Assembly (NCBI RefSeq): GCF_014323725.1
Contig: NZ_JABVED010000020.1
Span: forward strand, 1-64,000
Origin: Actinokineospora xionganensis
GTDB lineage: Bacteria > Actinomycetota > Actinomycetes > Mycobacteriales > Pseudonocardiaceae
DNA: 64,000 bases
Direction: 5' to 3'
In this document: positions 1-64,000 of the stretch, in pieces
How positions within the stretch are numbered: the first letter of the stretch is position 1
How the letters are laid out: each line of letters begins with the position of its first letter
Made by a program: the position numbers and the translations under genes
Notes under the pieces: generated by a model
What the model saw: the letters and a program-made list of their open reading frames with translations, nothing else
The model's database searches: none
Told to the model about the DNA's origin: nothing

Positions 1-323
1 GCGCCGCCAAGCTGCCGGGAGGTCTCGTCCGCGACGCGGCGGAGCACTCCCGCGAGCGCGTCGGTGACGGGGACGACGGTGTCACCCAGCAGCAGCGTGC
101 CCTCGTCGACGCGGCGTTTGGGGTTGGGCTCGAAGCGCGAGGGGTCCAAGCGGGCGCGTCGCTCGGCGTCGCGGCCCACGACCAGCCCACCGTCCTCGGC
201 CGCGAACACCGCGGACGGCATCATCGACGACCCGTCGACGTCGACCACCCTCGGCGGGCGGCCGTGCGCGGACAGCACGGCAACGGTGTTCGACGTGCCG
301 AGATCCACCGACAGGACGTTCAC
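1..323 (-). CDS. Hsp70-family ATPase, N-terminal part (cut by window edge)
   Basis: The first 107 residues of an Hsp70/actin-fold ATPase. The N-terminus reads VNVLSVDLGTSNTVAVLSAHG, the phosphate-1 loop (DLGTxNT) that opens the nucleotide-binding domain. It continues into a region with VDVDGSSMMPSAVF, typical of bacterial Hsp70-like proteins, where the strand after phosphate 1 leads to the S/P-S-V-V/A element. The GTG start at 323 follows a GGGGAG ribosome site about 5 bases upstream. The rest of the ATPase and any substrate-binding or membrane part lies outside the window, so DnaK itself cannot be told from the actinobacterial Hsp70-like membrane proteins; the divergence from the DnaK N-terminus favours the latter. 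It is divergent from the helicase gene at 495. Confidence 0.8.
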   Translation of the reverse strand, partial: MNVLSVDLGTSNTVAVLSAHGRPPRVVDVDGSSMMPSAVFAAEDGGLVVGRDAERRARLDPSRFEPNPKRRVDEGTLLLGDTVVPVTDALAGVLRRVADETSRQLGG

Positions 324-494
324 TGCTCTCCCCTCATCGCACCCGACTACACCTCAAGCCCCCGGGTAGTCGCGCAGATAGTCCCATGCCCGACCTTTCG
401 CGCGGTCGCGGTAGGCCGAAGTGCCTGGCCGAGTTGTCCACAGGCGACGCCGGAGGACTGGGCGGTGTCGGTGCCGTCAGGTAAGCATTGACAT

Positions 495-3400
495 ATGGCG
501 GTGAACGCGCTCGACCTGTTCACGCCCGCGACGAGGCAGTGGTTCGCGGGCGCTTTCGTCGCGCCCACCGAAGCCCAGACGGGGGCATGGCGGGCCGCGG
601 CGGCGGGCGAGCACGCGCTGGTCGTGGCACCGACCGGATCGGGGAAGACGCTCGCGGCGTTCCTCTGGGCGCTCGACCGGTTGGCCGCCGAGGGCCCGCC
701 CGTCGAGGCGAAGCACCGCTGCCGGGTTCTCTACGTGTCTCCGCTCAAGGCGCTGGCGGTCGATGTCCAGCGCAACCTGCGGGCGCCGCTGGCGGGCATC
801 CGGCAGGCCTCGCACCGGCTGGGCTTGCCGGAGCCGGACATCACGGTGGGCATGCGGACCGGCGACACCCCGGCCGACGAGCGCCGCGCGTTCGCCAGGA
901 CCCCGCCGGACGTGCTGGTCACCACGCCGGAGTCGCTCTTCCTGCTGCTGACGTCTGCTGCGCGCGAATCGCTGCGCGGGGTGCGCACGGTGATCGTGGA
1001 CGAGGTGCACGCGGTCGCCGGGGCCAAGCGCGGGTCGCACCTGGCGCTGTCACTGGAGCGGCTGGACGCTCTGCTGGAGCGGCCCGCCCAGCGGATCGGG
1101 CTGTCGGCGACGGTGCGGCCGGTGGACGAGGTGAGCGGCTTCCTCGGCGGCGGCAGGCCGGTCACCCTGGTCCAGCCGAAGATCGGCAAGACGGTGGAGA
1201 TCCGGGTCGAGGTCCCCACCGAGGACATGTCGAGCCTGACCGAGCAGCACAACGACGACGGAAACGACCGGACGACAGCCTCGATCTGGCCGAAGGTGGA
1301 GCGCCGGGTGCTGGAACTGGTGCGGCAGCACCGGTCGACGATCGTCTTCGCCAACTCGCGGCGGCTCGCGGAGCGGATGACGGCCAGGCTCAACGAGTTG
1401 GCGGACGAGGAGCCGGTCGATCTCGACCGCTTCCCCGCGGAGGCGATCGGCCAGTCCGGCCTCACCACGATGGCCTCTCCGGTGATCGCGCGGGCGCACC
1501 ACGGCTCGATGTCGCGAGAGCAGCGCACGCTGGTCGAGGAAGACCTCAAATCCGGCAGGCTGCCGTGCGTTGTGGCGACGTCGTCACTGGAACTGGGCAT
1601 CGACATGGGCGCGGTCGACCTGGTGGTCCAGGTGGAGGCGCCGCCGACGGTCGCGTCCGGCCTGCAGCGCGTCGGGCGTGCGGGCCACCAGGTGGGCGCG
1701 GTGTCGCGCGGCGTGATGTTCCCGAAGTTCCGAGGCGACTTGGTGTCCTGCGCCGTGGTGGCCGAGCGGATGGCTCAGGGTGCGATCGAGGCGGTCCGGT
1801 ACCCGCGCAACCCGCTCGACGTGCTGGCGCAGCACATCGTCGCGATGGTCGCGGTGGAGCCGTGGACGGTCACCGAACTCGCCACGCTGGTGCGGCGGGC
1901 GGCGCCGTTCGCGTCGCTGCCGGATTCGGCGCTGTACGCGGTGCTCGACATGCTGGCGGGCCGCTATCCGAGCGAGGAGTTCGGTGAGCTGCGGCCCCGG
2001 GTGACGTGGGACCGGATCAGCGGTGAGCTGCGCGGCAGGCCTGGTGCGCAACGGCTCGCGGTCACCTCCGGTGGCACGATCCCGGACCGGGGGCTGTTCA
2101 CCGTGATGACCCCGCCGGACGAGCGGGGCGCCGGGTCGCGGGTCGGCGAGTTGGACGAGGAGATGGTCTACGAGTCGCGCGTGGGCGACACGTTCCTGCT
2201 CGGCACGTCGGCGTGGCGGGTCCAGGACATCACCCACGACCGGGTGATCGTCACACCCGCGCCGGGCGAGCCCGCGCGGATGCCGTTCTGGAAGGGCGAC
2301 GCGCCGGGGCGTCCGCTGGAACTCGGTCGCGCGCTGGGCAAGTTCGTCCGCGAACTGTCCAGTGTGGACGATTCAGCCGCGCGGGACCGGGCCGCGGTGG
2401 CCGGGCTGGACGGCTGGGCGACGGACAACCTGCTCGCGTACCTGTCCGAGCAGCGCGAGGCGACTCAGCACGTGCCCGACGACCGGACGATCGTGGTCGA
2501 GCGCTTCCGCGACGAGCTCGGCGACTGGCGGCTGGTCGTGCACTCGCCGTTCGGCGGGCAGGTCAACGCGCCGTGGGCGCTGGCGATCGGCGCCCGGCTG
2601 CGCGAGCGCCGCGGCGTCGAGGCGCAGATCGCGCATGGCGACGACGGCATCGTGATCCGGCTGCCCGACGCGGTCGACGACCTCGGGCAAGAGGTTGTGG
2701 CGGGCGCCGAGGACGTGCTGCTCGACCCGGACGAGGTCGAGCAGATCGTGGTGGCCGAGGTCAGCGGGTCGGCGCTGTTCGCCGCCCGGTTCCGTGAGTG
2801 CGCGTCGCGGTCGTTGTTGCTGCCCAGGCGGGATCCGCGCAGGCGCACCCCGCTGTGGCAGCAGCGGCAGCGCTCGGCGCAGCTGTTGTCGGTCGCGGCG
2901 AAGTACGAGCAGTTCCCGGTCGTGCTGGAGGCGATGCGCGAATGCCTGCAGGACGTCTACGACGTGGGCGGCCTGCGTGAGCTGATGTCGGACGTGCGGG
3001 CGCGGCGGGTGCGGGTGGTCGAGGTGCAGACGCAGGCCGCGTCGCCGTTCGCGCGCAGTCTGTTGTTCGGCTATGTCGGGATGTTCCTCTATGGCAGCGA
3101 CGTTCCCCTCGCGGAGCGGCGGGCGGCGGCGTTGTCGCTCGACAGCGCGCTGCTGGCCGAACTCCTCGGGTCCGAGGCGATCCGCGAACTGCTCGACCCG
3201 GATGTCCTGGCCGAGGTGGAACGGTCGCTGCAGCGGCTCGACCCGAACCGGCACGCCCGACACGCCGAGGACGCGGCGGACCTGTTGCGGTTCCTGGGAG
3301 ATCTGTCCGAAGCGGAGGCGCAGGCCCGGGGCGTGGCGCCGCAGTGGCTCGCGGAACTGGAAGCCGCGCGACGGGTGCTTCGGGTCCGAATCGCAGGCGA

Positions 3401-5063
3401 CGAGCGGTTCATCGCCATCGAGGACGCGGGCCGGGTCCGCGACGCGCTGGGCACCGCGCTGCCGGTCGGCGTGCCCGAGGTGTTCACCGAGCCGGTCGCC
3501 GATCCGTTGGGCGACTTGCTTTCCCGCTACGCCCGCACCCATGGGCCGTTCCCCGCGGCGGAGGCCGCCGCCCGGTTCGGGCTCGGCGCGTCGGTGGTGA
3601 CCGGGGTGCTGGAGCGGCTGGCGGGCGCGGGCAGGCTGGTGCGCGGCGAGTTGCGGCCGATCAGCGGCCCGGAGCCGCCCGCGGCCGTCGAATACTGCGA
3701 CGCCGACGTCCTGCGGCGGCTGCGGCGCTCGTCGCTGGCGCGGCTGCGGGCCGAGGTCGAACCGGTCGAACCGGCGGCGCTGGGCCGGTTCCTGCCCAGC
3801 TGGCACGGCATCGGCCGCAAGTCCCGCTCGTCCGCGACCGCGGATGACGTGCTGGCGGTGGTGGAGCAGCTCGCGGGAGCGCCCATCCCGGCGAGCGCGT
3901 TGGAGTCGCTGGTCCTGCCCTCGCGGCTGCGCGGCTACTCCCCTGCCCTGCTCGACGAGCTCACCGCCGCGGGCGAGGTCACCTGGTGCGGCACCGGCAC
4001 GCTGGCGGGCGGCGACGGCTGGATCGCGCTGGCACCCGCCGATGTCGCCGACCTGCTGCTCCCCGATGTCGAGGACACCGTCCCCGACACCCCGCTGCAC
4101 ACGGCGGTCCTGTCCGCTTTGGACGGTGGCGCGCTGTTCTTCCGGCAGGTCGCCGACCGCACCGGCGCCGTCCTGCTCGACGGCGGCGCCAAGTCCCCGA
4201 ACGACCCGGATGTCATCGCGGCGCTGTGGGATTTGGTGTGGGGCGGCCTGATCACCAACGACACAATCGCGCCGTTGCGTGCTCTGGTCTCCGGCAAGGG
4301 CGCCGCGCACCGGCCCCGCCGGACAGCTCCCCGCGGGCGCTACGCCCGGCTGCGCACCGCCCGCCCGGACATGCCCACCCGCACCGGACCACCGACCGTC
4401 GGCGGCCGCTGGTCCCTGGTCGTCCCCCGCGAACAAGACCCGACGCGACGCGCCCACGCCCGGGCGGAGGCATTCCTTGAACGCCACGGGGTTCTCACTC
4501 GCGGCGCACTGGACACCGAGCGGGTCACGGGTGGCTTCAGCGGCATCTACAAGGTGCTGCGGGCGATGGAGGAGTCGGGCCAGATCATCCGCGGCTACGT
4601 CGTGGAGGGCTTGGGCGCTTCCCAGTTCGCCGCCCGCGGCGCGGTCGACCGCCTCCGGGCACTGTCGCGCGCGGACCCGGCCGACGCCCCCGAATTCCCC
4701 GCGACCGTCCTCGCCGCCGCCGACCCGGCCCAGCCGTACGGCGCGGCACTCACGTGGCCGGAGGCGTTGGGGGAAGGCAAACACCGCCCGGGCCGCAAGG
4801 CCGGGGCGCTGGTGGTGCTGGTGGACGGCGTCCCCGCCATGTACGTCGAACGCGGCGGCCGCACCCTACTGTCCTTCACCGACGAGGAACCTTCCCTACG
4901 CGCCGCCGCCGAAGCCCTCTCCCGCGCCGTCCGAGACGGCTGGCTCGGCTCACTGTCGGTCCAGAAGGCGGACGGCGAAATAGCCCTCACCTCATCCCTG
5001 GCCACAGTCCTCCGCGACGCGGGTTTCCGAGCCACCCCCAAGGGCCTGCGCCTACGCGCATAG
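495..5063 (+). CDS. lhr: Lhr-type ATP-dependent DNA helicase
   Basis: A 1522-residue superfamily 2 helicase of the Lhr (large helicase-related) family, which translocates 3' to 5' on single-stranded DNA and unwinds DNA or RNA:DNA hybrids. Walker A is APTGSGKT (residues 45-52), motif II is DEVH (169-172), followed by SATVRP and, in the second RecA domain, SSLELGIDMGAVDLVVQ and QRVGRAGH. After about residue 500 comes the long Lhr-specific C-terminal region (winged helix, Lhr core, DUF4145-like tail), so the length is that of the full Lhr family and not of Lhr-Core. The ATG at 495 has no clear ribosome site; a TAAGCA element about 6 bases before TGACAT suggests a leaderless transcript, but this is weak. 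In mycobacteria Lhr is induced by DNA damage; no SOS box was found in front of this copy. Confidence 0.95.
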   Translation: MAVNALDLFTPATRQWFAGAFVAPTEAQTGAWRAAAAGEHALVVAPTGSGKTLAAFLWALDRLAAEGPPVEAKHRCRVLYVSPLKALAVDVQRNLRAPLAGIRQASHRLGLPEPDITVGMRTGDTPADERRAFARTPPDVLVTTPESLFLLLTSAARESLRGVRTVIVDEVHAVAGAKRGSHLALSLERLDALLERPAQRIGLSATVRPVDEVSGFLGGGRPVTLVQPKIGKTVEIRVEVPTEDMSSLTEQHNDDGNDRTTASIWPKVERRVLELVRQHRSTIVFANSRRLAERMTARLNELADEEPVDLDRFPAEAIGQSGLTTMASPVIARAHHGSMSREQRTLVEEDLKSGRLPCVVATSSLELGIDMGAVDLVVQVEAPPTVASGLQRVGRAGHQVGAVSRGVMFPKFRGDLVSCAVVAERMAQGAIEAVRYPRNPLDVLAQHIVAMVAVEPWTVTELATLVRRAAPFASLPDSALYAVLDMLAGRYPSEEFGELRPRVTWDRISGELRGRPGAQRLAVTSGGTIPDRGLFTVMTPPDERGAGSRVGELDEEMVYESRVGDTFLLGTSAWRVQDITHDRVIVTPAPGEPARMPFWKGDAPGRPLELGRALGKFVRELSSVDDSAARDRAAVAGLDGWATDNLLAYLSEQREATQHVPDDRTIVVERFRDELGDWRLVVHSPFGGQVNAPWALAIGARLRERRGVEAQIAHGDDGIVIRLPDAVDDLGQEVVAGAEDVLLDPDEVEQIVVAEVSGSALFAARFRECASRSLLLPRRDPRRRTPLWQQRQRSAQLLSVAAKYEQFPVVLEAMRECLQDVYDVGGLRELMSDVRARRVRVVEVQTQAASPFARSLLFGYVGMFLYGSDVPLAERRAAALSLDSALLAELLGSEAIRELLDPDVLAEVERSLQRLDPNRHARHAEDAADLLRFLGDLSEAEAQARGVAPQWLAELEAARRVLRVRIAGDERFIAIEDAGRVRDALGTALPVGVPEVFTEPVADPLGDLLSRYARTHGPFPAAEAAARFGLGASVVTGVLERLAGAGRLVRGELRPISGPEPPAAVEYCDADVLRRLRRSSLARLRAEVEPVEPAALGRFLPSWHGIGRKSRSSATADDVLAVVEQLAGAPIPASALESLVLPSRLRGYSPALLDELTAAGEVTWCGTGTLAGGDGWIALAPADVADLLLPDVEDTVPDTPLHTAVLSALDGGALFFRQVADRTGAVLLDGGAKSPNDPDVIAALWDLVWGGLITNDTIAPLRALVSGKGAAHRPRRTAPRGRYARLRTARPDMPTRTGPPTVGGRWSLVVPREQDPTRRAHARAEAFLERHGVLTRGALDTERVTGGFSGIYKVLRAMEESGQIIRGYVVEGLGASQFAARGAVDRLRALSRADPADAPEFPATVLAAADPAQPYGAALTWPEALGEGKHRPGRKAGALVVLVDGVPAMYVERGGRTLLSFTDEEPSLRAAAEALSRAVRDGWLGSLSVQKADGEIALTSSLATVLRDAGFRATPKGLRLRA

Positions 5064-5147
5064 GAGCAGGGCAGGGCACCCACGCACGCATCCGTATCCA
5101 CGCCCGAAATCGGGACCAACGGCCCGTTGCGATGCCGGGGCACCCTC

Positions 5148-5747
5148 TCAACCACCATGAAACTCATTGCCTTCCGGATCAACGCGAACCTCAGCCCCAA
5201 CCGCCCCCACAGCCAACCGGACCCGGTTCCTGACAACCTTCGGCTCCACGACCCGAACAAACTCCAACCACGGCCCAACACCTTCAAGCGAAGCGAAGTC
5301 ATCAGTCGCGAGCGCCACCCGGCGGCCGGTGATGGTCGACCACGCCAAAGCCTGGCTCGCGGGTGCGAGGGCGTCGACCACGATCGCCGCCACCGGGCCG
5401 GTCGCCGCGTATTCGGGGCGGGGTTCCAGGACACAGAACTCGTTTCCCTGTGGGTCGCGCAGTACTGCCCACGGGGTGCGGCCCTGGCCGATGTCGGCGT
5501 GGGCGGCGCCCAGGGACAGTGCGTGGGAGACGATGTCGCCCTGGTCGGCGGCCGACTGGGAAGCCAGGTCGAGGTGGACCCGGTTTTTCACCGTCTTCGG
5601 CTCGTCCGCGGGCACGAACGTCAGCGTCAGCTCAGGAGCGTGGACTTGCGTCCCGTCGAGTGGCACGTGGAGCAGGTCGGCCCAGAACCTCGCCGACACC
5701 AAGGGATCGGCACTGTCCACGACGACGTTCACCTGGCCGGTCGACAC
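5148..5747 (-). CDS. VOC (glyoxalase-fold) family protein
   Basis: A 199-residue protein made of two vicinal-oxygen-chelate half domains. The first begins VNVVVDSADPLVSARFWADLL and ends FVPADEPKTVKNRVHLDL; the second begins AAIVVDALAPASQALAW and ends PKVVRNRVRLAV..DPEGNEFHGG. The paired NRVHLDL and DPxGNEF motifs are those of the actinobacterial glyoxalase-like domain group. Substrate and metal use cannot be told from the sequence. It starts 10 bases after the stop of the next VOC gene, so the two are probably co-transcribed, and the pair looks like a tandem duplication. Confidence 0.85.
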   Translation of the reverse strand: MSTGQVNVVVDSADPLVSARFWADLLHVPLDGTQVHAPELTLTFVPADEPKTVKNRVHLDLASQSAADQGDIVSHALSLGAAHADIGQGRTPWAVLRDPQGNEFCVLEPRPEYAATGPVAAIVVDALAPASQALAWSTITGRRVALATDDFASLEGVGPWLEFVRVVEPKVVRNRVRLAVGAVGAEVRVDPEGNEFHGG

Positions 5748-5757
5748 GTTGTCGACG

Positions 5758-6492
5758 CTAGCGGCTGAAGCGGCGGACCGGGATGTCGATGGCGGGTTCG
5801 CACACCAGGTTGAACTCGTTGCCCTCGGGGTCGGCCAGGACGCGGTCGGACAGCCGGGTGGCGCCGAGGGCGAGCAGCCAGCCGACCGGGTCCTCGATGT
5901 CGGTGGGGAACATGTCGAACTGGATGCGGTTCGGCGTGCGCTTCGGGTCGGGGACGCGGAGGAATTCGATCCAGGGCCCGTGGGTGTCGAGGGGGCGCAG
6001 GGCGGCCGAGTCCTCGCAGACGTGCACGACCGGCCACCCGGTCGCCGCCGACCAGAAGTCCGCGACCCTGGCCGGGGCGACCGAGTCGATCACGACGGCG
6101 GCGAGCGGGCCGGTGTCGGTGTAGAGCTCGCGTGGTTCGAGGACGCAGAACTCGTTGCCGTCGGGGTCCTGGAACACCGTCCACGGCATCGCGGGACCTT
6201 GGCCGATGTCGACGACGTGGGCGCCGATGTCCGCGGCCAGGGAGGTGAGGACCTGGTACTCGTGTGGGCTCTCGGTGGCCAAGTCGACGTGGATGCGGTT
6301 CTTGCCGGTCTTGGCACCGTGCGCGGGGACAAACACCAGGTCAAGGTCGCAGCCACCGATCTCGGGCCCCACCAGTCTGCGGCCCTGAGGGCCGTCGGGA
6401 ATGGCGGTGCCGCCGAGCATGACGTACCAGAACTCGGCGGCGGCACTCGGATCCGCCGCTTCGATCACGACGCTCGCCAGGCGGGTGGACAT
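5758..6492 (-). CDS. VOC (glyoxalase-fold) family protein, paralogue of its neighbour
   Basis: A 244-residue two-module VOC protein. Module one starts MSTRLASVVIEAADPSAAAEF and contains FVPAHGAKTGKNRIHVDLA and DPDGNEFCVLEPRE; module two starts AAVVIDSVAPARVADFW and ends FDMFPTDIEDPVGWLLAL..DPEGNEFNLVCEP. The open frame extends upstream to 6747, but that stretch is rich in Arg and lacks family similarity, so the ATG at 6492 was chosen. It lies upstream of and 10 bases from the second VOC gene. Function is unknown beyond the fold; the family includes dioxygenases, glyoxalases and antibiotic-resistance binders. Confidence 0.85.
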   Translation of the reverse strand: MSTRLASVVIEAADPSAAAEFWYVMLGGTAIPDGPQGRRLVGPEIGGCDLDLVFVPAHGAKTGKNRIHVDLATESPHEYQVLTSLAADIGAHVVDIGQGPAMPWTVFQDPDGNEFCVLEPRELYTDTGPLAAVVIDSVAPARVADFWSAATGWPVVHVCEDSAALRPLDTHGPWIEFLRVPDPKRTPNRIQFDMFPTDIEDPVGWLLALGATRLSDRVLADPEGNEFNLVCEPAIDIPVRRFSR

Positions 6493-6884
6493 ACCGGACA
6501 CGGTAGCCGCGTACGCGACATCGCGTTTCGACATCCACCCACCGACGCGCCGACCAGCACTTTCGAAGATCATGCGCGGACGGTCCGCCACCCGCACCCG
6601 ACTCCGCGCGGCGACGCGCTCCCACCGAATGGCCGAGTCGCCTACACCCAAACGCCAGTCACCGTCGCTGGGCATGTGGTCGCACGGCTGCCGCTGGTCG
6701 CGCGGGGCGCGCTCGCCACCGTGCTCCCTCACGCTTGGGGCGCGCACCCACCCTCACCAACGTGGGTGGGCGGGTGCCCCGCCCACGCGCCGTTCGTGAG
6801 CGGACGCGGTTGTCGTCGCCGACGGGGAAGCGGTCACCTGGTTCGGATCGCGTCGGCGTGACCAGCGAATCGCCGGTCGGGCGG
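6493..6884. other. Intergenic stretch with a GC stem-loop
   Basis: 392 bases between two same-strand genes with no convincing coding sequence. The only structure noticed is a 9-bp GC-rich hairpin at 6766-6786 (arms GTGGGCGGG and CCCGCCCAC, loop TGC) about 100 bases beyond the stop at 6885. It could act as a terminator for the leftward operon but has no T-tract. The promoter for the VOC pair should lie near 6493-6560; no clear boxes were identified. Confidence 0.3.
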
Positions 6885-7655
6885 TCAGCGGGTGGCGAGG
6901 CGCAGGAGGGCCCACATCTGGGAGGAGATGTCGAGATCTCCCTCGAGCGTGAGCGACCTGTCGAACACCGCCCGCCTGCCCCACAACCACAGGTACAGCT
7001 CCACCGCGTCGCCGGTGACTGAGGCGTCCGCGGTCTCGGCTTCGGCCGCCGTGGCTCGGGTGGCCTTGGTGCTGACCGGGCCCAGGGTCGCGAGCCAGAA
7101 CCGGTCTCCCGCGTTGATGGCCACCGTGCCCCGGCGGGTGCCGGAGACGCCGAGAACCGAGAGGCGGTGGGTGAACCACAGCCGCAGGACCTCGTCGATG
7201 CCGTCGAGCGCCACTTCGGGCTCGACGAGGTCGATCTCACCACCCGCCGCGGTCTGGACGTCGATGCGGTGGACCGTGCTCTCGTGGGCCATGCGGCGAC
7301 GCCAGAAGCCGTAGTGGTGTTGCGCGGGATCCCAGGTGGGGCAGGGTTCGTCGGGGTGGTGGGTGACAAGTTCGCCGAGGAGGGTCCGCAGACCGTCGCG
7401 GAGGTAGTCCTCGACGGTTTGGTCGCCGAGGGGCTGGCGCTGCCAGGACGTCGGGCGGTCGCCTGCCCGGATCCAGGACACCACGGTCCGGTAGACGCTG
7501 CCGACGTGCCGGACCGTCTCGCCGATGTCCAGGCCGGGGCAGCCGGGGATCAGGCGGTCGTGGTCGGCGGCCTCGGCGGACGCGGCGAGCAGGCCTCCTT
7601 CGTGTTCGAGGATGTCGAGGTATCTGTCGTATTCCAGGAGCGGCGTCCAGCTCAT
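6885..7655 (-). CDS. Mycothiol-dependent maleylpyruvate isomerase-family protein
   Basis: A 256-residue protein of the maleylpyruvate isomerase / DinB-like family (TIGR03083-type). The N-terminal half is a four-helix DinB-like bundle with conserved features LLAASAEAADHDRLIPGCPGL and TVRHVGSVYRTV, where the family places metal-ligand histidines, and RMAHESTVHRIDV; the C-terminal half (after EPEVALDGIDEVLRLWFTH) is the mycothiol-enzyme C-terminal domain ending WGRRAVFDRSLTLEGD. Family members use mycothiol as cofactor, but most are not biochemically assigned. The ATG at 7655 overlaps the stop of the upstream HEPN gene (ATGA), so the two are translationally coupled. The open frame runs far upstream only as a shadow of that gene. 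Confidence 0.85.
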   Translation of the reverse strand: MSWTPLLEYDRYLDILEHEGGLLAASAEAADHDRLIPGCPGLDIGETVRHVGSVYRTVVSWIRAGDRPTSWQRQPLGDQTVEDYLRDGLRTLLGELVTHHPDEPCPTWDPAQHHYGFWRRRMAHESTVHRIDVQTAAGGEIDLVEPEVALDGIDEVLRLWFTHRLSVLGVSGTRRGTVAINAGDRFWLATLGPVSTKATRATAAEAETADASVTGDAVELYLWLWGRRAVFDRSLTLEGDLDISSQMWALLRLATR

Positions 7656-8440
7656 CGCCTGTCGCCGTGCACGGCACGGTGGACGAGGGCGATGAACTGC
7701 CCGGACTGGCGCACCAGGTCGTCGGCGGCGCGGGGACCGACGCGGCTGGTGATGCCCGCCTGGACGGCGGCGCGAGTGGTGGAGCAGGAGGCGAAGAACG
7801 CCGACCACTCCCGCATCTCCGGGGCGACCGAGGAGAGCAGGGTCCACACACTGGTCGGCTTGGCGCGCCCCCGGTGCGGCCGCCCACGGGCGGCGAGCAG
7901 CGCGGCGGCGGCCCGAAGCGCGCAGAGGTACGCCTCCGCGAAACGCTGGGCGGGCTGCGGTTGCCGGACGGCGGCGGCAAGCCCCTGCTCGGCTTGGGCG
8001 AGCAGGCCGAGCGCGGCCGGGGGCACCGCGGGCACCAGGCCCCGCTCGTCCTGCGTCGCGGATCGGTCGCGACGAGGAGACGTGGCGACACGGGGTGAAA
8101 CCTGCGCACCGACCTGCCCGTGTCGGGTCGAAGCTATTCCGCGCTCTACCTGGGCGGGCATCGAGTTGGAACCCGAAGCGCCACGCTCCCCCGCTCCGGC
8201 CGACGCCGGGGTCGCCCGGCCTTGAACCGGAACCGGCATGGCTGGGTGCACACCAAGGTCGGGCTGGACCGCCTCTGCCCCACCGGCCGCTGACACACGA
8301 CGCGGGGTCGCGGCGATGCCATGGTGGGATCGGGGGTGGGATCGGTCGTGCGTGGCAGGCGTGGCGAAGCCCAACTCGGCTTGGGCGAACCCGTCCGACG
8401 CTGTTGCCGGGGTGACTGGGAAGTCCAAGGTGCTGGTCAT
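7652..8440 (-). CDS. SAV_6107-type HEPN domain protein
   Basis: A 262-residue protein. Residues 1 to about 130 are low-complexity (Ala, Pro, Ser, His) and look disordered. The C-terminal 130 residues (LGLLAQAEQGLAAAV...RFAEAYLCALRAAAALLAARG..VWTLLSSVAPEMREWSAFFA..RAADDLVRQSGQFIALVHRAV) form a helical bundle that resembles the actinobacterial SAV_6107 HEPN family. The canonical HEPN ribonuclease motif RxxxxH is not evident. GAGGAGG lies 6 bases before the ATG at 8440. It is coupled to the mycothiol-type gene downstream by ATGA. A perfect SOS box lies 108 bases upstream, so DNA-damage control is possible. Role unknown; naming rests on my memory of the family. Confidence 0.7.
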   Translation of the reverse strand: MTSTLDFPVTPATASDGFAQAELGFATPATHDRSHPRSHHGIAATPRRVSAAGGAEAVQPDLGVHPAMPVPVQGRATPASAGAGERGASGSNSMPAQVERGIASTRHGQVGAQVSPRVATSPRRDRSATQDERGLVPAVPPAALGLLAQAEQGLAAAVRQPQPAQRFAEAYLCALRAAAALLAARGRPHRGRAKPTSVWTLLSSVAPEMREWSAFFASCSTTRAAVQAGITSRVGPRAADDLVRQSGQFIALVHRAVHGDRR

Positions 8441-8506
8441 CGTGGCCTCCTCGCAAGATTTCCGTCACGGCTGGTGACGGGCGGCGCCGAGGGGAAGCCG
8501 GCGGCG

Positions 8507-8543
8507 CTCGGTGGTGAGGCGCTTCCCCCGCCCCACCACCGAG
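8507..8543. other. Stem-loop in leader of the HEPN gene
   Basis: Inverted repeat CTCGGTGGTG (8507-8516) and CACCACCGAG (8534-8543) with a 17-base loop. It lies between the SOS box and the HEPN start, inside the likely leader RNA of the leftward transcript. Function is unknown. Confidence 0.4.
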
Positions 8544-8548
8544 CAGAT

Positions 8549-8564
8549 TCGAACTAGTGTTCGA
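8549..8564. promoter_or_regulatory. LexA SOS box
   Basis: TCGAACTAGTGTTCGA is a perfect match to the actinobacterial SOS box TCGAAC-N4-GTTCGA bound by LexA. It lies between the divergent HEPN gene (start 8440, minus) and the YbaK gene (start 8667, plus), about 105 bases from each, so the sequence alone does not say which is controlled. A weak TTAGGC / 17-base spacer / TAGTTC promoter pointing to the HEPN gene would overlap the box. Confidence 0.8.
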
Positions 8565-8666
8565 ACAACGCCAGCCTAACCCGGCGGCTCGCGGGCTTCA
8601 AGCAGGCTCGGGTGTGACCTGTGGACTACTTGCCCACGACCAGATCAGGGATGGTGAGATGGAGCG

Positions 8667-9176
8667 GTGAGCACACTCGAACATCCCGCCGTGGCCAAGG
8701 TCGCCGCGGCTCTGCGCGAAGCGGGGATGGAGCAGGCCGCCGACGGGATCCGGATCCTCGACGCCGACGTGAAGACCGCCGCGGCGGCCGCGGCGGCGTT
8801 GGGGGTGGACGTGGGGGCGATCGCCAACAGTCTGGTCTTCCGCACCGACAGCGACCCCCTGCTCGCCCTCACCTCCGGCGCCCACCGCGCCGACACCGGG
8901 CTGCTGGCCGAGCTGGCCGGCGTGCGGGAGGTGGGACGGGCCGACGCCGCCTACGTCCGGGAGCACACCGGCCAGCCGATCGGCGGAGTCGCCCCCACCG
9001 GCCACCCGGCGCCGCTGAAGACGCTGGTCGACCGGCACCTCGCCCGCCACGCCGTGGTGTGGGCTGCCGCGGGCCACCCGAAGTCGTTGTTCCCCACGAC
9101 GTTCGCCGACTTGGTGACGCTCACCGGGGGCACGGCTGCGGATGTCGCGCACGAGGAGGATGATCGGGCACCGTGA
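8667..9176 (+). CDS. ybaK: YbaK/EbsC-type aminoacyl-tRNA deacylase
   Basis: A 169-residue protein of the YbaK/ProX editing family, which hydrolyses mischarged aminoacyl-tRNAs such as Cys-tRNA(Pro) in trans. The family pattern is clear: GVDVGAIANSLVFRTDSDPLLALTSGAHRAD, then ADAAYVREHTGQPIGGVAPTGHP, with the conserved Lys of the family apparently replaced (VFRTD). The C-terminus has VVWAAAGHPKSLFPTTFADL. The GTG start at 8667 follows GGTGAGATGGAGC. Its TGA overlaps the GTG of the acetyltransferase by four bases, so the two form an operon. Confidence 0.9.
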   Translation: MSTLEHPAVAKVAAALREAGMEQAADGIRILDADVKTAAAAAAALGVDVGAIANSLVFRTDSDPLLALTSGAHRADTGLLAELAGVREVGRADAAYVREHTGQPIGGVAPTGHPAPLKTLVDRHLARHAVVWAAAGHPKSLFPTTFADLVTLTGGTAADVAHEEDDRAP

Positions 9177-9739
9177 CCGCCGCCCCCTCCCCCCGCGTCG
9201 ACCGCTTCGCTGAGCTGAGCTCCGAGGAGCTGCGGGTGCGCCTGCGCGAGGCGCTGGCGCTCTACGTCACCGCCATGCGCTACCCGAAGGGCACAGTTGA
9301 GCAACGGGCCCCGATGTGGCTCGCGCACATGCTCCGCGCGGGCTGGCGTTGCGTGGCGGCCTTCGACAGCGACGACCGCATGACCGGCATCGCCTACGGC
9401 TACCGGGGTTCGCCCGGGCAGTGGTGGCACGAGCAGGTGCGCCGCGGCGTGACCGAGAACCGCGGGCCCGCTGTCGCCGAGGCGTGGATGTCGGACTACT
9501 TCGAGCTGACCGAGCTGCACGTGCTCCCGGACCGCCAGGGGCAGGGCATCGGCGAGGAACTGGTGCGCAGGCTGGTCTCCGGGGCGGACACGGCCAACGT
9601 GCTGCTGTCCACCCCGGAGGGGCCCTCCCGCGCCTGGCGGCTCTACCGCAGGCTCGGTTTCGACGACGTCCTGCGCGACTACCAGTTCACGGGCGACCCA
9701 CGCCCTTTCGGTGTCCTGGGCCGCCCGCTTCCCCTCTAG
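9173..9739 (+). CDS. GNAT-family N-acetyltransferase
   Basis: A 188-residue acetyl-CoA-dependent acetyltransferase. The N-terminal half (RLREALALYVTAMRYPKG..RAPMWLAHMLRAGWRCVAAFD) leads into the GNAT core: ELTELHVLPDRQGQGIGEELVRRLV carries the acetyl-CoA pyrophosphate-binding loop (RQGQGIG), and SRAWRLYRRLGFDDV is the C-terminal strand-helix element. The substrate is unknown. The GTG start overlaps the preceding stop. The TAG stop is the first three bases of a long palindromic element (9737-9901), so the C-terminus is defined by that element. Confidence 0.88.
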   Translation: MTAAPSPRVDRFAELSSEELRVRLREALALYVTAMRYPKGTVEQRAPMWLAHMLRAGWRCVAAFDSDDRMTGIAYGYRGSPGQWWHEQVRRGVTENRGPAVAEAWMSDYFELTELHVLPDRQGQGIGEELVRRLVSGADTANVLLSTPEGPSRAWRLYRRLGFDDVLRDYQFTGDPRPFGVLGRPLPL

Positions 9740-9901
9740 GTCTTGTCTGACAAATCTCGGCGGCGAGAGTCGTGATCGAGGTGGTTCCTGGCGGTGCGGC
9801 CGGAATGCCCTCGTACCGGGTTGTACTCGGGCGTTCCGGCCGTGCCGTCAGGGGCCGCCTCGGCGCGGCTCTCGCTGTCGCGATTTGTCAGACAGGACCT
9901 A
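9737..9901. repeat. 165-bp near-perfect palindromic element (MITE-like)
   Basis: The outer 20 bases are inverted repeats with one mismatch: TAGGTCTTGTCTGACAAATC at 9737-9756 and the complement of TAGGTCCTGTCTGACAAATC at 9882-9901. The similarity continues inward on both arms for about 76 bases (GCGAGAG, CGAGG and CGGCCGGAAnGCCC shared), up to a small loop between two GTAC copies. The outer TAG on each side is exactly the stop codon of the two convergent genes. It has no coding capacity. It could be a miniature inverted-repeat element with TA ends or a strong two-way terminator; no second copy was noticed in the window. Confidence 0.8.
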
Positions 9902-11596
9902 CAGAGCCGCGAGGCGGGTGCGCAGGGTGTCGAGACCCATGGCGCCCATCTCGAGGGCTCGCTGGTGGAACGTCTTGAGCGAGAAGTCCTCGCCCTGCCG
10001 CGCCTGGTATTCGTCGCGGGCCTGCAGCCAGAGGCGTTCGCCGAGCTTGTAGGTCGGGGCCTGGCCCGGCCAGCCGAGGTAGCGATCGATCTCGTCGCGC
10101 ACGTGCGCCTTGTCGGTGATCGTGCGGGTGAGCAGGAACTCCAAGCCCAACTCGGGAGACCACCGCTCGCCCTCGTGGAAGCCCGCCCCACGGGGGATCT
10201 CCAGCTTCAGGTGCATGCCGATGTCGATGATCACCCGGGCCGCGCGGAAGATGTTGGCGTCGAGCATGCCCAGCAGGTCGCCGTCGTCCTGCAGGTAGCC
10301 GAACTCGCGCATCAGACGCTCGGCGTAGAGGGCCCAGCCCTCGCCGTAGGCGGGCACCCAGGTGAGCAGGCGCTGGAACTTGTTGAGACTCTCCCCCTGG
10401 GAGACCGCGGTGGCGATCTGCAGGTGATGCCCGGGCGCGCCCTCGTGGTAGACCGTGGTGACCTCGCGCCAGGTGGAGAACTCCTCCCGGTCGGCGGGCA
10501 CCGACCACCACATGCGCCCCGGACGGCTCCAGTCGTCGGTCGGGCCGGTGTAGTACGCGCCGACACCGCCGCCGGGCGGGGCGATCTTGCACTCCAGCCG
10601 CATGATCTCGTCGGAGATGTCGAAGTGCACGCCCCGCAGGTCGGCGAGCGCGCGGTCGGACAGGCCCTGCATCCACTCCTCGAAGGCCTTCTTGCCGCGC
10701 ACCTGGTAGCGGGGGTCGGCGTCGAGCTTGGCGGCCGCGTCGGCGATGGTGCCGCCGGGGACGATGCGGCCCGCGACCTCCTTCATCTCCGTCTCGAGCC
10801 GGGTGAACTCCTCCCAGCCCCACTCGTAGGCCTCGCGCAGGTCGAGGGTGGCGCCGGTGTACTCGCGCGACCAGAGCCGGTAGCGCTCCTCGCCGACGGC
10901 GTCCTCACCGCTCGACTTGGGAGCCAGCTCACCGGTGAGGAAGTCGGCGAGTTCGCCGTAGGCCTCGGCGGCGACCCGGGCGCCCGTGTCGATCTCGGCG
11001 CGCAGGGCGCCCTCGGCGACACCGTCCGCGCTATCGGCGAACGTGGCGAAGAACGACTTGGCGCCGCCCCGGCCGGACCAGGTCTGGCACTGTTCGGCCG
11101 TCTTGGTGATCTGGCGCAGCGCCGCGACGTCACCCCGGGCCGCGGCGAAGCGCAGCGACTCCTGGTAGCCGGCGAGCGCGGCGGGAACGGCGGACAGCCG
11201 CTTGGCGATCACCGCCCAGTCCTCGGCGGTGGCGGTCGGCATCAGGTCGAAGACCTGCCGCACGTCCTGCGGGGGGCTCGCGATCACGTTGAGGGTGCGG
11301 TAGAACTCGCCCGCCTCGTGCAGCTCGGCCTCCAGGCCGACCCGTTCGAGGAACACCGCCTTGGCGTTGGCCTCCGACACGTCGGCCGGTTCGGCGGCGC
11401 GCATCGCGGCCAGCGCGGCGGTGGCGATGGCCGCTCTGTGGTCGACGCCCTCAGGCGACAGGTCGGGAAGTCGGTCGTCATGCCCGGCGATACCGAGGTA
11501 GGTGGCGAGGATCGGCTCCGCCGCCGCCGAGTCGTCGACATAGGAATCACTGATCTTGTGCACGCCGGTGGGCGGTAAGGACACCATGCCTCGCAC
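9899..11596 (-). CDS. DUF885-family metallopeptidase-like protein
   Basis: A protein of about 565 residues of the DUF885 family, which resembles zinc carboxypeptidases. The family signature EVTTVYHEGAPGHHLQIATA carries the HExxxGHH zinc motif, followed by the helix WALYAERLMREFGYL with the third ligand glutamate, and RAARVIIDIGMHLKLE. The tail ends AYDEYQARQGEDFSLKTFHQRALEMGAMGLDTLR, typical of the family. Possible starts are GTG 11596, ATG 11587 and GTG 11584; none has an ideal ribosome site. No signal peptide is visible, so it probably acts in the cytoplasm. Its substrate is unknown. The TAG stop is provided by the palindromic element. Confidence 0.88.
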   Translation of the reverse strand: MRGMVSLPPTGVHKISDSYVDDSAAAEPILATYLGIAGHDDRLPDLSPEGVDHRAAIATAALAAMRAAEPADVSEANAKAVFLERVGLEAELHEAGEFYRTLNVIASPPQDVRQVFDLMPTATAEDWAVIAKRLSAVPAALAGYQESLRFAAARGDVAALRQITKTAEQCQTWSGRGGAKSFFATFADSADGVAEGALRAEIDTGARVAAEAYGELADFLTGELAPKSSGEDAVGEERYRLWSREYTGATLDLREAYEWGWEEFTRLETEMKEVAGRIVPGGTIADAAAKLDADPRYQVRGKKAFEEWMQGLSDRALADLRGVHFDISDEIMRLECKIAPPGGGVGAYYTGPTDDWSRPGRMWWSVPADREEFSTWREVTTVYHEGAPGHHLQIATAVSQGESLNKFQRLLTWVPAYGEGWALYAERLMREFGYLQDDGDLLGMLDANIFRAARVIIDIGMHLKLEIPRGAGFHEGERWSPELGLEFLLTRTITDKAHVRDEIDRYLGWPGQAPTYKLGERLWLQARDEYQARQGEDFSLKTFHQRALEMGAMGLDTLRTRLAAL

Positions 11597-11677
11597 GCTA
11601 CCGTCCGGTCACGGCCCGCAGGCAACCGATAAACAGCCGGGCGGCGGTGGCGTGGACATAGCCGGCAGGATGGCCGA

Positions 11678-12355
11678 GTGCATCAGGCCATCCCCCGTTT
11701 TCCCAGGTGGGCCGCTTTCGCCCTGCTGAGTCTTCTCGCCGTGCTGACCCTGTCCGGCTGCGTCCGGGTCCAGGCATCGATGACCGTCTCGGAGAACGAC
11801 CTCGTCTCCGGCCAGCTCGTCATCGCCGCGGTCTCGATCAAGCAGGGTGACACCGGTCCCACGCTGAAGATCCCACCCGAGCTGGCGGGCAAGGTGAAGA
11901 CGCAGGTCTACGCCGCCGACGGCTACGTGGGACAGACCATCTCCCTGCAGGAGCTGACCTTCGCCGAGGTCGGGATCCTGTCGGACTCGATCACCGTCGG
12001 CAAGCAGTACCGGCTCAGCTTCCGGCGCGCGGGCGACCTGGTGACGATGGCCGGTTCGGTCGACCTCACGGAGTTGCCGAAGGACCGCGCCGACGTGCAG
12101 TTCAAGGTGACGCTGCCGGGGACGGTGAACCGGACCAACGGGGTCAACGACAACGGGACGATCAGCTGGAAGCCCAAGCCGGGCGCGGTCACCGAGTTCA
12201 ACGCGACGGCGCAGTACACGGACTCGTCAGGAGTCTCGTGGACGAAGTGGGTCACGATCGTGGGCGCGTCCGCCGTCGGTGTCGCGTTACTGGTCCTGGC
12301 GTTGGCGTTGTTCTCCCACCGGCGCACGATCGCGCGCGAGCGACACGGCGGCTGA
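11678..12355 (+). CDS. lppM: LppM-type lipoprotein
   Basis: A 225-residue lipoprotein. The signal peptide WAAFALLSLLAVLTLSGC ends in lipobox LSGC, so the mature chain starts at Cys with VRVQASMTVSENDLVSGQLVIAAV, the LppM domain. A C-terminal membrane helix (VTIVGASAVGVALLVLALALF) and a basic tail SHRRTIARERHGG would anchor it a second time. In M. tuberculosis LppM (Rv2171) has a similar lipid-binding domain and affects phagosome maturation; here only the fold and location can be inferred. The start is GTG at 11678 after a weak GGATGG. It converges with metF, with four bases between the stops. Confidence 0.85.
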   Translation: MHQAIPRFPRWAAFALLSLLAVLTLSGCVRVQASMTVSENDLVSGQLVIAAVSIKQGDTGPTLKIPPELAGKVKTQVYAADGYVGQTISLQELTFAEVGILSDSITVGKQYRLSFRRAGDLVTMAGSVDLTELPKDRADVQFKVTLPGTVNRTNGVNDNGTISWKPKPGAVTEFNATAQYTDSSGVSWTKWVTIVGASAVGVALLVLALALFSHRRTIARERHGG

Positions 12356-12359
12356 CCGC

Positions 12360-13244
12360 TCAGGCGCGGCTGGGCACCATCCCGAGCCGGGCCACCACTT
12401 CCCGCGTCGCCTTGGCTCGGTTGAACGTGTAGAAGTGCAGGCCCGAGACGCCTTCGGCGATGAGCCGCTCGCACACCTCGGTGACCAGGTCGATCCCCTC
12501 GGCCCGGAACGCGGCCGCGTCCCCGACCAGCGGGTCGAGCCGGGCGGCGATGCGGGCGGGCACGGGGGCGCCGGAGAGCTCGACGGTCTTGGCCAGGATC
12601 TTCGGGGTCGTCAGCGGCATCACGCCGGGCAGCAGCACGGCGTCGCAGCCCTTCGCGGCGACCCGGTCGCGCAGCCGCAGGAAGTCCTCCGGTTCGAAGA
12701 ACAGCTGCGCGATAGCGAAGTCGGCTCCGGCGCGGAACTTGCGGAGCAGGTTCTCCGTGTCGGCGTCGATGTCGGCCGACTGCGGGTGCCCGTAGGGGAA
12801 CGCGGCCACGCCGACGCAGAAGTCGCCGAGTTCGCGCACCAGCGCGACGAGTTCGTCGGCGTAGTTCAGGCCGTCGGGGTGCGCGACCCACGGGCCGTTG
12901 GGGTCGCCGGGCGGGTCGCCGCGCAGCGCGAGGATGTTGCGGATCCCCAGGGCCGCGTACCAGCCGATGACGTTGCGCAGTTCGGCGACGGAGTGGCCGA
13001 CCGCGGTCAGGTGCGCCATCGAGACCAGGGTGGTCTCGCGCGCGACCCGGCCGGTGGTTCGGATGGTCCGGTCGCGGCTGGAGCCGCCCGCGCCGTAGGT
13101 GACCGACACGAACGCGGGGTCGTAGCCCTCGAGTTCGCGAATGGCGTTCCACAGCCGTCGTTCGTCCGCCTGGTCCCTCGGGGGCATGAACTCGACCGAG
13201 AAGACCGGCCTGTTCGAGCGGATTCGCTGCAAAACGGTGGTCAT
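12360..13244 (-). CDS. metF: Methylenetetrahydrofolate reductase
   Basis: A 294-residue enzyme that reduces 5,10-methylene-THF to 5-methyl-THF, the methyl donor for methionine synthesis. The MTHFR barrel is full length: FSVEFMPPRDQADERRLW (strand 1 with the catalytic Glu), FVSVTYGAGGSSRDRTI, MAHLTAVGHS, GIRNILALRGDPPGDP, ADFAIAQLFFEPEDFLRLRDR and LLPGVMPLT. The ATG at 13244 was chosen because the extension to 13328 lacks similarity. A GATACT box ends 9 bases before the ATG, with CTGTCC 16 bases upstream of it, so a leaderless transcript is likely. The gene sits between lppM and the prenyl synthase as in M. tuberculosis (Rv2172c position). Confidence 0.93.
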   Translation of the reverse strand: MTTVLQRIRSNRPVFSVEFMPPRDQADERRLWNAIRELEGYDPAFVSVTYGAGGSSRDRTIRTTGRVARETTLVSMAHLTAVGHSVAELRNVIGWYAALGIRNILALRGDPPGDPNGPWVAHPDGLNYADELVALVRELGDFCVGVAAFPYGHPQSADIDADTENLLRKFRAGADFAIAQLFFEPEDFLRLRDRVAAKGCDAVLLPGVMPLTTPKILAKTVELSGAPVPARIAARLDPLVGDAAAFRAEGIDLVTEVCERLIAEGVSGLHFYTFNRAKATREVVARLGMVPSRA

Positions 13245-13253
13245 GTACTGAAG

Positions 13254-13281
13254 AGTATCGGGCGTCCGATCATTGGGACAG
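13254..13281 (-). promoter_or_regulatory. Candidate leaderless promoter of metF
   Basis: Read leftward: CTGTCC (13281-13276), 16 bases, GATACT (13259-13254), then 9 bases to the ATG at 13244. The spacing would start the RNA at or next to the start codon, and no ribosome site is present. Confidence 0.45.
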
Positions 13282-13371
13282 CACTCCCACAGTTTGGAAG
13301 AAGGTCGCCGGACGTCACACCCGGGCACCCCCGCTTGTGCCTACTTCTTCGTTACAGCGGACCATAGCGGT

Positions 13372-14490
13372 GTGCAGCAGGCACCGGAAACCCCGGTATT
13401 CGATCCAGAGTCCATCGACGGCGCGGTCGCCGATCACGTCGAACGGGCTCTCGCCGACTACCTGGCCACCCGCCACGCCGGGATGGCCGAGATGGCACCG
13501 TCGTTCGGCTCCGCGGTGGCGTCCCTGGCCGAGTTCGTGCTTGGCGGCGGCAAGCGGCTGCGGCCGACCTTTGCCTGGTGGGCCTGGCGCGGCACGGGCG
13601 GCTCGGGCTCGGGTGCGCAGGCCGACGCCGTTCTGCGCGCGGTCAGCGCCCTGGAGCTGATCCAGGCCTGCGCGCTGGTGCACGACGACCTGATGGACGC
13701 CTCCGCGATGCGCCGGGGCAAGCCGACCGTGCATGTCTCCTTCGCCGCGCGGCACCGCGAGCGCGGCTGGCTGGGTGAGTCCGACCGCTTCGGCGCGGCC
13801 GCAGCGATCCTGCTCGGCGACCTCGCCCTGGCGTGGGCCGACGACATGTTCGCGGGATCCGGCGTCGACCCGCGGCGCCAGGCCGACGGCCAGGTGCCCT
13901 GGCGGGCCATGCGCGCGGAGATGCTCGCCGGGCAGTATCTCGACGTGCTGACCCAGGCCAAGGGCGACGAGTCGGCTGAGGCGGCGCTCAGCGTCGCACG
14001 GATGAAGACCGCCGCCTACACCGTCGAACGCCCGCTGCACCTCGGCGCGGCGCTCGGGGGCGCGCCCGAGCCGACAGTGGCCGCGCTGCGCTCCTTCGGC
14101 GCCGACATCGGCCTGGCCTTCCAACTGCGCGACGACCTGCTCGGCATGTTCGGCGACACCGATGTCACCGGCAAGCCCGCCGGGGACGACCTGCGCGAAG
14201 GCAAGCGGACCCTGCTGATGTCGGTCGGCATGGCCAACGCCGACGCGGCCGGACGCACGGCGGACGCGGCACTGCTGCGGGCCGCGCTCGGCGATGGCGA
14301 CCTGACCTCGGCCACCGTCGAGCGGGCCCGTGAGGTGCTCACCGATCTCGGCGCGGTCGCCGAACTCGATCGCCGCATCGACGAGCTGACCGCGAACGCC
14401 CTCGGCACCCTGGCCGCCGCCGACCTCGACGCGCCTGCCGCGAAGGTCCTGTCCGACCTCGCCGTCGCGGCCACCCGCAGGGCGCACTGA
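13372..14490 (+). CDS. crtE: Geranylgeranyl diphosphate synthase (polyprenyl synthetase)
   Basis: A 372-residue trans-isoprenyl diphosphate synthase that elongates allylic diphosphates with isopentenyl diphosphate. Motifs in order: GGGKRLRPTF, first Asp-rich motif HDDLMDAS (DDxxD at residues 105-109), KT/RP at MKTAAYTVERPLHLGAAL, and second Asp-rich motif FQLRDDLLGMFGD. Operon position directly before a phytoene desaturase (2 bases between stop and GTG) and near phytoene synthase says the product is C20 GGPP for carotenoids. GTG 13372 (VQQAPETPVFDP) was preferred over the extension to 13273, which lacks family similarity. The place corresponds to idsA2 in M. tuberculosis. Confidence 0.9.
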   Translation: MQQAPETPVFDPESIDGAVADHVERALADYLATRHAGMAEMAPSFGSAVASLAEFVLGGGKRLRPTFAWWAWRGTGGSGSGAQADAVLRAVSALELIQACALVHDDLMDASAMRRGKPTVHVSFAARHRERGWLGESDRFGAAAAILLGDLALAWADDMFAGSGVDPRRQADGQVPWRAMRAEMLAGQYLDVLTQAKGDESAEAALSVARMKTAAYTVERPLHLGAALGGAPEPTVAALRSFGADIGLAFQLRDDLLGMFGDTDVTGKPAGDDLREGKRTLLMSVGMANADAAGRTADAALLRAALGDGDLTSATVERAREVLTDLGAVAELDRRIDELTANALGTLAAADLDAPAAKVLSDLAVAATRRAH

Positions 14491-14492
14491 CC

Positions 14493-16022
14493 GTGGCCGA
14501 TCGCAAGACCATCCCGGGCCGCACCGACCACGTCGTCGTCGTGGGCGCGGGGCTGTCCGGTCTGTCGGCCGCCCTGCACCTGGCGGGCACCGGCCGCGAG
14601 GTGACCGTGATCGAGGCCGCCGCGAAGCCGGGCGGGCGCGCGGGCCAGGAGACGATCGAGGGCTACCGGGTCGACACCGGCGCGACCGTGCTGACCATGC
14701 CCGAACTGATCGACGAGGCCTTCGCCGCGGTCGGGACGTCGCTGGCCGCCGAGGTCGACCTGATCAAGCTGGACCCGGCGTACCGGGCCCGGTTCGCCGA
14801 CGGCAGCACGATCGCGGTGCACACCGACGCCGCGGCCATGGAAGCCGAGATCCGCGAGGCGGCCGGACCTCGCGAGGCCGAGGGCTACCGCAGGCTGCGC
14901 GCCTGGCTGACCGACCTCTACCAGGTCCAGCGCGACCGGTTCATCGGCGCCAACTTCGACTCCCCCACCGACCTGGTCGGCCCCGAACTGGCCCGGCTGG
15001 CCGCGCTCGGCGGCTTCGGCAGGCTCGGCCCCGCGGTGGGCCGGTTCTTGTCCGACGATCGGTTGCGCAGGCTGTTCTCGTTCCAGGCGCTCTACGCCGG
15101 CGTTCCGCCGAGCCGCGCGCTGGCGGCGTACGCGGTCATCGCCTACATGGACACGGTCGCGGGTGTGTCGTTCCCCCGCGGCGGGATCGGCGCGGTGGCC
15201 GAGGCGATGGCGGGCGCGGCCGCCCGCGCGGGTGTGCGGGTTCGGTACTCGACCAGCGCGGCCTGGCTGGAGCGGGTGGGCACCCGGGTCGGCGCGGTGC
15301 GCACGACGACGGGCGAGCGGATCGCGTGCGACACCGTCGTGCTGACCGCGGACCTGGCCGCGAGCTACCGGCTGCTCGGCGTGACGCCGCGCCGCCCGCT
15401 CGCGCTGCGCTACTCCCCCTCCGCGGTCGTGCTGCACACCGGCACCACGCGGTCGTGGGCCGAACTGGACCACCACACGATCTTCTTCGGCCGCGCCTGG
15501 GAGCGCACCTTCCAGGAGATCACCCGCGAGGGCGTGCTGATGAGCGACCCGTCGCTGCTGGTCACCCGGCCCACCGCGACGGACCCGACGCTGGCCCCGC
15601 AGGGACGGCACCAGATCTCGGTGCTGGCGCCGTGCCCGAACCTGCGGACCGGCCCGATCGACTGGCGCCGGATCGGGCCGCGCTATCGTGATGATCTTGT
15701 TCGGGTGTTGGAGCAGCGCGGCCTGACCGGGTTCGACTCGTCGATCGAGATGCAGCGGCTGGTCACGCCCGCCGACTGGGAGGCGGCGGGCCTTGCCGAG
15801 GGCAGTCCGTTCTCCGTGGCGCACATATTCGCCCAAACTGGACCCTTCCGGCCGAGGAACCTGGTCCGGGGTGTCGATAATGTGGTCCTCGCGGGTAGCG
15901 GGACGACGCCTGGGGTGGGGATCCCGCCGGTGGTGATCTCCGGCAGGCTCGCCGCCCAGCGGATCGCCGGGCGCCTGGTGACCGCGACGGGAGTGCGGGG
16001 GCAATCTGTGAGCGGACTGTGA
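14493..16022 (+). CDS. crtI: Phytoene desaturase (CrtI family)
   Basis: A 509-residue FAD-dependent carotenoid desaturase. The N-terminus has the dinucleotide fold HVVVVGAGLSGLSAALHLAGTG...VIEAAAKPGGRA; GYRVDTGATVLTMPEL is the CrtI substrate-side signature; the C-terminus has RNLVRGVDNVVLAGSGTTPGVGIPPVVISGRLAAQRI, the bacterial-type phytoene dehydrogenase pattern. It converts colourless phytoene stepwise to lycopene-type products. Two bases separate it from crtE, and a lipoprotein gene lies between it and crtB. The number of desaturation steps cannot be told. Confidence 0.93.
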   Translation: MADRKTIPGRTDHVVVVGAGLSGLSAALHLAGTGREVTVIEAAAKPGGRAGQETIEGYRVDTGATVLTMPELIDEAFAAVGTSLAAEVDLIKLDPAYRARFADGSTIAVHTDAAAMEAEIREAAGPREAEGYRRLRAWLTDLYQVQRDRFIGANFDSPTDLVGPELARLAALGGFGRLGPAVGRFLSDDRLRRLFSFQALYAGVPPSRALAAYAVIAYMDTVAGVSFPRGGIGAVAEAMAGAAARAGVRVRYSTSAAWLERVGTRVGAVRTTTGERIACDTVVLTADLAASYRLLGVTPRRPLALRYSPSAVVLHTGTTRSWAELDHHTIFFGRAWERTFQEITREGVLMSDPSLLVTRPTATDPTLAPQGRHQISVLAPCPNLRTGPIDWRRIGPRYRDDLVRVLEQRGLTGFDSSIEMQRLVTPADWEAAGLAEGSPFSVAHIFAQTGPFRPRNLVRGVDNVVLAGSGTTPGVGIPPVVISGRLAAQRIAGRLVTATGVRGQSVSGL

Positions 16023-16103
16023 GGTTCCGTGAGCGGATTGATCGCCGCCGACAGCGATAATGCTGCGGCGGGCGGCGGCGACATGTCAGTGAGGTGGGGT
16101 GCG

Positions 16104-17519
16104 GTGACCCGGGTACCAAGGCGCGGCCGGTTGGCGGCTGTGTTCGGATCGGCTGTGCTCGCGGTGGCCGGATGCAGCAACGCCGTGTCGGGCAGCCCGA
16201 TCGCGGCCGACGTGGCGCCGCCGACGGCGGCCGAGTCGATCACGCAGTCGCTGATCAACCTGGGCGAGGCGGGCGCCGTCCACTACAAGGGCACGATGTC
16301 GTCGGCCTCGGACGACCCGGTGACGTTCGACCTCACCGCGGCGCAGACCGGCGAGATCCACGGCACGTTCACCCTCGACGGCAAGGCCGCCACGCTGCTC
16401 GTGGTCAACAAAGCCACCTACGTCAAGGCCGCCGCCGACTTCTGGGCCGCCCTGTCGGGGGTCGCCAACGGCGAGAACAAGGGCACCGCGGTGGCAGACC
16501 GCTGGGTCAAGGTCCCCGGCAGCCTGATCGGGGTCGAGTTCGGCGACGTGTTCCTCCCCGACGTGCTCGGGCAGAACCTCGCCAAGGGCAGCGAACAGGC
16601 GGGCGAACGCGCGATCGGCGACGGCGAGCGGGTCGACGTCGGGTCGGCGCGCGCGGTCAAGGTCACCACCGGCGGCGGCACGGTCTACGTCGACGAGAAG
16701 GCGCCGCACGGCGTGCTCAAGGTCGAGACCGAACGGGTGGGCCGCGCCGACACCAGCAGCGTGCGCGACCTGGTCACCACGGTCACCGACGCCTCCAGCG
16801 AGCTGGGCAAGTTCTACCAGGACACCGCCACCCAGGCGGCGGGCCTCACCGCCCCCATCGACGTGCTGACCACCGTCACCGAGGGCACACACAACTTCGA
16901 CGCCTGCGGCGCGGCGAGTTGCTCGATCATCGTGCAGTTCACGAACCCCGGGAAGGTCGCGGTCAAGGTGTCCGTGCGCGGCGTGTGGCAGGGCGACAAC
17001 GCCCCGCTGGGCGTGTGCGACGCCACCGCGGGCCCGGTCGCCCCTGGTCAGGGCGGCAGCGCCACCTGCACGCTGGCCAGCCCGGAGTGGGTCAAGTTCT
17101 ACCAGCGGGCCAACTCGGTTCCGGGCAACCACCCGTACAGCGTCGAGTGGTCGACGGTCGTCCTCGCCGACGCGCCCGACCTGACGCAGCTCACCGAGCG
17201 CGCCGGCGCCAAGCCCGCGGATCCGAAGGCGGGCAAGGCCGAGGGCTCGCACTACGTCTACGCGATCACGTACTCCGACTCCGCCCGCCAGGCGAAGGTC
17301 TGGAAGTACGGCGTGGTCGCGGGCAAGTTCTGGGAGGACCACGCCGACCAGCAGCTGCCGACGTGCCTGCGGTCCACCGGCTCCGGCTGCGGAGTCGACC
17401 TGGTCACCGCGACCGACCAGGCGGCCTCGGCGCAGGGTCTGACCCAGCAGCTGGTCGACAAATACAAGACCGAGAAGGGCGAATGCCCCACCGGCCAGTG
17501 GTCGAGCTGTAAGCGCTGA
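16104..17519 (+). CDS. Secreted lipoprotein of unknown function
   Basis: A 471-residue lipoprotein: MTRVPRRGRLAAVFGSAVLAVAGC SN gives a basic start, hydrophobic core and lipobox VAGC. The first half (SITQSLINLGEAGAVHYKGTM..HGTFTLDGKAATLLVVNKATYVKAAADFWAAL) resembles the LppX/LprG-like beta fold, a lipid-carrier shape in mycobacteria. The second half carries paired cysteines (NFDACGAASCSI; GVCDA..SATCTL; LPTCLRSTGSGCG), suggesting disulfide bonds outside the cell. GTG 16104 follows GAGGTGGGG; an in-frame ATG at 16083 and a start at 16029 are less likely. It is embedded between crtI and crtB, so it is probably co-expressed with the carotenoid genes. No function is known to me. Confidence 0.75.
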   Translation: MTRVPRRGRLAAVFGSAVLAVAGCSNAVSGSPIAADVAPPTAAESITQSLINLGEAGAVHYKGTMSSASDDPVTFDLTAAQTGEIHGTFTLDGKAATLLVVNKATYVKAAADFWAALSGVANGENKGTAVADRWVKVPGSLIGVEFGDVFLPDVLGQNLAKGSEQAGERAIGDGERVDVGSARAVKVTTGGGTVYVDEKAPHGVLKVETERVGRADTSSVRDLVTTVTDASSELGKFYQDTATQAAGLTAPIDVLTTVTEGTHNFDACGAASCSIIVQFTNPGKVAVKVSVRGVWQGDNAPLGVCDATAGPVAPGQGGSATCTLASPEWVKFYQRANSVPGNHPYSVEWSTVVLADAPDLTQLTERAGAKPADPKAGKAEGSHYVYAITYSDSARQAKVWKYGVVAGKFWEDHADQQLPTCLRSTGSGCGVDLVTATDQAASAQGLTQQLVDKYKTEKGECPTGQWSSCKR

Positions 17520-17556
17520 CACGTTCGAATCGGCTCCGTCGGGCGCGCGTGCGACG

Positions 17557-18483
17557 ATGGCGCGCGCCATGCGTGCCCACGAACCCACCCTCCGAACCGC
17601 CTACGCGGCGTGCCGTCGGATCAACGCCCACTACGGTCGCAGCTACTTCCTGGCCACCCGGTTGCTGCCCGCGCGCAGGCGTCCCGCGGTGCACGCGCTC
17701 TACGCGTTCGCGCGCCTGGCCGACGAGATCGTCGACGCCCCCGGACCCGACCCGTCCGGCGCGCTGGGCGACCTGGAGATCTGCCTGAAGGACGCGCTGG
17801 CGGGCGAGCCGACACCGCACCCGGTGCTTCCCGCGCTGGCCGACACGGTCCGCCGCTACGACCTTGACCCGGAGTTGTTCACCGACTTCCTGGCGTCCAT
17901 GCGGATGGACCTGACCGTCACCGACTACGCCACCCTCGACGACGTGGCCGTGTACACGCACGGGTCGGCCGGGGTGATCGGGCTGATGATGCTGCCCATC
18001 CTGGGCACGGTCGGTCCCCGCGCCGAGGCCGCGCCCTACGCGCGGGGTCTGGGCGAGGCGTTCCAGGCGACGAACTTTCTGCGCGACGTCGGTGAGGACT
18101 TGGCCAGGGGCCGGGTCTACCTGCCCGCCGACCACCTGGCGGCGTTCGGCGTCGACCGGGAGCGGCTGCTACACGCGGTGCGGACCGGACGGACGGACCG
18201 GGCGATCCGCCGGGCCATCGCGCACCTGGTGGCCCACACGAGGGCCCTCTACCGGGCCGCTGAGCCCGGTATCGGCCTGCTCGACCCGGTGGCACGGCCG
18301 TGCGTGGAGACCGCGTCGCGGCTCTATGGCGGCATCCTCGACGAGATCGCGGCGGCCGACTACGACGTGTTGGCCGGCCGCGCGGTGGTGCCCCCGGCCC
18401 GGCGGCTCGCGGTGGCGCTGCCGGGGGCGGCCAGGTGTCTGGCGGCGCGGATCAGAACGCGAGAGCCTGCGCGCGGCGCTTGA
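17557..18483 (+). CDS. crtB: Phytoene synthase (squalene/phytoene synthase family)
   Basis: A 308-residue prenyl-head-to-head condensing enzyme. It has YAFARLADEIVDAPG (first Asp-rich motif DExxD), the N-terminal RINAHYGRSYFLATRLLPARRRPAVHALYAF, and the second motif ATNFLRDVGEDLARGRVYLP (D-x3-D). These are the phytoene-synthase versions. It joins two GGPP molecules into 15-cis-phytoene, the substrate of the upstream CrtI. ATG 17557 or 17569 may be the start. The last 32 bases overlap, in opposite orientation, the Rv2175c-type gene. No lycopene cyclase, ketolase or glycosylase was seen nearby, so the local set stops at a lycopene-type pigment. Confidence 0.92.
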   Translation: MARAMRAHEPTLRTAYAACRRINAHYGRSYFLATRLLPARRRPAVHALYAFARLADEIVDAPGPDPSGALGDLEICLKDALAGEPTPHPVLPALADTVRRYDLDPELFTDFLASMRMDLTVTDYATLDDVAVYTHGSAGVIGLMMLPILGTVGPRAEAAPYARGLGEAFQATNFLRDVGEDLARGRVYLPADHLAAFGVDRERLLHAVRTGRTDRAIRRAIAHLVAHTRALYRAAEPGIGLLDPVARPCVETASRLYGGILDEIAAADYDVLAGRAVVPPARRLAVALPGAARCLAARIRTREPARGA

Positions 18484-18820
18484 CCTCACGGCCCCGGTCG
18501 CCGCGCAGCGCGTCGATGGGGGTGCCGGGGAGGGTCTCGTCCTCGGCGAAGAGCCAGCGCAGCATCTCGTCGGGGCCGAACCCGGAGTCGTGGAGCACGG
18601 TGATCGTCCCGACGAGACCCTTGACGATCTCGCCCTCGTCGTTGAGGAACGCCGCCGGCACCAGCAGCACCCCCTTGCGGCGGATGGCGATCAGATGGCG
18701 GTCACGCAGCGCCTGGTGCACGCGGGTAATGGGCTGGTTCAGCCGCTCGGCGACATCGGGCAGCGGAAGCACGTCGACCGAGGCGTCCAGGACGTCGGTG
18801 GCGGCGGGAATCGAACTCAC
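18452..18820 (-). CDS. Rv2175c-family DNA-binding protein
   Basis: A 122-residue helix-turn-helix protein of the Rv2175c family: LPLPDVAERLNQPITRVHQALRDRHLIAIRRKGVLLVPAAFL is the winged-helix DNA-binding part; the C-terminal part is FGPDEMLRWLFAEDETLPGTPIDALRGDRGREVKRRAQALAF. In M. tuberculosis Rv2175c is a substrate of the neighbouring kinase PknL and loses DNA binding when phosphorylated; here it also faces a kinase gene, so the pair is probably kept. GTG 18820 was chosen; an in-frame TTG at 18829 exists. There is no ribosome site, but TATCGT 10 bases upstream with TGTGAC 17 bases further suggests a leaderless transcript. Confidence 0.85.
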   Translation of the reverse strand: MSSIPAATDVLDASVDVLPLPDVAERLNQPITRVHQALRDRHLIAIRRKGVLLVPAAFLNDEGEIVKGLVGTITVLHDSGFGPDEMLRWLFAEDETLPGTPIDALRGDRGREVKRRAQALAF

Positions 18821-18909
18821 GAGGAACAACGATAGTCACAACGGTCTCTAGGTCACAGATACATGGGGGACGCCACGCCCGTCGGCGTGGCTCCGTACGA
18901 TCCACGACT

Positions 18910-21078
18910 GTGGCGGACAAGGGACCGAGGCTGATCGGAGCACTGCTGGAGCAGCGCTACCGAGTCGACGCGCTGCTCGCGCGCGGGGGCATGTCGGCGG
19001 TCTACCGGGGGCTCGACACCCGGCTGGACCGGCCGGTGGCGATCAAGGTGATGGATTCCCGGTTCGCCGACGACAAGTCGTTCGTCGAGCGGTTCGAGCG
19101 GGAGGCCCGATCGGCCGCGAAGATCCACCACCCGAACGTGGTCGCGGTGCACGACCAGGGCCTTGACGGCGAGCACGTCTACCTGGTGATGGAGCTGGTC
19201 TCCGGCGGCACCCTGCGCGACCTGCTCGCCCAGCGCGGGACGCTGCCCGCGCCGCTGGCCGTGGCGATCATGGAGCCGGTCCTGGCCGCGCTCGGCGCCG
19301 CGCATGACGCGGGCCTGATCCACCGTGACGTGAAGCCGGAGAACGTGCTGATCGGGGCGGGCGGCGTGGTGAAGGTCGCCGACTTCGGTCTGGTCCGCGC
19401 CGTGGCCAGCCCCGGCACGACCAAGAGCAGCGTCATCCTCGGCACTGTGTCCTACCTCTCACCCGAGCAGGTCGAGGCGGGCACCGCGACCGCGCGCGGC
19501 GACGTGTACTCAGCGGGAATCGTCTTCTACGAGATGCTGACCGGCAGCACCCCGTACAACGGCGACAACGCGCTGTCGGTGGCCTACCGCCACGTCAACG
19601 AGGACATGCCCGCGCCCGGCTCGTCCACCCCGGGCATCCCGGCGCTGCTCGACGACCTGGTGGTCCGGGCGACCCGGCGCGACCCGGAGTCGCGGCCCGC
19701 CGACGGCGCCGCGTTCCTCCGCGAGCTGCGGTCGGTCCGCGAGCAGCTCGCGCTGCCCCGGATGCGCGTGCCCGTGGTCGAGGCGCCGCCGATCGACCTG
19801 ACCGATCCGGTGGCGCCCGACGACATCGTCAAGCCCGTCGGGGAGGACTCCACCCGCGCCGTGGCCCCGGTCCTGGCCGATCCCGAGGCGACCGTGCGCA
19901 ATATGCCCGTGCCGAACCTGGCGGTGCCGCCGCCCGACGCGACGGTGATGCGGCAGGCGCCGACGGGTTTCAGCGGCGGCGGTCCACAGGGGACGCGCGC
20001 GATGCTGCGCTCGGACCTGGAGAAGGTGATCGACTCGGCGGCGGCGAACCCGATGCCGCCGACCGGCCCGCACCCGGTGCCGCACCACGCGGGCCCGCAC
20101 AGCGGCCCGATCCACAGCGGTCCGATCCACAGCGGTCCGATTCACAGCGGTCCGATTCACGCGGGCCCGCCCGGTCCTCCCCCGCCGCCACCGTCGCAGA
20201 CCAAGAAGATCGTCGGCTGGAGCATCGCGGGCGTGGTGGCGCTCGCGGTGCTGGTCACGTCGCTCTGGTGGTTCACCAGCGGCCGCTACACCGAGGTGCC
20301 CGCGGTGCAGGGCAAGGATTCCGCCACCGCCGAGCAGGCGATCCGCGCGGCCGACCTGAACCCGAACATCACCACGGTCCGGCACAACGACATCGCCGCG
20401 GGCGAGGTGATCGGCACCGAACCCGGCGCGGGCGCCGAAGCGCTGCGCGGCGACGAGGTGAAGCTGATCGTGTCCGCCGGGCGCCCGGTGGTGCCGGACG
20501 TGGCCGCCGGGTCCACTGTGGAACAGGCCGAGCAGCTGATCCGCACGGCTGAGCTGCAGCCGCAACGCGACGACGGGAAGAACGTCTTCGACGAGAAGGT
20601 CGCCAAGGGAACGGTCGTGCGCCTCGACCCGCCGCCCGGCACCAAGCTGCAACTGGGCCAGCGGGTGATCATCGTGCTGAGCAAGGGACCGGCCCCCAAG
20701 CCGGTGCCCGACGTGCGCAACAAGACACGTGACGAGGCGTTCAAGCTGCTGCAGGAGCAGGGTTTCGAGCCGTTCGACGGTCCCGCCGAGTTCTCCGGGG
20801 AGGTCGAGGGCGGACTCGTCATCCGCACAGATCCCGCGCCCGGGACCAAGATCGCGCCGGAGGCGAGCAAGCGGGTCTCGGTCGTGGTGTCGAACGCGGT
20901 CACGGTGCCCGACATCGGCAACAAGACGGTGCCGGACGCGCAGGCGGCGCTGGCGGCGGTGGGCCTGGAGTTGGAACTGGGCGTGTTCAACAATCCCAAC
21001 GGGATCATCCGCGCGCAGAACCCCGCGCCGGGCACGAAGGTCCAGCGCGGCACCAAGGTCGGGGCTTTCGCCTTCTGA
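18910..21078 (+). CDS. pknL: Ser/Thr protein kinase with extracellular PASTA repeats (PknL position)
   Basis: A 722-residue transmembrane kinase. Catalytic domain about 1-275: GxGxxG-like ARGGMSAVY, VAIKVMD (Lys of VAIK), catalytic loop HRDVKPENV, DFG, activation loop TTKSSVILGTVSYLSPEQ. A linker rich in Pro and four HSGPI units (about 397-416) leads to a membrane helix VGWSIAGVVALAVLVTSLWWF (about 436-456), then four PASTA modules to the end, which bind peptidoglycan fragments in PknB-type kinases. The place next to an Rv2175c homologue matches pknL, but M. tuberculosis PknL lacks PASTA domains, so the domain set is of PknB type. GTG start at 18910, divergent from its likely substrate. Confidence 0.9.
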   Translation: MADKGPRLIGALLEQRYRVDALLARGGMSAVYRGLDTRLDRPVAIKVMDSRFADDKSFVERFEREARSAAKIHHPNVVAVHDQGLDGEHVYLVMELVSGGTLRDLLAQRGTLPAPLAVAIMEPVLAALGAAHDAGLIHRDVKPENVLIGAGGVVKVADFGLVRAVASPGTTKSSVILGTVSYLSPEQVEAGTATARGDVYSAGIVFYEMLTGSTPYNGDNALSVAYRHVNEDMPAPGSSTPGIPALLDDLVVRATRRDPESRPADGAAFLRELRSVREQLALPRMRVPVVEAPPIDLTDPVAPDDIVKPVGEDSTRAVAPVLADPEATVRNMPVPNLAVPPPDATVMRQAPTGFSGGGPQGTRAMLRSDLEKVIDSAAANPMPPTGPHPVPHHAGPHSGPIHSGPIHSGPIHSGPIHAGPPGPPPPPPSQTKKIVGWSIAGVVALAVLVTSLWWFTSGRYTEVPAVQGKDSATAEQAIRAADLNPNITTVRHNDIAAGEVIGTEPGAGAEALRGDEVKLIVSAGRPVVPDVAAGSTVEQAEQLIRTAELQPQRDDGKNVFDEKVAKGTVVRLDPPPGTKLQLGQRVIIVLSKGPAPKPVPDVRNKTRDEAFKLLQEQGFEPFDGPAEFSGEVEGGLVIRTDPAPGTKIAPEASKRVSVVVSNAVTVPDIGNKTVPDAQAALAAVGLELELGVFNNPNGIIRAQNPAPGTKVQRGTKVGAFAF
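20098..20157 (+). repeat. 15-bp tandem repeat coding (HSGPI)4
   Basis: Four units of CACAGCGGYCCGATY in frame, flanked by degenerate HAGP units, within the juxtamembrane linker of the kinase. Repeat number could vary between strains. Confidence 0.85.
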
Positions 21079-21163
21079 GTGTGACCAACTCGATCGGGTG
21101 ATACCGCCGAGGTCGACCCACGGGGGTAACCACGGTGTCATCTCGGTCTGGTGTCGTAGAGGC

Positions 21164-22441
21164 ATGCCCCCCACGACCCCACTCAGCGGACTGGACGTCG
21201 CGTTCCTGAGTCTGGAACGCGCGAGCACGCCCATGCACGTGGGCGCGGTCGCGGTGTTCCGACCGGAAACCCCGGTCGATCCCGACGAGGTCGCCCGCCT
21301 CCTCGCCGCCCGGATCGACGCCATGCCGAAACTGCGCAAGCGGGTCCGGTCGACCCTCTTCCCGCCCGGCGGCGCCGAATGGGCGTCCACACCGGACTTC
21401 CGCGCGGCCGACCAGATCTCGGCGTACCGCCTGCCCGAGGAACTCGACCTGCTTGACGCCTACGCCTCGTCGTGGCTGGAGCGGCCGCTGGACCTGAGCA
21501 GGCCGCCATGGGACCTGCACGTCGTCACCGGCCTGCCGCACGGCGAGTTCGCGGTGCTGTTCAAGCTCCACCACGCGCTCACCGACGGCGCGGGCGCGGT
21601 CGAGATCGCCGCGGGCCTGCTCGACGGCCTCTGCGAGCGCCCGCCGCCCGCCGAGTCGGTTCCCGCCCCGCTGCCCGGGCTGCTCGACCGGCTCCGCCAG
21701 GGTGTGGACGTCGCGGGCTCGGTGGTCCAGGCGATGCGCGCGCCCTGGTCAGCTCCCCTGCTCAGCCGTACCACGCCCGCCCGCGAGTTCGCCCGGGTGC
21801 GCCTCGACCTGGCCGACATCCGGCACATTCGACGCACCCACGGCGGCACGGTCAACGACGTGCTCCTCGCGGTCCTCACCGGTGCCCTGCGCGACTGGAT
21901 GGACGCCTCGGGGCGCAAGGTCGACGGCGTCGACGTGCGCGCGCTGATTCCGGTGAACATCCGGGGCCGCGGCGACGCGGGCGGCGGCAACCAGATCTCC
22001 GGCTACCTGTGCGACCTCCCGGTCGGCGAGCCCGATCCGGTCGCCCGGCTCAAGGCGGTCCGCACGGCGATGGACGCCAACAAGCTGGCGGGTCCGAAGA
22101 AGGGCGCGGGCGCGCTGTCGATGATGGCGTCCTGGCTGCCGCCGCTGGCCCACCGGGTCGGCACCCGGTTGCTCGCGGCGGCGACGCCGATGCTGTTCGA
22201 CACGGTCGTGACCGCGGTTCCGTTCCCGCCCATGGTGTTGCGTCTGGCGGGCGCGGAGATGCGCGAGGTGTATCCGATCGTGCCGATCGCGCCCGGCCAC
22301 CGGGTGAGCATCGCGGTGTCGACCTACCGCGACGGTGTCCACATCGGAATCAACGCGGACGCGGGGGCGGTGGTGAACGTCGGTCGCTTCGCCGACGCGA
22401 TCGTCAAGTCGACGGCGACCCTGCACGAGCTCTGCGCCTGA
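21164..22441 (+). CDS. Wax ester synthase / diacylglycerol acyltransferase (WS/DGAT)
   Basis: A 425-residue acyl-CoA-dependent acyltransferase that makes wax esters or triacylglycerol. The N-terminus LSGLDVAFLSLERASTPMHVGAV is the WS/DGAT opening; the catalytic motif HHxxxDG is HHALTDG (136-142); later motifs are RPPWDLHVV, GGTVNDVLLAVLTGALRDWM and ISGYLCDLPVGEPDPVARL, then FPPMVLRLAGAEMREVYPIVPI. The ATG at 21164 has AGAGG 4 bases upstream; the longer frame to 20729 overlaps the kinase and is a shadow. It follows the kinase by 85 bases and converges with aroG across a stem-loop. Confidence 0.92.
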   Translation: MPPTTPLSGLDVAFLSLERASTPMHVGAVAVFRPETPVDPDEVARLLAARIDAMPKLRKRVRSTLFPPGGAEWASTPDFRAADQISAYRLPEELDLLDAYASSWLERPLDLSRPPWDLHVVTGLPHGEFAVLFKLHHALTDGAGAVEIAAGLLDGLCERPPPAESVPAPLPGLLDRLRQGVDVAGSVVQAMRAPWSAPLLSRTTPAREFARVRLDLADIRHIRRTHGGTVNDVLLAVLTGALRDWMDASGRKVDGVDVRALIPVNIRGRGDAGGGNQISGYLCDLPVGEPDPVARLKAVRTAMDANKLAGPKKGAGALSMMASWLPPLAHRVGTRLLAAATPMLFDTVVTAVPFPPMVLRLAGAEMREVYPIVPIAPGHRVSIAVSTYRDGVHIGINADAGAVVNVGRFADAIVKSTATLHELCA

Positions 22442-22481
22442 CCCGTGTTCTTTGCTGGTCGGGCTGCGGGTGGGGCGCCCC

Positions 22482-22506
22482 TCCTGGAGTAGTTTCCGCT
22501 CCAGGA
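22482..22506. terminator. Stem-loop between convergent genes
   Basis: TCCTGGAG, nine-base loop, CTCCAGGA, between the WS/DGAT stop (22441) and the aroG stop (22527). There is no T-tract, so termination is likely but not proven. Confidence 0.5.
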
Positions 22507-22526
22507 AGGGCACTTTGTCTTGGTGA

Positions 22527-23918
<1,392 letters not shown>

Positions 23919-24158
23919 TCAAGAGTAGGAGGTCGGACTTGGCGACCGCACAGCGGGACACCGGGTCCCATCACGTGGACCGGTGTCGACTTGACCGATT
24001 CACCCTTCGAGGTGCGCCCAGTAAGGACATTTCCGCTGGTGGACGCCGGTTTTCACGCCCGAACCCTGATCTTCCGGGCACCCAGTCCGCCTCGGACACA
24101 CCGGGGGCATGGACAAGATCGTTGCCTGTTTGCGCACGGGTGGTGACGAGCAGCCGCG

Positions 24159-25538
24159 TCAGAGGTCCGGCCTGCGGTCGACCCACGGGTGAGCCCGCTC
24201 GTATTGGCCCGCGAGCGACAGGAGCAGGCGCTCCGCGCGGTCCGACCCGATCAGCTGGACGCCGATCGGCATGCCCGTCTCGTCGCGGCCGACCGGGAGG
24301 GCGGCGACCGGGTTGCCCAGGACGTTCCAAGTCGGGAAGTACGGGATGCGGTGCGTCACGCCCGCGTACGTCGCGGACAGCCCGCTGCCGTGGAACTGCC
24401 CGATCCGGGTGGGCCTGCGGGTCCACGAGGGCTGCAGGATCACGTCGAAACGGGTGAAGAACTCCTCCATCACCCGCCGCAGGGGCGCCTCCCCCGCGTG
24501 CGCCCAGCGCAGGGTGCTGTCGGGGATGCGCCTGCCGAGGGCGGCGACCTTGCGGGTGCGCGGCTCCAGCCACTTCGGGTTCGGCAGCCTGGCGACGTCT
24601 TGGGCGACACCGCGCAGGTAGCGGATCAGGAACTGGGTGGACGGGCCGGTGCCGAGCGCGGGGTCGGCGACGGTGACCCGGTGGCCGAGGTCGCGCAGCC
24701 GGTCGGCGGTGTCGACGACGGCCCGCTTCCAGCGCGGGTTCATCGGGGTCGCGCCGAGCGGTGTGCGCCACGACAGGGCGATGCGCAGGGTGCCGGGGTC
24801 GGAGGTGACCGCGTCGCCGTAGGTGCCGCCGTCCTCGGCGATCACGTCGAGCATGGCGGCGGTGTCGGCGACCGTGCGGCCGAGCGGGCCGATCACCGAC
24901 AGGCCGCTCCAGGTGCCTGCCCACGGAGCCACGTCGACGAGGCCCCGGGAGGTCTTGACGCCGAAGATGCCCGTGGCGGCGGCGGGCATGCGGATCGAGC
25001 CGCCGCCGTCGGAGCCGGTGGCCACGCCCACGATGCCCGCGGCGATGGCCGACGCCGAGCCGCCGGACGAGCCGCCGGGGGTGTAGTCGAGGTTCCACGG
25101 ATTGCGGGTGGCGCCATAGGCCAGGGACTCGGTGAACGGCCAGAGGCACTGCTCGGGGGTGAGCGTGTGGCCGACGACCACCGCGCCCGCCGCGCGCAGC
25201 TTCGCGACGACGGCGCTGTCCTGCTCGGCGGGCGGTGACTGCGGGCGACCGCCCTTGGTGGTCAGCCCGCAGGCGACGTCGGAGTCGTCCTTGATGGCGA
25301 CGGGGACGCCGAGCAGCGGTGTGCGCTCCCCCGCGTCGAGTCTGCGCTGCGCGTCCAGGGCGGCCGTTCGCGCCGCGTCGGCGTAGAGCACGCGGAACGC
25401 GTTCACCGTGGGGTTCACCGTCTCGGCCCGGCGCAACACTGCTTCGAGCAGTTCCGGCGCGGTGACCTGCCCCGCGCTCAGTGCCCGTGCCTGCGCGTGG
25501 GCTCCGGCCCAGAGCAGATCTTCCATGGCGGGCACCAT
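24159..25538 (-). CDS. Amidase-signature hydrolase
   Basis: A 459-residue amidase. The Ser-cisSer-Lys triad is visible: Lys in LLGVPVAIKDDSDV, cis-Ser in YTPGGSSGGSASAIAAGIVGVATGSDGGGSIRMPA (GGSSGGS signature), nucleophile Ser in the GSDGGGSIRMPA segment. The N-terminal half is complete and the C-terminus ends PIGVQLIGSDRAERLLLSLAGQYE. It is free-standing (not a GatA neighbour set), so a substrate such as an aryl or aliphatic amide is likely but unknown. Two in-frame ATGs, 25538 and 25526, can start it. It is divergent from the CHRD gene. Confidence 0.9.
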   Translation of the reverse strand: MVPAMEDLLWAGAHAQARALSAGQVTAPELLEAVLRRAETVNPTVNAFRVLYADAARTAALDAQRRLDAGERTPLLGVPVAIKDDSDVACGLTTKGGRPQSPPAEQDSAVVAKLRAAGAVVVGHTLTPEQCLWPFTESLAYGATRNPWNLDYTPGGSSGGSASAIAAGIVGVATGSDGGGSIRMPAAATGIFGVKTSRGLVDVAPWAGTWSGLSVIGPLGRTVADTAAMLDVIAEDGGTYGDAVTSDPGTLRIALSWRTPLGATPMNPRWKRAVVDTADRLRDLGHRVTVADPALGTGPSTQFLIRYLRGVAQDVARLPNPKWLEPRTRKVAALGRRIPDSTLRWAHAGEAPLRRVMEEFFTRFDVILQPSWTRRPTRIGQFHGSGLSATYAGVTHRIPYFPTWNVLGNPVAALPVGRDETGMPIGVQLIGSDRAERLLLSLAGQYERAHPWVDRRPDL

Positions 25539-25627
25539 ACCCGCGGGTAGGGCTTCGTGGTCCGGTCGTTGAACCCCGGACCGGCCGCACGCGTTGTCTT
25601 AAGGGGATCCGAACCTGAGGAGACGAC

Positions 25628-26074
25628 ATGGCCAGATCGACCAGAGCGCTCGCCTTGATCACCACCGCCGCGGCCGCGTTCACGCTGACGGCGGGTGTCG
25701 CGGCGGCGGCGCCCGCGATCCCGCTGAACCCGGAACAGGAAACCGGGACGGTGGTCAGCGGCGGCAGCGGGTTCTTCACCTACGAGATCGACGGCAGCGA
25801 GCTCTGCTACACGCTCGAAGTGCGGAAACTGACCATGAGCCCCTTCGCGGCCCACATCCACATCGGCGACCGCGACGTGGCGGGCCCGGTGGTCGTCGGC
25901 CTGATCACCCCGCCTGCCGCGACCAGCACCGTCGCCGCGTGCGTCACCGCCGTCGAGGGCGGCGCGCTGACCCCGGCTGAGCTGGCAGGCATCGCCGCCG
26001 ACCCACGGGCCTACTACGTCAACGTGCACACCTCTAACTACCCCGGCGGCGAGATCCGCGGCCAGCTCAAGTAG
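25628..26074 (+). CDS. Secreted CHRD-domain protein
   Basis: A 148-residue exported protein: signal peptide MARSTRALALITTAAAAFTL followed by TAGVAAAAPAI with a likely AXA cleavage. The remainder is one CHRD (chordin-like) domain: NPEQETGTV..GSGFFTYEIDGSELCYTLEVRKL..AAHIHIGDRDVAGPVVVGL and YYVNVHTSNYPGGEIRGQLK, the HIH and NVHT..PGGEIRGQL motifs of the family. Two cysteines could form a disulfide. Bacterial CHRD proteins have no well-defined role. CTGAGGAGACGAC precedes the ATG. Confidence 0.88.
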   Translation: MARSTRALALITTAAAAFTLTAGVAAAAPAIPLNPEQETGTVVSGGSGFFTYEIDGSELCYTLEVRKLTMSPFAAHIHIGDRDVAGPVVVGLITPPAATSTVAACVTAVEGGALTPAELAGIAADPRAYYVNVHTSNYPGGEIRGQLK

Positions 26075-26114
26075 CCGAGCCCCGCGGTTGTTCGGCCTGC
26101 CCACCGAGCCGGAC

Positions 26115-27140
26115 TCAGCCGAAGAAGATCTCCGCCTCCGCGTAGCGCTCCAACGGCACCGTCTTGAGTTCGGCTGTCGCCTCCGCGAGCTTGACGCGGA
26201 CGATGTCGGTGCCGCGCAAGGCGACCATCACGCCGAAGTCGCCGTCGGCTACCGCGTCCACGGCGTGCAGGCCGAAGCGGGTGGCGAGGACTCGGTCGTA
26301 AGCCGTGGGCGTGCCGCCGCGCTGGGTGTGGCCGAGGACGACCGCTCGCGACTCCTTGCCGGTCTTCGCCGCGATCTCCTCGGCCAGCCAGGTGCCGACG
26401 CCGCCGAGTCGGACATGGCCGAAGGCGTCCTTCTCGCCGCTGGCGAGCAGTTCCGCGCCGCCCTCGGGAAGGGCGCCCTCCGCCACGACGATGATCGGGG
26501 CGAACTGGCGCTCGAAGCGGCGCTGCACCCACTCGATGACCTTGTCGACGCTGAACGGGCGTTCCGGCACGAGGATGACGTTCGCGCCGCCCGCCAGCCC
26601 GGAGTGCAGGGCGATCCAGCCCGCGTGCCTGCCCATGACCTCCACGACGAGGGCGCGGTGGTGGGACTCCGCGGTGGTGCGCAGGCGGTCGATCGACTCG
26701 GTCGCGATGTGCACCGCGGTGTCGAAGCCGAAGGTGTAGTCGGTGGCGCCCAGGTCGTTGTCGATCGTCTTCGGCACGCCCACGACGCCGATGCCGTCGT
26801 CGGTCAGCCGCTTGGCGACGCCGAGGGTGTCCTCGCCGCCGATGGCGATCAGCGCGTCGACCTTGAGCTCGGACAGGGTCTGGCGGATCTTCTCCGGACC
26901 GCCGTCGACCTTGTACGGGTTGGTGCGCGAGGAGCCGAGGATGGTGCCGCCGCGGGTCAGGATGTCCTCGACCTCGGCGAGGCCGATCGGCTTGGTGAGC
27001 CCTTCGAGCGGCCCTTGCCAGCCATTGCGGAAGCCGACGATCTCCCAGCCGTGACCTTCGATGCCTTTTCGCACCACGGCCCGGATGACCGCGTTGAGAC
27101 CTGGACAGTCACCACCACCGGTGAGCACGCCGACGCGCAT
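26115..27140 (-). CDS. pfkA: 6-phosphofructokinase, PPi-dependent type by key residues
   Basis: A 341-residue group III PfkA-family kinase that phosphorylates fructose 6-phosphate at C1. Catalytic TIDND (residues 125-129), MGRHAGW, and HTQRGGTPTAYDR are intact. The two residues that decide phosphoryl donor can be read with E. coli numbering: GGEDT has Asp at 104 and PKTIDND has Lys at 124. Asp104/Lys124 is the pattern of pyrophosphate-dependent enzymes such as that of Amycolatopsis methanolica; ATP enzymes, including mycobacterial PfkA (GGEGT), have Gly104. Use of PPi is therefore predicted, which would make the step reversible. It stands alone, in front of a Rv2179c-type ribonuclease. Confidence 0.92.
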   Translation of the reverse strand: MRVGVLTGGGDCPGLNAVIRAVVRKGIEGHGWEIVGFRNGWQGPLEGLTKPIGLAEVEDILTRGGTILGSSRTNPYKVDGGPEKIRQTLSELKVDALIAIGGEDTLGVAKRLTDDGIGVVGVPKTIDNDLGATDYTFGFDTAVHIATESIDRLRTTAESHHRALVVEVMGRHAGWIALHSGLAGGANVILVPERPFSVDKVIEWVQRRFERQFAPIIVVAEGALPEGGAELLASGEKDAFGHVRLGGVGTWLAEEIAAKTGKESRAVVLGHTQRGGTPTAYDRVLATRFGLHAVDAVADGDFGVMVALRGTDIVRVKLAEATAELKTVPLERYAEAEIFFG

Positions 27141-27255
27141 GTCTTCGACCTTCCTGGGCTTCGGGAGCAGTGACCGCCGTCACCACCTCGGTGCCCAGCC
27201 TGCCGGCTACTGAATCGGTGTAGCAAGCAGGGGTGCTCAGGGTGTGGACAACGCG

Positions 27256-27759
27256 TCAGTGGGCGATCATCTTCTGCCACTCGGCTTCGATGATCTTCCA
27301 GCGCACCAGGTTGTGGCGGGCGTCGGCGAGAGCGTCGTGCGCGTCGTTGGGCGGGGTGGGCAGGTAGGGCTTGCCGACGTCCTCCCAGCGCTGCCGCAGT
27401 TCCCGGGTGAATCGGGGGATCTCCCGCGGCAGCGCGGGCATGGCGCCCCAGAGCTGGCCGAGGACGACGTGGTCGTAGGCACCGAACCAGGCCCAGAGCT
27501 CGATCTTGTCGCGCGTCTTGGGCGTGGTCAGGAATTCGAGCAGCCGCTTGCGGATGGTCGCGCGGTCACACCACGCCTTGTCCGCGGGCGAGGGCAGCTT
27601 GTCGAGGACGTTGTCGCGGACCCACTGGCCCGCCTTGTTCGGGTCGAACTCGGTGGAGACGGCGTAGAACTCGCGGCCGTTCTCGTCGACGACACCGATC
27701 GACACCAGGTCGATGGTCTTCCCGTCCTCGATGAATTCGGTGTCATAAAAGAATTTCAC
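27256..27759 (-). CDS. Rv2179c-type 3'-5' exoribonuclease
   Basis: A 167-residue RNase T-like (DEDD) exonuclease. The family opening MKFFYDTEFIEDGKTIDLVSIGVV contains D and E of motif I (DTEF); WAWFGAYDHVVLGQLWG is motif II with Asp; NDAHDALADARHNLVRWKIIE carries the motif III His-x4-Asp (HDALAD). In M. tuberculosis Rv2179c trims 3' overhangs of double-stranded RNA. Start ATG 27759. It follows the PlsC gene by 9 bases and probably shares its transcript. Confidence 0.93.
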   Translation of the reverse strand: MKFFYDTEFIEDGKTIDLVSIGVVDENGREFYAVSTEFDPNKAGQWVRDNVLDKLPSPADKAWCDRATIRKRLLEFLTTPKTRDKIELWAWFGAYDHVVLGQLWGAMPALPREIPRFTRELRQRWEDVGKPYLPTPPNDAHDALADARHNLVRWKIIEAEWQKMIAH

Positions 27760-27768
27760 CGCAGAAGC

Positions 27769-28524
27769 CTAGCTGGCCTCGGTCTCCGGGATTCGGGCGT
27801 CGCGCTTGAGCTGGGTCGGAACGTCGGTGACGGTCCCGGCCTCGTGGGCGGCCTGCAGCTCCTTGGCCTTCGCCGCGTACACGTCGACGTACTCCTGGCC
27901 GGAGAGCTCCATCAGGGCGTACATGATCTCGTCGGCGATGGACCGCTCGACGAACCGGTCGCCTTCGAGTCCCTCGTAGCGGGAGAAGTCGAGCGGCTTG
28001 CCGACCCTGATCCGGATCGGGTACGGCCGCCACATCTTCGAGCCGATCGGGTTCGCCTTGTCCGTGCCGAACATCGCGACCGGGATGACCGGCACGCCTG
28101 CCTGCAGCGCGATCCGGGCGATGCCGGTCTTGCCCTTGTAGAGCCTGCCGTCGGGCGAGCGGGTGCCCTCCGGGTAGATGCCCATGAGGTGGCCCTCGCG
28201 CAGTAGCCGCACGCCGGTGGCGATCGCGGCCTGGGCGGCGGACCCGCCGGAGCGGTCGATCGGGATCTGACCCACACCGGTGAAGAACAGCTTCTTGAGC
28301 TTGCCCTTGATCCCGGGCGCGGTGAAGTATTCGATCTTGGCTGGGAACGTGATCCGGCGGGAGACCTTCAGCGGGAGGAAGAACGAATCCGATACCGCGA
28401 GGTGGTTGCTCGCCAAGATCGCGCCGCCCTCGGCGGGAATGTTCTCCGCGCCTTCGATCTTGGGACGGAAGAACAGTCGCAGCAAAGGTCCCAGGAAGAC
28501 CCACTTGACCAACCAGTACACCAC
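27769..28524 (-). CDS. plsC: PlsC-type lysophospholipid acyltransferase
   Basis: A 251-residue 1-acyl-sn-glycerol-3-phosphate acyltransferase. The active motif HxxxxD is in ILASNHLAVSDSFFLP, and the second signature is YPEGTRSPDGRLYKGKTG. The N-terminus VVYWLVKWVFLGPLLRLFFRPKIEG is a membrane-entering hydrophobic region. GTG 28524 was chosen (GGGAG 10 bases upstream) over the frame's extension to 28620, which lacks similarity. The role is phosphatidate formation in membrane lipid synthesis. The location matches Rv2182c. Its start faces the esterase gene. Confidence 0.9.
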   Translation of the reverse strand: MVYWLVKWVFLGPLLRLFFRPKIEGAENIPAEGGAILASNHLAVSDSFFLPLKVSRRITFPAKIEYFTAPGIKGKLKKLFFTGVGQIPIDRSGGSAAQAAIATGVRLLREGHLMGIYPEGTRSPDGRLYKGKTGIARIALQAGVPVIPVAMFGTDKANPIGSKMWRPYPIRIRVGKPLDFSRYEGLEGDRFVERSIADEIMYALMELSGQEYVDVYAAKAKELQAAHEAGTVTDVPTQLKRDARIPETEAS

Positions 28525-28751
28525 GCGACCAGCGCTCCCGTTCTCCCCTGATTCCCACCCGAGCCTACGAACCCCCGGTGGCCGGCACAACGCTACGGCC
28601 AAGCGGTAACACGAACGCACCGAGGCGAGACACCCAAGTCATCCGAGTACACAACGACGAAACCACGGGCACGGATCCGGTCACCGAAGCGCCAGTTCGT
28701 GCGACTATGGCCACATCCCAGGCTCACCGAGCTGATCATAGGAGGAGCGGG

Positions 28752-29513
28752 GTGCCCGCTATCGAAGGCGCGCAGGCCTACGCGCACGATGGGTCCACCG
28801 AGATCGGTGTGCTGCTCAGCCACGGTTTCACCGGCTCGCCGTTCAGCATGCGCCCGTGGGCCGACCACCTGGTCGCCCAGGGCTACAGCGTCCGGGTGCC
28901 GCTGCTGCCCGGCCACGGCACGCGCTGGCAGGACATGAACCGCACCGGCTGGCCCGACTGGTACGCCACGGTGTCGGACTCCTTCGCCGAACTGCGCGAA
29001 CGCTGCGACCAGGTCTTCGTCTTCGGCCTGTCCATGGGCGGGGCCCTGTGCCTGCGGCTCGCGGAGGAGCACGGGGACGCGATCGCCGGGGTGGTGCTGG
29101 TCAACCCGTCGATCATGACCTTGCGCAAGGAGATCCGGTTCGTCGGGATGCTGTCCAAGATCGTCCCGTCGGTGCCCCCGATCAGCGACGACATCGCCCT
29201 GGCGGGAGTCAGCGAGTACGCCTACCCGCGAACGCCGCTGCGCGCGATGGCGAGCCTGACCAAGTTCTGGGCGCTCGTGCGGCAGGACCTGGCCAAGGTC
29301 GCCCAGCCGCTGCTGGTGCTGCACTCGGCGGTCGACCACGTGGTGGAGCCGGAAAACTCCCACGAGATCCTGCGCGGCGTGTCCAGCACGGATGCCACCG
29401 AGGTGGTCCTGGAGAACAGCTTCCACGTCGCCACCCTCGACCACGACGCCCCACTGATCTTCGACTCCAGCGTCGAGTTCGTCCGCCGGGTAAGCGCAGG
29501 TGAGCGAGTGTGA
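28752..29513 (+). CDS. Alpha/beta-hydrolase, carboxylesterase type
   Basis: A 253-residue serine hydrolase of the Est30/monoacylglycerol-lipase group. IGVLLSHGFTGSPFSMRPWADHLVAQGYSVRVPLLPGHG contains the oxyanion HGFTGSP; the nucleophile elbow is FGLSMGGAL (GxSxG); the acid is in LVLHSAVDHVVEPENS; the base His is in NSFHVATLDHD. The GTG at 28752 follows ATAGGAGGAGCGG, a strong ribosome site, so the extension to 28578 was dropped. The TGA overlaps the start of the next gene (GTGA). A lipid ester substrate is likely but not shown. Confidence 0.9.
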   Translation: MPAIEGAQAYAHDGSTEIGVLLSHGFTGSPFSMRPWADHLVAQGYSVRVPLLPGHGTRWQDMNRTGWPDWYATVSDSFAELRERCDQVFVFGLSMGGALCLRLAEEHGDAIAGVVLVNPSIMTLRKEIRFVGMLSKIVPSVPPISDDIALAGVSEYAYPRTPLRAMASLTKFWALVRQDLAKVAQPLLVLHSAVDHVVEPENSHEILRGVSSTDATEVVLENSFHVATLDHDAPLIFDSSVEFVRRVSAGERV

Positions 29514-29971
29514 TCAACCGCCCGGGCGACGGCCCAGAAGACGTGGACGCGGCCTTCGCCGAGATCATCGCCGACCTCGAACGCGAAGGAATCGGCCGCG
29601 ACGTCGAACAGCGGCGAGCGGACACGGTCCAGGAGGAACCGGAACTCCCACCGGCGCCACCGCCCCCGGCCACCGCATCGGCCTGGCGCGGCCACGAAAC
29701 CGACTTCGACTGGGCAGGCGACGACGACCCTGGCGGTTACGAACCACCGGAACCACCCCCCTTGCCGAAACTGCGCCCGCTGACAATCATCGCCATCGTT
29801 TTGCTGGTGATCGGCGTGGTACTGCTGGTACTGCCCAACATCATCGGTCTGGATCCGCGAATCGCCACACCTATCGCGTTGATCTCACTCGCGGGCGGGA
29901 TCGGGTTTTTGCTCATGCGGGTACGCAAGACTCCACCCGATTTTGACGAAGACGACGGGGCGCAGGTTTAG
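29510..29971 (+). CDS. Actinobacterial membrane protein, two helices
   Basis: A 153-residue protein: an acidic, proline-rich cytosolic half (about 1-80) and two membrane helices, LRPLTIIAIVLLVIGVVLLVLPNIIG and IATPIALISLAGGIGFLLMRV, with an acidic tail DFDEDDGAQV. The N-terminus (DVDAAFAEIIADLEREG) is recognisable among actinobacterial conserved membrane proteins at this locus (DUF308-like or Rv2183c-like, by position only). The GTG start at 29510 overlaps the esterase stop, so translation is coupled. Function is unknown. Confidence 0.75.
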   Translation: MINRPGDGPEDVDAAFAEIIADLEREGIGRDVEQRRADTVQEEPELPPAPPPPATASAWRGHETDFDWAGDDDPGGYEPPEPPPLPKLRPLTIIAIVLLVIGVVLLVLPNIIGLDPRIATPIALISLAGGIGFLLMRVRKTPPDFDEDDGAQV

Positions 29972-30068
29972 GCCCAGGCAAAGCCAAAGCCCCCACCTCC
30001 CATAGCCGCACCAGACAACCCAAGCGCACGGCAAACATCCGGCCGCGCGCGCCGTGCACCAGCCCCGA

Positions 30069-31001
30069 TCAACCGAGCCCGCAGGCGAGCGCGGCCCCCA
30101 CCAAGCCGGCGTCATCCCCAAGATGCCCGATCCGCAATCGAGCCAACGGCCGATGCCCCGCACCAGTCACAACAGCCCGATAACGATCCCGAGCGTCATC
30201 CAGAAACAACGGCCCGGACTCCGAAACCCCGCCCGCGATCACAATCAGCTCGGGGTCGTATACGTCAGCCACCAACGCCAACCCCTCCCCCAACCACTTC
30301 GCGAGATCAGCCATCGCCAGCAACGCCACCGGATCGCCCTCACGAGCCGCGGCGGCCACCTTCCGCCCGGTCAACGCCCGAGAGTCCCGAGCCGCTTCCC
30401 GCACCAGCGTCGACGAAGGATGCCGGGACAGGAGATCCACAGCGGTCGCGCTCAGCGCCGTCCCACTGCAGTACCGCTCCCAGCACCCGGACTTCCCACA
30501 CGGGCACGGCCGCCCACCCGGCATCAACCGCAGGTGCCCGAGCTCAGGCGCCACCCCGTGCGCTCCCCGGAACAGCTTCCCGTCGATCAACAAAGCACCG
30601 CCGATGCCCGTGCCGATCGCGATCAGCAGCCCGACGCGCGCCCCGCGAAGAGCGCCGAAGTGGTACTCGGCCAGAGCGGCGGCGTTGGCGTCGTGCTCCA
30701 GGACAACCGGCAGCCCGATACGCGAAGCAATGCGATCTGCGACCGGTGCCGCGCGCCAAGCCAGGTGCGGCGCGAACATCACCGAGCGGCGGTCGTTGCC
30801 GATGAAACCCGCCACCGCGAGCCCCACGGCGCTCACCTCGTGCTCGCGCCGGAGGGTCTCGATGGTGGAGCAGATCACGTCCTCCAACTCGGCCTCGCCG
30901 CTCGGCGTCGAGCCGCGGGCCGTGTCGAGCACCGAGCCGTGGGCGTCCACCACACCCGCCCGGACGCTGGTGCCGCCGACGTCGACACCGATGGCCGTCA
31001 C
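30069..31001 (-). CDS. glkA: ROK-family glucokinase
   Basis: A 310-residue ROK sugar kinase, probably ATP-dependent glucokinase. It has the phosphate motif AIGVDVGGTSVRAGVV, the substrate motif LEHDANAAALAEYHFGA (catalytic Asp in HDAN), GTGIGGALLIDGKLF, GHLRLM, and the zinc motif CPCGKSGCWE of ROK proteins. No N-terminal helix-turn-helix is present, so it is an enzyme rather than a repressor. The GTG at 31001 overlaps the stop of the small gene upstream (GTGA). In Streptomyces coelicolor glkA lies in a similar cluster and is needed for glucose repression; a similar role here is an inference from memory. Confidence 0.9.
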   Translation of the reverse strand: MTAIGVDVGGTSVRAGVVDAHGSVLDTARGSTPSGEAELEDVICSTIETLRREHEVSAVGLAVAGFIGNDRRSVMFAPHLAWRAAPVADRIASRIGLPVVLEHDANAAALAEYHFGALRGARVGLLIAIGTGIGGALLIDGKLFRGAHGVAPELGHLRLMPGGRPCPCGKSGCWERYCSGTALSATAVDLLSRHPSSTLVREAARDSRALTGRKVAAAAREGDPVALLAMADLAKWLGEGLALVADVYDPELIVIAGGVSESGPLFLDDARDRYRAVVTGAGHRPLARLRIGHLGDDAGLVGAALACGLG

Positions 31002-31393
31002 TCCGGGGTCATCCCCTTGCGCCGAACCACGATCCGCTGCACGCGCGCCGACGACGACGGGGGTGTGGGCTCCGGGCGGAACCCCGGCATGTGCGGCTCG
31101 GCCTCCGGCTCCCACCGGTCGGCCAGCACAGCGCGCAGGAGGGCGACGAGGTCGGCGACGCGGTCGAGTCCGCGGGTCGCCAGCTCCGACGGCTCGCCGC
31201 GCAGCAGGGCGATCAGCGCGCACACCGGGCACCACTGACAGGAGTCGGCGGGCGACACCGGCTCGTGTTCGTCGTGGGTGCTGACCGCGACCCGGTCGAG
31301 CCATGGGCCCGCGCGCTCGGCGACCGCGGCCATCAGCAGGCGTAGTTCGTCGGCCAGCCGTGACCCCGGGTCCTGTGTGGTCGTCTGCGTCAC
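30998..31393 (-). CDS. Small conserved protein upstream of glucokinase
   Basis: A 131-residue protein with two cysteines in QWCPVCALIALLRG, a compact helical body (LADELRLLMAAVAERAGPWLDRVAV) and a polar C-tail (RPEPTPPSSSARVQRIVVRRKGMTPE). It resembles, in size and position, the small gene in front of glkA in Streptomyces (SCO2127), which influences glucose repression; the match is by context and was not aligned. It overlaps both neighbours by four bases (ATGA upstream, GTGA downstream), so four genes from ArsA to glucokinase are tightly coupled. The CxxC pair could bind metal or thiols. Function is unknown. Confidence 0.75.
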   Translation of the reverse strand: MTQTTTQDPGSRLADELRLLMAAVAERAGPWLDRVAVSTHDEHEPVSPADSCQWCPVCALIALLRGEPSELATRGLDRVADLVALLRAVLADRWEPEAEPHMPGFRPEPTPPSSSARVQRIVVRRKGMTPE

Positions 31394-32553
31394 GGGCGCT
31401 CCTCCTGGCCGGGCGCGAAGCGCAGCACCAGACCGGCGCCGTCGGCCTCGGCGTCGATAACGGTGTAGCGCCGAAGCATAAGCGGCAGCGCCACAAGCCT
31501 GCGCACGCCGTCCACAGTGACCGCCAAATCGTCACCGACCCGCACCAGGTCCAGGTCGCAGCCGTCCAGGAGCGGCAGGGCGACCGTGAGCAGGTAGTCG
31601 TCGCCGTCGGCCCGCACCGACAGCAGCGGCACCCCCGGCCTGCGCAGACCGTCGAGCGGGTCGATACCCGCGTAGAGCTCGTCGGCGAGGTCGATCAACG
31701 CGCGCGCGCCGATCGGTTCGGCCGCGCGGTGTTCGACCACGTGCACCGACAGCGGGGTCGAGGCGTCCAATTCGGACAGCACGGCGTCCTGTTCGGACCG
31801 GCGGGTGCGCAGCCAGCTCGCCGCGGGTCCCCGCCACAGCCGGGCCTTGGGCACCAGCCGGTTGGCGATGAGCGCGTCCACATGCACCCCGCGCAGGGCG
31901 AGCGCCGCGAGCGTGCGGCGGGTCTCGGCGACGACGAGCCGCTCCGGGGTGAGCACGAGTCGCACGCTGGTCGTCGCCGGATCCGTCAGCACGTCACGCA
32001 GACCCGCCAGGTGCGTGGCCAGCGTGGCGATCGACTTGGCGGCGGACCGCAGCGGCGCGCTCGCGAGCATTCCCCGCGCGGAACCGAACACCCGGTCCAG
32101 ATACCCGGCGATCGCTTCCGGCAAAGCCAGCAGCCGCAACGTTTCCGCGGTGGGCCCGCAGTCGACGACGACCACCTCCCATGGACCGCTCTGGGCGAGC
32201 CTGGCCACTTCGGACAGCGCGAGCAACTCGTCCACGCCGGGCAGGACCGTGAGCTCCTCGGCGTCGAGTTCGTCGAGGCCCGCTCCCGCGAAGACACCGC
32301 GCAACTGGTCGCGCAGCTCCGGCCACGACCGGTCGACCAGCGACCGGGCGTCGACGTGCGCGGCGTAGAGCGAAGTGTCCACTTCGGACGGCTCGGCGCC
32401 CAGGACGGTGCCGAACGCGTCGGCGAGCGAGTGCGCGGGATCGGTGGACACCACCAGTGCCTTGCGGCCGGACGCGGCGATGCGGGCGGCCGTCGCCGCG
32501 GCCAGGGTCGTCTTGCCCACCCCGCCCTTGCCGGTGAAGAGCAGAATCCGCAC
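31390..32553 (-). CDS. ArsA/GET3-type ATPase (Rv2184c position)
   Basis: A 387-residue ATPase of the ArsA/anion-transporting family. The P-loop LLFTGKGGVGKTTLAAATAA is the deviant Walker A of the SIMIBI class; STDPAHSLADAF is switch I; VVVDCGPTAETLRLLALPE is the switch II region. Such ATPases work with membrane partners or with tail-anchored cargo; in actinobacteria their cargo is unknown, and no arsenic genes are near. The C-terminal domain (VRVGDDLAVTVDGVRRLVALPLMLRR) is the ArsA HSP20-like extra domain. Its ATG is 13 bases after the START-domain gene. Confidence 0.88.
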   Translation of the reverse strand: MRILLFTGKGGVGKTTLAAATAARIAASGRKALVVSTDPAHSLADAFGTVLGAEPSEVDTSLYAAHVDARSLVDRSWPELRDQLRGVFAGAGLDELDAEELTVLPGVDELLALSEVARLAQSGPWEVVVVDCGPTAETLRLLALPEAIAGYLDRVFGSARGMLASAPLRSAAKSIATLATHLAGLRDVLTDPATTSVRLVLTPERLVVAETRRTLAALALRGVHVDALIANRLVPKARLWRGPAASWLRTRRSEQDAVLSELDASTPLSVHVVEHRAAEPIGARALIDLADELYAGIDPLDGLRRPGVPLLSVRADGDDYLLTVALPLLDGCDLDLVRVGDDLAVTVDGVRRLVALPLMLRRYTVIDAEADGAGLVLRFAPGQEERP

Positions 32554-32566
32554 GCGTCGCCCTCCG

Positions 32567-33004
32567 CTACAGCGCTTCGACGCGGCGCTTGAGCTCCTTG
32601 AGCGCGGTGTCCATGATCACTTTCTCGGCCTTGCGGCGGAACAGGCCGATCATCGGCACCATCAGCTGCACGGACAGGGTGTAGGTGACCGTGGTCCGGC
32701 CGCCCTCCTCGCGCAGCGCGTAGCGGCCCTTCTGCGAGCGCTGCATCTGTCCCTTGACCAGCGTCCAGTCGACCGCGAGGCCGTCATCGGCCCAGGTGTA
32801 GGCCAGGGTGTAGACGTCCTTGAACACCCCGGCGTCAAGGGTGAAGGTGACTTCCTGCCCGCGGCCGTCGGCGTCACGGGAGAGCACTTCGCTCTGTTTG
32901 ACCGCCCCCGCCCACTCGGGATATGCCTCGAAATCTGCGATTACCGCCATGATCGCGTCCGCCGGGGCGTCGACGACGATGGACTGCGTGGACTCGTCGG
33001 CCAT
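32567..33004 (-). CDS. SRPBCC (START-like) family protein, Rv2185c position
   Basis: A 145-residue START-like protein (polyketide cyclase/dehydrase type). SIVVDAPADAIMAVIADFEAYPEWAGAVKQSEVL is the N-terminal helix-loop that opens the cavity; LPVQLMVPMIGLFRRKAEKVIMDTALKELKRRVE is the closing long helix. The cavity would bind a lipid or hydrophobic ligand. The size and position match Rv2185c (TB16.3). It starts 19 bases from the phosphoesterase stop and precedes the ArsA gene, so a lipid-handling link between them is possible. Confidence 0.88.
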   Translation of the reverse strand: MADESTQSIVVDAPADAIMAVIADFEAYPEWAGAVKQSEVLSRDADGRGQEVTFTLDAGVFKDVYTLAYTWADDGLAVDWTLVKGQMQRSQKGRYALREEGGRTTVTYTLSVQLMVPMIGLFRRKAEKVIMDTALKELKRRVEAL

Positions 33005-33023
33005 AGTTCCGCAGGTTACCCGG

Positions 33024-33812
33024 TCACCAGCTCAGGACGTACGGCCACCGGGTCCGCTGGAAGTGTCCGACGTTGGCGCACTCGGTGCGCCCCAGCCGCA
33101 TCCGGGCGGCGAGCGGCTGGTGGACGTGGCCGAACACCGACCAGCGAGGCCGCTGCCGGTGGATCAGGTCGATCAGCGCCGAGGATCCCAGTTCGGCGCG
33201 TCGCGCCATCACGTCGTAGGTCAGCTCGGGCACGTCCGGCGGGATGTGGCTGCACAGCACGTCGACGTCGACCAGTCGGTCGACCGCCTCGTCGAACTCC
33301 TCGGGCGTGCGTAGGTACGGCACGAACGGGCCGGTGCGCCGGGGCGCCACCCCGCGTGGGAGCAACGCGCCGCCGACGAAGCCGAACCGCAGCCCGCCCA
33401 TCTCGGCGACGTCGCCGTCGAGCACCTCGACGCCGTCACCGGCGAACTCGGGCCACAGGTGCGGGAGGTCGACGTTGCCGGGCGTGGCGTAGGTGGGCAC
33501 GGTCATCGCCGCGAACAGCGCCTTGTACTGGGTGCGGACGGCTTCCTCGACCACCCCGGCGGCGTCGTGCAGGGTCGACCACAGCTCGCGGGCGTACGCG
33601 GAGGCCTCGGCGGTGAGCCGCTCGCGGCGCAGCCCGGCGAACACCGCGACCTTCTCCGCGCCGAACACCATGCCGAGGATCCCGCGCGAGTGGTCGTGGT
33701 AGTCGACGAAGTCGATCAGGTCGCCGAGGACGATGAGCGCGTCGGCGCCTTGTCCGGCCCGGGCCAAGGCCTCGGCGTTGCCGTGAACGTCGGACACAAC
33801 ATGAACCCGCAC
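33024..33812 (-). CDS. Metallophosphoesterase
   Basis: A 262-residue calcineurin-like phosphoesterase. The dinuclear-metal motifs are present in order: DVHG (VVSDVHGN), GDLIDF (GDxxD), GNVD (GNxD/H), SHIPPD and GHVHQP. The size and the GNVDLPHLWPEF pattern mark it as a small cytosolic member. Its substrate (phosphodiester, nucleotide, protein phosphate) is unknown. It follows the SRPBCC gene at 33822 by nine bases and precedes the Rv2185c homologue, so a single leftward operon from 34202 to 30069 is likely. Confidence 0.9.
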   Translation of the reverse strand: MRVHVVSDVHGNAEALARAGQGADALIVLGDLIDFVDYHDHSRGILGMVFGAEKVAVFAGLRRERLTAEASAYARELWSTLHDAAGVVEEAVRTQYKALFAAMTVPTYATPGNVDLPHLWPEFAGDGVEVLDGDVAEMGGLRFGFVGGALLPRGVAPRRTGPFVPYLRTPEEFDEAVDRLVDVDVLCSHIPPDVPELTYDVMARRAELGSSALIDLIHRQRPRWSVFGHVHQPLAARMRLGRTECANVGHFQRTRWPYVLSW

Positions 33813-33821
33813 GGGTCTACA

Positions 33822-34202
33822 TTACGCGGACGCCGGCGCGCATCCCGGCGCTCGCCCGTCCTCCAGGACGGCCTTGAGCCCCAGCGCCACCGACTTCGCG
33901 GCGAGCTGGCGCGCGGTCATCTCCCGGCGCACGTTCTTGACCGGGCGGCCCTCGGGCAGGTCCGCCCGCAGGAAGTAGTGCACGACCGTGCCGTCGAGCA
34001 CCGGTTCGAGCCAGACCTCCATGGTCCCGACCAGCGCACCGCCCACGGTCCAGCGCAGGCCCTCGTCGCCCCGATCGGCGTACACCTCGAGGTCGAGGTC
34101 GGGCCAGTAGCGACGCCACGCGCCGGGATCGGCGAAGGCGGCGGCCACGATTTTCGGGGGCACCACGATGAACGTCTCGTCCACCACGTCGACATGCGGC
34201 AT
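33822..34202 (-). CDS. SRPBCC family protein (second START-like protein)
   Basis: A 126-residue START-like protein: HVDVVDETFIVVPPKIVAAAFADPGAWRRYWPDLDLEVY, then LRWTVGGALVGTMEVWLEPVLDGTVVHYFLRADL and a closing helix NVRREMTARQLAAKSVALGLKAVLE. The pattern is near DUF2505/SRPBCC proteins. The ATG at 34202 was chosen over 34244. It is the first gene of the leftward run and faces the fadD15-like gene across a shared 86-base promoter region. Ligand unknown. Confidence 0.8.
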   Translation of the reverse strand: MPHVDVVDETFIVVPPKIVAAAFADPGAWRRYWPDLDLEVYADRGDEGLRWTVGGALVGTMEVWLEPVLDGTVVHYFLRADLPEGRPVKNVRREMTARQLAAKSVALGLKAVLEDGRAPGCAPASA

Positions 34203-34288
34203 TCCCGCAGCATTCCATGTCACCCGGGGTGACCCGCGCGGCACAGGCCGGTAGGACTAATTTTGGGGGCGATCACGGGGAGGTCGAC

Positions 34289-36085
34289 GTGCGCGAATAC
34301 AGCGTGCCCGCCATCGGGGCAGTGGCCGACGAGGAAAGCCTCACCGACATGGTGTGGGCCAACGCCGAGCGCTTCGCCGACGCGGTGGCGTTCCGGCGGC
34401 GGGTGGACGGGTCGTGGATCGACGTCACCACCGCGGAGTTCGCCCAGCAGGTCGCGGCCGTGGCCAAGGGCCTGATCGGGTCAGGGCTGCGGGCGGGCGA
34501 CCGGGTGGCGCTGTTGTCGCGGACCCGGTACGAGTGGACGCTGCTCGACTTCGCCATCTGGGCCGCGGGCTGCGTGACCGTCCCCGTGTACGAGACCTCC
34601 TCGGCCGAGCAGATCGCGTGGATCCTGGGCGACTCCGGCGCGCGGGCGGTCGTGGTGGAGACCGAGGCCCACCGGCACACCGTGGAGCAGGTCGTCGACC
34701 GGCTCGCCGAGGTCGAGCACGTGTGGCAGATCGAGCCGGGCGGGGAACTCGACGCGGCGGTCGACGAGCTCACCGCCGCGGGCGCGGGCGTCAGCGACAA
34801 GGCCGCGCACGAGCGCAGGCTCGCGGTCCGCTCGTCGGACACCGCGACCCTGGTCTACACCTCGGGCACCACCGGCAGGCCCAAGGGCGTCGAGCTGACC
34901 CACCGCAACCTCCTGGCCGAGATCCGCGCGGACATCGCCGCGTTCCCGCAGCTCATGCGGCCGTCGAACGCGATGCTGGTCTTCCTGCCGCTGGCCCACG
35001 TGTTCGCCCGCGCCATCGCGCTGTGCTGCGTGTACTCCCGCACCACGCTGGGCCACCTGCCCGATGTCCGCGACCTGGTCGCCGATCTCGCGACGTTCCG
35101 CCCGTCGTTCATCGTCGCCGTGCCGCGGGTGTTCGAGAAGGTCTACAACTCCGCGAAGCAGCGGGCGCACGCCGCGGGCCGCGGCCGGGTCTTCGACCTC
35201 GCGGAGGAACTCGCGGTCGAATACAGCACCGCCCTGGACGGGCCGGGTCCGTCACTGGCACTGAAGGCGCGTCGGGCGGCGGCGAGCAAGGTCGTCTACA
35301 GCAGGCTGCGCGCGGTGTTGGGCGGCCGGTGCGTGGCCGCGATCTCGGGCAGCGCCCCGCTGGGCGATCACCTCGCGCACTTCTTCCGAGGCGTCGGGGT
35401 GCCCGTGTACGAGGGCTACGGACTCACCGAGACGTCGGCGGCCATCTGCGTCAACACCGAGCAGGCGTTCCGGGTCGGCACGGTCGGCAAGCCGGTCGCG
35501 GGCGCGTCGGTGCGCATCGCCGACGACGGCGAGATCCTGCTGTCCGGCGAGATGGTGTTCCGCGGATACTGGCGCAACCCGGCCGCCACCGCGGAGGTCC
35601 TCGACGACGGCTGGCTGCGCACCGGCGACCTCGGCGCCCTCGACGACGAGGGATTCCTGCGGATCACCGGCCGCAAGAAGGACATCATCGTGACCGCGGG
35701 CGGCAAGAACGTCGCCCCCGCGGTGCTGGAGGACCGGGTGCGCAGGCATCCGCTGGTCAGTCAGTGCGTGGTGGTCGGTGACCGGCAACCGTTCGTGGGC
35801 GCGCTGGTGACCCTCGACCCCGACTTCGTCTCGGTGTGGGCGGCGAGCCACGGCAAGCAGGTGGCCGTCGCCGACCTGGTGGACGACCCCGACCTGCGCG
35901 CGGAGATCCAGACGGCGGTGGACGAGGCGAACCGCGCGGTGTCGAAGGCGGAATCGATCCGCGAGTTCGTCATCCTGCCGCGCGACTTCACCGAGGCGGC
36001 GGGCGAGGTCACGCCCAGCATGAAGGTGCGGCGCGAGGCGATCACCAAGGCCTACGCCGAGGAGATCGCCGCCCTCTACGGCTGA
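34289..36085 (+). CDS. fadD15: Long-chain fatty acid-CoA ligase, FadD15 type
   Basis: A 598-residue AMP-forming acyl-CoA synthetase that activates long-chain fatty acids. ATP motif YTSGTTGRPKGVELTH; second signature YEGYGLTETSAAICVN; later motifs GEMVFRGYWRN, LRTGDLGALDDEGFLRITGRKKDIIVTAGGKNVAP. The catalytic Lys near the end is in PSMKVRREAITKAY. Length is that of AMP-dependent long-chain ligases. GTG 34289 follows GGGGAGG; the frame's extension to 34217 was dropped. In M. tuberculosis this place holds fadD15, beside pimB'. Confidence 0.92.
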   Translation: MREYSVPAIGAVADEESLTDMVWANAERFADAVAFRRRVDGSWIDVTTAEFAQQVAAVAKGLIGSGLRAGDRVALLSRTRYEWTLLDFAIWAAGCVTVPVYETSSAEQIAWILGDSGARAVVVETEAHRHTVEQVVDRLAEVEHVWQIEPGGELDAAVDELTAAGAGVSDKAAHERRLAVRSSDTATLVYTSGTTGRPKGVELTHRNLLAEIRADIAAFPQLMRPSNAMLVFLPLAHVFARAIALCCVYSRTTLGHLPDVRDLVADLATFRPSFIVAVPRVFEKVYNSAKQRAHAAGRGRVFDLAEELAVEYSTALDGPGPSLALKARRAAASKVVYSRLRAVLGGRCVAAISGSAPLGDHLAHFFRGVGVPVYEGYGLTETSAAICVNTEQAFRVGTVGKPVAGASVRIADDGEILLSGEMVFRGYWRNPAATAEVLDDGWLRTGDLGALDDEGFLRITGRKKDIIVTAGGKNVAPAVLEDRVRRHPLVSQCVVVGDRQPFVGALVTLDPDFVSVWAASHGKQVAVADLVDDPDLRAEIQTAVDEANRAVSKAESIREFVILPRDFTEAAGEVTPSMKVRREAITKAYAEEIAALYG

Positions 36086-36089
36086 CCGA

Positions 36090-36554
36090 TCAGGAGAGTC
36101 GGACGGCCAACTCGGTGTGCCACCGGGTCGGGTCGGGCTGCTCCACGGGGTTGGTCAGGAAGCGCTCGACCCGCGCGCCCCAGAGACCGTCCTCGACGTC
36201 CCAGTCCAGGCCCTGCTCGTCGCCCCAGGCGAGCACTGCGGCGGTGAGATCGGTCAGGCCGTCCGGGTGGCCGATGTGGGTGATCGTCACGTAGCGGCCC
36301 GCGGGAAGCTCGCAGGACCCCGCTATCGGTGCGGCGACGGGCACGCCCGCCTCGACTTCGATCTCGCCCGCCAGGTCCACCCGCAGGTACCGCAGGAAGG
36401 GCGCGCCCGCGATGGCGACCCCACGCTCGGCCAGGCCGCCGATGACCTCCGGGATCCGGTCGGCTATCTCGTTCATCGTCGCGATGGTCACCAACCGACG
36501 TACGCCCATGTACGGCTGAGCGGGACGTTCCTCGATCGTCGGGTCCAAGACCAT
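36090..36554 (-). CDS. GyrI-like small-molecule-binding protein
   Basis: A 154-residue stand-alone GyrI-like (AraC effector-binding) domain. Features: QPYMGVRRLVTIATMNEIADRIPEVIGGLAERGVAIAGAPFLRYL, then the GVPVAAPIAG..LPAGRYVTITHIGHPDGL pattern and VERFLTNPVEQPDPTRWHTELAVRL. No helix-turn-helix accompanies it, so it may bind a ligand or a protein rather than DNA. The ATG at 36554 follows GAGGGAG. It starts 10 bases after the pimB stop and converges with the acyl-CoA ligase (four bases between stops). Confidence 0.82.
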   Translation of the reverse strand: MVLDPTIEERPAQPYMGVRRLVTIATMNEIADRIPEVIGGLAERGVAIAGAPFLRYLRVDLAGEIEVEAGVPVAAPIAGSCELPAGRYVTITHIGHPDGLTDLTAAVLAWGDEQGLDWDVEDGLWGARVERFLTNPVEQPDPTRWHTELAVRLS

Positions 36555-36564
36555 TCGCGCTCCC

Positions 36565-37725
36565 TCAGTTCGTGCCGAACCGGTACGTCGTCTCACCGTC
36601 CAGCAGCGTGGACAGGCGGGCGGCCCGGTCCGACCACTGCCACGACCGCCGCATCCACTCCCGACCTGCCGCGCCCATCGCGGCGGCCTTGTCGGGGTCG
36701 GCCAGGAGGCTACCGACGCGGTCGGACAGTTCGGCGACATCGCGACCGTCGACCACATGGCCGGTCTCCCCGTCCAGCACGGTCTCCGGGGCGCCGCCGG
36801 AGTCGCCGACCACGACCGGCAGACCGGTCGCGGCGGCCTCCAGGAAGACGATCCCCAGGGCCTCGACGTCCAGGCCGCGGCCGTGCGTGCGGCACGGCAT
36901 GGCGAACACGTCACCCGTGGCGTAGTGCGCGGGCAGTTCCTCCCACGGGACGGACCCGGTGAGCACCACGTGCTCGGCGACCCCGGTCTGCCGCGCCAGT
37001 GACTCCAGCCGAGGCCGGTACGGGCCGCCGCCGACCAGCAGCAGCGCGGCGTCGGGCACCCGTGCGCGGATGCCCGGCAGCGCGCGGATGAGCATGTCCT
37101 GGCCTTTGCGCGGCATCAGCCGGGACACGCACACCACGGTCGGCCGATCGCCCAGCCCGTACCGGGCGCGGATCTCGGCGCGGGCGGCCGCGTCGGGCCG
37201 GTAGAGGTCGGTGTCGACACCCGATGGCAGCAGTTCCAGTGCCGCCGAGCGGCCGAAGGCGGCGGCGAACCGCGCCCGGGTGTACTTGCTGACGTAGGTG
37301 ACGACGTCGGTGGTCGCGCCGATCCGGCGGACGGCCTGGCGGGCGCCCGGGAGCATCGACCAGCCGACCTCGTGGCCGTGGGTGCTGGCGACCACCCGGC
37401 GGGCTCCCGCGGCGCGCAGCGTCGGCGCGAGCAGGGCGAGCGGGGCGGCGGCGCCGAACCACACCGAGTCGCAGGTCTCGGCGCGCAGGATCTCGCGGGC
37501 GCGGCGGGCGACGTCGGGGGTGGGCAGCATCAGCTTGCCGGGGTGGCGCACGACGGTGAACGGCTGCTTCGCGTCGAACTCCTCATGGGTGCCCGAGTCC
37601 GACTCCCACGACGGCGCGTAGACGACCAGGTCCTGCCCGAGCCGGGTGGCGAACGAGTGCAGATAGGTCTGGATGCCGCCTGGGCGGGGCGGAAAGTCGT
37701 TGGTCACCAGAAGCGTTCGACGCAC
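36565..37725 (-). CDS. pimB: GDP-mannose-dependent mannosyltransferase PimB'
   Basis: A 386-residue GT4 glycosyltransferase. It begins LLVTNDFPPRPGGIQTYLHSFA, the PimB' N-terminal GxGG-like region, and has VVCVSRLMPRKGQDMLI, then the donor-binding EX7E motif DVEALGIVFLEAAATGLPVVVGDSGG. Mycobacterial PimB' (Rv2188c) adds the second mannose to phosphatidylinositol monomannoside; position and sequence agree. It acts on the cytosolic face of the membrane. The stop lies 10 bases before the GyrI-like gene. No dedicated lipoarabinomannan genes were seen near. Confidence 0.9.
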   Translation of the reverse strand: MRRTLLVTNDFPPRPGGIQTYLHSFATRLGQDLVVYAPSWESDSGTHEEFDAKQPFTVVRHPGKLMLPTPDVARRAREILRAETCDSVWFGAAAPLALLAPTLRAAGARRVVASTHGHEVGWSMLPGARQAVRRIGATTDVVTYVSKYTRARFAAAFGRSAALELLPSGVDTDLYRPDAAARAEIRARYGLGDRPTVVCVSRLMPRKGQDMLIRALPGIRARVPDAALLLVGGGPYRPRLESLARQTGVAEHVVLTGSVPWEELPAHYATGDVFAMPCRTHGRGLDVEALGIVFLEAAATGLPVVVGDSGGAPETVLDGETGHVVDGRDVAELSDRVGSLLADPDKAAAMGAAGREWMRRSWQWSDRAARLSTLLDGETTYRFGTN

Positions 37726-37745
37726 CGGGCCAACCTATTCCCCGG

Positions 37746-39089
37746 CTATCGCAGCGCCCCACGCAGGTAGGCCTGCCACTCGCGGAGCAGGATCGCGCGG
37801 TCCATGCCGATCACCCGGCGCAGCAGGTCGTCGGTCTCGCTTGCCGACAGCGGCCCGGCCCCGCCCAACTCGCGGTAGAGCGTGACCAGGCGCGGTTCAC
37901 CGAAGCGGTCGGCGATGAACCGGCTGATAGACCACGCCTGCTGGTAGGCGAGGTCGAGTTCGCGGTCCTTGCCGCGGAACGCGCGGTCCTCGGGCAGCGA
38001 GGTCGGCGGGCCGGACTCCCGAACCTGTTTGGCCAGGTCAGGCGCGCCCTGGGCCAGGGCGATGTCGGTGTCGCGGTAGCCGACGTAGTCGGAGAAGCCT
38101 TCGAGCAGCCACATCGGGGAGCCGTCGACGGTCACCGACCGGGCCGCGACATGGGTGATCTCGTGCCGAAGGACCACCCGCAGCGAGGCCACAGACAGCG
38201 CCCGGGCCCCCATCGGGCTGAGGATGACGCGCTGCCCGGTGGCGGTCCGCTCGGCGGTGTCCACCCGGTCGGCGATGGCCACGGCGACGACGGACTCCAC
38301 CGGGAAGTCCGGCCCGACCAGCGCCCGCATCTCGGCGGGTCCGTCCGGCAGGAACAGGGCGACTCGTCTGGACCAGTCGCTGCCCCACACCCGGCTGACC
38401 GCCTGCACCGAGGGGTCGAGCTCGCGGACCAGCCGGTCGACCATCGGCTGGCTGCCCGGGTGGGCCAGGACCAGGCCATGCGCGGTCTTGGTCACCACAC
38501 ACGGTCCGAAGTCCCACGGGCCGCGCCACGACCGCCTGCCCAGGTCGTTCAGCGCGGTGTCGGACCGCAGGTACCAGGTGCCCGCCCGGTGGACGAACAG
38601 GTAGCCCATGGCCCGGCTGGTGGGGGTCAGGTCGACCCCGCCGAGCGCGTACCGCAGATCCACCGCGGGCGCCCACAGTTCGGCGGTGCGATCGTCGTCG
38701 AGCGCGGTCAGGTCCAGGCTGTCGTCGGGGTGCAGCACGTAGGACCAGTGGTCGAACGGGACTCCGGCGAGGTTGGCGAACAGCGCGCGCTGGCTTTCGA
38801 GGAAGTTCGGGTCGGCCAGTGGGTCGAGACCGGCGAGGAACGCGGCCTCGTCGCGGCGTACGACGGCCTCGGCCCGCCGATCCAGGAGCGCCCTGACCGC
38901 GTCGACGCGTTCGGTGTCGCCGCCCTTGGGCCCCGCGGGCTCCAACCCTCCCAGGGGCTGTCCCTGGCTGGGCGCTGGGGGCGACGGGGCCACCTGGGAC
39001 GCGGGGACGGCGATGAACACCATCCCGGCGAGCGCGGTGGTGGCGACCACGGCGCTCAGCCAAGCTCGCACCCGTGCCCTCATGGCCAT
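37746..39089 (-). CDS. Exported zinc metalloprotease-like protein (HExxH)
   Basis: A 447-residue protein. The N-terminus MAMRARVRAWLSAVVATTALAGMVFIAV is one membrane segment or signal, followed by a Pro/Ser-rich linker. The C-terminal half holds the zinc motif RVVLRHEITHVAARS and, 20 residues on, WLLEGFSDYVGYRD, the third ligand Glu, which together mark a gluzincin (M1/M48-like) active site. It is probably anchored outside. The ATG at 39089 has no ribosome site; TACGAT 6 bases upstream suggests a leaderless transcript. It lies between pimB and the NlpC/P60 gene, both envelope genes. Substrate unknown. Confidence 0.82.
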   Translation of the reverse strand: MAMRARVRAWLSAVVATTALAGMVFIAVPASQVAPSPPAPSQGQPLGGLEPAGPKGGDTERVDAVRALLDRRAEAVVRRDEAAFLAGLDPLADPNFLESQRALFANLAGVPFDHWSYVLHPDDSLDLTALDDDRTAELWAPAVDLRYALGGVDLTPTSRAMGYLFVHRAGTWYLRSDTALNDLGRRSWRGPWDFGPCVVTKTAHGLVLAHPGSQPMVDRLVRELDPSVQAVSRVWGSDWSRRVALFLPDGPAEMRALVGPDFPVESVVAVAIADRVDTAERTATGQRVILSPMGARALSVASLRVVLRHEITHVAARSVTVDGSPMWLLEGFSDYVGYRDTDIALAQGAPDLAKQVRESGPPTSLPEDRAFRGKDRELDLAYQQAWSISRFIADRFGEPRLVTLYRELGGAGPLSASETDDLLRRVIGMDRAILLREWQAYLRGALR

Positions 39090-39111
39090 TGGGTGATCGT
39101 AAGGGAGAAAT

Positions 39112-39149
39112 GAGTCGGGACCAGTACCCAATGGCACTGGTCCCGACTC
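39112..39149 (-). terminator. Intrinsic terminator of the NlpC/P60 gene
   Basis: Perfect 14-bp stem (arms GAGTCGGGACCAGT and ACTGGTCCCGACTC) with a 10-base loop, 20 bases downstream of the stop at 39169. On the minus strand it is followed by ATTTCTCCCTT. The tail overlaps the start region of the metalloprotease gene. Confidence 0.8.
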
Positions 39150-39168
39150 GGAAATGCTTCGCTGACGG

Positions 39169-40233
39169 CTACCCGACGATGCGCTTGGCACCGAGGTAGT
39201 CGCTGCCGCCACCGGAGAGCGGGGCGGTCTTCACCGGCACACCCGAGGTGGAGGCGTGCACGAGCATGCCGTTGCCGATGTACATGGCGACGTGGTGGAT
39301 CGTGCTGGGGCTGCCGCCGTAGAACAGCAGGTCGCCCGGGATGAGTTCGCTCTTCGAGACCGCTTTGCCATAGGTGTACTGCGACCGGCTGGAGTGCGGC
39401 AGGTTGATACCGATGGCGCGGTAGGCGTAGAGCGTCAGGCCGGAGCAGTCGAACGCGTTCGGGCCTTCGGCGCCCCAGACGTACGGGTCGCCGCGCTGCG
39501 CGAGCGCGACCTCCATGGCCTTGCCCGCGTCGCCGGAGCCGACGTAGACGCCGGTGTCGACGGGCGGTTCGAACAGCGTCTTGCGCTCCGCCGCCGAGAG
39601 GCGGTTCTTGGCCTCCTCGACCTGCTTGATCTGCGTGTCGAGATCGGCCTTCGCCTTGGTGATGTCGGCGAGCAGCTTCTCCGACGCCGCCTTGGCCTCA
39701 CCAGCGCGGTTCTGGCCGTCCTCGGCCTGCTTGCGCGCCTGGGCCGCGGTGGCCACCGCGTTGGTGTACTTCGACAGCGCGTTCTGGTTGTCCGAGGCGA
39801 GGACCGTGAGCGCGGAAGCACGCTCAAGGAAATCGTCCGCGGACGATCCGGTCAGCAGCGCGCTGATCTTGTTGAAGCGCGCGCCCTGGAACGACGCGCT
39901 GGTCAGCTGGTCGACCTGGCCGCGGAACTGCTCTTCCTGAGCGGCGGCCTGCTTCTCCAGCTCCGCGGCCGCGGCGACGTCGGCTGTGGCCTTGTCGTAC
40001 TCGGCCTGCTTGACCTTGAGGTCTTCCTTCGCTTGCAGGAGATCCTCGTTGACGTCTCCGGCCTTGGCGCTGAGCTCCTGGTACTGCTTGATCGCTTCCG
40101 ACGCGGTGGTCGGGGGCGGCGGGGGCTGGGCAGGTTGCGCGTACGCGGGACTTTGGGACATACCGATCACCGAGATGACCGCGGTGACACTCAGGGCTCC
40201 ACGCACAGCTCGCTTGAGTCGATGCGACGACAC
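39169..40233 (-). CDS. NlpC/P60 peptidoglycan endopeptidase
   Basis: A 354-residue exported cell-wall hydrolase. Signal peptide about 1-32 (RAVRGALSVTAVISVIGMSQSPAYAQP), a Pro-rich linker, then a long coiled coil (about 45-220: YQELSAKAGDVNEDLLQAKEDL...), then the C-terminal NlpC/P60 domain with the triad Cys in FDCSGLTLYAY, His in IHHVAMYIG and third residue in VHASTSG. It cleaves the gamma-D-Glu to meso-diaminopimelate bond of stem peptides. Position matches Rv2190c. GTG start at 40233 with AAGGAG about 11 bases before it. A candidate c-di-AMP riboswitch fills its leader. Confidence 0.93.
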   Translation of the reverse strand: MSSHRLKRAVRGALSVTAVISVIGMSQSPAYAQPAQPPPPPTTASEAIKQYQELSAKAGDVNEDLLQAKEDLKVKQAEYDKATADVAAAAELEKQAAAQEEQFRGQVDQLTSASFQGARFNKISALLTGSSADDFLERASALTVLASDNQNALSKYTNAVATAAQARKQAEDGQNRAGEAKAASEKLLADITKAKADLDTQIKQVEEAKNRLSAAERKTLFEPPVDTGVYVGSGDAGKAMEVALAQRGDPYVWGAEGPNAFDCSGLTLYAYRAIGINLPHSSRSQYTYGKAVSKSELIPGDLLFYGGSPSTIHHVAMYIGNGMLVHASTSGVPVKTAPLSGGGSDYLGAKRIVG

Positions 40234-40260
40234 GTCGCGCGTACTCCTTCGTCCTCAAAA

Positions 40261-40412
40261 CCGCCGACGGGGTAGTCCTCGGGCACCGGGGGCGCTTTGG
40301 GGAGCACCCTCCGGCCGGACCGATCCGCTCGCGATCGTGTCGCTCACTTCTCGATCATCGACGACCCCACCGTGGGGGATCCGGGTCAGCCGGACGAGGC
40401 TGACTTCGGCGG
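40261..40412 (-). ncRNA. Candidate c-di-AMP (ydaO-type) riboswitch
   Basis: In the leader of the NlpC/P60 gene, on the minus strand. The 5' end reads CCGCCGAAGTC (40412 leftward) and the 3' end reads ACTACCCCGTCGGCGG, ending at 40261. The outer helix CCGCCGA / TCGGCGG is perfect, and the inner bases follow the ydaO pattern of GCCGAA at the 5' side and CTAACC-CCG-TCGGC at the 3' side. Inside there is a 7-bp stem GTCAGCC/GGCTGAC and a CCCCCAC/GTGGGG stem. The ribosome site and GTG follow 27 bases later. This class commonly controls cell-wall hydrolase genes in actinobacteria. Some conserved positions differ (ACTACC for GCTAACC). Confidence 0.5.
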
Positions 40413-40466
40413 CGATCTCGCGTAGCCACCTCGGGGTGGGCGACTGCTGGCCGCGAGATCTCGGAC

Positions 40467-40495
40467 AGGTTACGAAACGTGAGCCTCCTCGTCTA
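40467..40495 (-). promoter_or_regulatory. Candidate promoter of the NlpC/P60 transcript
   Basis: On the minus strand, TAGACG (40495-40490), a 17-base spacer, TAACCT (40472-40467). Transcription would start near 40460, giving a 5' leader of about 225 bases that contains the entire candidate riboswitch. Confidence 0.4.
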
Positions 40496-40598
40496 CCAGG
40501 TGCGCCGGAAAAGCGCCGGGAATCCTTCCCACACACCAACGGAGCAGTGGCAACTCCACCCTGTGACAACGACAACACCCTGTTCACCCGGGCGTGGA

Positions 40599-40631
40599 AC
40601 CGTTCGGCGATCTGGAGCGACCGTTCGGCGA
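40599..40631. repeat. 12-bp direct repeat, 21-bp spacing
   Basis: ACCGTTCGGCGA occurs at 40599-40610 and again at 40620-40631, two helical turns apart, about 110 bases upstream of the NlpC promoter and just after the small Cys-rich gene. Such spacing suits an activator or repressor site; no protein can be named. Confidence 0.5.
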
Positions 40632-40663
40632 ATATTCACGATCGGCCGGACCGATCACCCGGA

Positions 40664-40849
40664 TCAGGCCGTTTTCTCCACCGGAATCAGCCGCAGCCGG
40701 GGTACGAGTCCTGCACTCGCGAGGGCGTCGATCGCGAGCCGCTCGGAGCTGTCGAGATCGACATTGGGCGGCGCGCCGAGGAGCACACTGATCACACAAT
40801 CCTGACAAGCGTTCCCGCGGACCTCGCAGCTATCGCAATCGATGATCAT
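40664..40849 (-). CDS. Small CxxC protein conserved next to NlpC gene
   Basis: A 61-residue protein: MIIDCDSCEVRGNACQDCVISVLLG, with Cys at 5, 8, 15 and 18 in a C-x2-C-x6-C-x2-C pattern typical of a zinc ribbon, and an acidic C-terminus ending RLRLIPVEKTA. From memory, small proteins with this IDCDSCEVRG motif occur in many actinomycetes near NlpC/P60 genes. Start ATG 40849. Its function is unknown; a metal or redox role is only suggested by the cysteines. Confidence 0.8.
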   Translation of the reverse strand: MIIDCDSCEVRGNACQDCVISVLLGAPPNVDLDSSERLAIDALASAGLVPRLRLIPVEKTA

Positions 40850-40923
40850 TACTCGGGTCCTTTCCGGTGCCGACGATCTCGTGTTTCACACACTAGAAGA
40901 CGCCACCGACAATTTCGCTCAGG

Positions 40924-40940
40924 TGTTCGAAATGATCGAA
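40924..40940. promoter_or_regulatory. 17-bp palindrome upstream of small CxxC gene
   Basis: GTTCGAAATGATCGAAC is a perfect inverted repeat with a five-base centre. It lies between the VanY stop (40950) and the CxxC start (40849). It may be an operator. The half-sites are those of the SOS box in reverse order, so LexA is not expected to bind. Confidence 0.35.
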
Positions 40941-40949
40941 CCCGATAGA

Positions 40950-42722
40950 TCAAGAACCGATGTATTCCCAGTGCCAGGGCTCCTCGCGGCCCCGACCCGG
41001 ACGCGCCCACGGCGGATTCGCCCATCCGTACACGCCCGCGTTCTGGGCGAGCCAGGCGTACTCCGGGGTGCCGAACGACTGGGCTCCCCCGCAGAGGTCC
41101 ACCGCCAGCCCCCACCCGTGGTTGCTGGTGCCGGGAACCGCGGCCAGAGCGGGCTTCACGCCATAGAGCCGCACCTGGGCGGCGAAGGTCCGATAGGAAT
41201 CCGTCAAGCAGATCGCGCGACCGAACACAGTGGCGAACGCGTCCGACATCGCCCGGAACGACCCGGCCGCGTCGCAGCGCAGCGAGTGCGACCCGACGCC
41301 GATGAGGCACAGCGCCGCCTGCGGGATGAGGCCGTTGGGATAGCCGCCCCAAGCCCCCGGGGCCTCCCCAGGCCCGCGTGGCGGGAGCTGCACTCCCCCA
41401 CAGCGCCAGCGCAGACCGCCGTCGGTGGCCTGCGGCACCGGCTGGGGCTGGCGCTGCCCAAGCGCGGGCCGGGCGACACCGAGCAGGGTGTCTCCGCCGG
41501 GCAGGTCCGTCACCACGACGCCTGCCAGCCTGCCGTCGGCGGTGAGCATGGTGCGTTGGTCGAGCACGATGCCCACGCCCTGCACACCAAGCCGGGCCGG
41601 GCCCAGAAACACGACATCGCCGGGCTGGGCGTCCGGCGTCGGCACCGGCGTCAGCACACTCATCTGCTCGGCCACGGCACCGGGCAGGGCCAGCCCGCCC
41701 ACCCCGAACACGGACCGGACCAGTCCGTCGCACGAGTACGCGTTGGGACCCTCGCCGCCCGCGCCGGGCACGAAGGGCTTGCCGAGCACGCCCACGGCGG
41801 TGTTCACCGCGCCGATCACCTCGGCGGGCAGGACGAGCAGCTTCTCACCCGTCGGCAGCGTGGCCCGGGCGACGCCCGGCTGCGGCGCACCGGTCGAGCC
41901 GGGCAGCGGCTCCAGCCGGGCGGGCAGCTGCGCCGGGTCGCGCAGGGCGGCCGCCTTGGGCGCGGCGATGCCCGCGAGCGCCAGCTTGTCGGTGTAGGCC
42001 TTCCACGCCGCCGCGGTCTTCTGGTTGCGTTCGCGCTGCGCCGTCTGCTGGGCGATCACCGCGGCGTTGGTGTCCTCGACCTGGCCGCGCAGCTCGGACG
42101 ACACGGCCGCGGCCCGGTTGGAGGCGTCGCCGTTGCGGCGGTCCAGGTCGGCCTTGCGCTCGGCGGCGGCCCGCTCGGTGCCCACCGCGGCGTTCTCGGC
42201 GTCCTGCGCTCCACGCTGCCTGGCGACGGCCTGGGCGAGCCGCTGGTCCTGGTCGATCCGCACGCGCTCGATCAGGCTGCTGCCCTGCAGGAACTCCTCC
42301 GGACCGCCCGCGGTGAGCAGCATCTGCAGCTCGCTGGGCTGCGCCAGCGCCGAGTAGAGGGCGGCGGAGTAGGCGTCGACCTCGTCCTGTTGGGCGGACA
42401 CGACCTTGTCGGCGGCTTGCCGCTCCACGCGCGCGCGTTCGACCTGGCTGGTGGCCTGGCGCAGCTCGTCCTCCGCGGTGCGGATCTTGTCCGAGAGTTC
42501 GGACAGCTCGCGCTGCACGTCGGTGGCGGTGCGCTGCAGCTCAGCGACCTTGGGATCGGCGAAGGCCTCGCCCGGGCGGGTGTCCGGCACCGGCGAGCCC
42601 GGCCCGACACCGGCCTCGATCTGCGGCGGCTCGGTGGGCTGCGCGCCCGCGAGCGGGTTGGCCAACAGCGCGGCGACCAAGGCCAGCGCGGCGGCAATCT
42701 TGACCGAACCCCACCTACGCAC
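40950..42722 (-). CDS. Coiled-coil, degenerate NlpC/P60 and VanY-type D,D-carboxypeptidase fusion
   Basis: A 590-residue exported peptidoglycan hydrolase. Signal about 1-27 (VKIAAALALVAALLANPLAGA), coiled coil about 60-290, an NlpC/P60-like domain about 310-425, and a C-terminal M15B (VanY) carboxypeptidase about 450-590. The VanY zinc ligands are present: SNHGWGLAVDL (His, Asp) and EPWHWEYIGS (His), with TDSYRTFAAQ before. In the NlpC-like part the Cys is kept (YSCDGLVRSV, about 331), but the His motif reads GVGIVLD where active enzymes have HVGI, and the third residue region reads MLTADG. That domain is thus probably inactive. GTG start 42722, with GAGGAG 12 bases upstream. Confidence 0.85.
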   Translation of the reverse strand: MRRWGSVKIAAALALVAALLANPLAGAQPTEPPQIEAGVGPGSPVPDTRPGEAFADPKVAELQRTATDVQRELSELSDKIRTAEDELRQATSQVERARVERQAADKVVSAQQDEVDAYSAALYSALAQPSELQMLLTAGGPEEFLQGSSLIERVRIDQDQRLAQAVARQRGAQDAENAAVGTERAAAERKADLDRRNGDASNRAAAVSSELRGQVEDTNAAVIAQQTAQRERNQKTAAAWKAYTDKLALAGIAAPKAAALRDPAQLPARLEPLPGSTGAPQPGVARATLPTGEKLLVLPAEVIGAVNTAVGVLGKPFVPGAGGEGPNAYSCDGLVRSVFGVGGLALPGAVAEQMSVLTPVPTPDAQPGDVVFLGPARLGVQGVGIVLDQRTMLTADGRLAGVVVTDLPGGDTLLGVARPALGQRQPQPVPQATDGGLRWRCGGVQLPPRGPGEAPGAWGGYPNGLIPQAALCLIGVGSHSLRCDAAGSFRAMSDAFATVFGRAICLTDSYRTFAAQVRLYGVKPALAAVPGTSNHGWGLAVDLCGGAQSFGTPEYAWLAQNAGVYGWANPPWARPGRGREEPWHWEYIGS

Positions 42723-42813
42723 CCGCGTACCAACTCCTCGGTGTCACGTTTCCTACTTACCAGTATTAACGCGAAGGTATCGGTGACGTGACGGCACGGG
42801 CACTATCGGGTGA

Positions 42814-44166
42814 TCAAATGCGCCCAAGCCGGGCGAGCAGGACGGCGGAAGGCACCGGGTGGGCGCCCCGCCGACGGACGGCGTCGGCCACGGCGCGGTC
42901 CGACGTGACGACCACCACCGGCCTGCCCTCGGGTTCGGCGGTGACCAGTGCCTTGATCACGTCGTCGGCCAGCACGCCCGGGTCGCTGAACAGGACGCGG
43001 ACCCCGCGCGGAGCGGCGACCGGGACCGCCACGACTCCCGCACCGTCGAACACCAGGGTGACCTCCGCGGACGTGCGCGCGGCGAGGGAGGCGAGTTGGC
43101 GGACCAGGCGGTCGCGCTGGTCGGCCAGGGACAGTTCGGCGTAGCCGGTCTTGGTGACGTTGTACCCGTCGACGACAAGGTGCACCGATGGCAGCGCGAG
43201 CAGCCGGTCGAGTGCGGCCGGGTCCTCGACCCGGCCCACCATGCCCTGCGCCGCCGTGGCGCCCCGGACAAGGTCCGCGGGCCGGGGCCCGCCGCCGCCG
43301 AGGGCGAGTTCGCGGCGCAGGCCGGTGACGGCGCCGTCGAGGGTGTCGACGAGCAGCGCCAGCCGCACCTCGTCGGCCTGGCGGGCCTCGCGGGCGGACT
43401 GCCGGGCGATGTCGGCGTCGGCTTCGGCGCGTTCGGCGCGGCCGCGCTCGGTCTCGACCCGGTCGCGTTCGCGGTCGCGCTGCTCGGTGAGCGCGGCGAC
43501 CTGGGCGGCGCACTCGGCGCGCACCCGGTCGACCGCGGCCTGGGCGGTCTCTGCGGTGTCCTTGGCCTCGCGCAGCTTCACACCTTGGTCGCGCAGGCGT
43601 TTGCGCAGCCGCTCCACCTCGGCCTCGGCTTCGGCGCGCACCCGGTCGACCGCCCCCGCCGACTCGTCCAGCAGGGCCTGCACGCGGGCGAGTTCGGCCT
43701 CGACCTTCTGCAGGCGGGCGACGGCGGTGTCCCGCTCGGCCCGCAGCGACGTGTCCGAGGCGCGCCTGGAGACCAGCTCCAGGTAGTGCACCGCCGACTC
43801 CTCGCCGAGCAGCACAGCGGCCGCGGCGACGCTGACCGGGTCGTTGCCCCCGAGGTCGAGCGCGGCGGGCTTGTTCTCCCGGCACCACTGCACGACGGCG
43901 GTGCGGAAACCCACCACGTCACGCAGACCGGCGATGATGGCCGAGCCGCCGAGGCGGGCCCGCTTGCTGGGCGCGAACCGGGCCACCGGGCGCACCATCT
44001 GCGGGATGTCGACCGGCGGCAGCGACCCGACCGCGTCGGCGCCGAGCTCGGCGAGCCGGTTCCTGACCGCGTCGGGCAGGGTCGACCAGTCTACGGCCGC
44101 GTTTTCCGTGCCGTCCACGGTGGACGGTTCGGGGCCGGGGTCTTCCGGCTGGGGCGGCGTGGCCAT
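42814..44166 (-). CDS. NYN-domain (YacP-like) RNase with coiled coil
   Basis: A 450-residue protein. N-terminal helical domain (about 25-125: PDAVRNRLAELGADAV...WCRENKPAALDL), a long coiled coil (about 130-270, rich in RAEAEAEVERLRKRL), and a C-terminal NYN/PIN-like domain: HLVVDGYNVTKTGYAELSLADQRDRL, then AEVTLVFDG, VLFSDPGVLADDVI and VVVVTSDRAVADAVRRRGAHPV. The conserved acidic residues of the active site (D of VDGYN, D of VFDG, D of DDVI, D of TSDR) are present, so nuclease activity is likely, as in YacP/Rae1. Divergent from the nuclease gene at 44263. Confidence 0.88.
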   Translation of the reverse strand: MATPPQPEDPGPEPSTVDGTENAAVDWSTLPDAVRNRLAELGADAVGSLPPVDIPQMVRPVARFAPSKRARLGGSAIIAGLRDVVGFRTAVVQWCRENKPAALDLGGNDPVSVAAAAVLLGEESAVHYLELVSRRASDTSLRAERDTAVARLQKVEAELARVQALLDESAGAVDRVRAEAEAEVERLRKRLRDQGVKLREAKDTAETAQAAVDRVRAECAAQVAALTEQRDRERDRVETERGRAERAEADADIARQSAREARQADEVRLALLVDTLDGAVTGLRRELALGGGGPRPADLVRGATAAQGMVGRVEDPAALDRLLALPSVHLVVDGYNVTKTGYAELSLADQRDRLVRQLASLAARTSAEVTLVFDGAGVVAVPVAAPRGVRVLFSDPGVLADDVIKALVTAEPEGRPVVVVTSDRAVADAVRRRGAHPVPSAVLLARLGRI

Positions 44167-44262
44167 TCCGTAAGGCTAGTGGCTGAGCCCTGCCGTGACG
44201 TGACGGCTCCTCTACCGTGGGACTGACGGAAGTGTCGGTGGTGTGATCTAGCTTCGGCGATG

Positions 44263-45981
44263 ATGAGCACCGCATCCGCCACCCGCACCCAGCTCGCCTT
44301 CGACGAGTTGGGAACGCCGCTGCGCGAGACCACCTTCGTCGTGTTCGACCTGGAGACCACGGGTGGCAGCGCGGAGGCCGACGCGATCACCGAGTTCGGC
44401 GCCGTCAAGGTGCGCGGCGGCGAGGTGATCGGCGAGTTCGCCACCCTGGTCGACCCGGGCCGGGGCATCCCGCCGGAGATCATCGCGCTGACCGGCATCA
44501 CCGACTCGATGGTCTACACGGCGCCGAAGCTCGAGGCGGTGCTGCCCGCCTTCCTGGAGTTCGCGGCGGGCTCCGTGCTGGTCGCGCACAACTCCGGGTT
44601 CGACGTCGGGTTCATCAAGGCGGCCTGCCACAGGCTCGGCTACCGGTGGCCGAAACCCGCGGTCGTCTGCACGGTCCGGCTGGGCCGCCGGGTTCTCACC
44701 CGGGAGGAAGCGCCAAGCTGCCGCCTCTCCGCCCTGGCCGCGCTGTTCCGCGCCTCGACCATGCCCAACCACCGCGCCCTGTCCGACGCCCGCGCGACGG
44801 TCGACGTGCTGCACGGCCTGCTGGAGCGAGTGGGTTCGCTCGGCGTGCAGTCGTTGGAAGAGTTGCTCGACTACCTGCCGGAGGTCACGGCCGCTCAGCG
44901 CCGCAAGCGCACCCTCGCCGAGGACCTGCCGAACGAACCCGGCGTCTACCTGTTCAGAGGACCGTCCGAGGAAGTCCTCTACGTCGGCACCGCCTCAGAC
45001 CTGAAACGGCGGGTCCGCCAGTACTTCACCGCGGGCGAGACCCGACGCCGCCTTCGCGAGATGGTCAGCCTCGCCGTCCGGGTCGACACGGTCACCTGCG
45101 CCCACCCGCTGGAGGCGGAGGTACGGGAACTGCGGCTGCTGTCGGCCCACAAGCCTGCCTACAACCGGCGGTCCAAGAACGCCCGCAACTCGTGGTGGAT
45201 CACCCTGACGGAGGAGCCATTCCCCCGCCTGTCGATCGTGCGACGGGCACGAGATGGCGCCCTGGGACCGTTCCGCAGCAAGCGAATGGCCGACGAGGCA
45301 TTGCTGGCATTGCAGGATGCGACGGGCATTCGCCCCTGCACGGTAAGGATTCCCGCGAAGGCGGCAAGCGCGAGTCCCTGCGCCCTGGCGGAACTGGACC
45401 GCTGCGGCGCCCCCTGCGCGGGAAGGCAGACGGTCGAGCAATACCAGCCGATGGTGCGGGCGGTGGACGGGCTCGTGGCGGGCAGGCACCTGGATCCCTT
45501 ACGGCTCTTGGAATCCAGATTGGCCGCACTGTCCACGGAGGAGCGCTTCGAGCAGGCCCGCACCGGCCGCGACCGCATGTCGACGCTGATCCGGGCATTG
45601 GACCGAGGACAACGACTCGCCGCTTTGGCATCGGTTGCCGAACTGGTCGCGGCCCGGCCGGACTCGGCGGGTGGATGGGAGTTCGCGGTGATCAGACACG
45701 GCCGACTGGCTTCGGCGGGAGTTGCTCGGCGAGGGGTGCAGCCGATGCCGGTGGTGGAGAACCTGATCGCCTCAGCGGAAACCGTGATCCCGGGTGAAGG
45801 GCCGCTGAGGGGAGCGCCCGCTGAGGAAGTGGGGGTGGTCTTGCGGTGGCTGGATCGGCCGGGAACTCGGATGGTTCGCTGCACCGCGCCGTGGGCCGAG
45901 CCGGCTCAGTGTGCGGCGAGATGGCGGCCGTGGCTGGATCTCGCTGATCGGGCGAGGGTTTCGCTGGTGGTCCGGGACTGA
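44263..45981 (+). CDS. DEDD exonuclease fused to GIY-YIG (UvrC-like) domain
   Basis: A 572-residue fusion. The N-terminal part (about 20-190) is a DnaQ-type 3'-5' exonuclease: FVVFDLETTGGSAEADAITEFGAV (motif I DLE), HNSGFDVGF (motif II), and HRALSDARATVDVL (motif III HxxxxD). The next part (about 220-300) is a GIY-YIG nuclease: EPGVYLFRGPSEEVLYVGTASDLKRRVRQYF, followed by UvrC-like HPLEAEVRELRLLSAHKPAYNRRSKN and a CALAELDRCGAPCAG Cys cluster. The C-terminal remainder matches no catalytic motif I know. In M. tuberculosis Rv2191 has the same plan; a role in DNA repair is inferred. ATG 44260 or 44263. Confidence 0.92.
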   Translation: MSTASATRTQLAFDELGTPLRETTFVVFDLETTGGSAEADAITEFGAVKVRGGEVIGEFATLVDPGRGIPPEIIALTGITDSMVYTAPKLEAVLPAFLEFAAGSVLVAHNSGFDVGFIKAACHRLGYRWPKPAVVCTVRLGRRVLTREEAPSCRLSALAALFRASTMPNHRALSDARATVDVLHGLLERVGSLGVQSLEELLDYLPEVTAAQRRKRTLAEDLPNEPGVYLFRGPSEEVLYVGTASDLKRRVRQYFTAGETRRRLREMVSLAVRVDTVTCAHPLEAEVRELRLLSAHKPAYNRRSKNARNSWWITLTEEPFPRLSIVRRARDGALGPFRSKRMADEALLALQDATGIRPCTVRIPAKAASASPCALAELDRCGAPCAGRQTVEQYQPMVRAVDGLVAGRHLDPLRLLESRLAALSTEERFEQARTGRDRMSTLIRALDRGQRLAALASVAELVAARPDSAGGWEFAVIRHGRLASAGVARRGVQPMPVVENLIASAETVIPGEGPLRGAPAEEVGVVLRWLDRPGTRMVRCTAPWAEPAQCAARWRPWLDLADRARVSLVVRD

Positions 45982-46352
45982 CCGGACGCCCGCCCGGCCT
46001 GGCTTTGGGTGCCTGTGGCGGCCATGGTTTGGGTGCTTCGCCGACTCTGGCTTTGGGTGCCTGCGGGCAGTCTTGGGCGTGTGGGTGCCTGTTCGGGTGG
46101 TGGGCGGATCACCCAACAGGCCGTTCGATTCCGCCCATCGCGATTCGGGGGTGGTGGGCGGATCACCTGAACAGGCCATTGCGTTGGGCCCCTTGCGTTC
46201 GCGGGACGGTCGGCGGATCACCTGGACAAACCGCTCGGTTCTGCCGCTTGCGTCAGGGGCGAGACGTTCACGGCTGTTGTGGCAGGCCCGTTGGGTCTAC
46301 CTGCTGCGTTGCGTTGGGGGTGGCCCGTGGCCGGCGGTGCCCAGCGGTCAAG
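45982..46352. repeat. Gene-free stretch with two families of diverged short repeats
   Basis: 371 bases with no supported gene. Family A: TGGCTTTGGGTGCCTG at 46000-46015 and 46048-46063, with looser copies at 46025 and 46071-46091. Family B: GGTGGGCGGATCACC followed by (TG)AACAGGCCNTTnCG at 46099-46127, 46153-46183 and 46208-46238, with about 54-base periodicity. No inverted terminal repeats or target duplication bound the block. The base composition is more G/T-rich than the coding flanks. Nothing else was recognised; the promoter/terminator of the flanking genes must lie here. Confidence 0.55.
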
Positions 46353-46778
46353 TCACCACTTGTCTGAGTCGCGGAGTACCACTGGCTCATCGCCGAAGTC
46401 TTCATCGTCGCGAGTCGTGGGGCGCTTGGGGGCGGGTGCGTTCGCCTCCTCCGGTTCCGGCACCGGGATCCGCTGCACCATTTCCGCGTCCCCGCCCAAC
46501 GGCTGGAAGGCCTGCGCCACCCCCACCGCCGCGTTCTGGCGGGCCTTGCGGGTCAGCGTGAGGATCTCCGTCGCCAGTTCGTCCGCGGACTTCCGCAGGG
46601 CCGAGTCCTCCAGCCTCAAGTCCAGAAGCGCCCCGGAAGCCGCTACCGTCACCGTCACCGACTCCGAGCGTTCGGTGGCGCCGGCGGCTTCGACGTTCGT
46701 CTTGAACTCGGTCGCCTTCTGTTGCAGGTCGGCCACCTTCGCCTCGAAGTCGGCCAGCCACTCGTCCGGAGTCTGCAC
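46353..46778 (-). CDS. YbaB/EbfC-family protein
   Basis: A 141-residue protein with the YbaB fold: coiled N-terminal helix QTPDEWLADFEAKVADLQQKATEFKTNVEAAGATERSES, then beta VTVTVAASGALLDLRLEDSALRKSADELATEILTLTRKARQNAAVG. The C-tail is acidic and Pro-rich (PEPEEANAPAPKRPTTRDDEDFGDEP). YbaB proteins are nucleoid-associated, but free-standing actinobacterial paralogues not next to recR are frequent and may play other roles. GTG 46778 follows GGGGAG. It diverges from the RAM-domain gene across a palindrome. Confidence 0.82.
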   Translation of the reverse strand: MQTPDEWLADFEAKVADLQQKATEFKTNVEAAGATERSESVTVTVAASGALLDLRLEDSALRKSADELATEILTLTRKARQNAAVGVAQAFQPLGGDAEMVQRIPVPEPEEANAPAPKRPTTRDDEDFGDEPVVLRDSDKW

Positions 46779-46810
46779 GTGTGTCTCCCCTGTCGTACGG
46801 TCGCGTCGAG

Positions 46811-46836
46811 AGCCTAATGTCTTCGCCGATTAGGCT
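46811..46836. promoter_or_regulatory. Inverted repeat between divergent genes
   Basis: AGCCTAAT (46811-46818) and ATTAGGCT (46829-46836) with a 10-base centre, in the 84-base region between the YbaB gene (start 46778) and the RAM-domain gene (start 46863). It is probably an operator serving one or both promoters; the binding protein is unknown. Confidence 0.45.
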
Positions 46837-46862
46837 CAGCCAAACCGACAAGGGAGAGACGG

Positions 46863-47147
46863 ATGATCACCGCGATCGTGTTGATCCGGGCAGCCACGGA
46901 CAGCATTCCCGAGACCGCTCAGGCGATCGCGGACATCGAGGGGGTCGCCGAGGTGTACTCGTGCGCGGGTGACGTCGACCTGGTCGCCATCGTCCGGGTC
47001 GCGCAACACGAGGAGTTGGCACAGCTGATTCCCGACGAGATCAGCAAGGTCGACGGCGTGCTCGACACCGACACCCACATCGCGTTCCGCTCCTACTCCA
47101 GCCGCGACACCGACGCCGCCTTCGACATCGGTGTCGACGAGGGCTAG
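46863..47147 (+). CDS. Stand-alone Lrp/AsnC ligand-binding (RAM) domain protein
   Basis: A 94-residue protein with only the Lrp/AsnC effector-binding domain: MITAIVLIRAATDSIPETAQAIADIEGVAEVYSCAGDVDLVAIVRVAQHEEL..IPDEISKVDGVLDTDTHIAFRSYS. The helix-turn-helix is missing, as in the small actinobacterial RAM-type proteins that bind amino acids and modulate partners. GGGAGAG lies before the ATG. Its stop codon shares four bases (CTAG) with the stop of the convergent beta-lactamase gene. Confidence 0.9.
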   Translation: MITAIVLIRAATDSIPETAQAIADIEGVAEVYSCAGDVDLVAIVRVAQHEELAQLIPDEISKVDGVLDTDTHIAFRSYSSRDTDAAFDIGVDEG

Positions 47148-48037
47148 AACCGGCCGTCGAACAGCAGTCGGACGACTTCGCTGACCGTCGTGCGGCCGTC
47201 CTCCTGGCGGCCGCGGCCCGCGAGGTTGTTCATGATCGCCACGGTGTAGCGCTCTTGGGGGCCGACGAAGCCGATGCTGTTCATCACCGAGCCACCCTCC
47301 TCGTCCGACCAGCCCGCCTTGACCCCGGGCCGGGCAGCCGCGCCCGCCGCCCACACGCCCCACTGCTGGTTCGGGCCGACGGCGCGCATGCGGTCCACGA
47401 TGGCGGAGCGCTCGGTGTCCGGGAGGTCCGTCAGGACGTAGCTGACGAGCCGCTCCAGGTCCGTCGTCGTGCACTTCTGGAAGCCCCAGTAGGGGAAGAC
47501 CTTCCCGAAACCCGGCTGCGGCCGCAGCGACGTCAGGCCGTAGCCGGGGAAGCCGTGGTTGAACGCCCAGTGGTCCCGCCCGGAGTACCTGGTCCACAGC
47601 TCCGTGGCCGACGCGTCGTCGGAGCTGTGGAGCATGGCGTCGATGGCCGCGTGGTCGGCGGCGGACAGGCGGAGCTTGCCCGAACGCTGACGCGTGTACA
47701 GGTCGACGACCATCGCGAGCTTGATCGTGGACGCGGTCCACGTCAGGTCCTCGGCGTGCCCGTTGCGCCACGCGGCGCCGGTCACCCGGTCCCGGACGAC
47801 GATGCCGACGGTGCCCGGTCGCCCCCGCAGATAGGACTCGACGGCGGCGAAGCGGCCCTGGAAGTCACAGTCGAAACCGGATTCGGGCATGGGGCACGCG
47901 GCGTGCGCCGCCTGCACGTGGCTCGTCACGGGCAGTGTCTCCGAGGTGCTTGATCGGGCGGGTGCACAGGACAGTACGGCGGACACGGCGATTCCGCTCG
48001 CGACCCACCGCAGCCATGTCCCAGACGACCCCAGCAC
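47144..48037 (-). CDS. Serine beta-lactamase-type lipoprotein
   Basis: A 297-residue penicillin-recognising serine hydrolase. The N-terminal signal ends in VLSC (lipobox-like, residue 24). The active-site motif SxxK is TWTASTIKLAMV; the SDN-like motif is SSDDASAT; the KTG-like triad is VKAGWSDEEGG. The catalytic core VGIVVRDRVTGAAWRNGHAEDLTWTASTIKLAM is recognisable, but KTG is KAG and the acidic class A Glu is not obvious, so it may be a D,D-peptidase-like or lactamase-related protein rather than a resistance enzyme. Ends in TAG shared with the RAM gene. Confidence 0.82.
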   Translation of the reverse strand: MLGSSGTWLRWVASGIAVSAVLSCAPARSSTSETLPVTSHVQAAHAACPMPESGFDCDFQGRFAAVESYLRGRPGTVGIVVRDRVTGAAWRNGHAEDLTWTASTIKLAMVVDLYTRQRSGKLRLSAADHAAIDAMLHSSDDASATELWTRYSGRDHWAFNHGFPGYGLTSLRPQPGFGKVFPYWGFQKCTTTDLERLVSYVLTDLPDTERSAIVDRMRAVGPNQQWGVWAAGAAARPGVKAGWSDEEGGSVMNSIGFVGPQERYTVAIMNNLAGRGRQEDGRTTVSEVVRLLFDGRF

Positions 48038-48084
48038 CGCGGCAGGCTACCGCGCGCCGCCTTTGAAGATCCCAGGAAACGAAA

Positions 48085-48117
48085 AGGGGCGGCACCCCTG
48101 AACCGGGTGCCGCCCCT
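48085..48117 (-). terminator. Intrinsic terminator of the ctaE-qcrCAB operon
   Basis: A 13-bp stem (AGGGGCGGCACCC / GGGTGCCGCCCCT) with a seven-base loop, 12 bases past the qcrB stop. On the minus strand it is followed by TTTTCGTTTCC. Confidence 0.88.
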
Positions 48118-48128
48118 ACTCGACTGAC

Positions 48129-49775
48129 CTAGTGACTCTTCGGCTCCTCGGCCTTGGTCGCCTCGATCTCGGTGTGGCCGTTGTGCTGGGCCGCGCGGGC
48201 CCGGGCCAGTGCCGTGGTCTCCTCGACCGGGTCCGGCGTGAGCCAGGAACCGGCGACGGGCGCGCCCGCCGAGCCGAGCTTGTTCATCTTCTTCGGCACC
48301 GCCGCGCCCTGGTACTCCAGCGGGATCGGGTGGCCGTGGTCGTCCACCGGGCCGAGCGGCTGGTGGATCTCGATGAACTCGCCGTGCGGCAGCCGCTTGA
48401 TGATGCCGGTCTCGACACCGTGCTCCAGCACCTCGCGGTCCGAGCGCTGCAGGCCCAGGCAGATGCGGTAGGTGATGAAGTACGCCAGCGGCGGCAGCAC
48501 CAGCAGACCGATGCGTCCCATCCAGGTCGTCGCGTTGAGCGAGATGAAGAACTTCTCGGCCAGCACGTCGTTGGCCGCCGACAGCAGCGACACCATGAAG
48601 TAGGTGATCGCCATCATGCCGAGGCTGGTGCGCACGGGAACGTCACGCGGACGCTGCAGCAGGTTGTGGTGCGCGTAGTCCTTGGTGAACCAGCGCTCGA
48701 TCCACGGGTAGGCCGCCGCGATACCGCCGAGCAGCGGCAGACCCAGCTGGAACGGGAAGAACGCCGCCGGGATCGTGTAATCCCCGAGGTAGATCTCCCA
48801 GGCGGGCCAGAGTCGGATCAACCCGTCGGTCCAGCCCATGTACCAGTCGGGCACCGTGCCCGCGGAGATGTGCGCCGCGTTGAACGGTCCGAAGTTCCAA
48901 ATCGGGTTGATCTGGAACAGGCCGCCCAGGGCCGCGGTGACGCCGACGACGACGGCCATGAACGCGCCGCCCTTGACCGCGAACACCGGCATGATCCGGA
49001 CGCCGACGACGTTGGTCTCCTTGCGCCGCACGCCCGGGAACTGGGTGTGCTTCTGGTACCAGACCAGGGCGAGGTGAACGCCGATGAGCGCGAGCAGGAT
49101 GCCCGGCAGCAGCAGGATGTGGACCGTGTAGAGGCGCGGCACGATGTCCTCGCCCGGGAACTCGCTGCCGAAGAGCAGCCAGTGCACCCAGGTGCCCACG
49201 ACCGGCAGCGACAGCAGCAGGCCGGACATGATGCGCAGACCCGCGCCGGAGAGCAGGTCGTCGGGGAGCGAGTAGCCCGCGAAGCCCTCGAACGCGCCGA
49301 GCAGGAACAGCAGCACGCCGATGACCCAGTTGACCTCACGCGGGCGCCGGAAGGCGCCGGTGAAGAAGACACGGAACATGTGGCAGACGATGGCCGCCAT
49401 GAACAACAGGGCCGCCCAGTGGTGGACCTGCCGGGCGAACAGACCGCCGCGCACGTCGAAGGAGATGATCAGCGTCGACTCGTAGGCCCGCGACATCTCC
49501 AGGCCACGCAGGTTGACGAACGAACCCTCGTAGACGACCTCCTGCATGGAGGGGTCGAAGAACAGCGCCAGGTAGGTGCCCGAGAGCAGCAGCACGATGA
49601 AGCTGTAGAGCGCGATCTCACCGAGCAGGAACGACCAGTGCGTCGGGAAGACCTTGTTCATCTGGTGGCGCATGCCCTTGGCCAGGTGATAACGGTCATC
49701 CGCCCACTTGGCCGCACCACCCGCGGCACGTGAGGCGGCTGAGTTGGCCTTGGTGGGAGTTGTGATTGCGCTCAT
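48129..49775 (-). CDS. qcrB: Cytochrome bcc complex cytochrome b subunit
   Basis: A 548-residue membrane protein, the quinol-oxidising core of the actinobacterial bcc-aa3 supercomplex. Two b hemes would be held by the paired His in [26 protein letters not shown] and in [13 protein letters not shown]...[22 protein letters not shown]. The Qo-site PDWY motif is in [19 protein letters not shown], the actinobacterial form of PEWY. Eight or nine membrane helices are evident, plus the long C-terminal extension past about 430 found in actinobacteria. Its ATG overlaps the qcrA stop. It ends the operon before a strong terminator. Confidence 0.97.
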
Positions 49776-50908
49776 GACTTCCGCTCCCAGAATGCGGGCC
49801 CGACCGGCTCGATGAAATCGCTCCTGGCAATAAAGTAACCCGTCTCCTCATCAACCGCGATGGGCAACTGGGCCAGCTTGCGCGTCGCCGGACCGAAGAT
49901 GGGCTTGGCGTAGGCCAGCGCGTCGAACTGCGACTGGTGGCACGGGCACAGGATCCGGTTCGTGGCGTCCTCGTACAGCGAGGTCGGGCAGCCCAGGTGG
50001 CTGCAGATCTTCGTGTACGCGTAGTAGTCGCCGTAGTTGAAGTCTTCCTGGCCCTGGTGCTTGACGACCTTGCGGCCGTCCTCGGAGCGCAGGCGGATCA
50101 GCATGACCGGGTTGTCCGAGCGCTTGAGCGCCTTGGACAGCGCGTGCTCGTCCTCGCGCTCCGACTCGCGGAACGGGAACACCGTTTCCATAGCGCCCGC
50201 GGACAGGTCTTCGGGACGAACCAGGGAGACCTCGTGCGCGTGGCCGGTGGCGCGGCGCAGGAAGACCTTCTCGCCCGGCTTGTCGTGCTTCCAGCCGGTG
50301 TGCCACAGCGAGTCCTTGGACTCGGTCTGCGCCCACGGGTCGCGGACCAGGCCGCCGAGGGCGAACACGCCGATGCCCAGGCCCATCGCGCCCGCGCCGA
50401 GGCCGGCGGAGCGCTTGATCAGCGAACGGCGGGCAATGGTGCTGCGGTCACCCGCGTCGGCGAGTTCGGCGAGGATCGTCGCCTTGTCCAGCTCCGAGGA
50501 GCCGCTGTCGTTGCGCTGCTGGACCGCGACCTCGTGCGGGATGAACTTCTTCGTGTACATCAGCGCGCCGATGCCGACCGCCAGGACCGACAGGCCCAGG
50601 GTCGCGCCGAGCAGCGGGGTGAACAGCGAGTACGCGAAGTAGCCGTCCGTGTTCGGGGCGGTATAAGCGTGCGGCCAGAAGAGGAACACACCGATGAAGG
50701 CGAACCCGGCGAGCGCCGCGATAAGGAACCAGAGAGCGACAGCGCGCTCGGCGCGCTTCTCCGCGCGCGTGCCCTTGACCGGCCACGGGTCCGGGTACTC
50801 GACCAGTTCGACGCCGTCGAGCTTGGCGCCGAGCTTGACCAGGTCGTCCCGGGACATCTGGGCCAGCTCTTCGTCGCTGGGCAGGTCCTGGGGGGTGTTC
50901 GAACTCAT
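49772..50908 (-). CDS. qcrA: Cytochrome bcc complex Rieske iron-sulfur subunit
   Basis: A 378-residue Rieske protein with three N-terminal membrane helices ([61 protein letters not shown]), typical for actinobacteria. The [2Fe-2S] ligands are CSHLGC and CPCHQS. A twin-arginine-like [10 protein letters not shown] lies before helix 3. ATG 50908 forms ATGA with the qcrC stop, so translation is coupled; the frame's further M at 50926 is not used. The gene passes electrons from quinol to QcrC. Confidence 0.96.
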
Positions 50909-51702
50909 GACTTCGCCCCAATCCAAAGGGTGATGCCGACCAGGGCCGCCATACCCACGATGAATGCGATCAGGCCTTCGGACTGCGGACCAAGGCCGCC
51001 GATCGGGTTGCCGCCCGGGTTGTTGTTCCCGTCGGTCACCGACTTCACGTAGGCGATGATGTCTTTCTTCTCAGCCGGGCTGAGCTGGCGGTCGGAGAAC
51101 GTCGGCATGTTCTGCGGGCCGACGAGCATCGCCGCGTAGATCTCGGTCTCGGAGACACCATCCAGCTTGGGCGCGAACTTGCCCGAGGACAGGGCGCCGC
51201 CGCGGCCGGTGAAGTTGTGACAGGAGGCGCAGTTGAGCCGGAACAGCTCGCCACCGCGGGCCGGGTTGTCGCCGACGAGCTGCTTGCCCGACTCCTCGGG
51301 CAGAGTGGTGCCGCCGCCCTTGGACTGGATGAACGCCATCAGGGCGTCGATGTCCTCGGGGCTCAGCTTCGCGGGCTTGCGCTCGATCTGCGCTTCCTGC
51401 CGCGTCGCGGGCATGCGGCCCGTCGCGGTCTGGAAATACACCGACGCCTCGCCGACGCCGATGAGGGCGGGGCCGCGGTCGGTGACGCCTTCGAGGTTCG
51501 TGCCGTGGCAGCTGATGCAGGTGTTGTTGTAGACCTGCTCACCCCTGCGCAGCGCGGCCGGGTCGCCCTGGGCCTGTGCGACCTGCGGCTGCGGCGCGAG
51601 CGCCGAGTACAGCAGGCCGAGCGTCATCAGCGCGAAGCCGAGCGCCAGCAGGCCCGCGATGCGCCTGCGGCCCTTGGTGTGGCTCCGTTGTTTCTTGGTC
51701 AT
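50905..51702 (-). CDS. qcrC: Cytochrome bcc complex diheme cytochrome c subunit
   Basis: A 265-residue diheme c-type cytochrome. Two CxxCH sites: NTCISCHGTN and LNCASCHNFTG. Membrane helices at both ends: RIAGLLALGFALMTLGLLYSAL and GLIAFIVGMAALVGITLWIG. Distal Met residues PQNMPTF and TGRMPA are probable heme ligands. In actinobacteria QcrC hands electrons directly to the CuA of CtaC. It follows ctaE by 59 bases. Confidence 0.96.
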   Translation of the reverse strand: MTKKQRSHTKGRRRIAGLLALGFALMTLGLLYSALAPQPQVAQAQGDPAALRRGEQVYNNTCISCHGTNLEGVTDRGPALIGVGEASVYFQTATGRMPATRQEAQIERKPAKLSPEDIDALMAFIQSKGGGTTLPEESGKQLVGDNPARGGELFRLNCASCHNFTGRGGALSSGKFAPKLDGVSETEIYAAMLVGPQNMPTFSDRQLSPAEKKDIIAYVKSVTDGNNNPGGNPIGGLGPQSEGLIAFIVGMAALVGITLWIGAKS

Positions 51703-51761
51703 TTAAGCGGCAACCCTTGCTGTCAGTGCGGGCTCGGCGAAGCTGTGGTGGTTGGCGGCCA

Positions 51762-52382
51762 TCACGGCACCAGGTAGATGACCGCGAACAGTCCGATCCA
51801 CACGATGTCGACGAAGTGCCAGTAGTACGAGACCACGATCGCCGACGTGGCCTGGGCCGGGGTGAACTTGCTCAGCCGCGTCCTGATCAGCAGGTACACG
51901 AACGCGACGAGACCGCCGATGACGTGCAGACCGTGGAACCCGGTGGTCAGGTAGAACACGGTGCCGAAGCCGCCGGAGGGGATGGTGACACCCTCCTGCA
52001 CGAGCTGCCAGTACTCGTAGGCCTGACCGCCCACGAAGATCGCACCCATGATCAGCGTCAGGATGTACCACCGGCGCAGGCCGAACACGTCGCCCCGCTC
52101 GGCGGCGAACACGCCGAGCTGACAGGTGAACGACGACGCCACCAGGATGATGGTGAACGGCAGCGCGAAGGGCAGGTTCAGATGGATCGGCTCACCGCCC
52201 GCCTCAAGCGGCGGGGGCCAGTGTCCGGTCGCGTTCTGCGCCTTGACGGTGAAGAACATCGCGAACAGGCCGGCGAAGAACATGAGCTCGCTGGACAGCC
52301 ACACGATGGTGCCGACGCTGACCATGTTCGGCCGGTTCAGCGAATGCACACGCTGACCAATGGAGGGCGCTGCTGTTGTCAC
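51762..52382 (-). CDS. ctaE: Cytochrome c oxidase subunit III
   Basis: A protein of about 206 residues, the first gene of the ctaE-qcrCAB transcript. Pattern: [40 protein letters not shown], then [73 protein letters not shown] and [22 protein letters not shown], the five helices of the subunit III family in actinobacteria. GTG 52382 (MTTAAPS...) was preferred: CATAAT ends 7 bases before it, suggesting a leaderless start. An ATG at 52391 in the same frame is the alternative. Confidence 0.95.
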
Positions 52383-52620
52383 GCGACGCATTATGTCGTG
52401 CGTGTGACCGCCATGCCGTATCGGGTCCACGGCGGGTCGCACGTCGTGCCGGTCACACCTTGACGATCGCGTGCGCGCGAGGCCCCAAACCGGCGAACCA
52501 ACGGCGATTCGTGCGAAAAACCGCACGTGGGGGCCCAGTTGGACGCCTTGGGCCAGGCCCGGAAGTGAGACCGATAACATCGTGTCCACCAGCACCTGGC
52601 CTAGCGAAGGACCCCAGCGC

Positions 52621-53046
52621 ATGAGCACGCAGCCACTGAAGATCCTGGTGTTCAGCCACCGCCCCGAGGTCCGGGAGACCATCGTCACAGCCATCGGCCG
52701 ACGCCCGGCGGCGGATATCGGCCGCGTCGCGTATGTCGAGGTCGGCACCGTGGCGGAGGTGCTGATGGAGATGGACGGTGTCGGAACCTCCGGTGGAGAC
52801 ATCGATCTCGCCATCCTCGACGGCGAATCACAGCCCACCGGTGGCATCGGTCTTTGCCGCCAGCTCAAGAACGAGATCGACGAGTGCCCGCCGATCGTCA
52901 TCGCGGTCCGTCGCAAGGACGACCGCTGGCTGGCCACCTGGTCGCAGGCCGACGCGGTGGTCGTGCACCCGCTCGACCCGCTGACCGCCGCCGAGACGGT
53001 CGCCGATGTGCTGCGCTCGAAGCGCCTTCCCGTCGCGCGTGGTTGA
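52621..53046 (+). CDS. Response-regulator receiver-like protein
   Basis: A 141-residue single-domain protein of receiver fold: [102 protein letters not shown]. The Asp in LDGE stands at the phosphorylation site, and the third loop Lys of true receivers seems replaced by Arg-Arg-Lys, so phosphorylation is uncertain. ATG 52621 with AAGGA upstream. It lies 1 base before trpD and is divergent from ctaE. From memory, this short receiver-like protein beside trpD and ctaE is common in actinobacteria; its role is unknown. Confidence 0.85.
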
Positions 53047-53047
53047 C

Positions 53048-54088
53048 ATGACCGCCCGCACCTGGCCCCGCCTGCTCAACCAGCTGATCGACCGGGTCGA
53101 CCTCGCCGCCGAGGACACCACCTGGGCGATGAACGAGATCATGTCCGGCAGCGCGACCCCGTCGCAGATCGCCGGGTTCGCGATCGGCCTGCGCGCCAAG
53201 GGTGAGACGGCCGCCGAGATCGCGGGCATGGCCGAAGGCATGCTGGCGCACGCCAAGCTCGTCCATGTCGGGGGCAACGCCGTCGACGTGGTCGGCACCG
53301 GCGGCGATCAGGCCCACACCGTGAACATCTCCACGATGAGCGCCCTGGTCACCGCCGCGGCGGGGGTGCCGGTGGCCAAGCACGGCAACCGGTCGGCCTC
53401 GTCGCAGTGCGGGACCGCGGACGTCCTCGAGGAACTCGGTGTCGCGATCGAGCTCTCCCCCGACGCCGTCGCCACCTGCGTGCGCGAGGTCGGCATCGGA
53501 TTCTGCTTCGCTCCCGCGTTCCACCCGGCACTGCGGTTCGCCGGCCCGACCCGGCGTGAGCTGGGGGTCCCCACGGCGTTCAACGTGCTCGGGCCCCTGA
53601 CGAACCCCGCTCGGCCGACGGCGGGCCTGGTGGGCTGCGCGAACGCCCGGATGGCGCCGATCGTGGCCGAGGTGTTCGCCCGGCGCGGCGCGAGCGTGCT
53701 GGTCGTGCGCGGCGACGACAACCTCGACGAGATCACCACGACCACCACCACCTCGGTGTGGGTGGTCAGCGGCGGCAAGGTGCGGGAGGACCGGATCGAC
53801 CCGGCGAAGCTGGGGATCGCGGCCGCCGAGCCGCGGGATCTGCGGGGCGGCGACGCCGCGCACAACGCCCAGGTGATCCGAGATCTGGTGGCCGGGAAGA
53901 CCGGCCCGGTCCGCGACGCCGTCGTGCTCAACGCGGCGGGTGCCATCGCGGCGTTCCGCGGGCTGTCCGCCGACGTGCACGCCGATCTGGAGGCGGCCAT
54001 CGGGCAGGCCACGCTCGCCTTGGACTCAGGAGCCGCGAGCACCCTGCTGGACCGCTGGACCGTGCGGTCGACAGAGCTGGCGGGCTGA
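53048..54088 (+). CDS. trpD: Anthranilate phosphoribosyltransferase
   Basis: A 346-residue enzyme of tryptophan synthesis that transfers phosphoribose from PRPP to anthranilate. Motifs: [39 protein letters not shown] (GTGGD, NIST and KHGNR PRPP-binding), [39 protein letters not shown], then [14 protein letters not shown]. The Asp-Glu pair for magnesium is in DDNLDE. ATG 53048 was chosen; it lies 1 base past the preceding stop. Other trp genes are not next to it, as usual in actinobacteria. It ends in a strong hairpin. Confidence 0.95.
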
Positions 54089-54102
54089 GCACCCCCGACA
54101 AC

Positions 54103-54139
54103 GGCGAAGCCCGTGCGCGAAACGCGCACGGGCTTCGCC
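54103..54139 (+). terminator. Terminator hairpin after trpD
   Basis: A perfect 16-bp stem (GGCGAAGCCCGTGCGC and its complement) with loop GAAAC, 14 bases past the trpD stop. No long T-tract follows; the stem alone is very stable. It also lies between convergent genes, so it may serve both. Confidence 0.8.
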
Positions 54140-54156
54140 ATGTCTACTGCGGTAGG

Positions 54157-54300
54157 TCAGGTGAAGATGCTGACGCCGCCGGGGCCGATGAGCAGGCCGA
54201 GCACGATCAGTAGCGCGCCGTAGAGCATTTGTCCACGAATCAGGGTGACAACGCCACCGATTACGAGCACCACAGCGATAATCCATAACAGGGTTGCCAT
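54157..54300 (-). CDS. GPGG-motif small membrane protein
   Basis: A 47-residue membrane protein: MATLLWIIAVVLVIGGVVTLIRG forms helix 1 and QMLYGALLIVLGLLIGPGGVSIFT forms helix 2 with the GPGGVSIF end that names a small actinobacterial family. It is too short for common gene callers. The ATG at 54300 follows GAGGAGGT. It sits alone between trpD and the hydroxyacid dehydrogenase gene, with the trpD terminator at its end. Function is unknown. Confidence 0.85.
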   Translation of the reverse strand: MATLLWIIAVVLVIGGVVTLIRGQMLYGALLIVLGLLIGPGGVSIFT

Positions 54301-54361
54301 GATTACTACCTCCTCACCAGCCGGAATGCCCATCGGTCGGGGTAGTCAAACCTTCTATCTC

Positions 54362-55348
54362 CTAGTCGCCGAGTGCTTCGGGATTGAGCAGTGCGCGCGG
54401 CCTGGTGCCCGCTAGGCCATCCAGCAGGTTCTCCACCGCCAACAGCCCCATCGCCGCCCGGGTCTGCACGGTGGCGCTGCCCAGGTGCGGCACGATCGTG
54501 ACCGCGTCGAGGTCCAGCAGGGCCTCCTCGACGATCGGCTCACGCTCGAACACGTCGAGACCGGCGCCGAAGATCTCGCCCGCGCGAACCGCGTCGGCCA
54601 AGGCCTTCTCGTCCACGACCGGGCCTCGGGCCGTGTTCACCAGCACGGCCGAGGACTTCATCCGGGCGAAGACGTCGGCGTTGAACAGGTGCCGGGTCGC
54701 CGGGGTCAGCGGGCAGTGGACCGAGATCACGTCGGACTCGGCCACCAGCTGGTCGAACGTGCGCAGCTCGGCCTTGAGCTCGCCCGCGACGTCCTCGGGC
54801 AGGGGACGCGAGTTGTGATAGATCACCCGCATCCCGAAGCCGAGCGCCCGCCGGGCCGTGGCCTGGCCGATGCGGCCGCAGCCGACGATGCCGATGGTGC
54901 GGCCGTAGAGCTCCTGGCCGAGCATCATCCGCGGGTCCCAGATCCACTCTTCGCGCGAGCGCAGGAACCGGTCGCCCTCGGCGACCCGCCGCACGCAGGA
55001 CAGGATCAGCGCCCACGCGAGGTCGGCGGTGGCCTCGGTCAGCACATCCGGGGTGTTGGTCACCAGGATGCCGCGCCGGGTGCACTCGGGGATGTCGATG
55101 TTGTCGACACCCACCGCGTAGTTGGCCACGACCTTGAGCTGCGGGCCCGCCGCGTCGAGCAGTTCGGCGTCGACCTTCTCCGTGAGCAGGGTCAGCAGCC
55201 CGTCCTTGCCCTTGACCCGGCGCAGCAGCTCCGAGCGCGGGATGGCGGTGGGCGGACCCTCGTACAGGTCCACCTCGCAGGTCCCGTCCAGGGCAGCCAT
55301 GGCCTCGTCGACGAGCCTTCGGGTGAGCAGGATCTCCGAGTCAGCCAT
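54362..55348 (-). CDS. D-glycerate/2-hydroxyacid dehydrogenase
   Basis: A 328-residue NAD(P)-dependent D-2-hydroxyacid dehydrogenase. Substrate-side: LKVVANYAVGVDNIDIPECTRRGILVTNTPDVLTEATADLAWAL; cofactor-binding GIVGCGRIGQATARRALGFGMRVIYHN; catalytic Arg in LVNTARGPVVDEKAL; Glu in DVFEREP; and His in VPHLGSATVQTR. Family members include glyoxylate/hydroxypyruvate reductase; the GVDNID and VNTARG forms fit these. ATG 55348 overlaps the aminotransferase stop by eight bases, so they are one operon. The pair could convert hydroxypyruvate to D-glycerate. Confidence 0.9.
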   Translation of the reverse strand: MADSEILLTRRLVDEAMAALDGTCEVDLYEGPPTAIPRSELLRRVKGKDGLLTLLTEKVDAELLDAAGPQLKVVANYAVGVDNIDIPECTRRGILVTNTPDVLTEATADLAWALILSCVRRVAEGDRFLRSREEWIWDPRMMLGQELYGRTIGIVGCGRIGQATARRALGFGMRVIYHNSRPLPEDVAGELKAELRTFDQLVAESDVISVHCPLTPATRHLFNADVFARMKSSAVLVNTARGPVVDEKALADAVRAGEIFGAGLDVFEREPIVEEALLDLDAVTIVPHLGSATVQTRAAMGLLAVENLLDGLAGTRPRALLNPEALGD

Positions 55349-56513
55349 TGGCGACCTCTCCGGCGAGTTCGGCGAAGGCGGCGAGCGCGGCGCGGATGTT
55401 CTCCGGCGAGTTGGCGTAGGAGAACCGCAGGTAGCCCTCACCATAGGCGCCGAACGCGGTGCCCGGCAGCGCCGCGACACCCGCCTTGTTGAGCAGCAGG
55501 TCCGACAGCTCGCCGGAGGACTTGCCCAGTCCGGTGATGTTCGGGAACGCGTAGAACGCGCCGCCCGGCCGGACGCAGGACACACCGGGGATGGCGTTGA
55601 GGCCGTCGACGATAATGCCGGCCCGTTCGGCGAACGCGGCCTTCATCTTCGCGACCGCGTCCCACGGGCCGTCCAGGGCGGCGATGGCGGCGTGCTGGCT
55701 GAACGCCGAGGTGCACGACACCGAGTTGATGACGAGCCTGCTGATCGGCTCCACCAGCTTCTCAGGGAACACACCGAACCCGAGCCGCCACCCGGTCATG
55801 GCGAAGGTCTTCGACCAGCCGTCGAGCAGGATCGTCCGCTCGGCCATGCCGGGCACGCTCAGCACGCTGCGGTGCTCGCCGTCGTACTGCAGCGCCCAGT
55901 AGACCTCGTCGGTGAGGACGATCAGGTCCCGCTCGATGGCGATCTTGGCGATGGCCTCGATCTGCTCCTGGGACAGCGAGCTGCCGCACGGGTTGTGCGG
56001 CGAGTTGAGGATGAGCAGCTTGGTCCGGTCGGTCACCAGCGACGCGAGTTCGTCGGGGTCGATGGTGAAGTTGTTGGACTCGCGCAGCGGGATCGGCACC
56101 GGGGTGGCGCCCGCGAACGACGTGATGGAGGCGTACATCGGGAATCCGGGGTCGGGGTAGATGACCTCGTCGCCCTCCTCGCACAGCGCCATGATCGCGA
56201 AGAACATGATCGGCTTCGCGCCGGGCGTGATGATCACCCGGTCCGGCGTGGTGGTGAGCCTGCCCGTGCGGTCGAGGAAATCGGCGACCGACGTGCGCAG
56301 TTCGGGAATTCCAGGGGCCGCCACGTAATGCGTGTGCCCTTTGCTCAGCGCTTCCTGAGCGGCGCTCTCGATGTGCGCCGGGGTGTCGAAATCGGGCTCG
56401 CCGATCTCCATGTGGATGATCTGGCGGCCGGTCTTCTCCAGGGCTTTCGCCTTGGCGAGCACCTCGAACGCCGACTCGGTGCCGAGACGCTCCATTCGAC
56501 GGGCAAGTTTCAC
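55341..56513 (-). CDS. PLP-dependent class I/II aminotransferase
   Basis: A 390-residue fold-type I aminotransferase. Family motifs: LARRMERLGTESAFEVLAKAKALEKTGRQIIHMEIGEPDFDTPAH, the HYVAAPGIPELR..VIITPGAKPIMFFAIMAL region with the substrate loop, NSPHNPCGSSL, and the Schiff-base Lys in LLDGWSKTFAMTGWRLGFGV. It resembles aspartate/aromatic or alanine-type enzymes. GTG 56513 with GAAGGAG 6 bases upstream sets the start; the extension to 56552 is not needed. Being in an operon with a hydroxyacid reductase, it might use serine with glyoxylate or pyruvate, but the substrate is not shown by the sequence. Confidence 0.9.
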   Translation of the reverse strand: MKLARRMERLGTESAFEVLAKAKALEKTGRQIIHMEIGEPDFDTPAHIESAAQEALSKGHTHYVAAPGIPELRTSVADFLDRTGRLTTTPDRVIITPGAKPIMFFAIMALCEEGDEVIYPDPGFPMYASITSFAGATPVPIPLRESNNFTIDPDELASLVTDRTKLLILNSPHNPCGSSLSQEQIEAIAKIAIERDLIVLTDEVYWALQYDGEHRSVLSVPGMAERTILLDGWSKTFAMTGWRLGFGVFPEKLVEPISRLVINSVSCTSAFSQHAAIAALDGPWDAVAKMKAAFAERAGIIVDGLNAIPGVSCVRPGGAFYAFPNITGLGKSSGELSDLLLNKAGVAALPGTAFGAYGEGYLRFSYANSPENIRAALAAFAELAGEVANG

Positions 56514-56703
56514 GAACGCTCCTTCTGCTGGCTGCCACCGGGGGTTCTCCACGGGGCAGGGACAGGTCAGCGCGATCGTGCCAGGTTTCCGGCGTTAGGC
56601 GTATCGACCGAGAAGGTCTCTTCGGGAATTGGGGGAATAAGCACAGGACTATTCACCCGATCAGCGGAGATACGGCGAATTAGAAAAGGTCTGTTAAAAG
56701 TTA

Positions 56704-56734
56704 AACGCCGCCGAGACCAGGTCTCGGCGGCGTT
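56704..56734 (-). terminator. Intrinsic terminator of the ctaC-ctaF transcript
   Basis: A perfect 15-bp stem (AACGCCGCCGAGACC / GGTCTCGGCGGCGTT) around a single A, 18 bases past the ctaF stop. On the minus strand it is followed by TTTAACTTTTAAC, a good U-tract. Confidence 0.9.
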
Positions 56735-56751
56735 CAAGTGAATTGCGTGAC

Positions 56752-57150
56752 TCAGTCGTGCTCGGGCCTGGTGTGGTACTCGAAGACCAGACCGCCGATG
56801 GTGAGCAGGACGAGCACGGCCGCGATCACGAGAAGCCAGATCTGCCAGAACGCCAGCGCGATGCCGGTCAGGCCCGCGGACGCGGCCAGGGCGACGGGCC
56901 AGTAGCTGCCCGGGCTGAAGAAGCCGAGTTCGCCCGCGCCGTCACTGACCTCGGCGTCGGGGTTGTCCTCGGGTCGCTGGGTGATCCGGCGCGCCACGAA
57001 GTGGAAGTACGAACCGATGATCAGCGACAGACCGCCGGTCAGGATCAGGCCGACCGTACCCACCGGCTCCTTCGCCCACACGCCGTAAACGATGGCGGAG
57101 AGAAAGAAGAAGATGGTCGTGACGTCGAAGAGCCTGGCTTCGACCTTCAT
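56752..57150 (-). CDS. ctaF: Cytochrome c oxidase subunit IV (actinobacterial CtaF)
   Basis: A 132-residue membrane protein. It starts KVEARLFDVTTIFFFLSAIVYGVWAKEPVGTVGLILTGGLSLIIGSYFHFVARR, two helices of the CtaF type, then the hydrophilic RITQRPEDNPDAEVSDGAGELGFFSPGSYWPVALAASAGLTGIAL and two C-terminal helices. This actinobacterial subunit stabilises the bcc-aa3 supercomplex. It starts 55 bases after ctaC stop and ends at a terminator. Confidence 0.95.
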   Translation of the reverse strand: MKVEARLFDVTTIFFFLSAIVYGVWAKEPVGTVGLILTGGLSLIIGSYFHFVARRITQRPEDNPDAEVSDGAGELGFFSPGSYWPVALAASAGLTGIALAFWQIWLLVIAAVLVLLTIGGLVFEYHTRPEHD

Positions 57151-57205
57151 GCTGTCCTCACATTCACCTGTCGACCGTTGATTCCGCTGTCAGGTCCCGC
57201 CGGCC

Positions 57206-58180
57206 TCAGCCGGAGGCCTTGCGCGCGGTGCGGTCGGTGTTGAACGGCGTCGTGGTCACCGCGTGCGGCGTGCACAGCTCGCCGCAGTTCATCTGGGCCA
57301 GCGCCTCCGCCGTGGTGTAGCCCTTGCCGGTCTTCGGGTTCACCTTGGTGCGCAGCGCGATGTACTGCTCGAACAGCTCCGGCGTGACGGCCCGGACCTC
57401 GAAGTTCATCGCCGAGTGGTACGTGCCGCACAGCTCGGCGCAGCGGCCGACGAACGACCCCGTCCGGTCGATCTCGTTCTGGAACGTCGGGTCCTGGTTG
57501 TTCTTGTCCGGGTACGGGAAGACGTCCCGCTTGAACAGGAACTCCGGGATGAAGAACGAGTGGATGACGTCGGTCGCACGGAGGTTGTAGTGGATCTTCT
57601 TGTTGATCGGCAGGACCAACAGCGGGATCTCCGTCGAGCTGCCGATCGTGCGGACGGTCGTGTCACCCGGCGCGGCGGGGACGTCGAGCGCGCCCTTGGA
57701 GTTGATGTACGACTTGTGGTCGAACTCCCAGTTCCACTGGAAGGCGACGACGTCGACGGTCACGTCCGGCTTGTCGGTCTCGGCCTGGACGTAGTTCTGG
57801 GTGGTCGCGGTGAAGTAGAACAGCACGACGACGATGACCACGGGGATCGCGGTGTAGATGATCTCCAACACGTGGTTGTACTGGAACTGCCGCGGCAGCT
57901 TGTCCCCACGCTTGCGGTGGGCGATGACCGGCCACAGCATCAGCGCCCAGGTCAGCACGCCGACGGCGAGCGAGGCGATGACCGACCAGGTCCAGAAGTC
58001 GCGCATCCGGTGCGCCTGTGGGGTGACGCCCTCCGGCCAGCCGAAGCGCAGCACCTCTTCGGTGGAGCAGCCGCTGGCGGCGAGGACGACCAACACGGCG
58101 AGACCGGCGACCTTGGCCAGCCGTGTCACCGACGTGCGGTTCCGGTGCTTGTCCGCACCGGAGGCCATGGGTGTGCCCAC
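57206..58180 (-). CDS. ctaC: Cytochrome c oxidase subunit II, lipoprotein form
   Basis: A 324-residue protein with a lipobox (VLVVLAASGC) after the basic RNRTSVTRLAKVAG, so it is attached by lipid; two membrane helices follow, SVIASLAVGVLTWALMLWPV and VLEIIYTAIPVVIVVVLFYF. The CuA site is CAELCGTYHSAM with the further ligand His at VIHSFFIPEF. The chain accepts electrons from QcrC. GTG 58180 has GGAGGAG 7 bases upstream, so the frame's start at 58273 is not used. Faces asnB. Confidence 0.95.
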   Translation of the reverse strand: MGTPMASGADKHRNRTSVTRLAKVAGLAVLVVLAASGCSTEEVLRFGWPEGVTPQAHRMRDFWTWSVIASLAVGVLTWALMLWPVIAHRKRGDKLPRQFQYNHVLEIIYTAIPVVIVVVLFYFTATTQNYVQAETDKPDVTVDVVAFQWNWEFDHKSYINSKGALDVPAAPGDTTVRTIGSSTEIPLLVLPINKKIHYNLRATDVIHSFFIPEFLFKRDVFPYPDKNNQDPTFQNEIDRTGSFVGRCAELCGTYHSAMNFEVRAVTPELFEQYIALRTKVNPKTGKGYTTAEALAQMNCGELCTPHAVTTTPFNTDRTARKASG

Positions 58181-58459
58181 TGCTCGACTCCTCCTATTGC
58201 GATCCTCGCCGGTTCCGGGGAACCAGCGCGGGAAGGCGATCTCGTACCCATGCCCGATTTCGGCCGCTCCCACCCCGCTGGGCAGGGAGGAACAGCGCTC
58301 TGTCGAGCAATGCGGAGCCTAGCCCAGCGACCCACGCCACACCCCCGGAGGGTGAGAGCTAAGTCGGTCACACTCCGCGCGGCGCAGTCGAATCGGACAC
58401 CGGCATACTGACGACTCCCCCGCGATACTCCGGCTCGATACGAGAGGTGCGCGAGAAGC

Positions 58460-60388
58460 GTGTGCGGTCTGCTTGGTCTGGTTTGTCCTTCTGAGATGGA
58501 TGCCGCGGCTGCGCGGTCGGCCGTCGGCGCCGCGATGCGCTGCCAGCGGCACCGTGGGCCCGATGAGAGCGGGACGTGGACGGGGGGCGAGGCGGTCTTC
58601 GGGTTCAACCGGCTCTCGATGATCGACATCGAGCACTCCCACCAGCCGCTTCCATGGGGCCCGCCCGAGTCGCCGGAGCGGTACACGCTGCTCTTCAACG
58701 GCGAGATCTACAACTACCTCGAGCTGCGGGCGGAACTGACCCAGCGCTTCGGCGCCCGGTTCACCACCGACGGCGACTCCGAGACGATCGTCGCCGCCTA
58801 CCACTACCTGGGCGAAGAGGCCGTCACGCGGCTGCGCGGCATGTTCGCGTTCCTCATCTGGGACGGCCAGAAGCAGGTGCTCTTCGGCGCCCGCGACCCC
58901 TTCGGCATCAAGCCGCTGTTCTACGCGGCGGGCCCCGGAGGGGTGGCGTTCTCCAGTGAGAAGAAGTCGATCCTGGAGCTGACCGGCCTGATCGGCGTCA
59001 ACCAGGAGCTCGACCGCCGCGCCCTGCAGCACTACCTGACGCTGCAGTACGTGCCGGAGCCCGCGACGCTGCACACCAAGATCCACCGCATCGAGTCGGG
59101 CACGTCGTTCACGCTGACCCCCGGCGAGGAGCCGGTGACGAAGCGGTACTGGGCGCCGCGGTTCACCCCGAAGCCCGTGGGCGGCCCGGCCGACGCCGAG
59201 GCGCTGTACTCGCGTATCGCCGACGTGATGAGCGACTCGGTCCGCATGCACATGCGCGCCGATGTGACGGTGGGCTCGTTCCTCTCCGGCGGTATCGACT
59301 CGACCGCGATCGCCGCGCTGGCCCGTGAGCACAACCCGGACCTGATCACCTTCACCACCGGGTTCGAGCGCCAGGGCTACTCCGAGATCGACGTGGCCGC
59401 CGAGTCGGCCGCCGCGATCGGGGTCAAGCACGTCGTCAAGACCGTCTCCGCGCAGGAGATGATGGACGCGCTTGCGCTGATCGTCTGGTACCTCGACGAC
59501 CCGGTGGCCGACCCGGCGCTGGTCCCGCTGTGGTTCATCGCCCGAGAGGCCCGCAAGCACGTCAAGGTCGTGCTGTCCGGCGAAGGCGCCGACGAGCTGT
59601 TCGGCGGCTACACGATCTACCGCGAGCCGATCTCCCTGGCGCCGTTCGAACGCGTCCCGGGCGCCCTGCGGCGCGTGATGGGCAAGGTGTCGACCAAGAT
59701 CCCCGAGGGCACGCGGGGCAAGGACCTTCTGCGCCGCGGCGCGCTGTCGCTGGAGGAGCGCTACTACGGCAACGCGCGGATCTTCCGGGACGACCAACTG
59801 GAGAAGGTCCTGCGCACCTTCAACCCGGCGGTGAGCCACAAGGACATCACCGCCGGGCCGTACCGCGACTCGGTGGGCTGGGACCCGGTGACCCGCATGC
59901 AGCACGTCGACCTCTACACGTGGCTGCGCGGCGACATCCTGGTCAAGGCCGACAAGATGACCATGGCCAACAGCCTCGAGCTGCGGGTGCCGTTCCTGGA
60001 CCCCGAGGTGTTCAAGGTCGCCGCCGGGGTCCCGCTGGAGCAGAAGATCACCCGCGAGACCACCAAGTTCGCCCTTCGCCAAGCCCTGCGCAAGGTCGTC
60101 CCGGCGCACGTGCTGAACCGCCGCAAGCTCGGTTTCCCGGTCCCGATCCGCCTGTGGCTGCGCGAGGAGATGTACGACTGGGCCCGCGACATCGTGATGA
60201 CGTCGCAAACCGACGCCCTGATCGACAAGAACGCGGTCCTGCGCCTGCTGGAGGAGCACAAGTCCGGCACCCTCGACCACAGCCGCCGCATCTGGGCGCT
60301 GCTGGTCTTCATGCTGTGGCACGGCATCTTCATCGAGCGCCGCATCACCCCGGTGATCCCGGAGCCGCACTACCCGGTCAAGCTCTAG
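58460..60388 (+). CDS. asnB: Glutamine-hydrolysing asparagine synthase
   Basis: A 642-residue class B asparagine synthetase. The glutaminase N-terminus is MCGLLGLVC, with the essential Cys2 after the start Met; HRGPDESGTW and LLFNGEIYNYLELRAELTQRFG are the amidotransferase motifs. The synthetase part has SFLSGGIDSTAIAALA (PPi loop SGGxDS), LSGEGADELFGGYTIY and KADKMTMANSLELRVPFLD. It converts aspartate to asparagine; in M. tuberculosis (Rv2201) it affects amidation of meso-DAP, so an envelope role is possible. GTG 58460 follows GCGAGAAGC. The same place as Rv2201. Confidence 0.95.
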   Translation: MCGLLGLVCPSEMDAAAARSAVGAAMRCQRHRGPDESGTWTGGEAVFGFNRLSMIDIEHSHQPLPWGPPESPERYTLLFNGEIYNYLELRAELTQRFGARFTTDGDSETIVAAYHYLGEEAVTRLRGMFAFLIWDGQKQVLFGARDPFGIKPLFYAAGPGGVAFSSEKKSILELTGLIGVNQELDRRALQHYLTLQYVPEPATLHTKIHRIESGTSFTLTPGEEPVTKRYWAPRFTPKPVGGPADAEALYSRIADVMSDSVRMHMRADVTVGSFLSGGIDSTAIAALAREHNPDLITFTTGFERQGYSEIDVAAESAAAIGVKHVVKTVSAQEMMDALALIVWYLDDPVADPALVPLWFIAREARKHVKVVLSGEGADELFGGYTIYREPISLAPFERVPGALRRVMGKVSTKIPEGTRGKDLLRRGALSLEERYYGNARIFRDDQLEKVLRTFNPAVSHKDITAGPYRDSVGWDPVTRMQHVDLYTWLRGDILVKADKMTMANSLELRVPFLDPEVFKVAAGVPLEQKITRETTKFALRQALRKVVPAHVLNRRKLGFPVPIRLWLREEMYDWARDIVMTSQTDALIDKNAVLRLLEEHKSGTLDHSRRIWALLVFMLWHGIFIERRITPVIPEPHYPVKL

Positions 60389-60410
60389 CGCACCGCCCGC
60401 GCGCGACAAC

Positions 60411-60468
60411 AAACCCCCACCCACCACGGGGGGCTGCCCTTGGCCAGTCTATCGGTGGGTGGGGGTTT
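60411..60468. terminator. Terminator after asnB
   Basis: A 15-bp inverted repeat AAACCCCCACCCACC / GGTGGGTGGGGGTTT with a 28-base loop, 22 bases past the asnB stop and ending with TTT. It lies between asnB and the convergent XRE gene (its stop is at 60539), so it may act in both directions. Confidence 0.75.
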
Positions 60469-60538
60469 CGCCGTCCGTGTGCGGATTCCTGTGGATGATT
60501 CGGCCGTGCTGTGGACAAACCTCGCGTGCTCGGCGAGG

Positions 60539-60802
60539 TCAGGCGCTCATGCGTCCTGGGTCGATTGCCGTCTTGGCGATCAAGTCCTCAAGGGACAGTC
60601 CCACCGCATTGGCGATCGCCGCCACGGTGAAGAAGGCGGGCGTGGGTACCCGTCCCCGCTCGATCTTGCGCAACGTCTCGACCGAGATGCCCGCGTGCGC
60701 GGCGACCTCCACCATGCTGCGGCCCGCCCGCGCGTCGCGCAGAATCCGGCCCAGGAGTTCGCCTCGGTCACGCTCGAACGGCGTCAGCGGTGGTCGCACC
60801 AT
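60539..60802 (-). CDS. XRE-family transcriptional regulator
   Basis: An 87-residue helix-turn-helix protein: LGRILRDARAGRSMVEVAAHAGISVETLRKIERGRVPTPAFFTVAAIANAVGLSLEDL is the Cro/CI-type domain, with the GIS-VETLRKIERG recognition region. The ATG at 60802 lies directly next to the map gene's promoter; TACTAT six bases upstream suggests a leaderless transcript. It most probably controls itself and the map gene by binding the ATACCGGTAT palindrome between them. Confidence 0.88.
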   Translation of the reverse strand: MVRPPLTPFERDRGELLGRILRDARAGRSMVEVAAHAGISVETLRKIERGRVPTPAFFTVAAIANAVGLSLEDLIAKTAIDPGRMSA

Positions 60803-60834
60803 ACCGTCATAGTAATACCGGTATAGTTATCCGC
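60803..60834. promoter_or_regulatory. Overlapping divergent promoters and palindromic operator
   Basis: The 32 bases between the XRE and map starts hold the palindrome ATACCGGTAT (60816-60825) flanked by TATAGT on the plus side, 7 bases before the map ATG, and TACTAT on the minus side, 6 bases before the XRE ATG. Both transcripts would be leaderless, and a protein on the palindrome would cover both -10 boxes. No good -35 boxes are seen. Confidence 0.5.
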
Positions 60835-61599
60835 ATGATCGAGCTGAAGACCCCCGCGGAACTGGACGCCATGCGAGCCGCCGGGAAGGTGGTGGCGGCG
60901 GCGCTGGCCGCCGTCCGCGCGGCCGCGGCGGTGGGTGTGCGGCTGCTCGACCTCGACGAGGTCGCCCGGGCCGTGCTGGCCGAGCACGGCGCGAAGTCAT
61001 CGTTCCTGGACTACCACCCGCATTTCGCTCCCACGCCCTTCCCCGCCGTGATCTGCGCGTCGGTCAACGACGTCATCGTCCACGGCATCCCCGATAAGAC
61101 CCCGCTCGCCGACGGCGACCTGGTCAGCGTCGACTTCGGCGCCAACATCGACGGCTGGCACGGTGACGCCGCGGTCTCCTTCGTCGTCGGTGCGGCCGAC
61201 CCGGCCGATCTCGACCTCATCCGGACCGCGAACGAGGCACTCGAATCCGCGATCCGGGTCGCCGTGCCCGGGCGCAAACTCGGCGACCTCGCCCACGCCG
61301 TCGGCGCCATCGGCCGCGCGGCGGGCTACGGCATCCCGGAGGACTTCGGCGGACACGGCATCGGCCGGGCGATGCACGAGCCGCCGAGCGTGCCCAACGA
61401 CGGCGACCCCGGCCGCGGGATGACCCTGCGCGCGGGCATGGTGCTGGCCATCGAGCCGATGTTCCACGCGGGCGGCAAGGACACCTACCGCGTCGACCCC
61501 GACGGCTGGGCCCTGCGGACCACCGACGGCAGCCGCGCCGCGCACGCCGAGCACACGGTCGCCATCACCGACGACGGCCCGCGTGTCCTCACCGCGTGA
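60835..61599 (+). CDS. map: Type I methionine aminopeptidase
   Basis: A 254-residue methionyl aminopeptidase. Metal ligands can be read: Asp in VSVDFGANIDGWHGDAAVSF (two Asp), His in GHGIGRAMHEPPSVPN, Glu in GMVLAIEPMF, Glu in AEHTVAI. The start region MIELKTPAELDAMRAAGKVVAAAL and the FAPTPFPAVICASVNDVIVHGIPD segment are standard. The ATG at 60835 is leaderless-like. It is a free-standing copy with its own XRE regulator, away from ribosomal genes, so it is probably a regulated paralogue of the housekeeping enzyme. Confidence 0.93.
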   Translation: MIELKTPAELDAMRAAGKVVAAALAAVRAAAAVGVRLLDLDEVARAVLAEHGAKSSFLDYHPHFAPTPFPAVICASVNDVIVHGIPDKTPLADGDLVSVDFGANIDGWHGDAAVSFVVGAADPADLDLIRTANEALESAIRVAVPGRKLGDLAHAVGAIGRAAGYGIPEDFGGHGIGRAMHEPPSVPNDGDPGRGMTLRAGMVLAIEPMFHAGGKDTYRVDPDGWALRTTDGSRAAHAEHTVAITDDGPRVLTA

Positions 61600-61944
61600 T
61601 CACACGGGCGCGGCACCGTCGGCACACAGGTCCTCCCACAGCCCGTACGGGTGCGCCACCCACGCGGCCTCACGATTCGCCATGGCGGACGTGTCGGCGT
61701 GCCGAGCCACAGCATCGCCCCAGGGGATCAGCCCGACTTGGGAGGGTGCGGGCGAGGGCGGCGTCTGCCCCGCCGCGCCGCGGGCTCCGAGGCGGGCAGC
61801 GGGGTACAGGCGGAAAGTCAGTGAGGTGGCATCGTCCCGCCAAACCGATCCGTCCCCGACACCTGAAGGGACGGGGACGGAGGGCCTGGAGGACCGATGG
61901 TCATCGGCCGGTAAGGACTTCCGACCTGCGGTGTTGGCTCATAT
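61600..61944. other. Intergenic stretch with a GC stem-loop
   Basis: 345 bases between map and the adenosine kinase gene. A 9-bp inverted repeat TCCGTCCCC (61849-61857) and GGGGACGGA (61873-61881) stands 64 bases beyond the kinase stop and may end that leftward transcript. A 27-residue open frame on the minus strand (61600-61683, MANREAAWVAHPYGLWEDLCADGAAPV) ends right at the map stop, but has no ribosome site and no known relatives. Nothing else was seen. Confidence 0.35.
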
Positions 61945-63009
<1,065 letters not shown>

Positions 63010-63075
63010 TCACCGTTGAACACTACCGGTTAGTACCTCTGTGCCGGACTCGTCAGCGTGCCTAACGTCGACGAC

Positions 63076-63243
63076 GTGAGCACATCCGAACCGGACACCA
63101 TGGACGAGCTGATCGCCGACTGCGCGGCCATCCCGTCCTCGCTGATGGCCGACCCGGCGGCCATCCCCAGGTCACGCGCGGCCCACTGGACGGTAGACGA
63201 CAACTGCGCCGCCCAGGTCGCCGACCTCGACGAGTACGTCTAG
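63076..63243 (+). CDS. Small acidic protein of unknown function
   Basis: A possible 55-residue protein: MSTSEPDTMDELIADCAAIPSSLMADPAAIPRSRAAHWTVDDNCAAQVADLDEYV, written in two parts here as MSTSEPDTMDELIADCAAIP and SRAAHWTVDDNCAAQVADL. It is acidic with two cysteines and no membrane segment. GTG 63076 has TAACGT seven bases before it with TGTGCC 17 bases further up, so a leaderless start is plausible; GTG 63058 is the alternative. It is followed 20 bases later by a large hairpin, which supports it being a true transcript. No homologue known to me. Confidence 0.45.
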   Translation: MSTSEPDTMDELIADCAAIPSSLMADPAAIPRSRAAHWTVDDNCAAQVADLDEYV

Positions 63244-63263
63244 CTCGAACAAAGCACGATCGC

Positions 63264-63333
63264 GGTGACGAATCAGGGCCCCCGCGGCACGCCGACGCAG
63301 TCGGTCGTGTCGCGGGGGCCCTGATTCGTCACC
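63264..63333. terminator. 70-bp hairpin between convergent genes
   Basis: A perfect 23-bp stem (arms start GGTGACGAATCAGGG and end CCCTGATTCGTCACC) whose 24-base loop also folds (CACG-CCGAC-GCA-GTCGG-T-CGTG). It lies 20 bases after the small plus-strand gene and 41 bases past the stop of the minus-strand erpA gene. It probably ends both transcripts. Confidence 0.85.
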
Positions 63334-63374
63334 TCAAAAGCGATCGAGCCGCGCCCCGGAGGGGGCGCCATGTC

Positions 63375-63740
63375 TCAGTGGAACGAGTCGCCGCAGGCGC
63401 AGCTGCCGCCTGCGTTGGGGTTCTCGATGGTGAAACCCTGCTTCTCGATGGTGTCGACGAAGTCGATGACAGCACCCTGGACGTACGGGGCGCTCATCCG
63501 GTCGACCGCGACCTTGATGCCGCCGAACTCACGCAGCAGGTCGCCGTCGAGCGAGCGCTCGTCGAAGAACAGCTGGTAGCGCAGACCCGCACAGCCACCC
63601 GGCTGCACGGCGATGCGCAGGTGCATGTCGTCGCGGCCTTCCTGCTCGAGCAGGGCCTTGGCCTTCGCCGCGGCGGCGTCCGTCAGCTCCACACCGTGGG
63701 TGGTGGCCGCTTCGGCGGTGTTCTCCTGAGCGGTCGTCAT
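63375..63740 (-). CDS. erpA: A-type iron-sulfur carrier/insertion protein
   Basis: A 121-residue HesB/IscA/ErpA-type protein. The three Cys ligands are in LRIAVQPGGCAGLRYQLF and in PNAGGSCACGDSFH (C-x-C near the end). The core has VELTDAAAAKAKALLEQEGRDDMHLRI. It delivers [2Fe-2S] or [4Fe-4S] clusters to target enzymes. ATG 63740 has AGGGAGA before it; the frame's start at 63782 is dropped. In M. tuberculosis Rv2204c stands at the same place. Confidence 0.93.
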   Translation of the reverse strand: MTTAQENTAEAATTHGVELTDAAAAKAKALLEQEGRDDMHLRIAVQPGGCAGLRYQLFFDERSLDGDLLREFGGIKVAVDRMSAPYVQGAVIDFVDTIEKQGFTIENPNAGGSCACGDSFH

Positions 63741-63870
63741 CGTTCTCCCTAAGTCAGGTTCCTCGCGGGAGCGAAGTCCCACGCGGGCGGTACACCCGGC
63801 ACCAACAAGGTTACGTGCCGATTTGTTCCACCCTCCATGATGGCACAGCGGCTTCAGGCTGCCGGGCCGG

Positions 63871-64000
63871 TCAACGCCACTGCTTGGCGACGTGCTCGGC
63901 CAGTTCGGTCAGCGTCCCGGCCGGGTCGGCCATGGATCTGCGCACCGACCCGACGTGGTCGGAGACGGAGTACGCCGCCTCGATGCCCGCCGCCGCGGCC
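63871..64000 (-). CDS. Glycerate kinase-like protein, C-terminal part (cut by window edge)
   Basis: The last 42 residues of a protein ending AAAGIEAAYSVSDHVGSV followed by RRSMADPAGTLTELAEHVAKQWR, stop at 63871. The GIEAAYS-x-SD...SMADP-x-x-L pattern is that of the C-terminus of glycerate kinases (GlxK/GarK), and the gene next to the A-type carrier in M. tuberculosis (Rv2205c) belongs to that family. The catalytic part lies outside the window, so the call rests on a short tail plus gene order. Confidence 0.6.
   Translation of the reverse strand, partial: AAAAGIEAAYSVSDHVGSVRRSMADPAGTLTELAEHVAKQWR

Follow-up and report, generated by a model that had tools for sequence, protein, structure and literature searches.

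A palindromic MITE-like element with IS5-type ends between convergent GNAT and DUF885 genes of Actinokineospora xionganensis

A palindromic element and its locus

The window analyzed here is a stretch of 64,000 nucleotides from Actinokineospora xionganensis, in which a GNAT acetyltransferase gene and a DUF885 gene converge on a palindromic element (Table 1). The terminal TAGs of the element are the stop codons of both genes, GNAT on the plus strand and DUF885 on the minus strand, as a preliminary description made from the sequence had proposed and as the open reading frames, ending at 9739 (+) and 9899 (-), confirm. The same holds for its inverted 20-base ends, TAGGTCTTGTCTGACAAATC (9737-9756, +) and TAGGTCCTGTCTGACAAATC (9882-9901, -), which differ at one base; two matches to the end pattern (without TA) occurred in 0 of 100 shuffles of the window. 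The element proper is bordered by a TA dinucleotide on each side, the limits of this 161-bp segment (9739-9899) being set by the TA ends and by comparison with related copies.

Table 1. Features at the junction of the two convergent genes, in positions of the window
Feature	Position	Strand	Remarks and basis
GNAT acetyltransferase gene	9173..9739	+	Stop TAG 9737-9739; ORF, Pfam
Left TA target-site duplication	9737..9738	.	With the element's first G forms the GNAT stop TAG; sequence
Palindromic element GGTCTTGTC...GACAGGACC, 161 bp	9739..9899	+ (loop strand, best-folding RNA)	Copies, fold
Left terminal inverted repeat, GG class	9739..9756	+	14/18 bases like the end of the L195 IS5-family element
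Conserved apical loop CTCGTACCGGGTTGTACTCGG	9810..9830	+	Own-genome matches, 34/200 genomes
Right terminal inverted repeat	9882..9899	-	End comparison, shuffles
DUF885 gene	9899..11596	-	Stop TAG 9901-9899; ORF, Pfam
Right TA target-site duplication	9900..9901	.	With the element's last C forms the DUF885 minus-strand TAG; sequence

The term near-perfect palindrome, used in the preliminary description, does not fit the DNA, where the reverse-strand self-match of 9737-9901 reaches 76% identity across 171 bases, but it does fit the plus strand read as RNA. Outside the loop, the arms of this strand carry 12 G.T mismatches, two others, one gap and no A.C, and since mismatches at the DNA level are thus mainly G.T, which pairs in RNA, the plus-strand RNA is almost fully paired. 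Its predicted fold is one nearly unbroken hairpin (-150 kcal/mol, z = -19.7, equaled by 0 of 200 shuffles); the complementary strand folds at -106.9 kcal/mol. A chance origin of the hairpin is ruled out by the shuffles of ends and fold together with the reversed-pattern control described below. Likewise, a known Rfam RNA is ruled out as its identity, since a search of positions 8500-11000 with the Rfam 15 covariance models (E up to 1) gave no hit in the element; the two weak matches obtained both lie outside it.

Within the genus, 14 of 16 genomes have a GNAT gene in the flank of DUF885, and in 13 of these, our own genome included (12 of the 15 others), it faces DUF885; in one locus (L222) it lies on the opposite side. 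The locus without the element was found in the relative G200 (DUF885 protein, 95% identity to that of the window). Here the sequence reads CCCCTCTAGAACCCTCTAGAGAGCC, two tandem 10-base units, CCCTCTAGAA and CCCTCTAGAG, and both proteins keep the same final residue and TAG stops (GNAT, 1-188 of 188; DUF885, 2-565 of 565). As the protein ends are the same in the element-free G200, the insertion regenerated existing stops and supplied no new ends, contrary to the initial proposal that the element had fixed the C-termini. The simplest ancestor of the window site would be one 10-base unit with a single CTAG stopping both GNAT and DUF885, and a CTAG common to both genes is the most likely ancestral site; under such a dual-stop model, the pre-insertion sequence common to both stops would have been CTCTAGAG. 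However, the empty site is not clean, given the additional 10-base unit in G200, and the right TA of the window is followed by C where G is expected, which counts against a clean insertion. An arrangement of this kind is present in G205 (L226), where a single CTAG stops both genes, the GNAT end reading GCC-TAG and the DUF885 end ATC-TAG over the same four bases. At L231 (G100) the two genes overlap: the DUF885 stop CTA lies within the GNAT frame, and GNAT stops three residues beyond it at another CTAG.

Dispersed copies, target site and stop codons

The loop motif CTCRTACCGGGTTGTACTYGG has 12 matches in the 6.8-Mb genome of the organism (up to 3 mismatches; reversed pattern, 0), and BLAST added two further diverged copies, L003 and L007. 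Across the family, the loop (up to 2 mismatches) was detected in 34 of 200 genomes other than G200, with a maximum of 118 matches in one genome and the reversed pattern in none. The genera among the matches listed are Actinophytocola, Amycolatopsis, Actinokineospora, Actinocrispum and Actinosynnema, besides two Streptomyces; within the genus of the window, the loop occurs at 269,976-269,996 of NZ_BSTR01000001.1 (Actinokineospora sp. NBRC 105648). Of 80 copies with TA ends, 78 measure 160-164 bp between the TAs. No close copy on a plasmid or phage emerged: blastn of the window element against a plasmid and a phage collection gave no match in either.

Several copies depart from the common form. 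The loop matches in Streptomyces endocoffeicus (with hairpin) and S. violaceusniger (loop only; L130 and L137) are distant from Actinokineospora, and horizontal spread is their probable source. Two copies of the own genome appear decayed: L008, in which much of the right arm is missing, and L033, which seems to be one half of an element and retains a single end. L013 and L010, also of the own genome (C12 and C69), have the same inner arms, and about 35 outer bases are replaced on both arms of L013, in register and mutually complementary (by eye), amounting to a change of ends on both sides. The window-type end (up to 2 mismatches) occurs in 6 of 297 genomes, the own included, and eight of its loci lie in the other genomes. 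L290 is a full hairpin and L297 a hairpin that carries the loop; neither L292 nor L295 has a partner end, and L291, L293, L294 and L296 are inverted pairs of about 50-64 bp without the loop, which are perhaps internally deleted forms. At L167 (5113-6531), two hairpin copies with like ends lie on either side of an ORF (5035-6369) that is aminotransferase-like by eye; the arrangement resembles a composite element and is possibly one of a passenger.

TA dinucleotides flank both ends in 110 of 166 distinct copies, bearing out the suggestion of TA duplications, and one end in 36 and neither in 20, copies with an end complementarity below 11/16 being omitted from this count. The 56 copies that have no TA at one or both ends count against a TA insertion model. 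CTA...TAG is the reading of 97 of these 110, and that of one, the window copy, is CTA...TAC. L013 has CTAA at its start and TTAG at its end, in keeping with a duplication of the two bases TA within CTAG and not of four bases. In G200 the element is missing at all nine sites that can be compared across, and three of these are plain CTAG (L012, 82/84 aligned; L004, 82/84; L006, 73/84). Two more are of TA type, ATAA for L013 (82/84) and CTAA for L009 (68/84, with poorer flanks); the L010 site shows a 13-base gap difference and the L003 and L007 sites do not follow the TA pattern. L005, L008, L011 and L014 were matched on separate or single flanks only, and L045 had no match in G200 among the scored hits. 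Short, repeated and devoid of a transposase gene, with terminal inverted repeats, a TA duplication and both filled and empty sites, the element has the properties by which MITEs are recognized.

To ask how often its ends stop genes, an end TAG was scored as a stop where the 100 codons before it form an open frame rich in GC3, for which 101 of the 110 copies had enough flank. Stops were seen at both ends in 25, at the left only in 24, at the right only in 28 and at neither in 24, that is, at one end or more in 77 of 101. Other CTAGs (n = 186), drawn from 110 loci (L076-L185) and not, like the tested copies, from all loci, were stops on both strands in 6 cases, on one in 59 and on neither in 121 (at least one, 65), and an out-of-frame control gave 5 of 422. 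With one copy per tight cluster (44 clusters), the numbers were 13 for both ends, 9 left, 12 right and 10 none; the TA-ended copies of the own genome with stops at both ends are L001, L005 and L006. The excess over other CTAGs indicates that the two-stop arrangement is recurrent, and it recurs because TA insertion of an element of the form G...C in CTAG restores TAG on both strands. CTAG itself was counted 357 times in L076-L185, the CTAGs of the elements themselves included; base composition predicts about 2,320, so that it is about 6.5-fold rarer than expected. Since CTAG is rare and 65 of the 186 non-element CTAGs are stop-like, such a target steers insertions toward gene ends.

These data also bear on the alternative, raised at the outset, of a plain bidirectional transcription terminator that carries the stops of both genes and is kept here by selection on them. 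Its position between convergent genes and the stable fold of both strands would suit a terminator, as would the other hairpins in the GNAT/DUF885 gap of some relatives (e.g., G190, G179, G045); yet the exact 13-base loop core is absent from all 12 gaps of the genus relatives in which GNAT faces DUF885, several relatives have gaps of 0-28 bases with scarcely any fold, and the same element is present at many unrelated loci. The element has no T-run, no intrinsic terminator was called in 9500-10150, and a hairpin selected by the host would not keep the same strand polarity in either orientation, as the copies do (see below). The preliminary description had held that a lack of other copies would favor a terminator; with the loop matched 12 times in the own genome and detected in 34 of 200 genomes, the contrary holds, and a private terminator as the origin of the element is refuted by its dispersed copies and empty sites. 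We therefore regard the terminator as improbable, and note that the element may act as one after its insertion.

IS5-family elements with similar ends

A candidate source of mobility was found in insertion sequences with transposases of the DUF4096 type, which we take to be IS427-like members of the IS5 family. Of 50 DUF4096 loci scanned, 14 have a TA-flanked inverted repeat (at least 13/18), and six of them, representing four distinct IS, belong to the GG class, all read CTA...TAG and agree with hairpin ends in 14-17 of 18 bases: 17 for L186 and L195, 16 for L304, L312 and L317 (one type) and 14 for L208. Two further loci reading CTA...TAG, L194 and L201, match at 10 and 11 of 18 and the remaining six at 10-12. 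In 500 shuffled ends the maximum was 13/18, a control that used one end where the scoring used the better of two IS ends, and the 14/18 of L208 barely exceeds it. In L195 (G094), both ORFs are typed transpos_IS5_3 and the ends read GGGCGTGTCTGGTGGATCTT. The window's own end matches this IS at 14/18, a score that no shuffle of that end attained in 1000, and the other four IS compared at 8-12/18. At L195:807-1946 the L195 element stands back to back with a hairpin copy whose ends resemble its own, and one CTAG is common to both.

Transposase elements with matching ends are accordingly present in relatives, as these IS5-family elements, and not in the own genome, which gave no DUF4096 and no DDE_Tnp_4 hit. 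No full-length IS with the exact window end was found in 297 genomes (up to 2 mismatches, loci inspected). Hairpin ends of the GT class had no IS partner among the 50 DUF4096 loci scanned. DUF4096 IS do not track the element: of the genomes tested, 9 of 12 with the loop and 7 of 10 without it have them. They are absent from G014 and G124, with 16 and 11 loop matches, and number 36, 43 and 21 in the loop-free G001, G012 and G022. Given this poor tracking and an own genome devoid of such an IS, the spread was probably episodic, with the enzyme since lost. From the likeness of the ends, we infer that IS5 enzymes move the element. The initial idea of a mobile, MITE-like element is thus sustained by the further copies, the TA duplications, the element-free relatives and the matching ends of the IS5 family.

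Strand polarity of the hairpin and comparison with known elements

The excess of G.T over A.C noted for the window extends to the family. In representatives of 41 clusters, aligned in a way that does not favor wobble pairs, mismatches amount to 329 G.T, 77 A.C and 263 others, G.T exceeding A.C in 37 clusters, falling short in 3 and being equal in 1; a few of these representatives pair weakly and probably reflect loop matches by chance. When changes on one side of a Watson-Crick pair are counted within clusters, they fill 188 G.T, 39 A.C and 95 other cells, based on pair sets from RNA folds that allow G.U, with a wobble-neutral alignment giving the same direction. Counting each variant once per column leaves 111, 29 and 71, and the 90 copies that average 97.5% identity to their cluster consensus give 59, 15 and 37; the copies are related by descent and the counts are not independent. 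G.T is gained by both routes (C>T, 106; A>G, 82), and 39 variants from 154 G.T pairs lead back to Watson-Crick, compared with 15 A.C variants from 970 Watson-Crick pairs. With both C>T and A>G contributing and G.T reverting frequently, one-strand deamination is no explanation.

The folds agree with this polarity. In an RNAalifold analysis of 33 diverged elements (alignment A1, 33 of 39 length-filtered representatives, the weak or irregular L048, L072, L074, L075, L166 and L263 being omitted), compensatory change is seen in 47 of 58 pairs. All 146 copies that have a TA at one end or both, and all 32 cluster representatives, fold more stably as the loop strand than as its complement, the mean difference being 31 kcal/mol. 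Copies with a single stop are sense to the neighboring gene in 24 cases and antisense in 28, and host transcription hence does not account for the polarity. The total of G.T over A.C is four- to sixfold in all four gene-orientation contexts, and G.T pairs are spread across most columns in both orientations (by eye); changes unique to one copy show a weaker excess in sense-only copies (14 G.T versus 9 A.C). Judged from these comparisons, polarity and compensatory change together are the signature of selection on a hairpin of one strand, as RNA (or single-stranded DNA).

A different cause of complementary arms would be hairpin template switching (quasipalindrome correction), the G.T excess then being a relic of an ancestral hairpin or a product of strand-biased mutation. 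The outer arms of L013, replaced in register on both sides relative to L010, are what template switching could produce, and the shared descent of the copies and the weak bias of single-copy changes in sense-only copies also lean this way. Template switching, however, predicts no polarity between G.T and A.C. Deamination biased to one strand would leave the reverse changes no more frequent, yet these are common among G.T pairs while A.C variants are scarce, and the spread of G.T over most columns in both orientations likewise counts against this cause. We consider this cause rather unlikely. A more far-reaching possibility, which we put forward tentatively and think doubtful, is that of a mobile structured-RNA gene, in which a hairpin RNA of about 160 nt with a conserved GUAC-CGGGUU-GUAC head would be produced from one strand and be under selection for the benefit of the element itself, for instance by binding a host protein or the transposase or by acting in trans, its DNA moving on borrowed IS5 ends. 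If true, it would explain polarity and compensatory change in either gene orientation and across subfamilies with different ends.

Our preferred reading is that of a short mobile element without a gene of its own (MITE), which would be moved by an IS5-family (DUF4096-type) transposase and inserted at the TA within the palindrome CTAG, with TA duplicated. CTAG can stop a gene on either strand, or two convergent genes together, and insertion would turn C-TA-G into C-TA-G...C-TA-G, restoring TAG on both sides. As the element starts with G and ends with C, both proteins would remain unchanged and the element would be tolerated. Its RNA hairpin would be produced as the neighboring genes are transcribed and be kept by selection, in the simplest case as a protective or insulating structure at the mRNA 3' end. 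The MITE with IS5-type ends, its insertion in CTAG and the restoration of stops on both strands are well supported; for the whole reading, with the one-strand RNA hairpin kept, we estimate a probability of about 0.84. It presents a transposon that can strike two gene ends at once without harm, the target being a two-strand stop that its terminal bases restore, and the one-strand signature makes it directly testable whether the spread of small mobile repeats involves nothing but their DNA or also an RNA under selection. No description of this element family, and neither dual-stop targeting nor one-strand covariation in print, was found in the open-access literature searched.

A first comparison is with the DUF4096-type IS of the IS5 family and their MITEs, which share GGGCGTGTCC-like ends and a TA within CTA...TAG; the element described here differs in having no transposase and in forming a hairpin along its whole length. 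In mycobacteria, CTAG direct repeats have been described for an IS5-family IS (PMC9241763).

A second comparison is with REP sequences. According to PMC3733652, the TAG termini of GTAG REPs are often the stop codon of flanking ORFs, as are those of our element, and these REPs lie mainly between convergent or same-direction ORFs; REPs are given there a length of 20-40 bp and a link to tyrosine transposases. If the element were REP-like and such an enzyme (RAYT/IS200-IS605) moved it in single-stranded form, the hairpin's strand polarity would be explained. The long symmetrical ends, the TA duplication in CTAG and the IS5-type ends are nevertheless foreign to it, and the Y1 transposase, which the own genome lacks, is equally frequent in tested genomes with and without the loop (2 of 10 each). 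As the presence of Y1 does not track the element, we reject an identity with REP/RAYT systems and hold this origin to be highly improbable.

YPAL, a repeat of similar kind, is said to lie directly behind stop codons and to raise transcript levels, as reportedly described by De Gregorio in 2006. YPAL/RU-2, ERIC, NEMIS and RUP resemble the element in size (about 100-170 bp), in their mostly intergenic position and in their stem-loop, several having TA ends and RUP being linked to an IS through its ends (PMC2229807). YPAL measures about 168 bp according to the same paper, which reports both occupied and empty sites for it, and it is set apart from our element by the lack of TA termini and by duplications of 3-26 bp. 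What distinguishes the element of the window from these small hairpins is its targeting of CTAG, the restoration of stops on two strands and the covariation of one strand.
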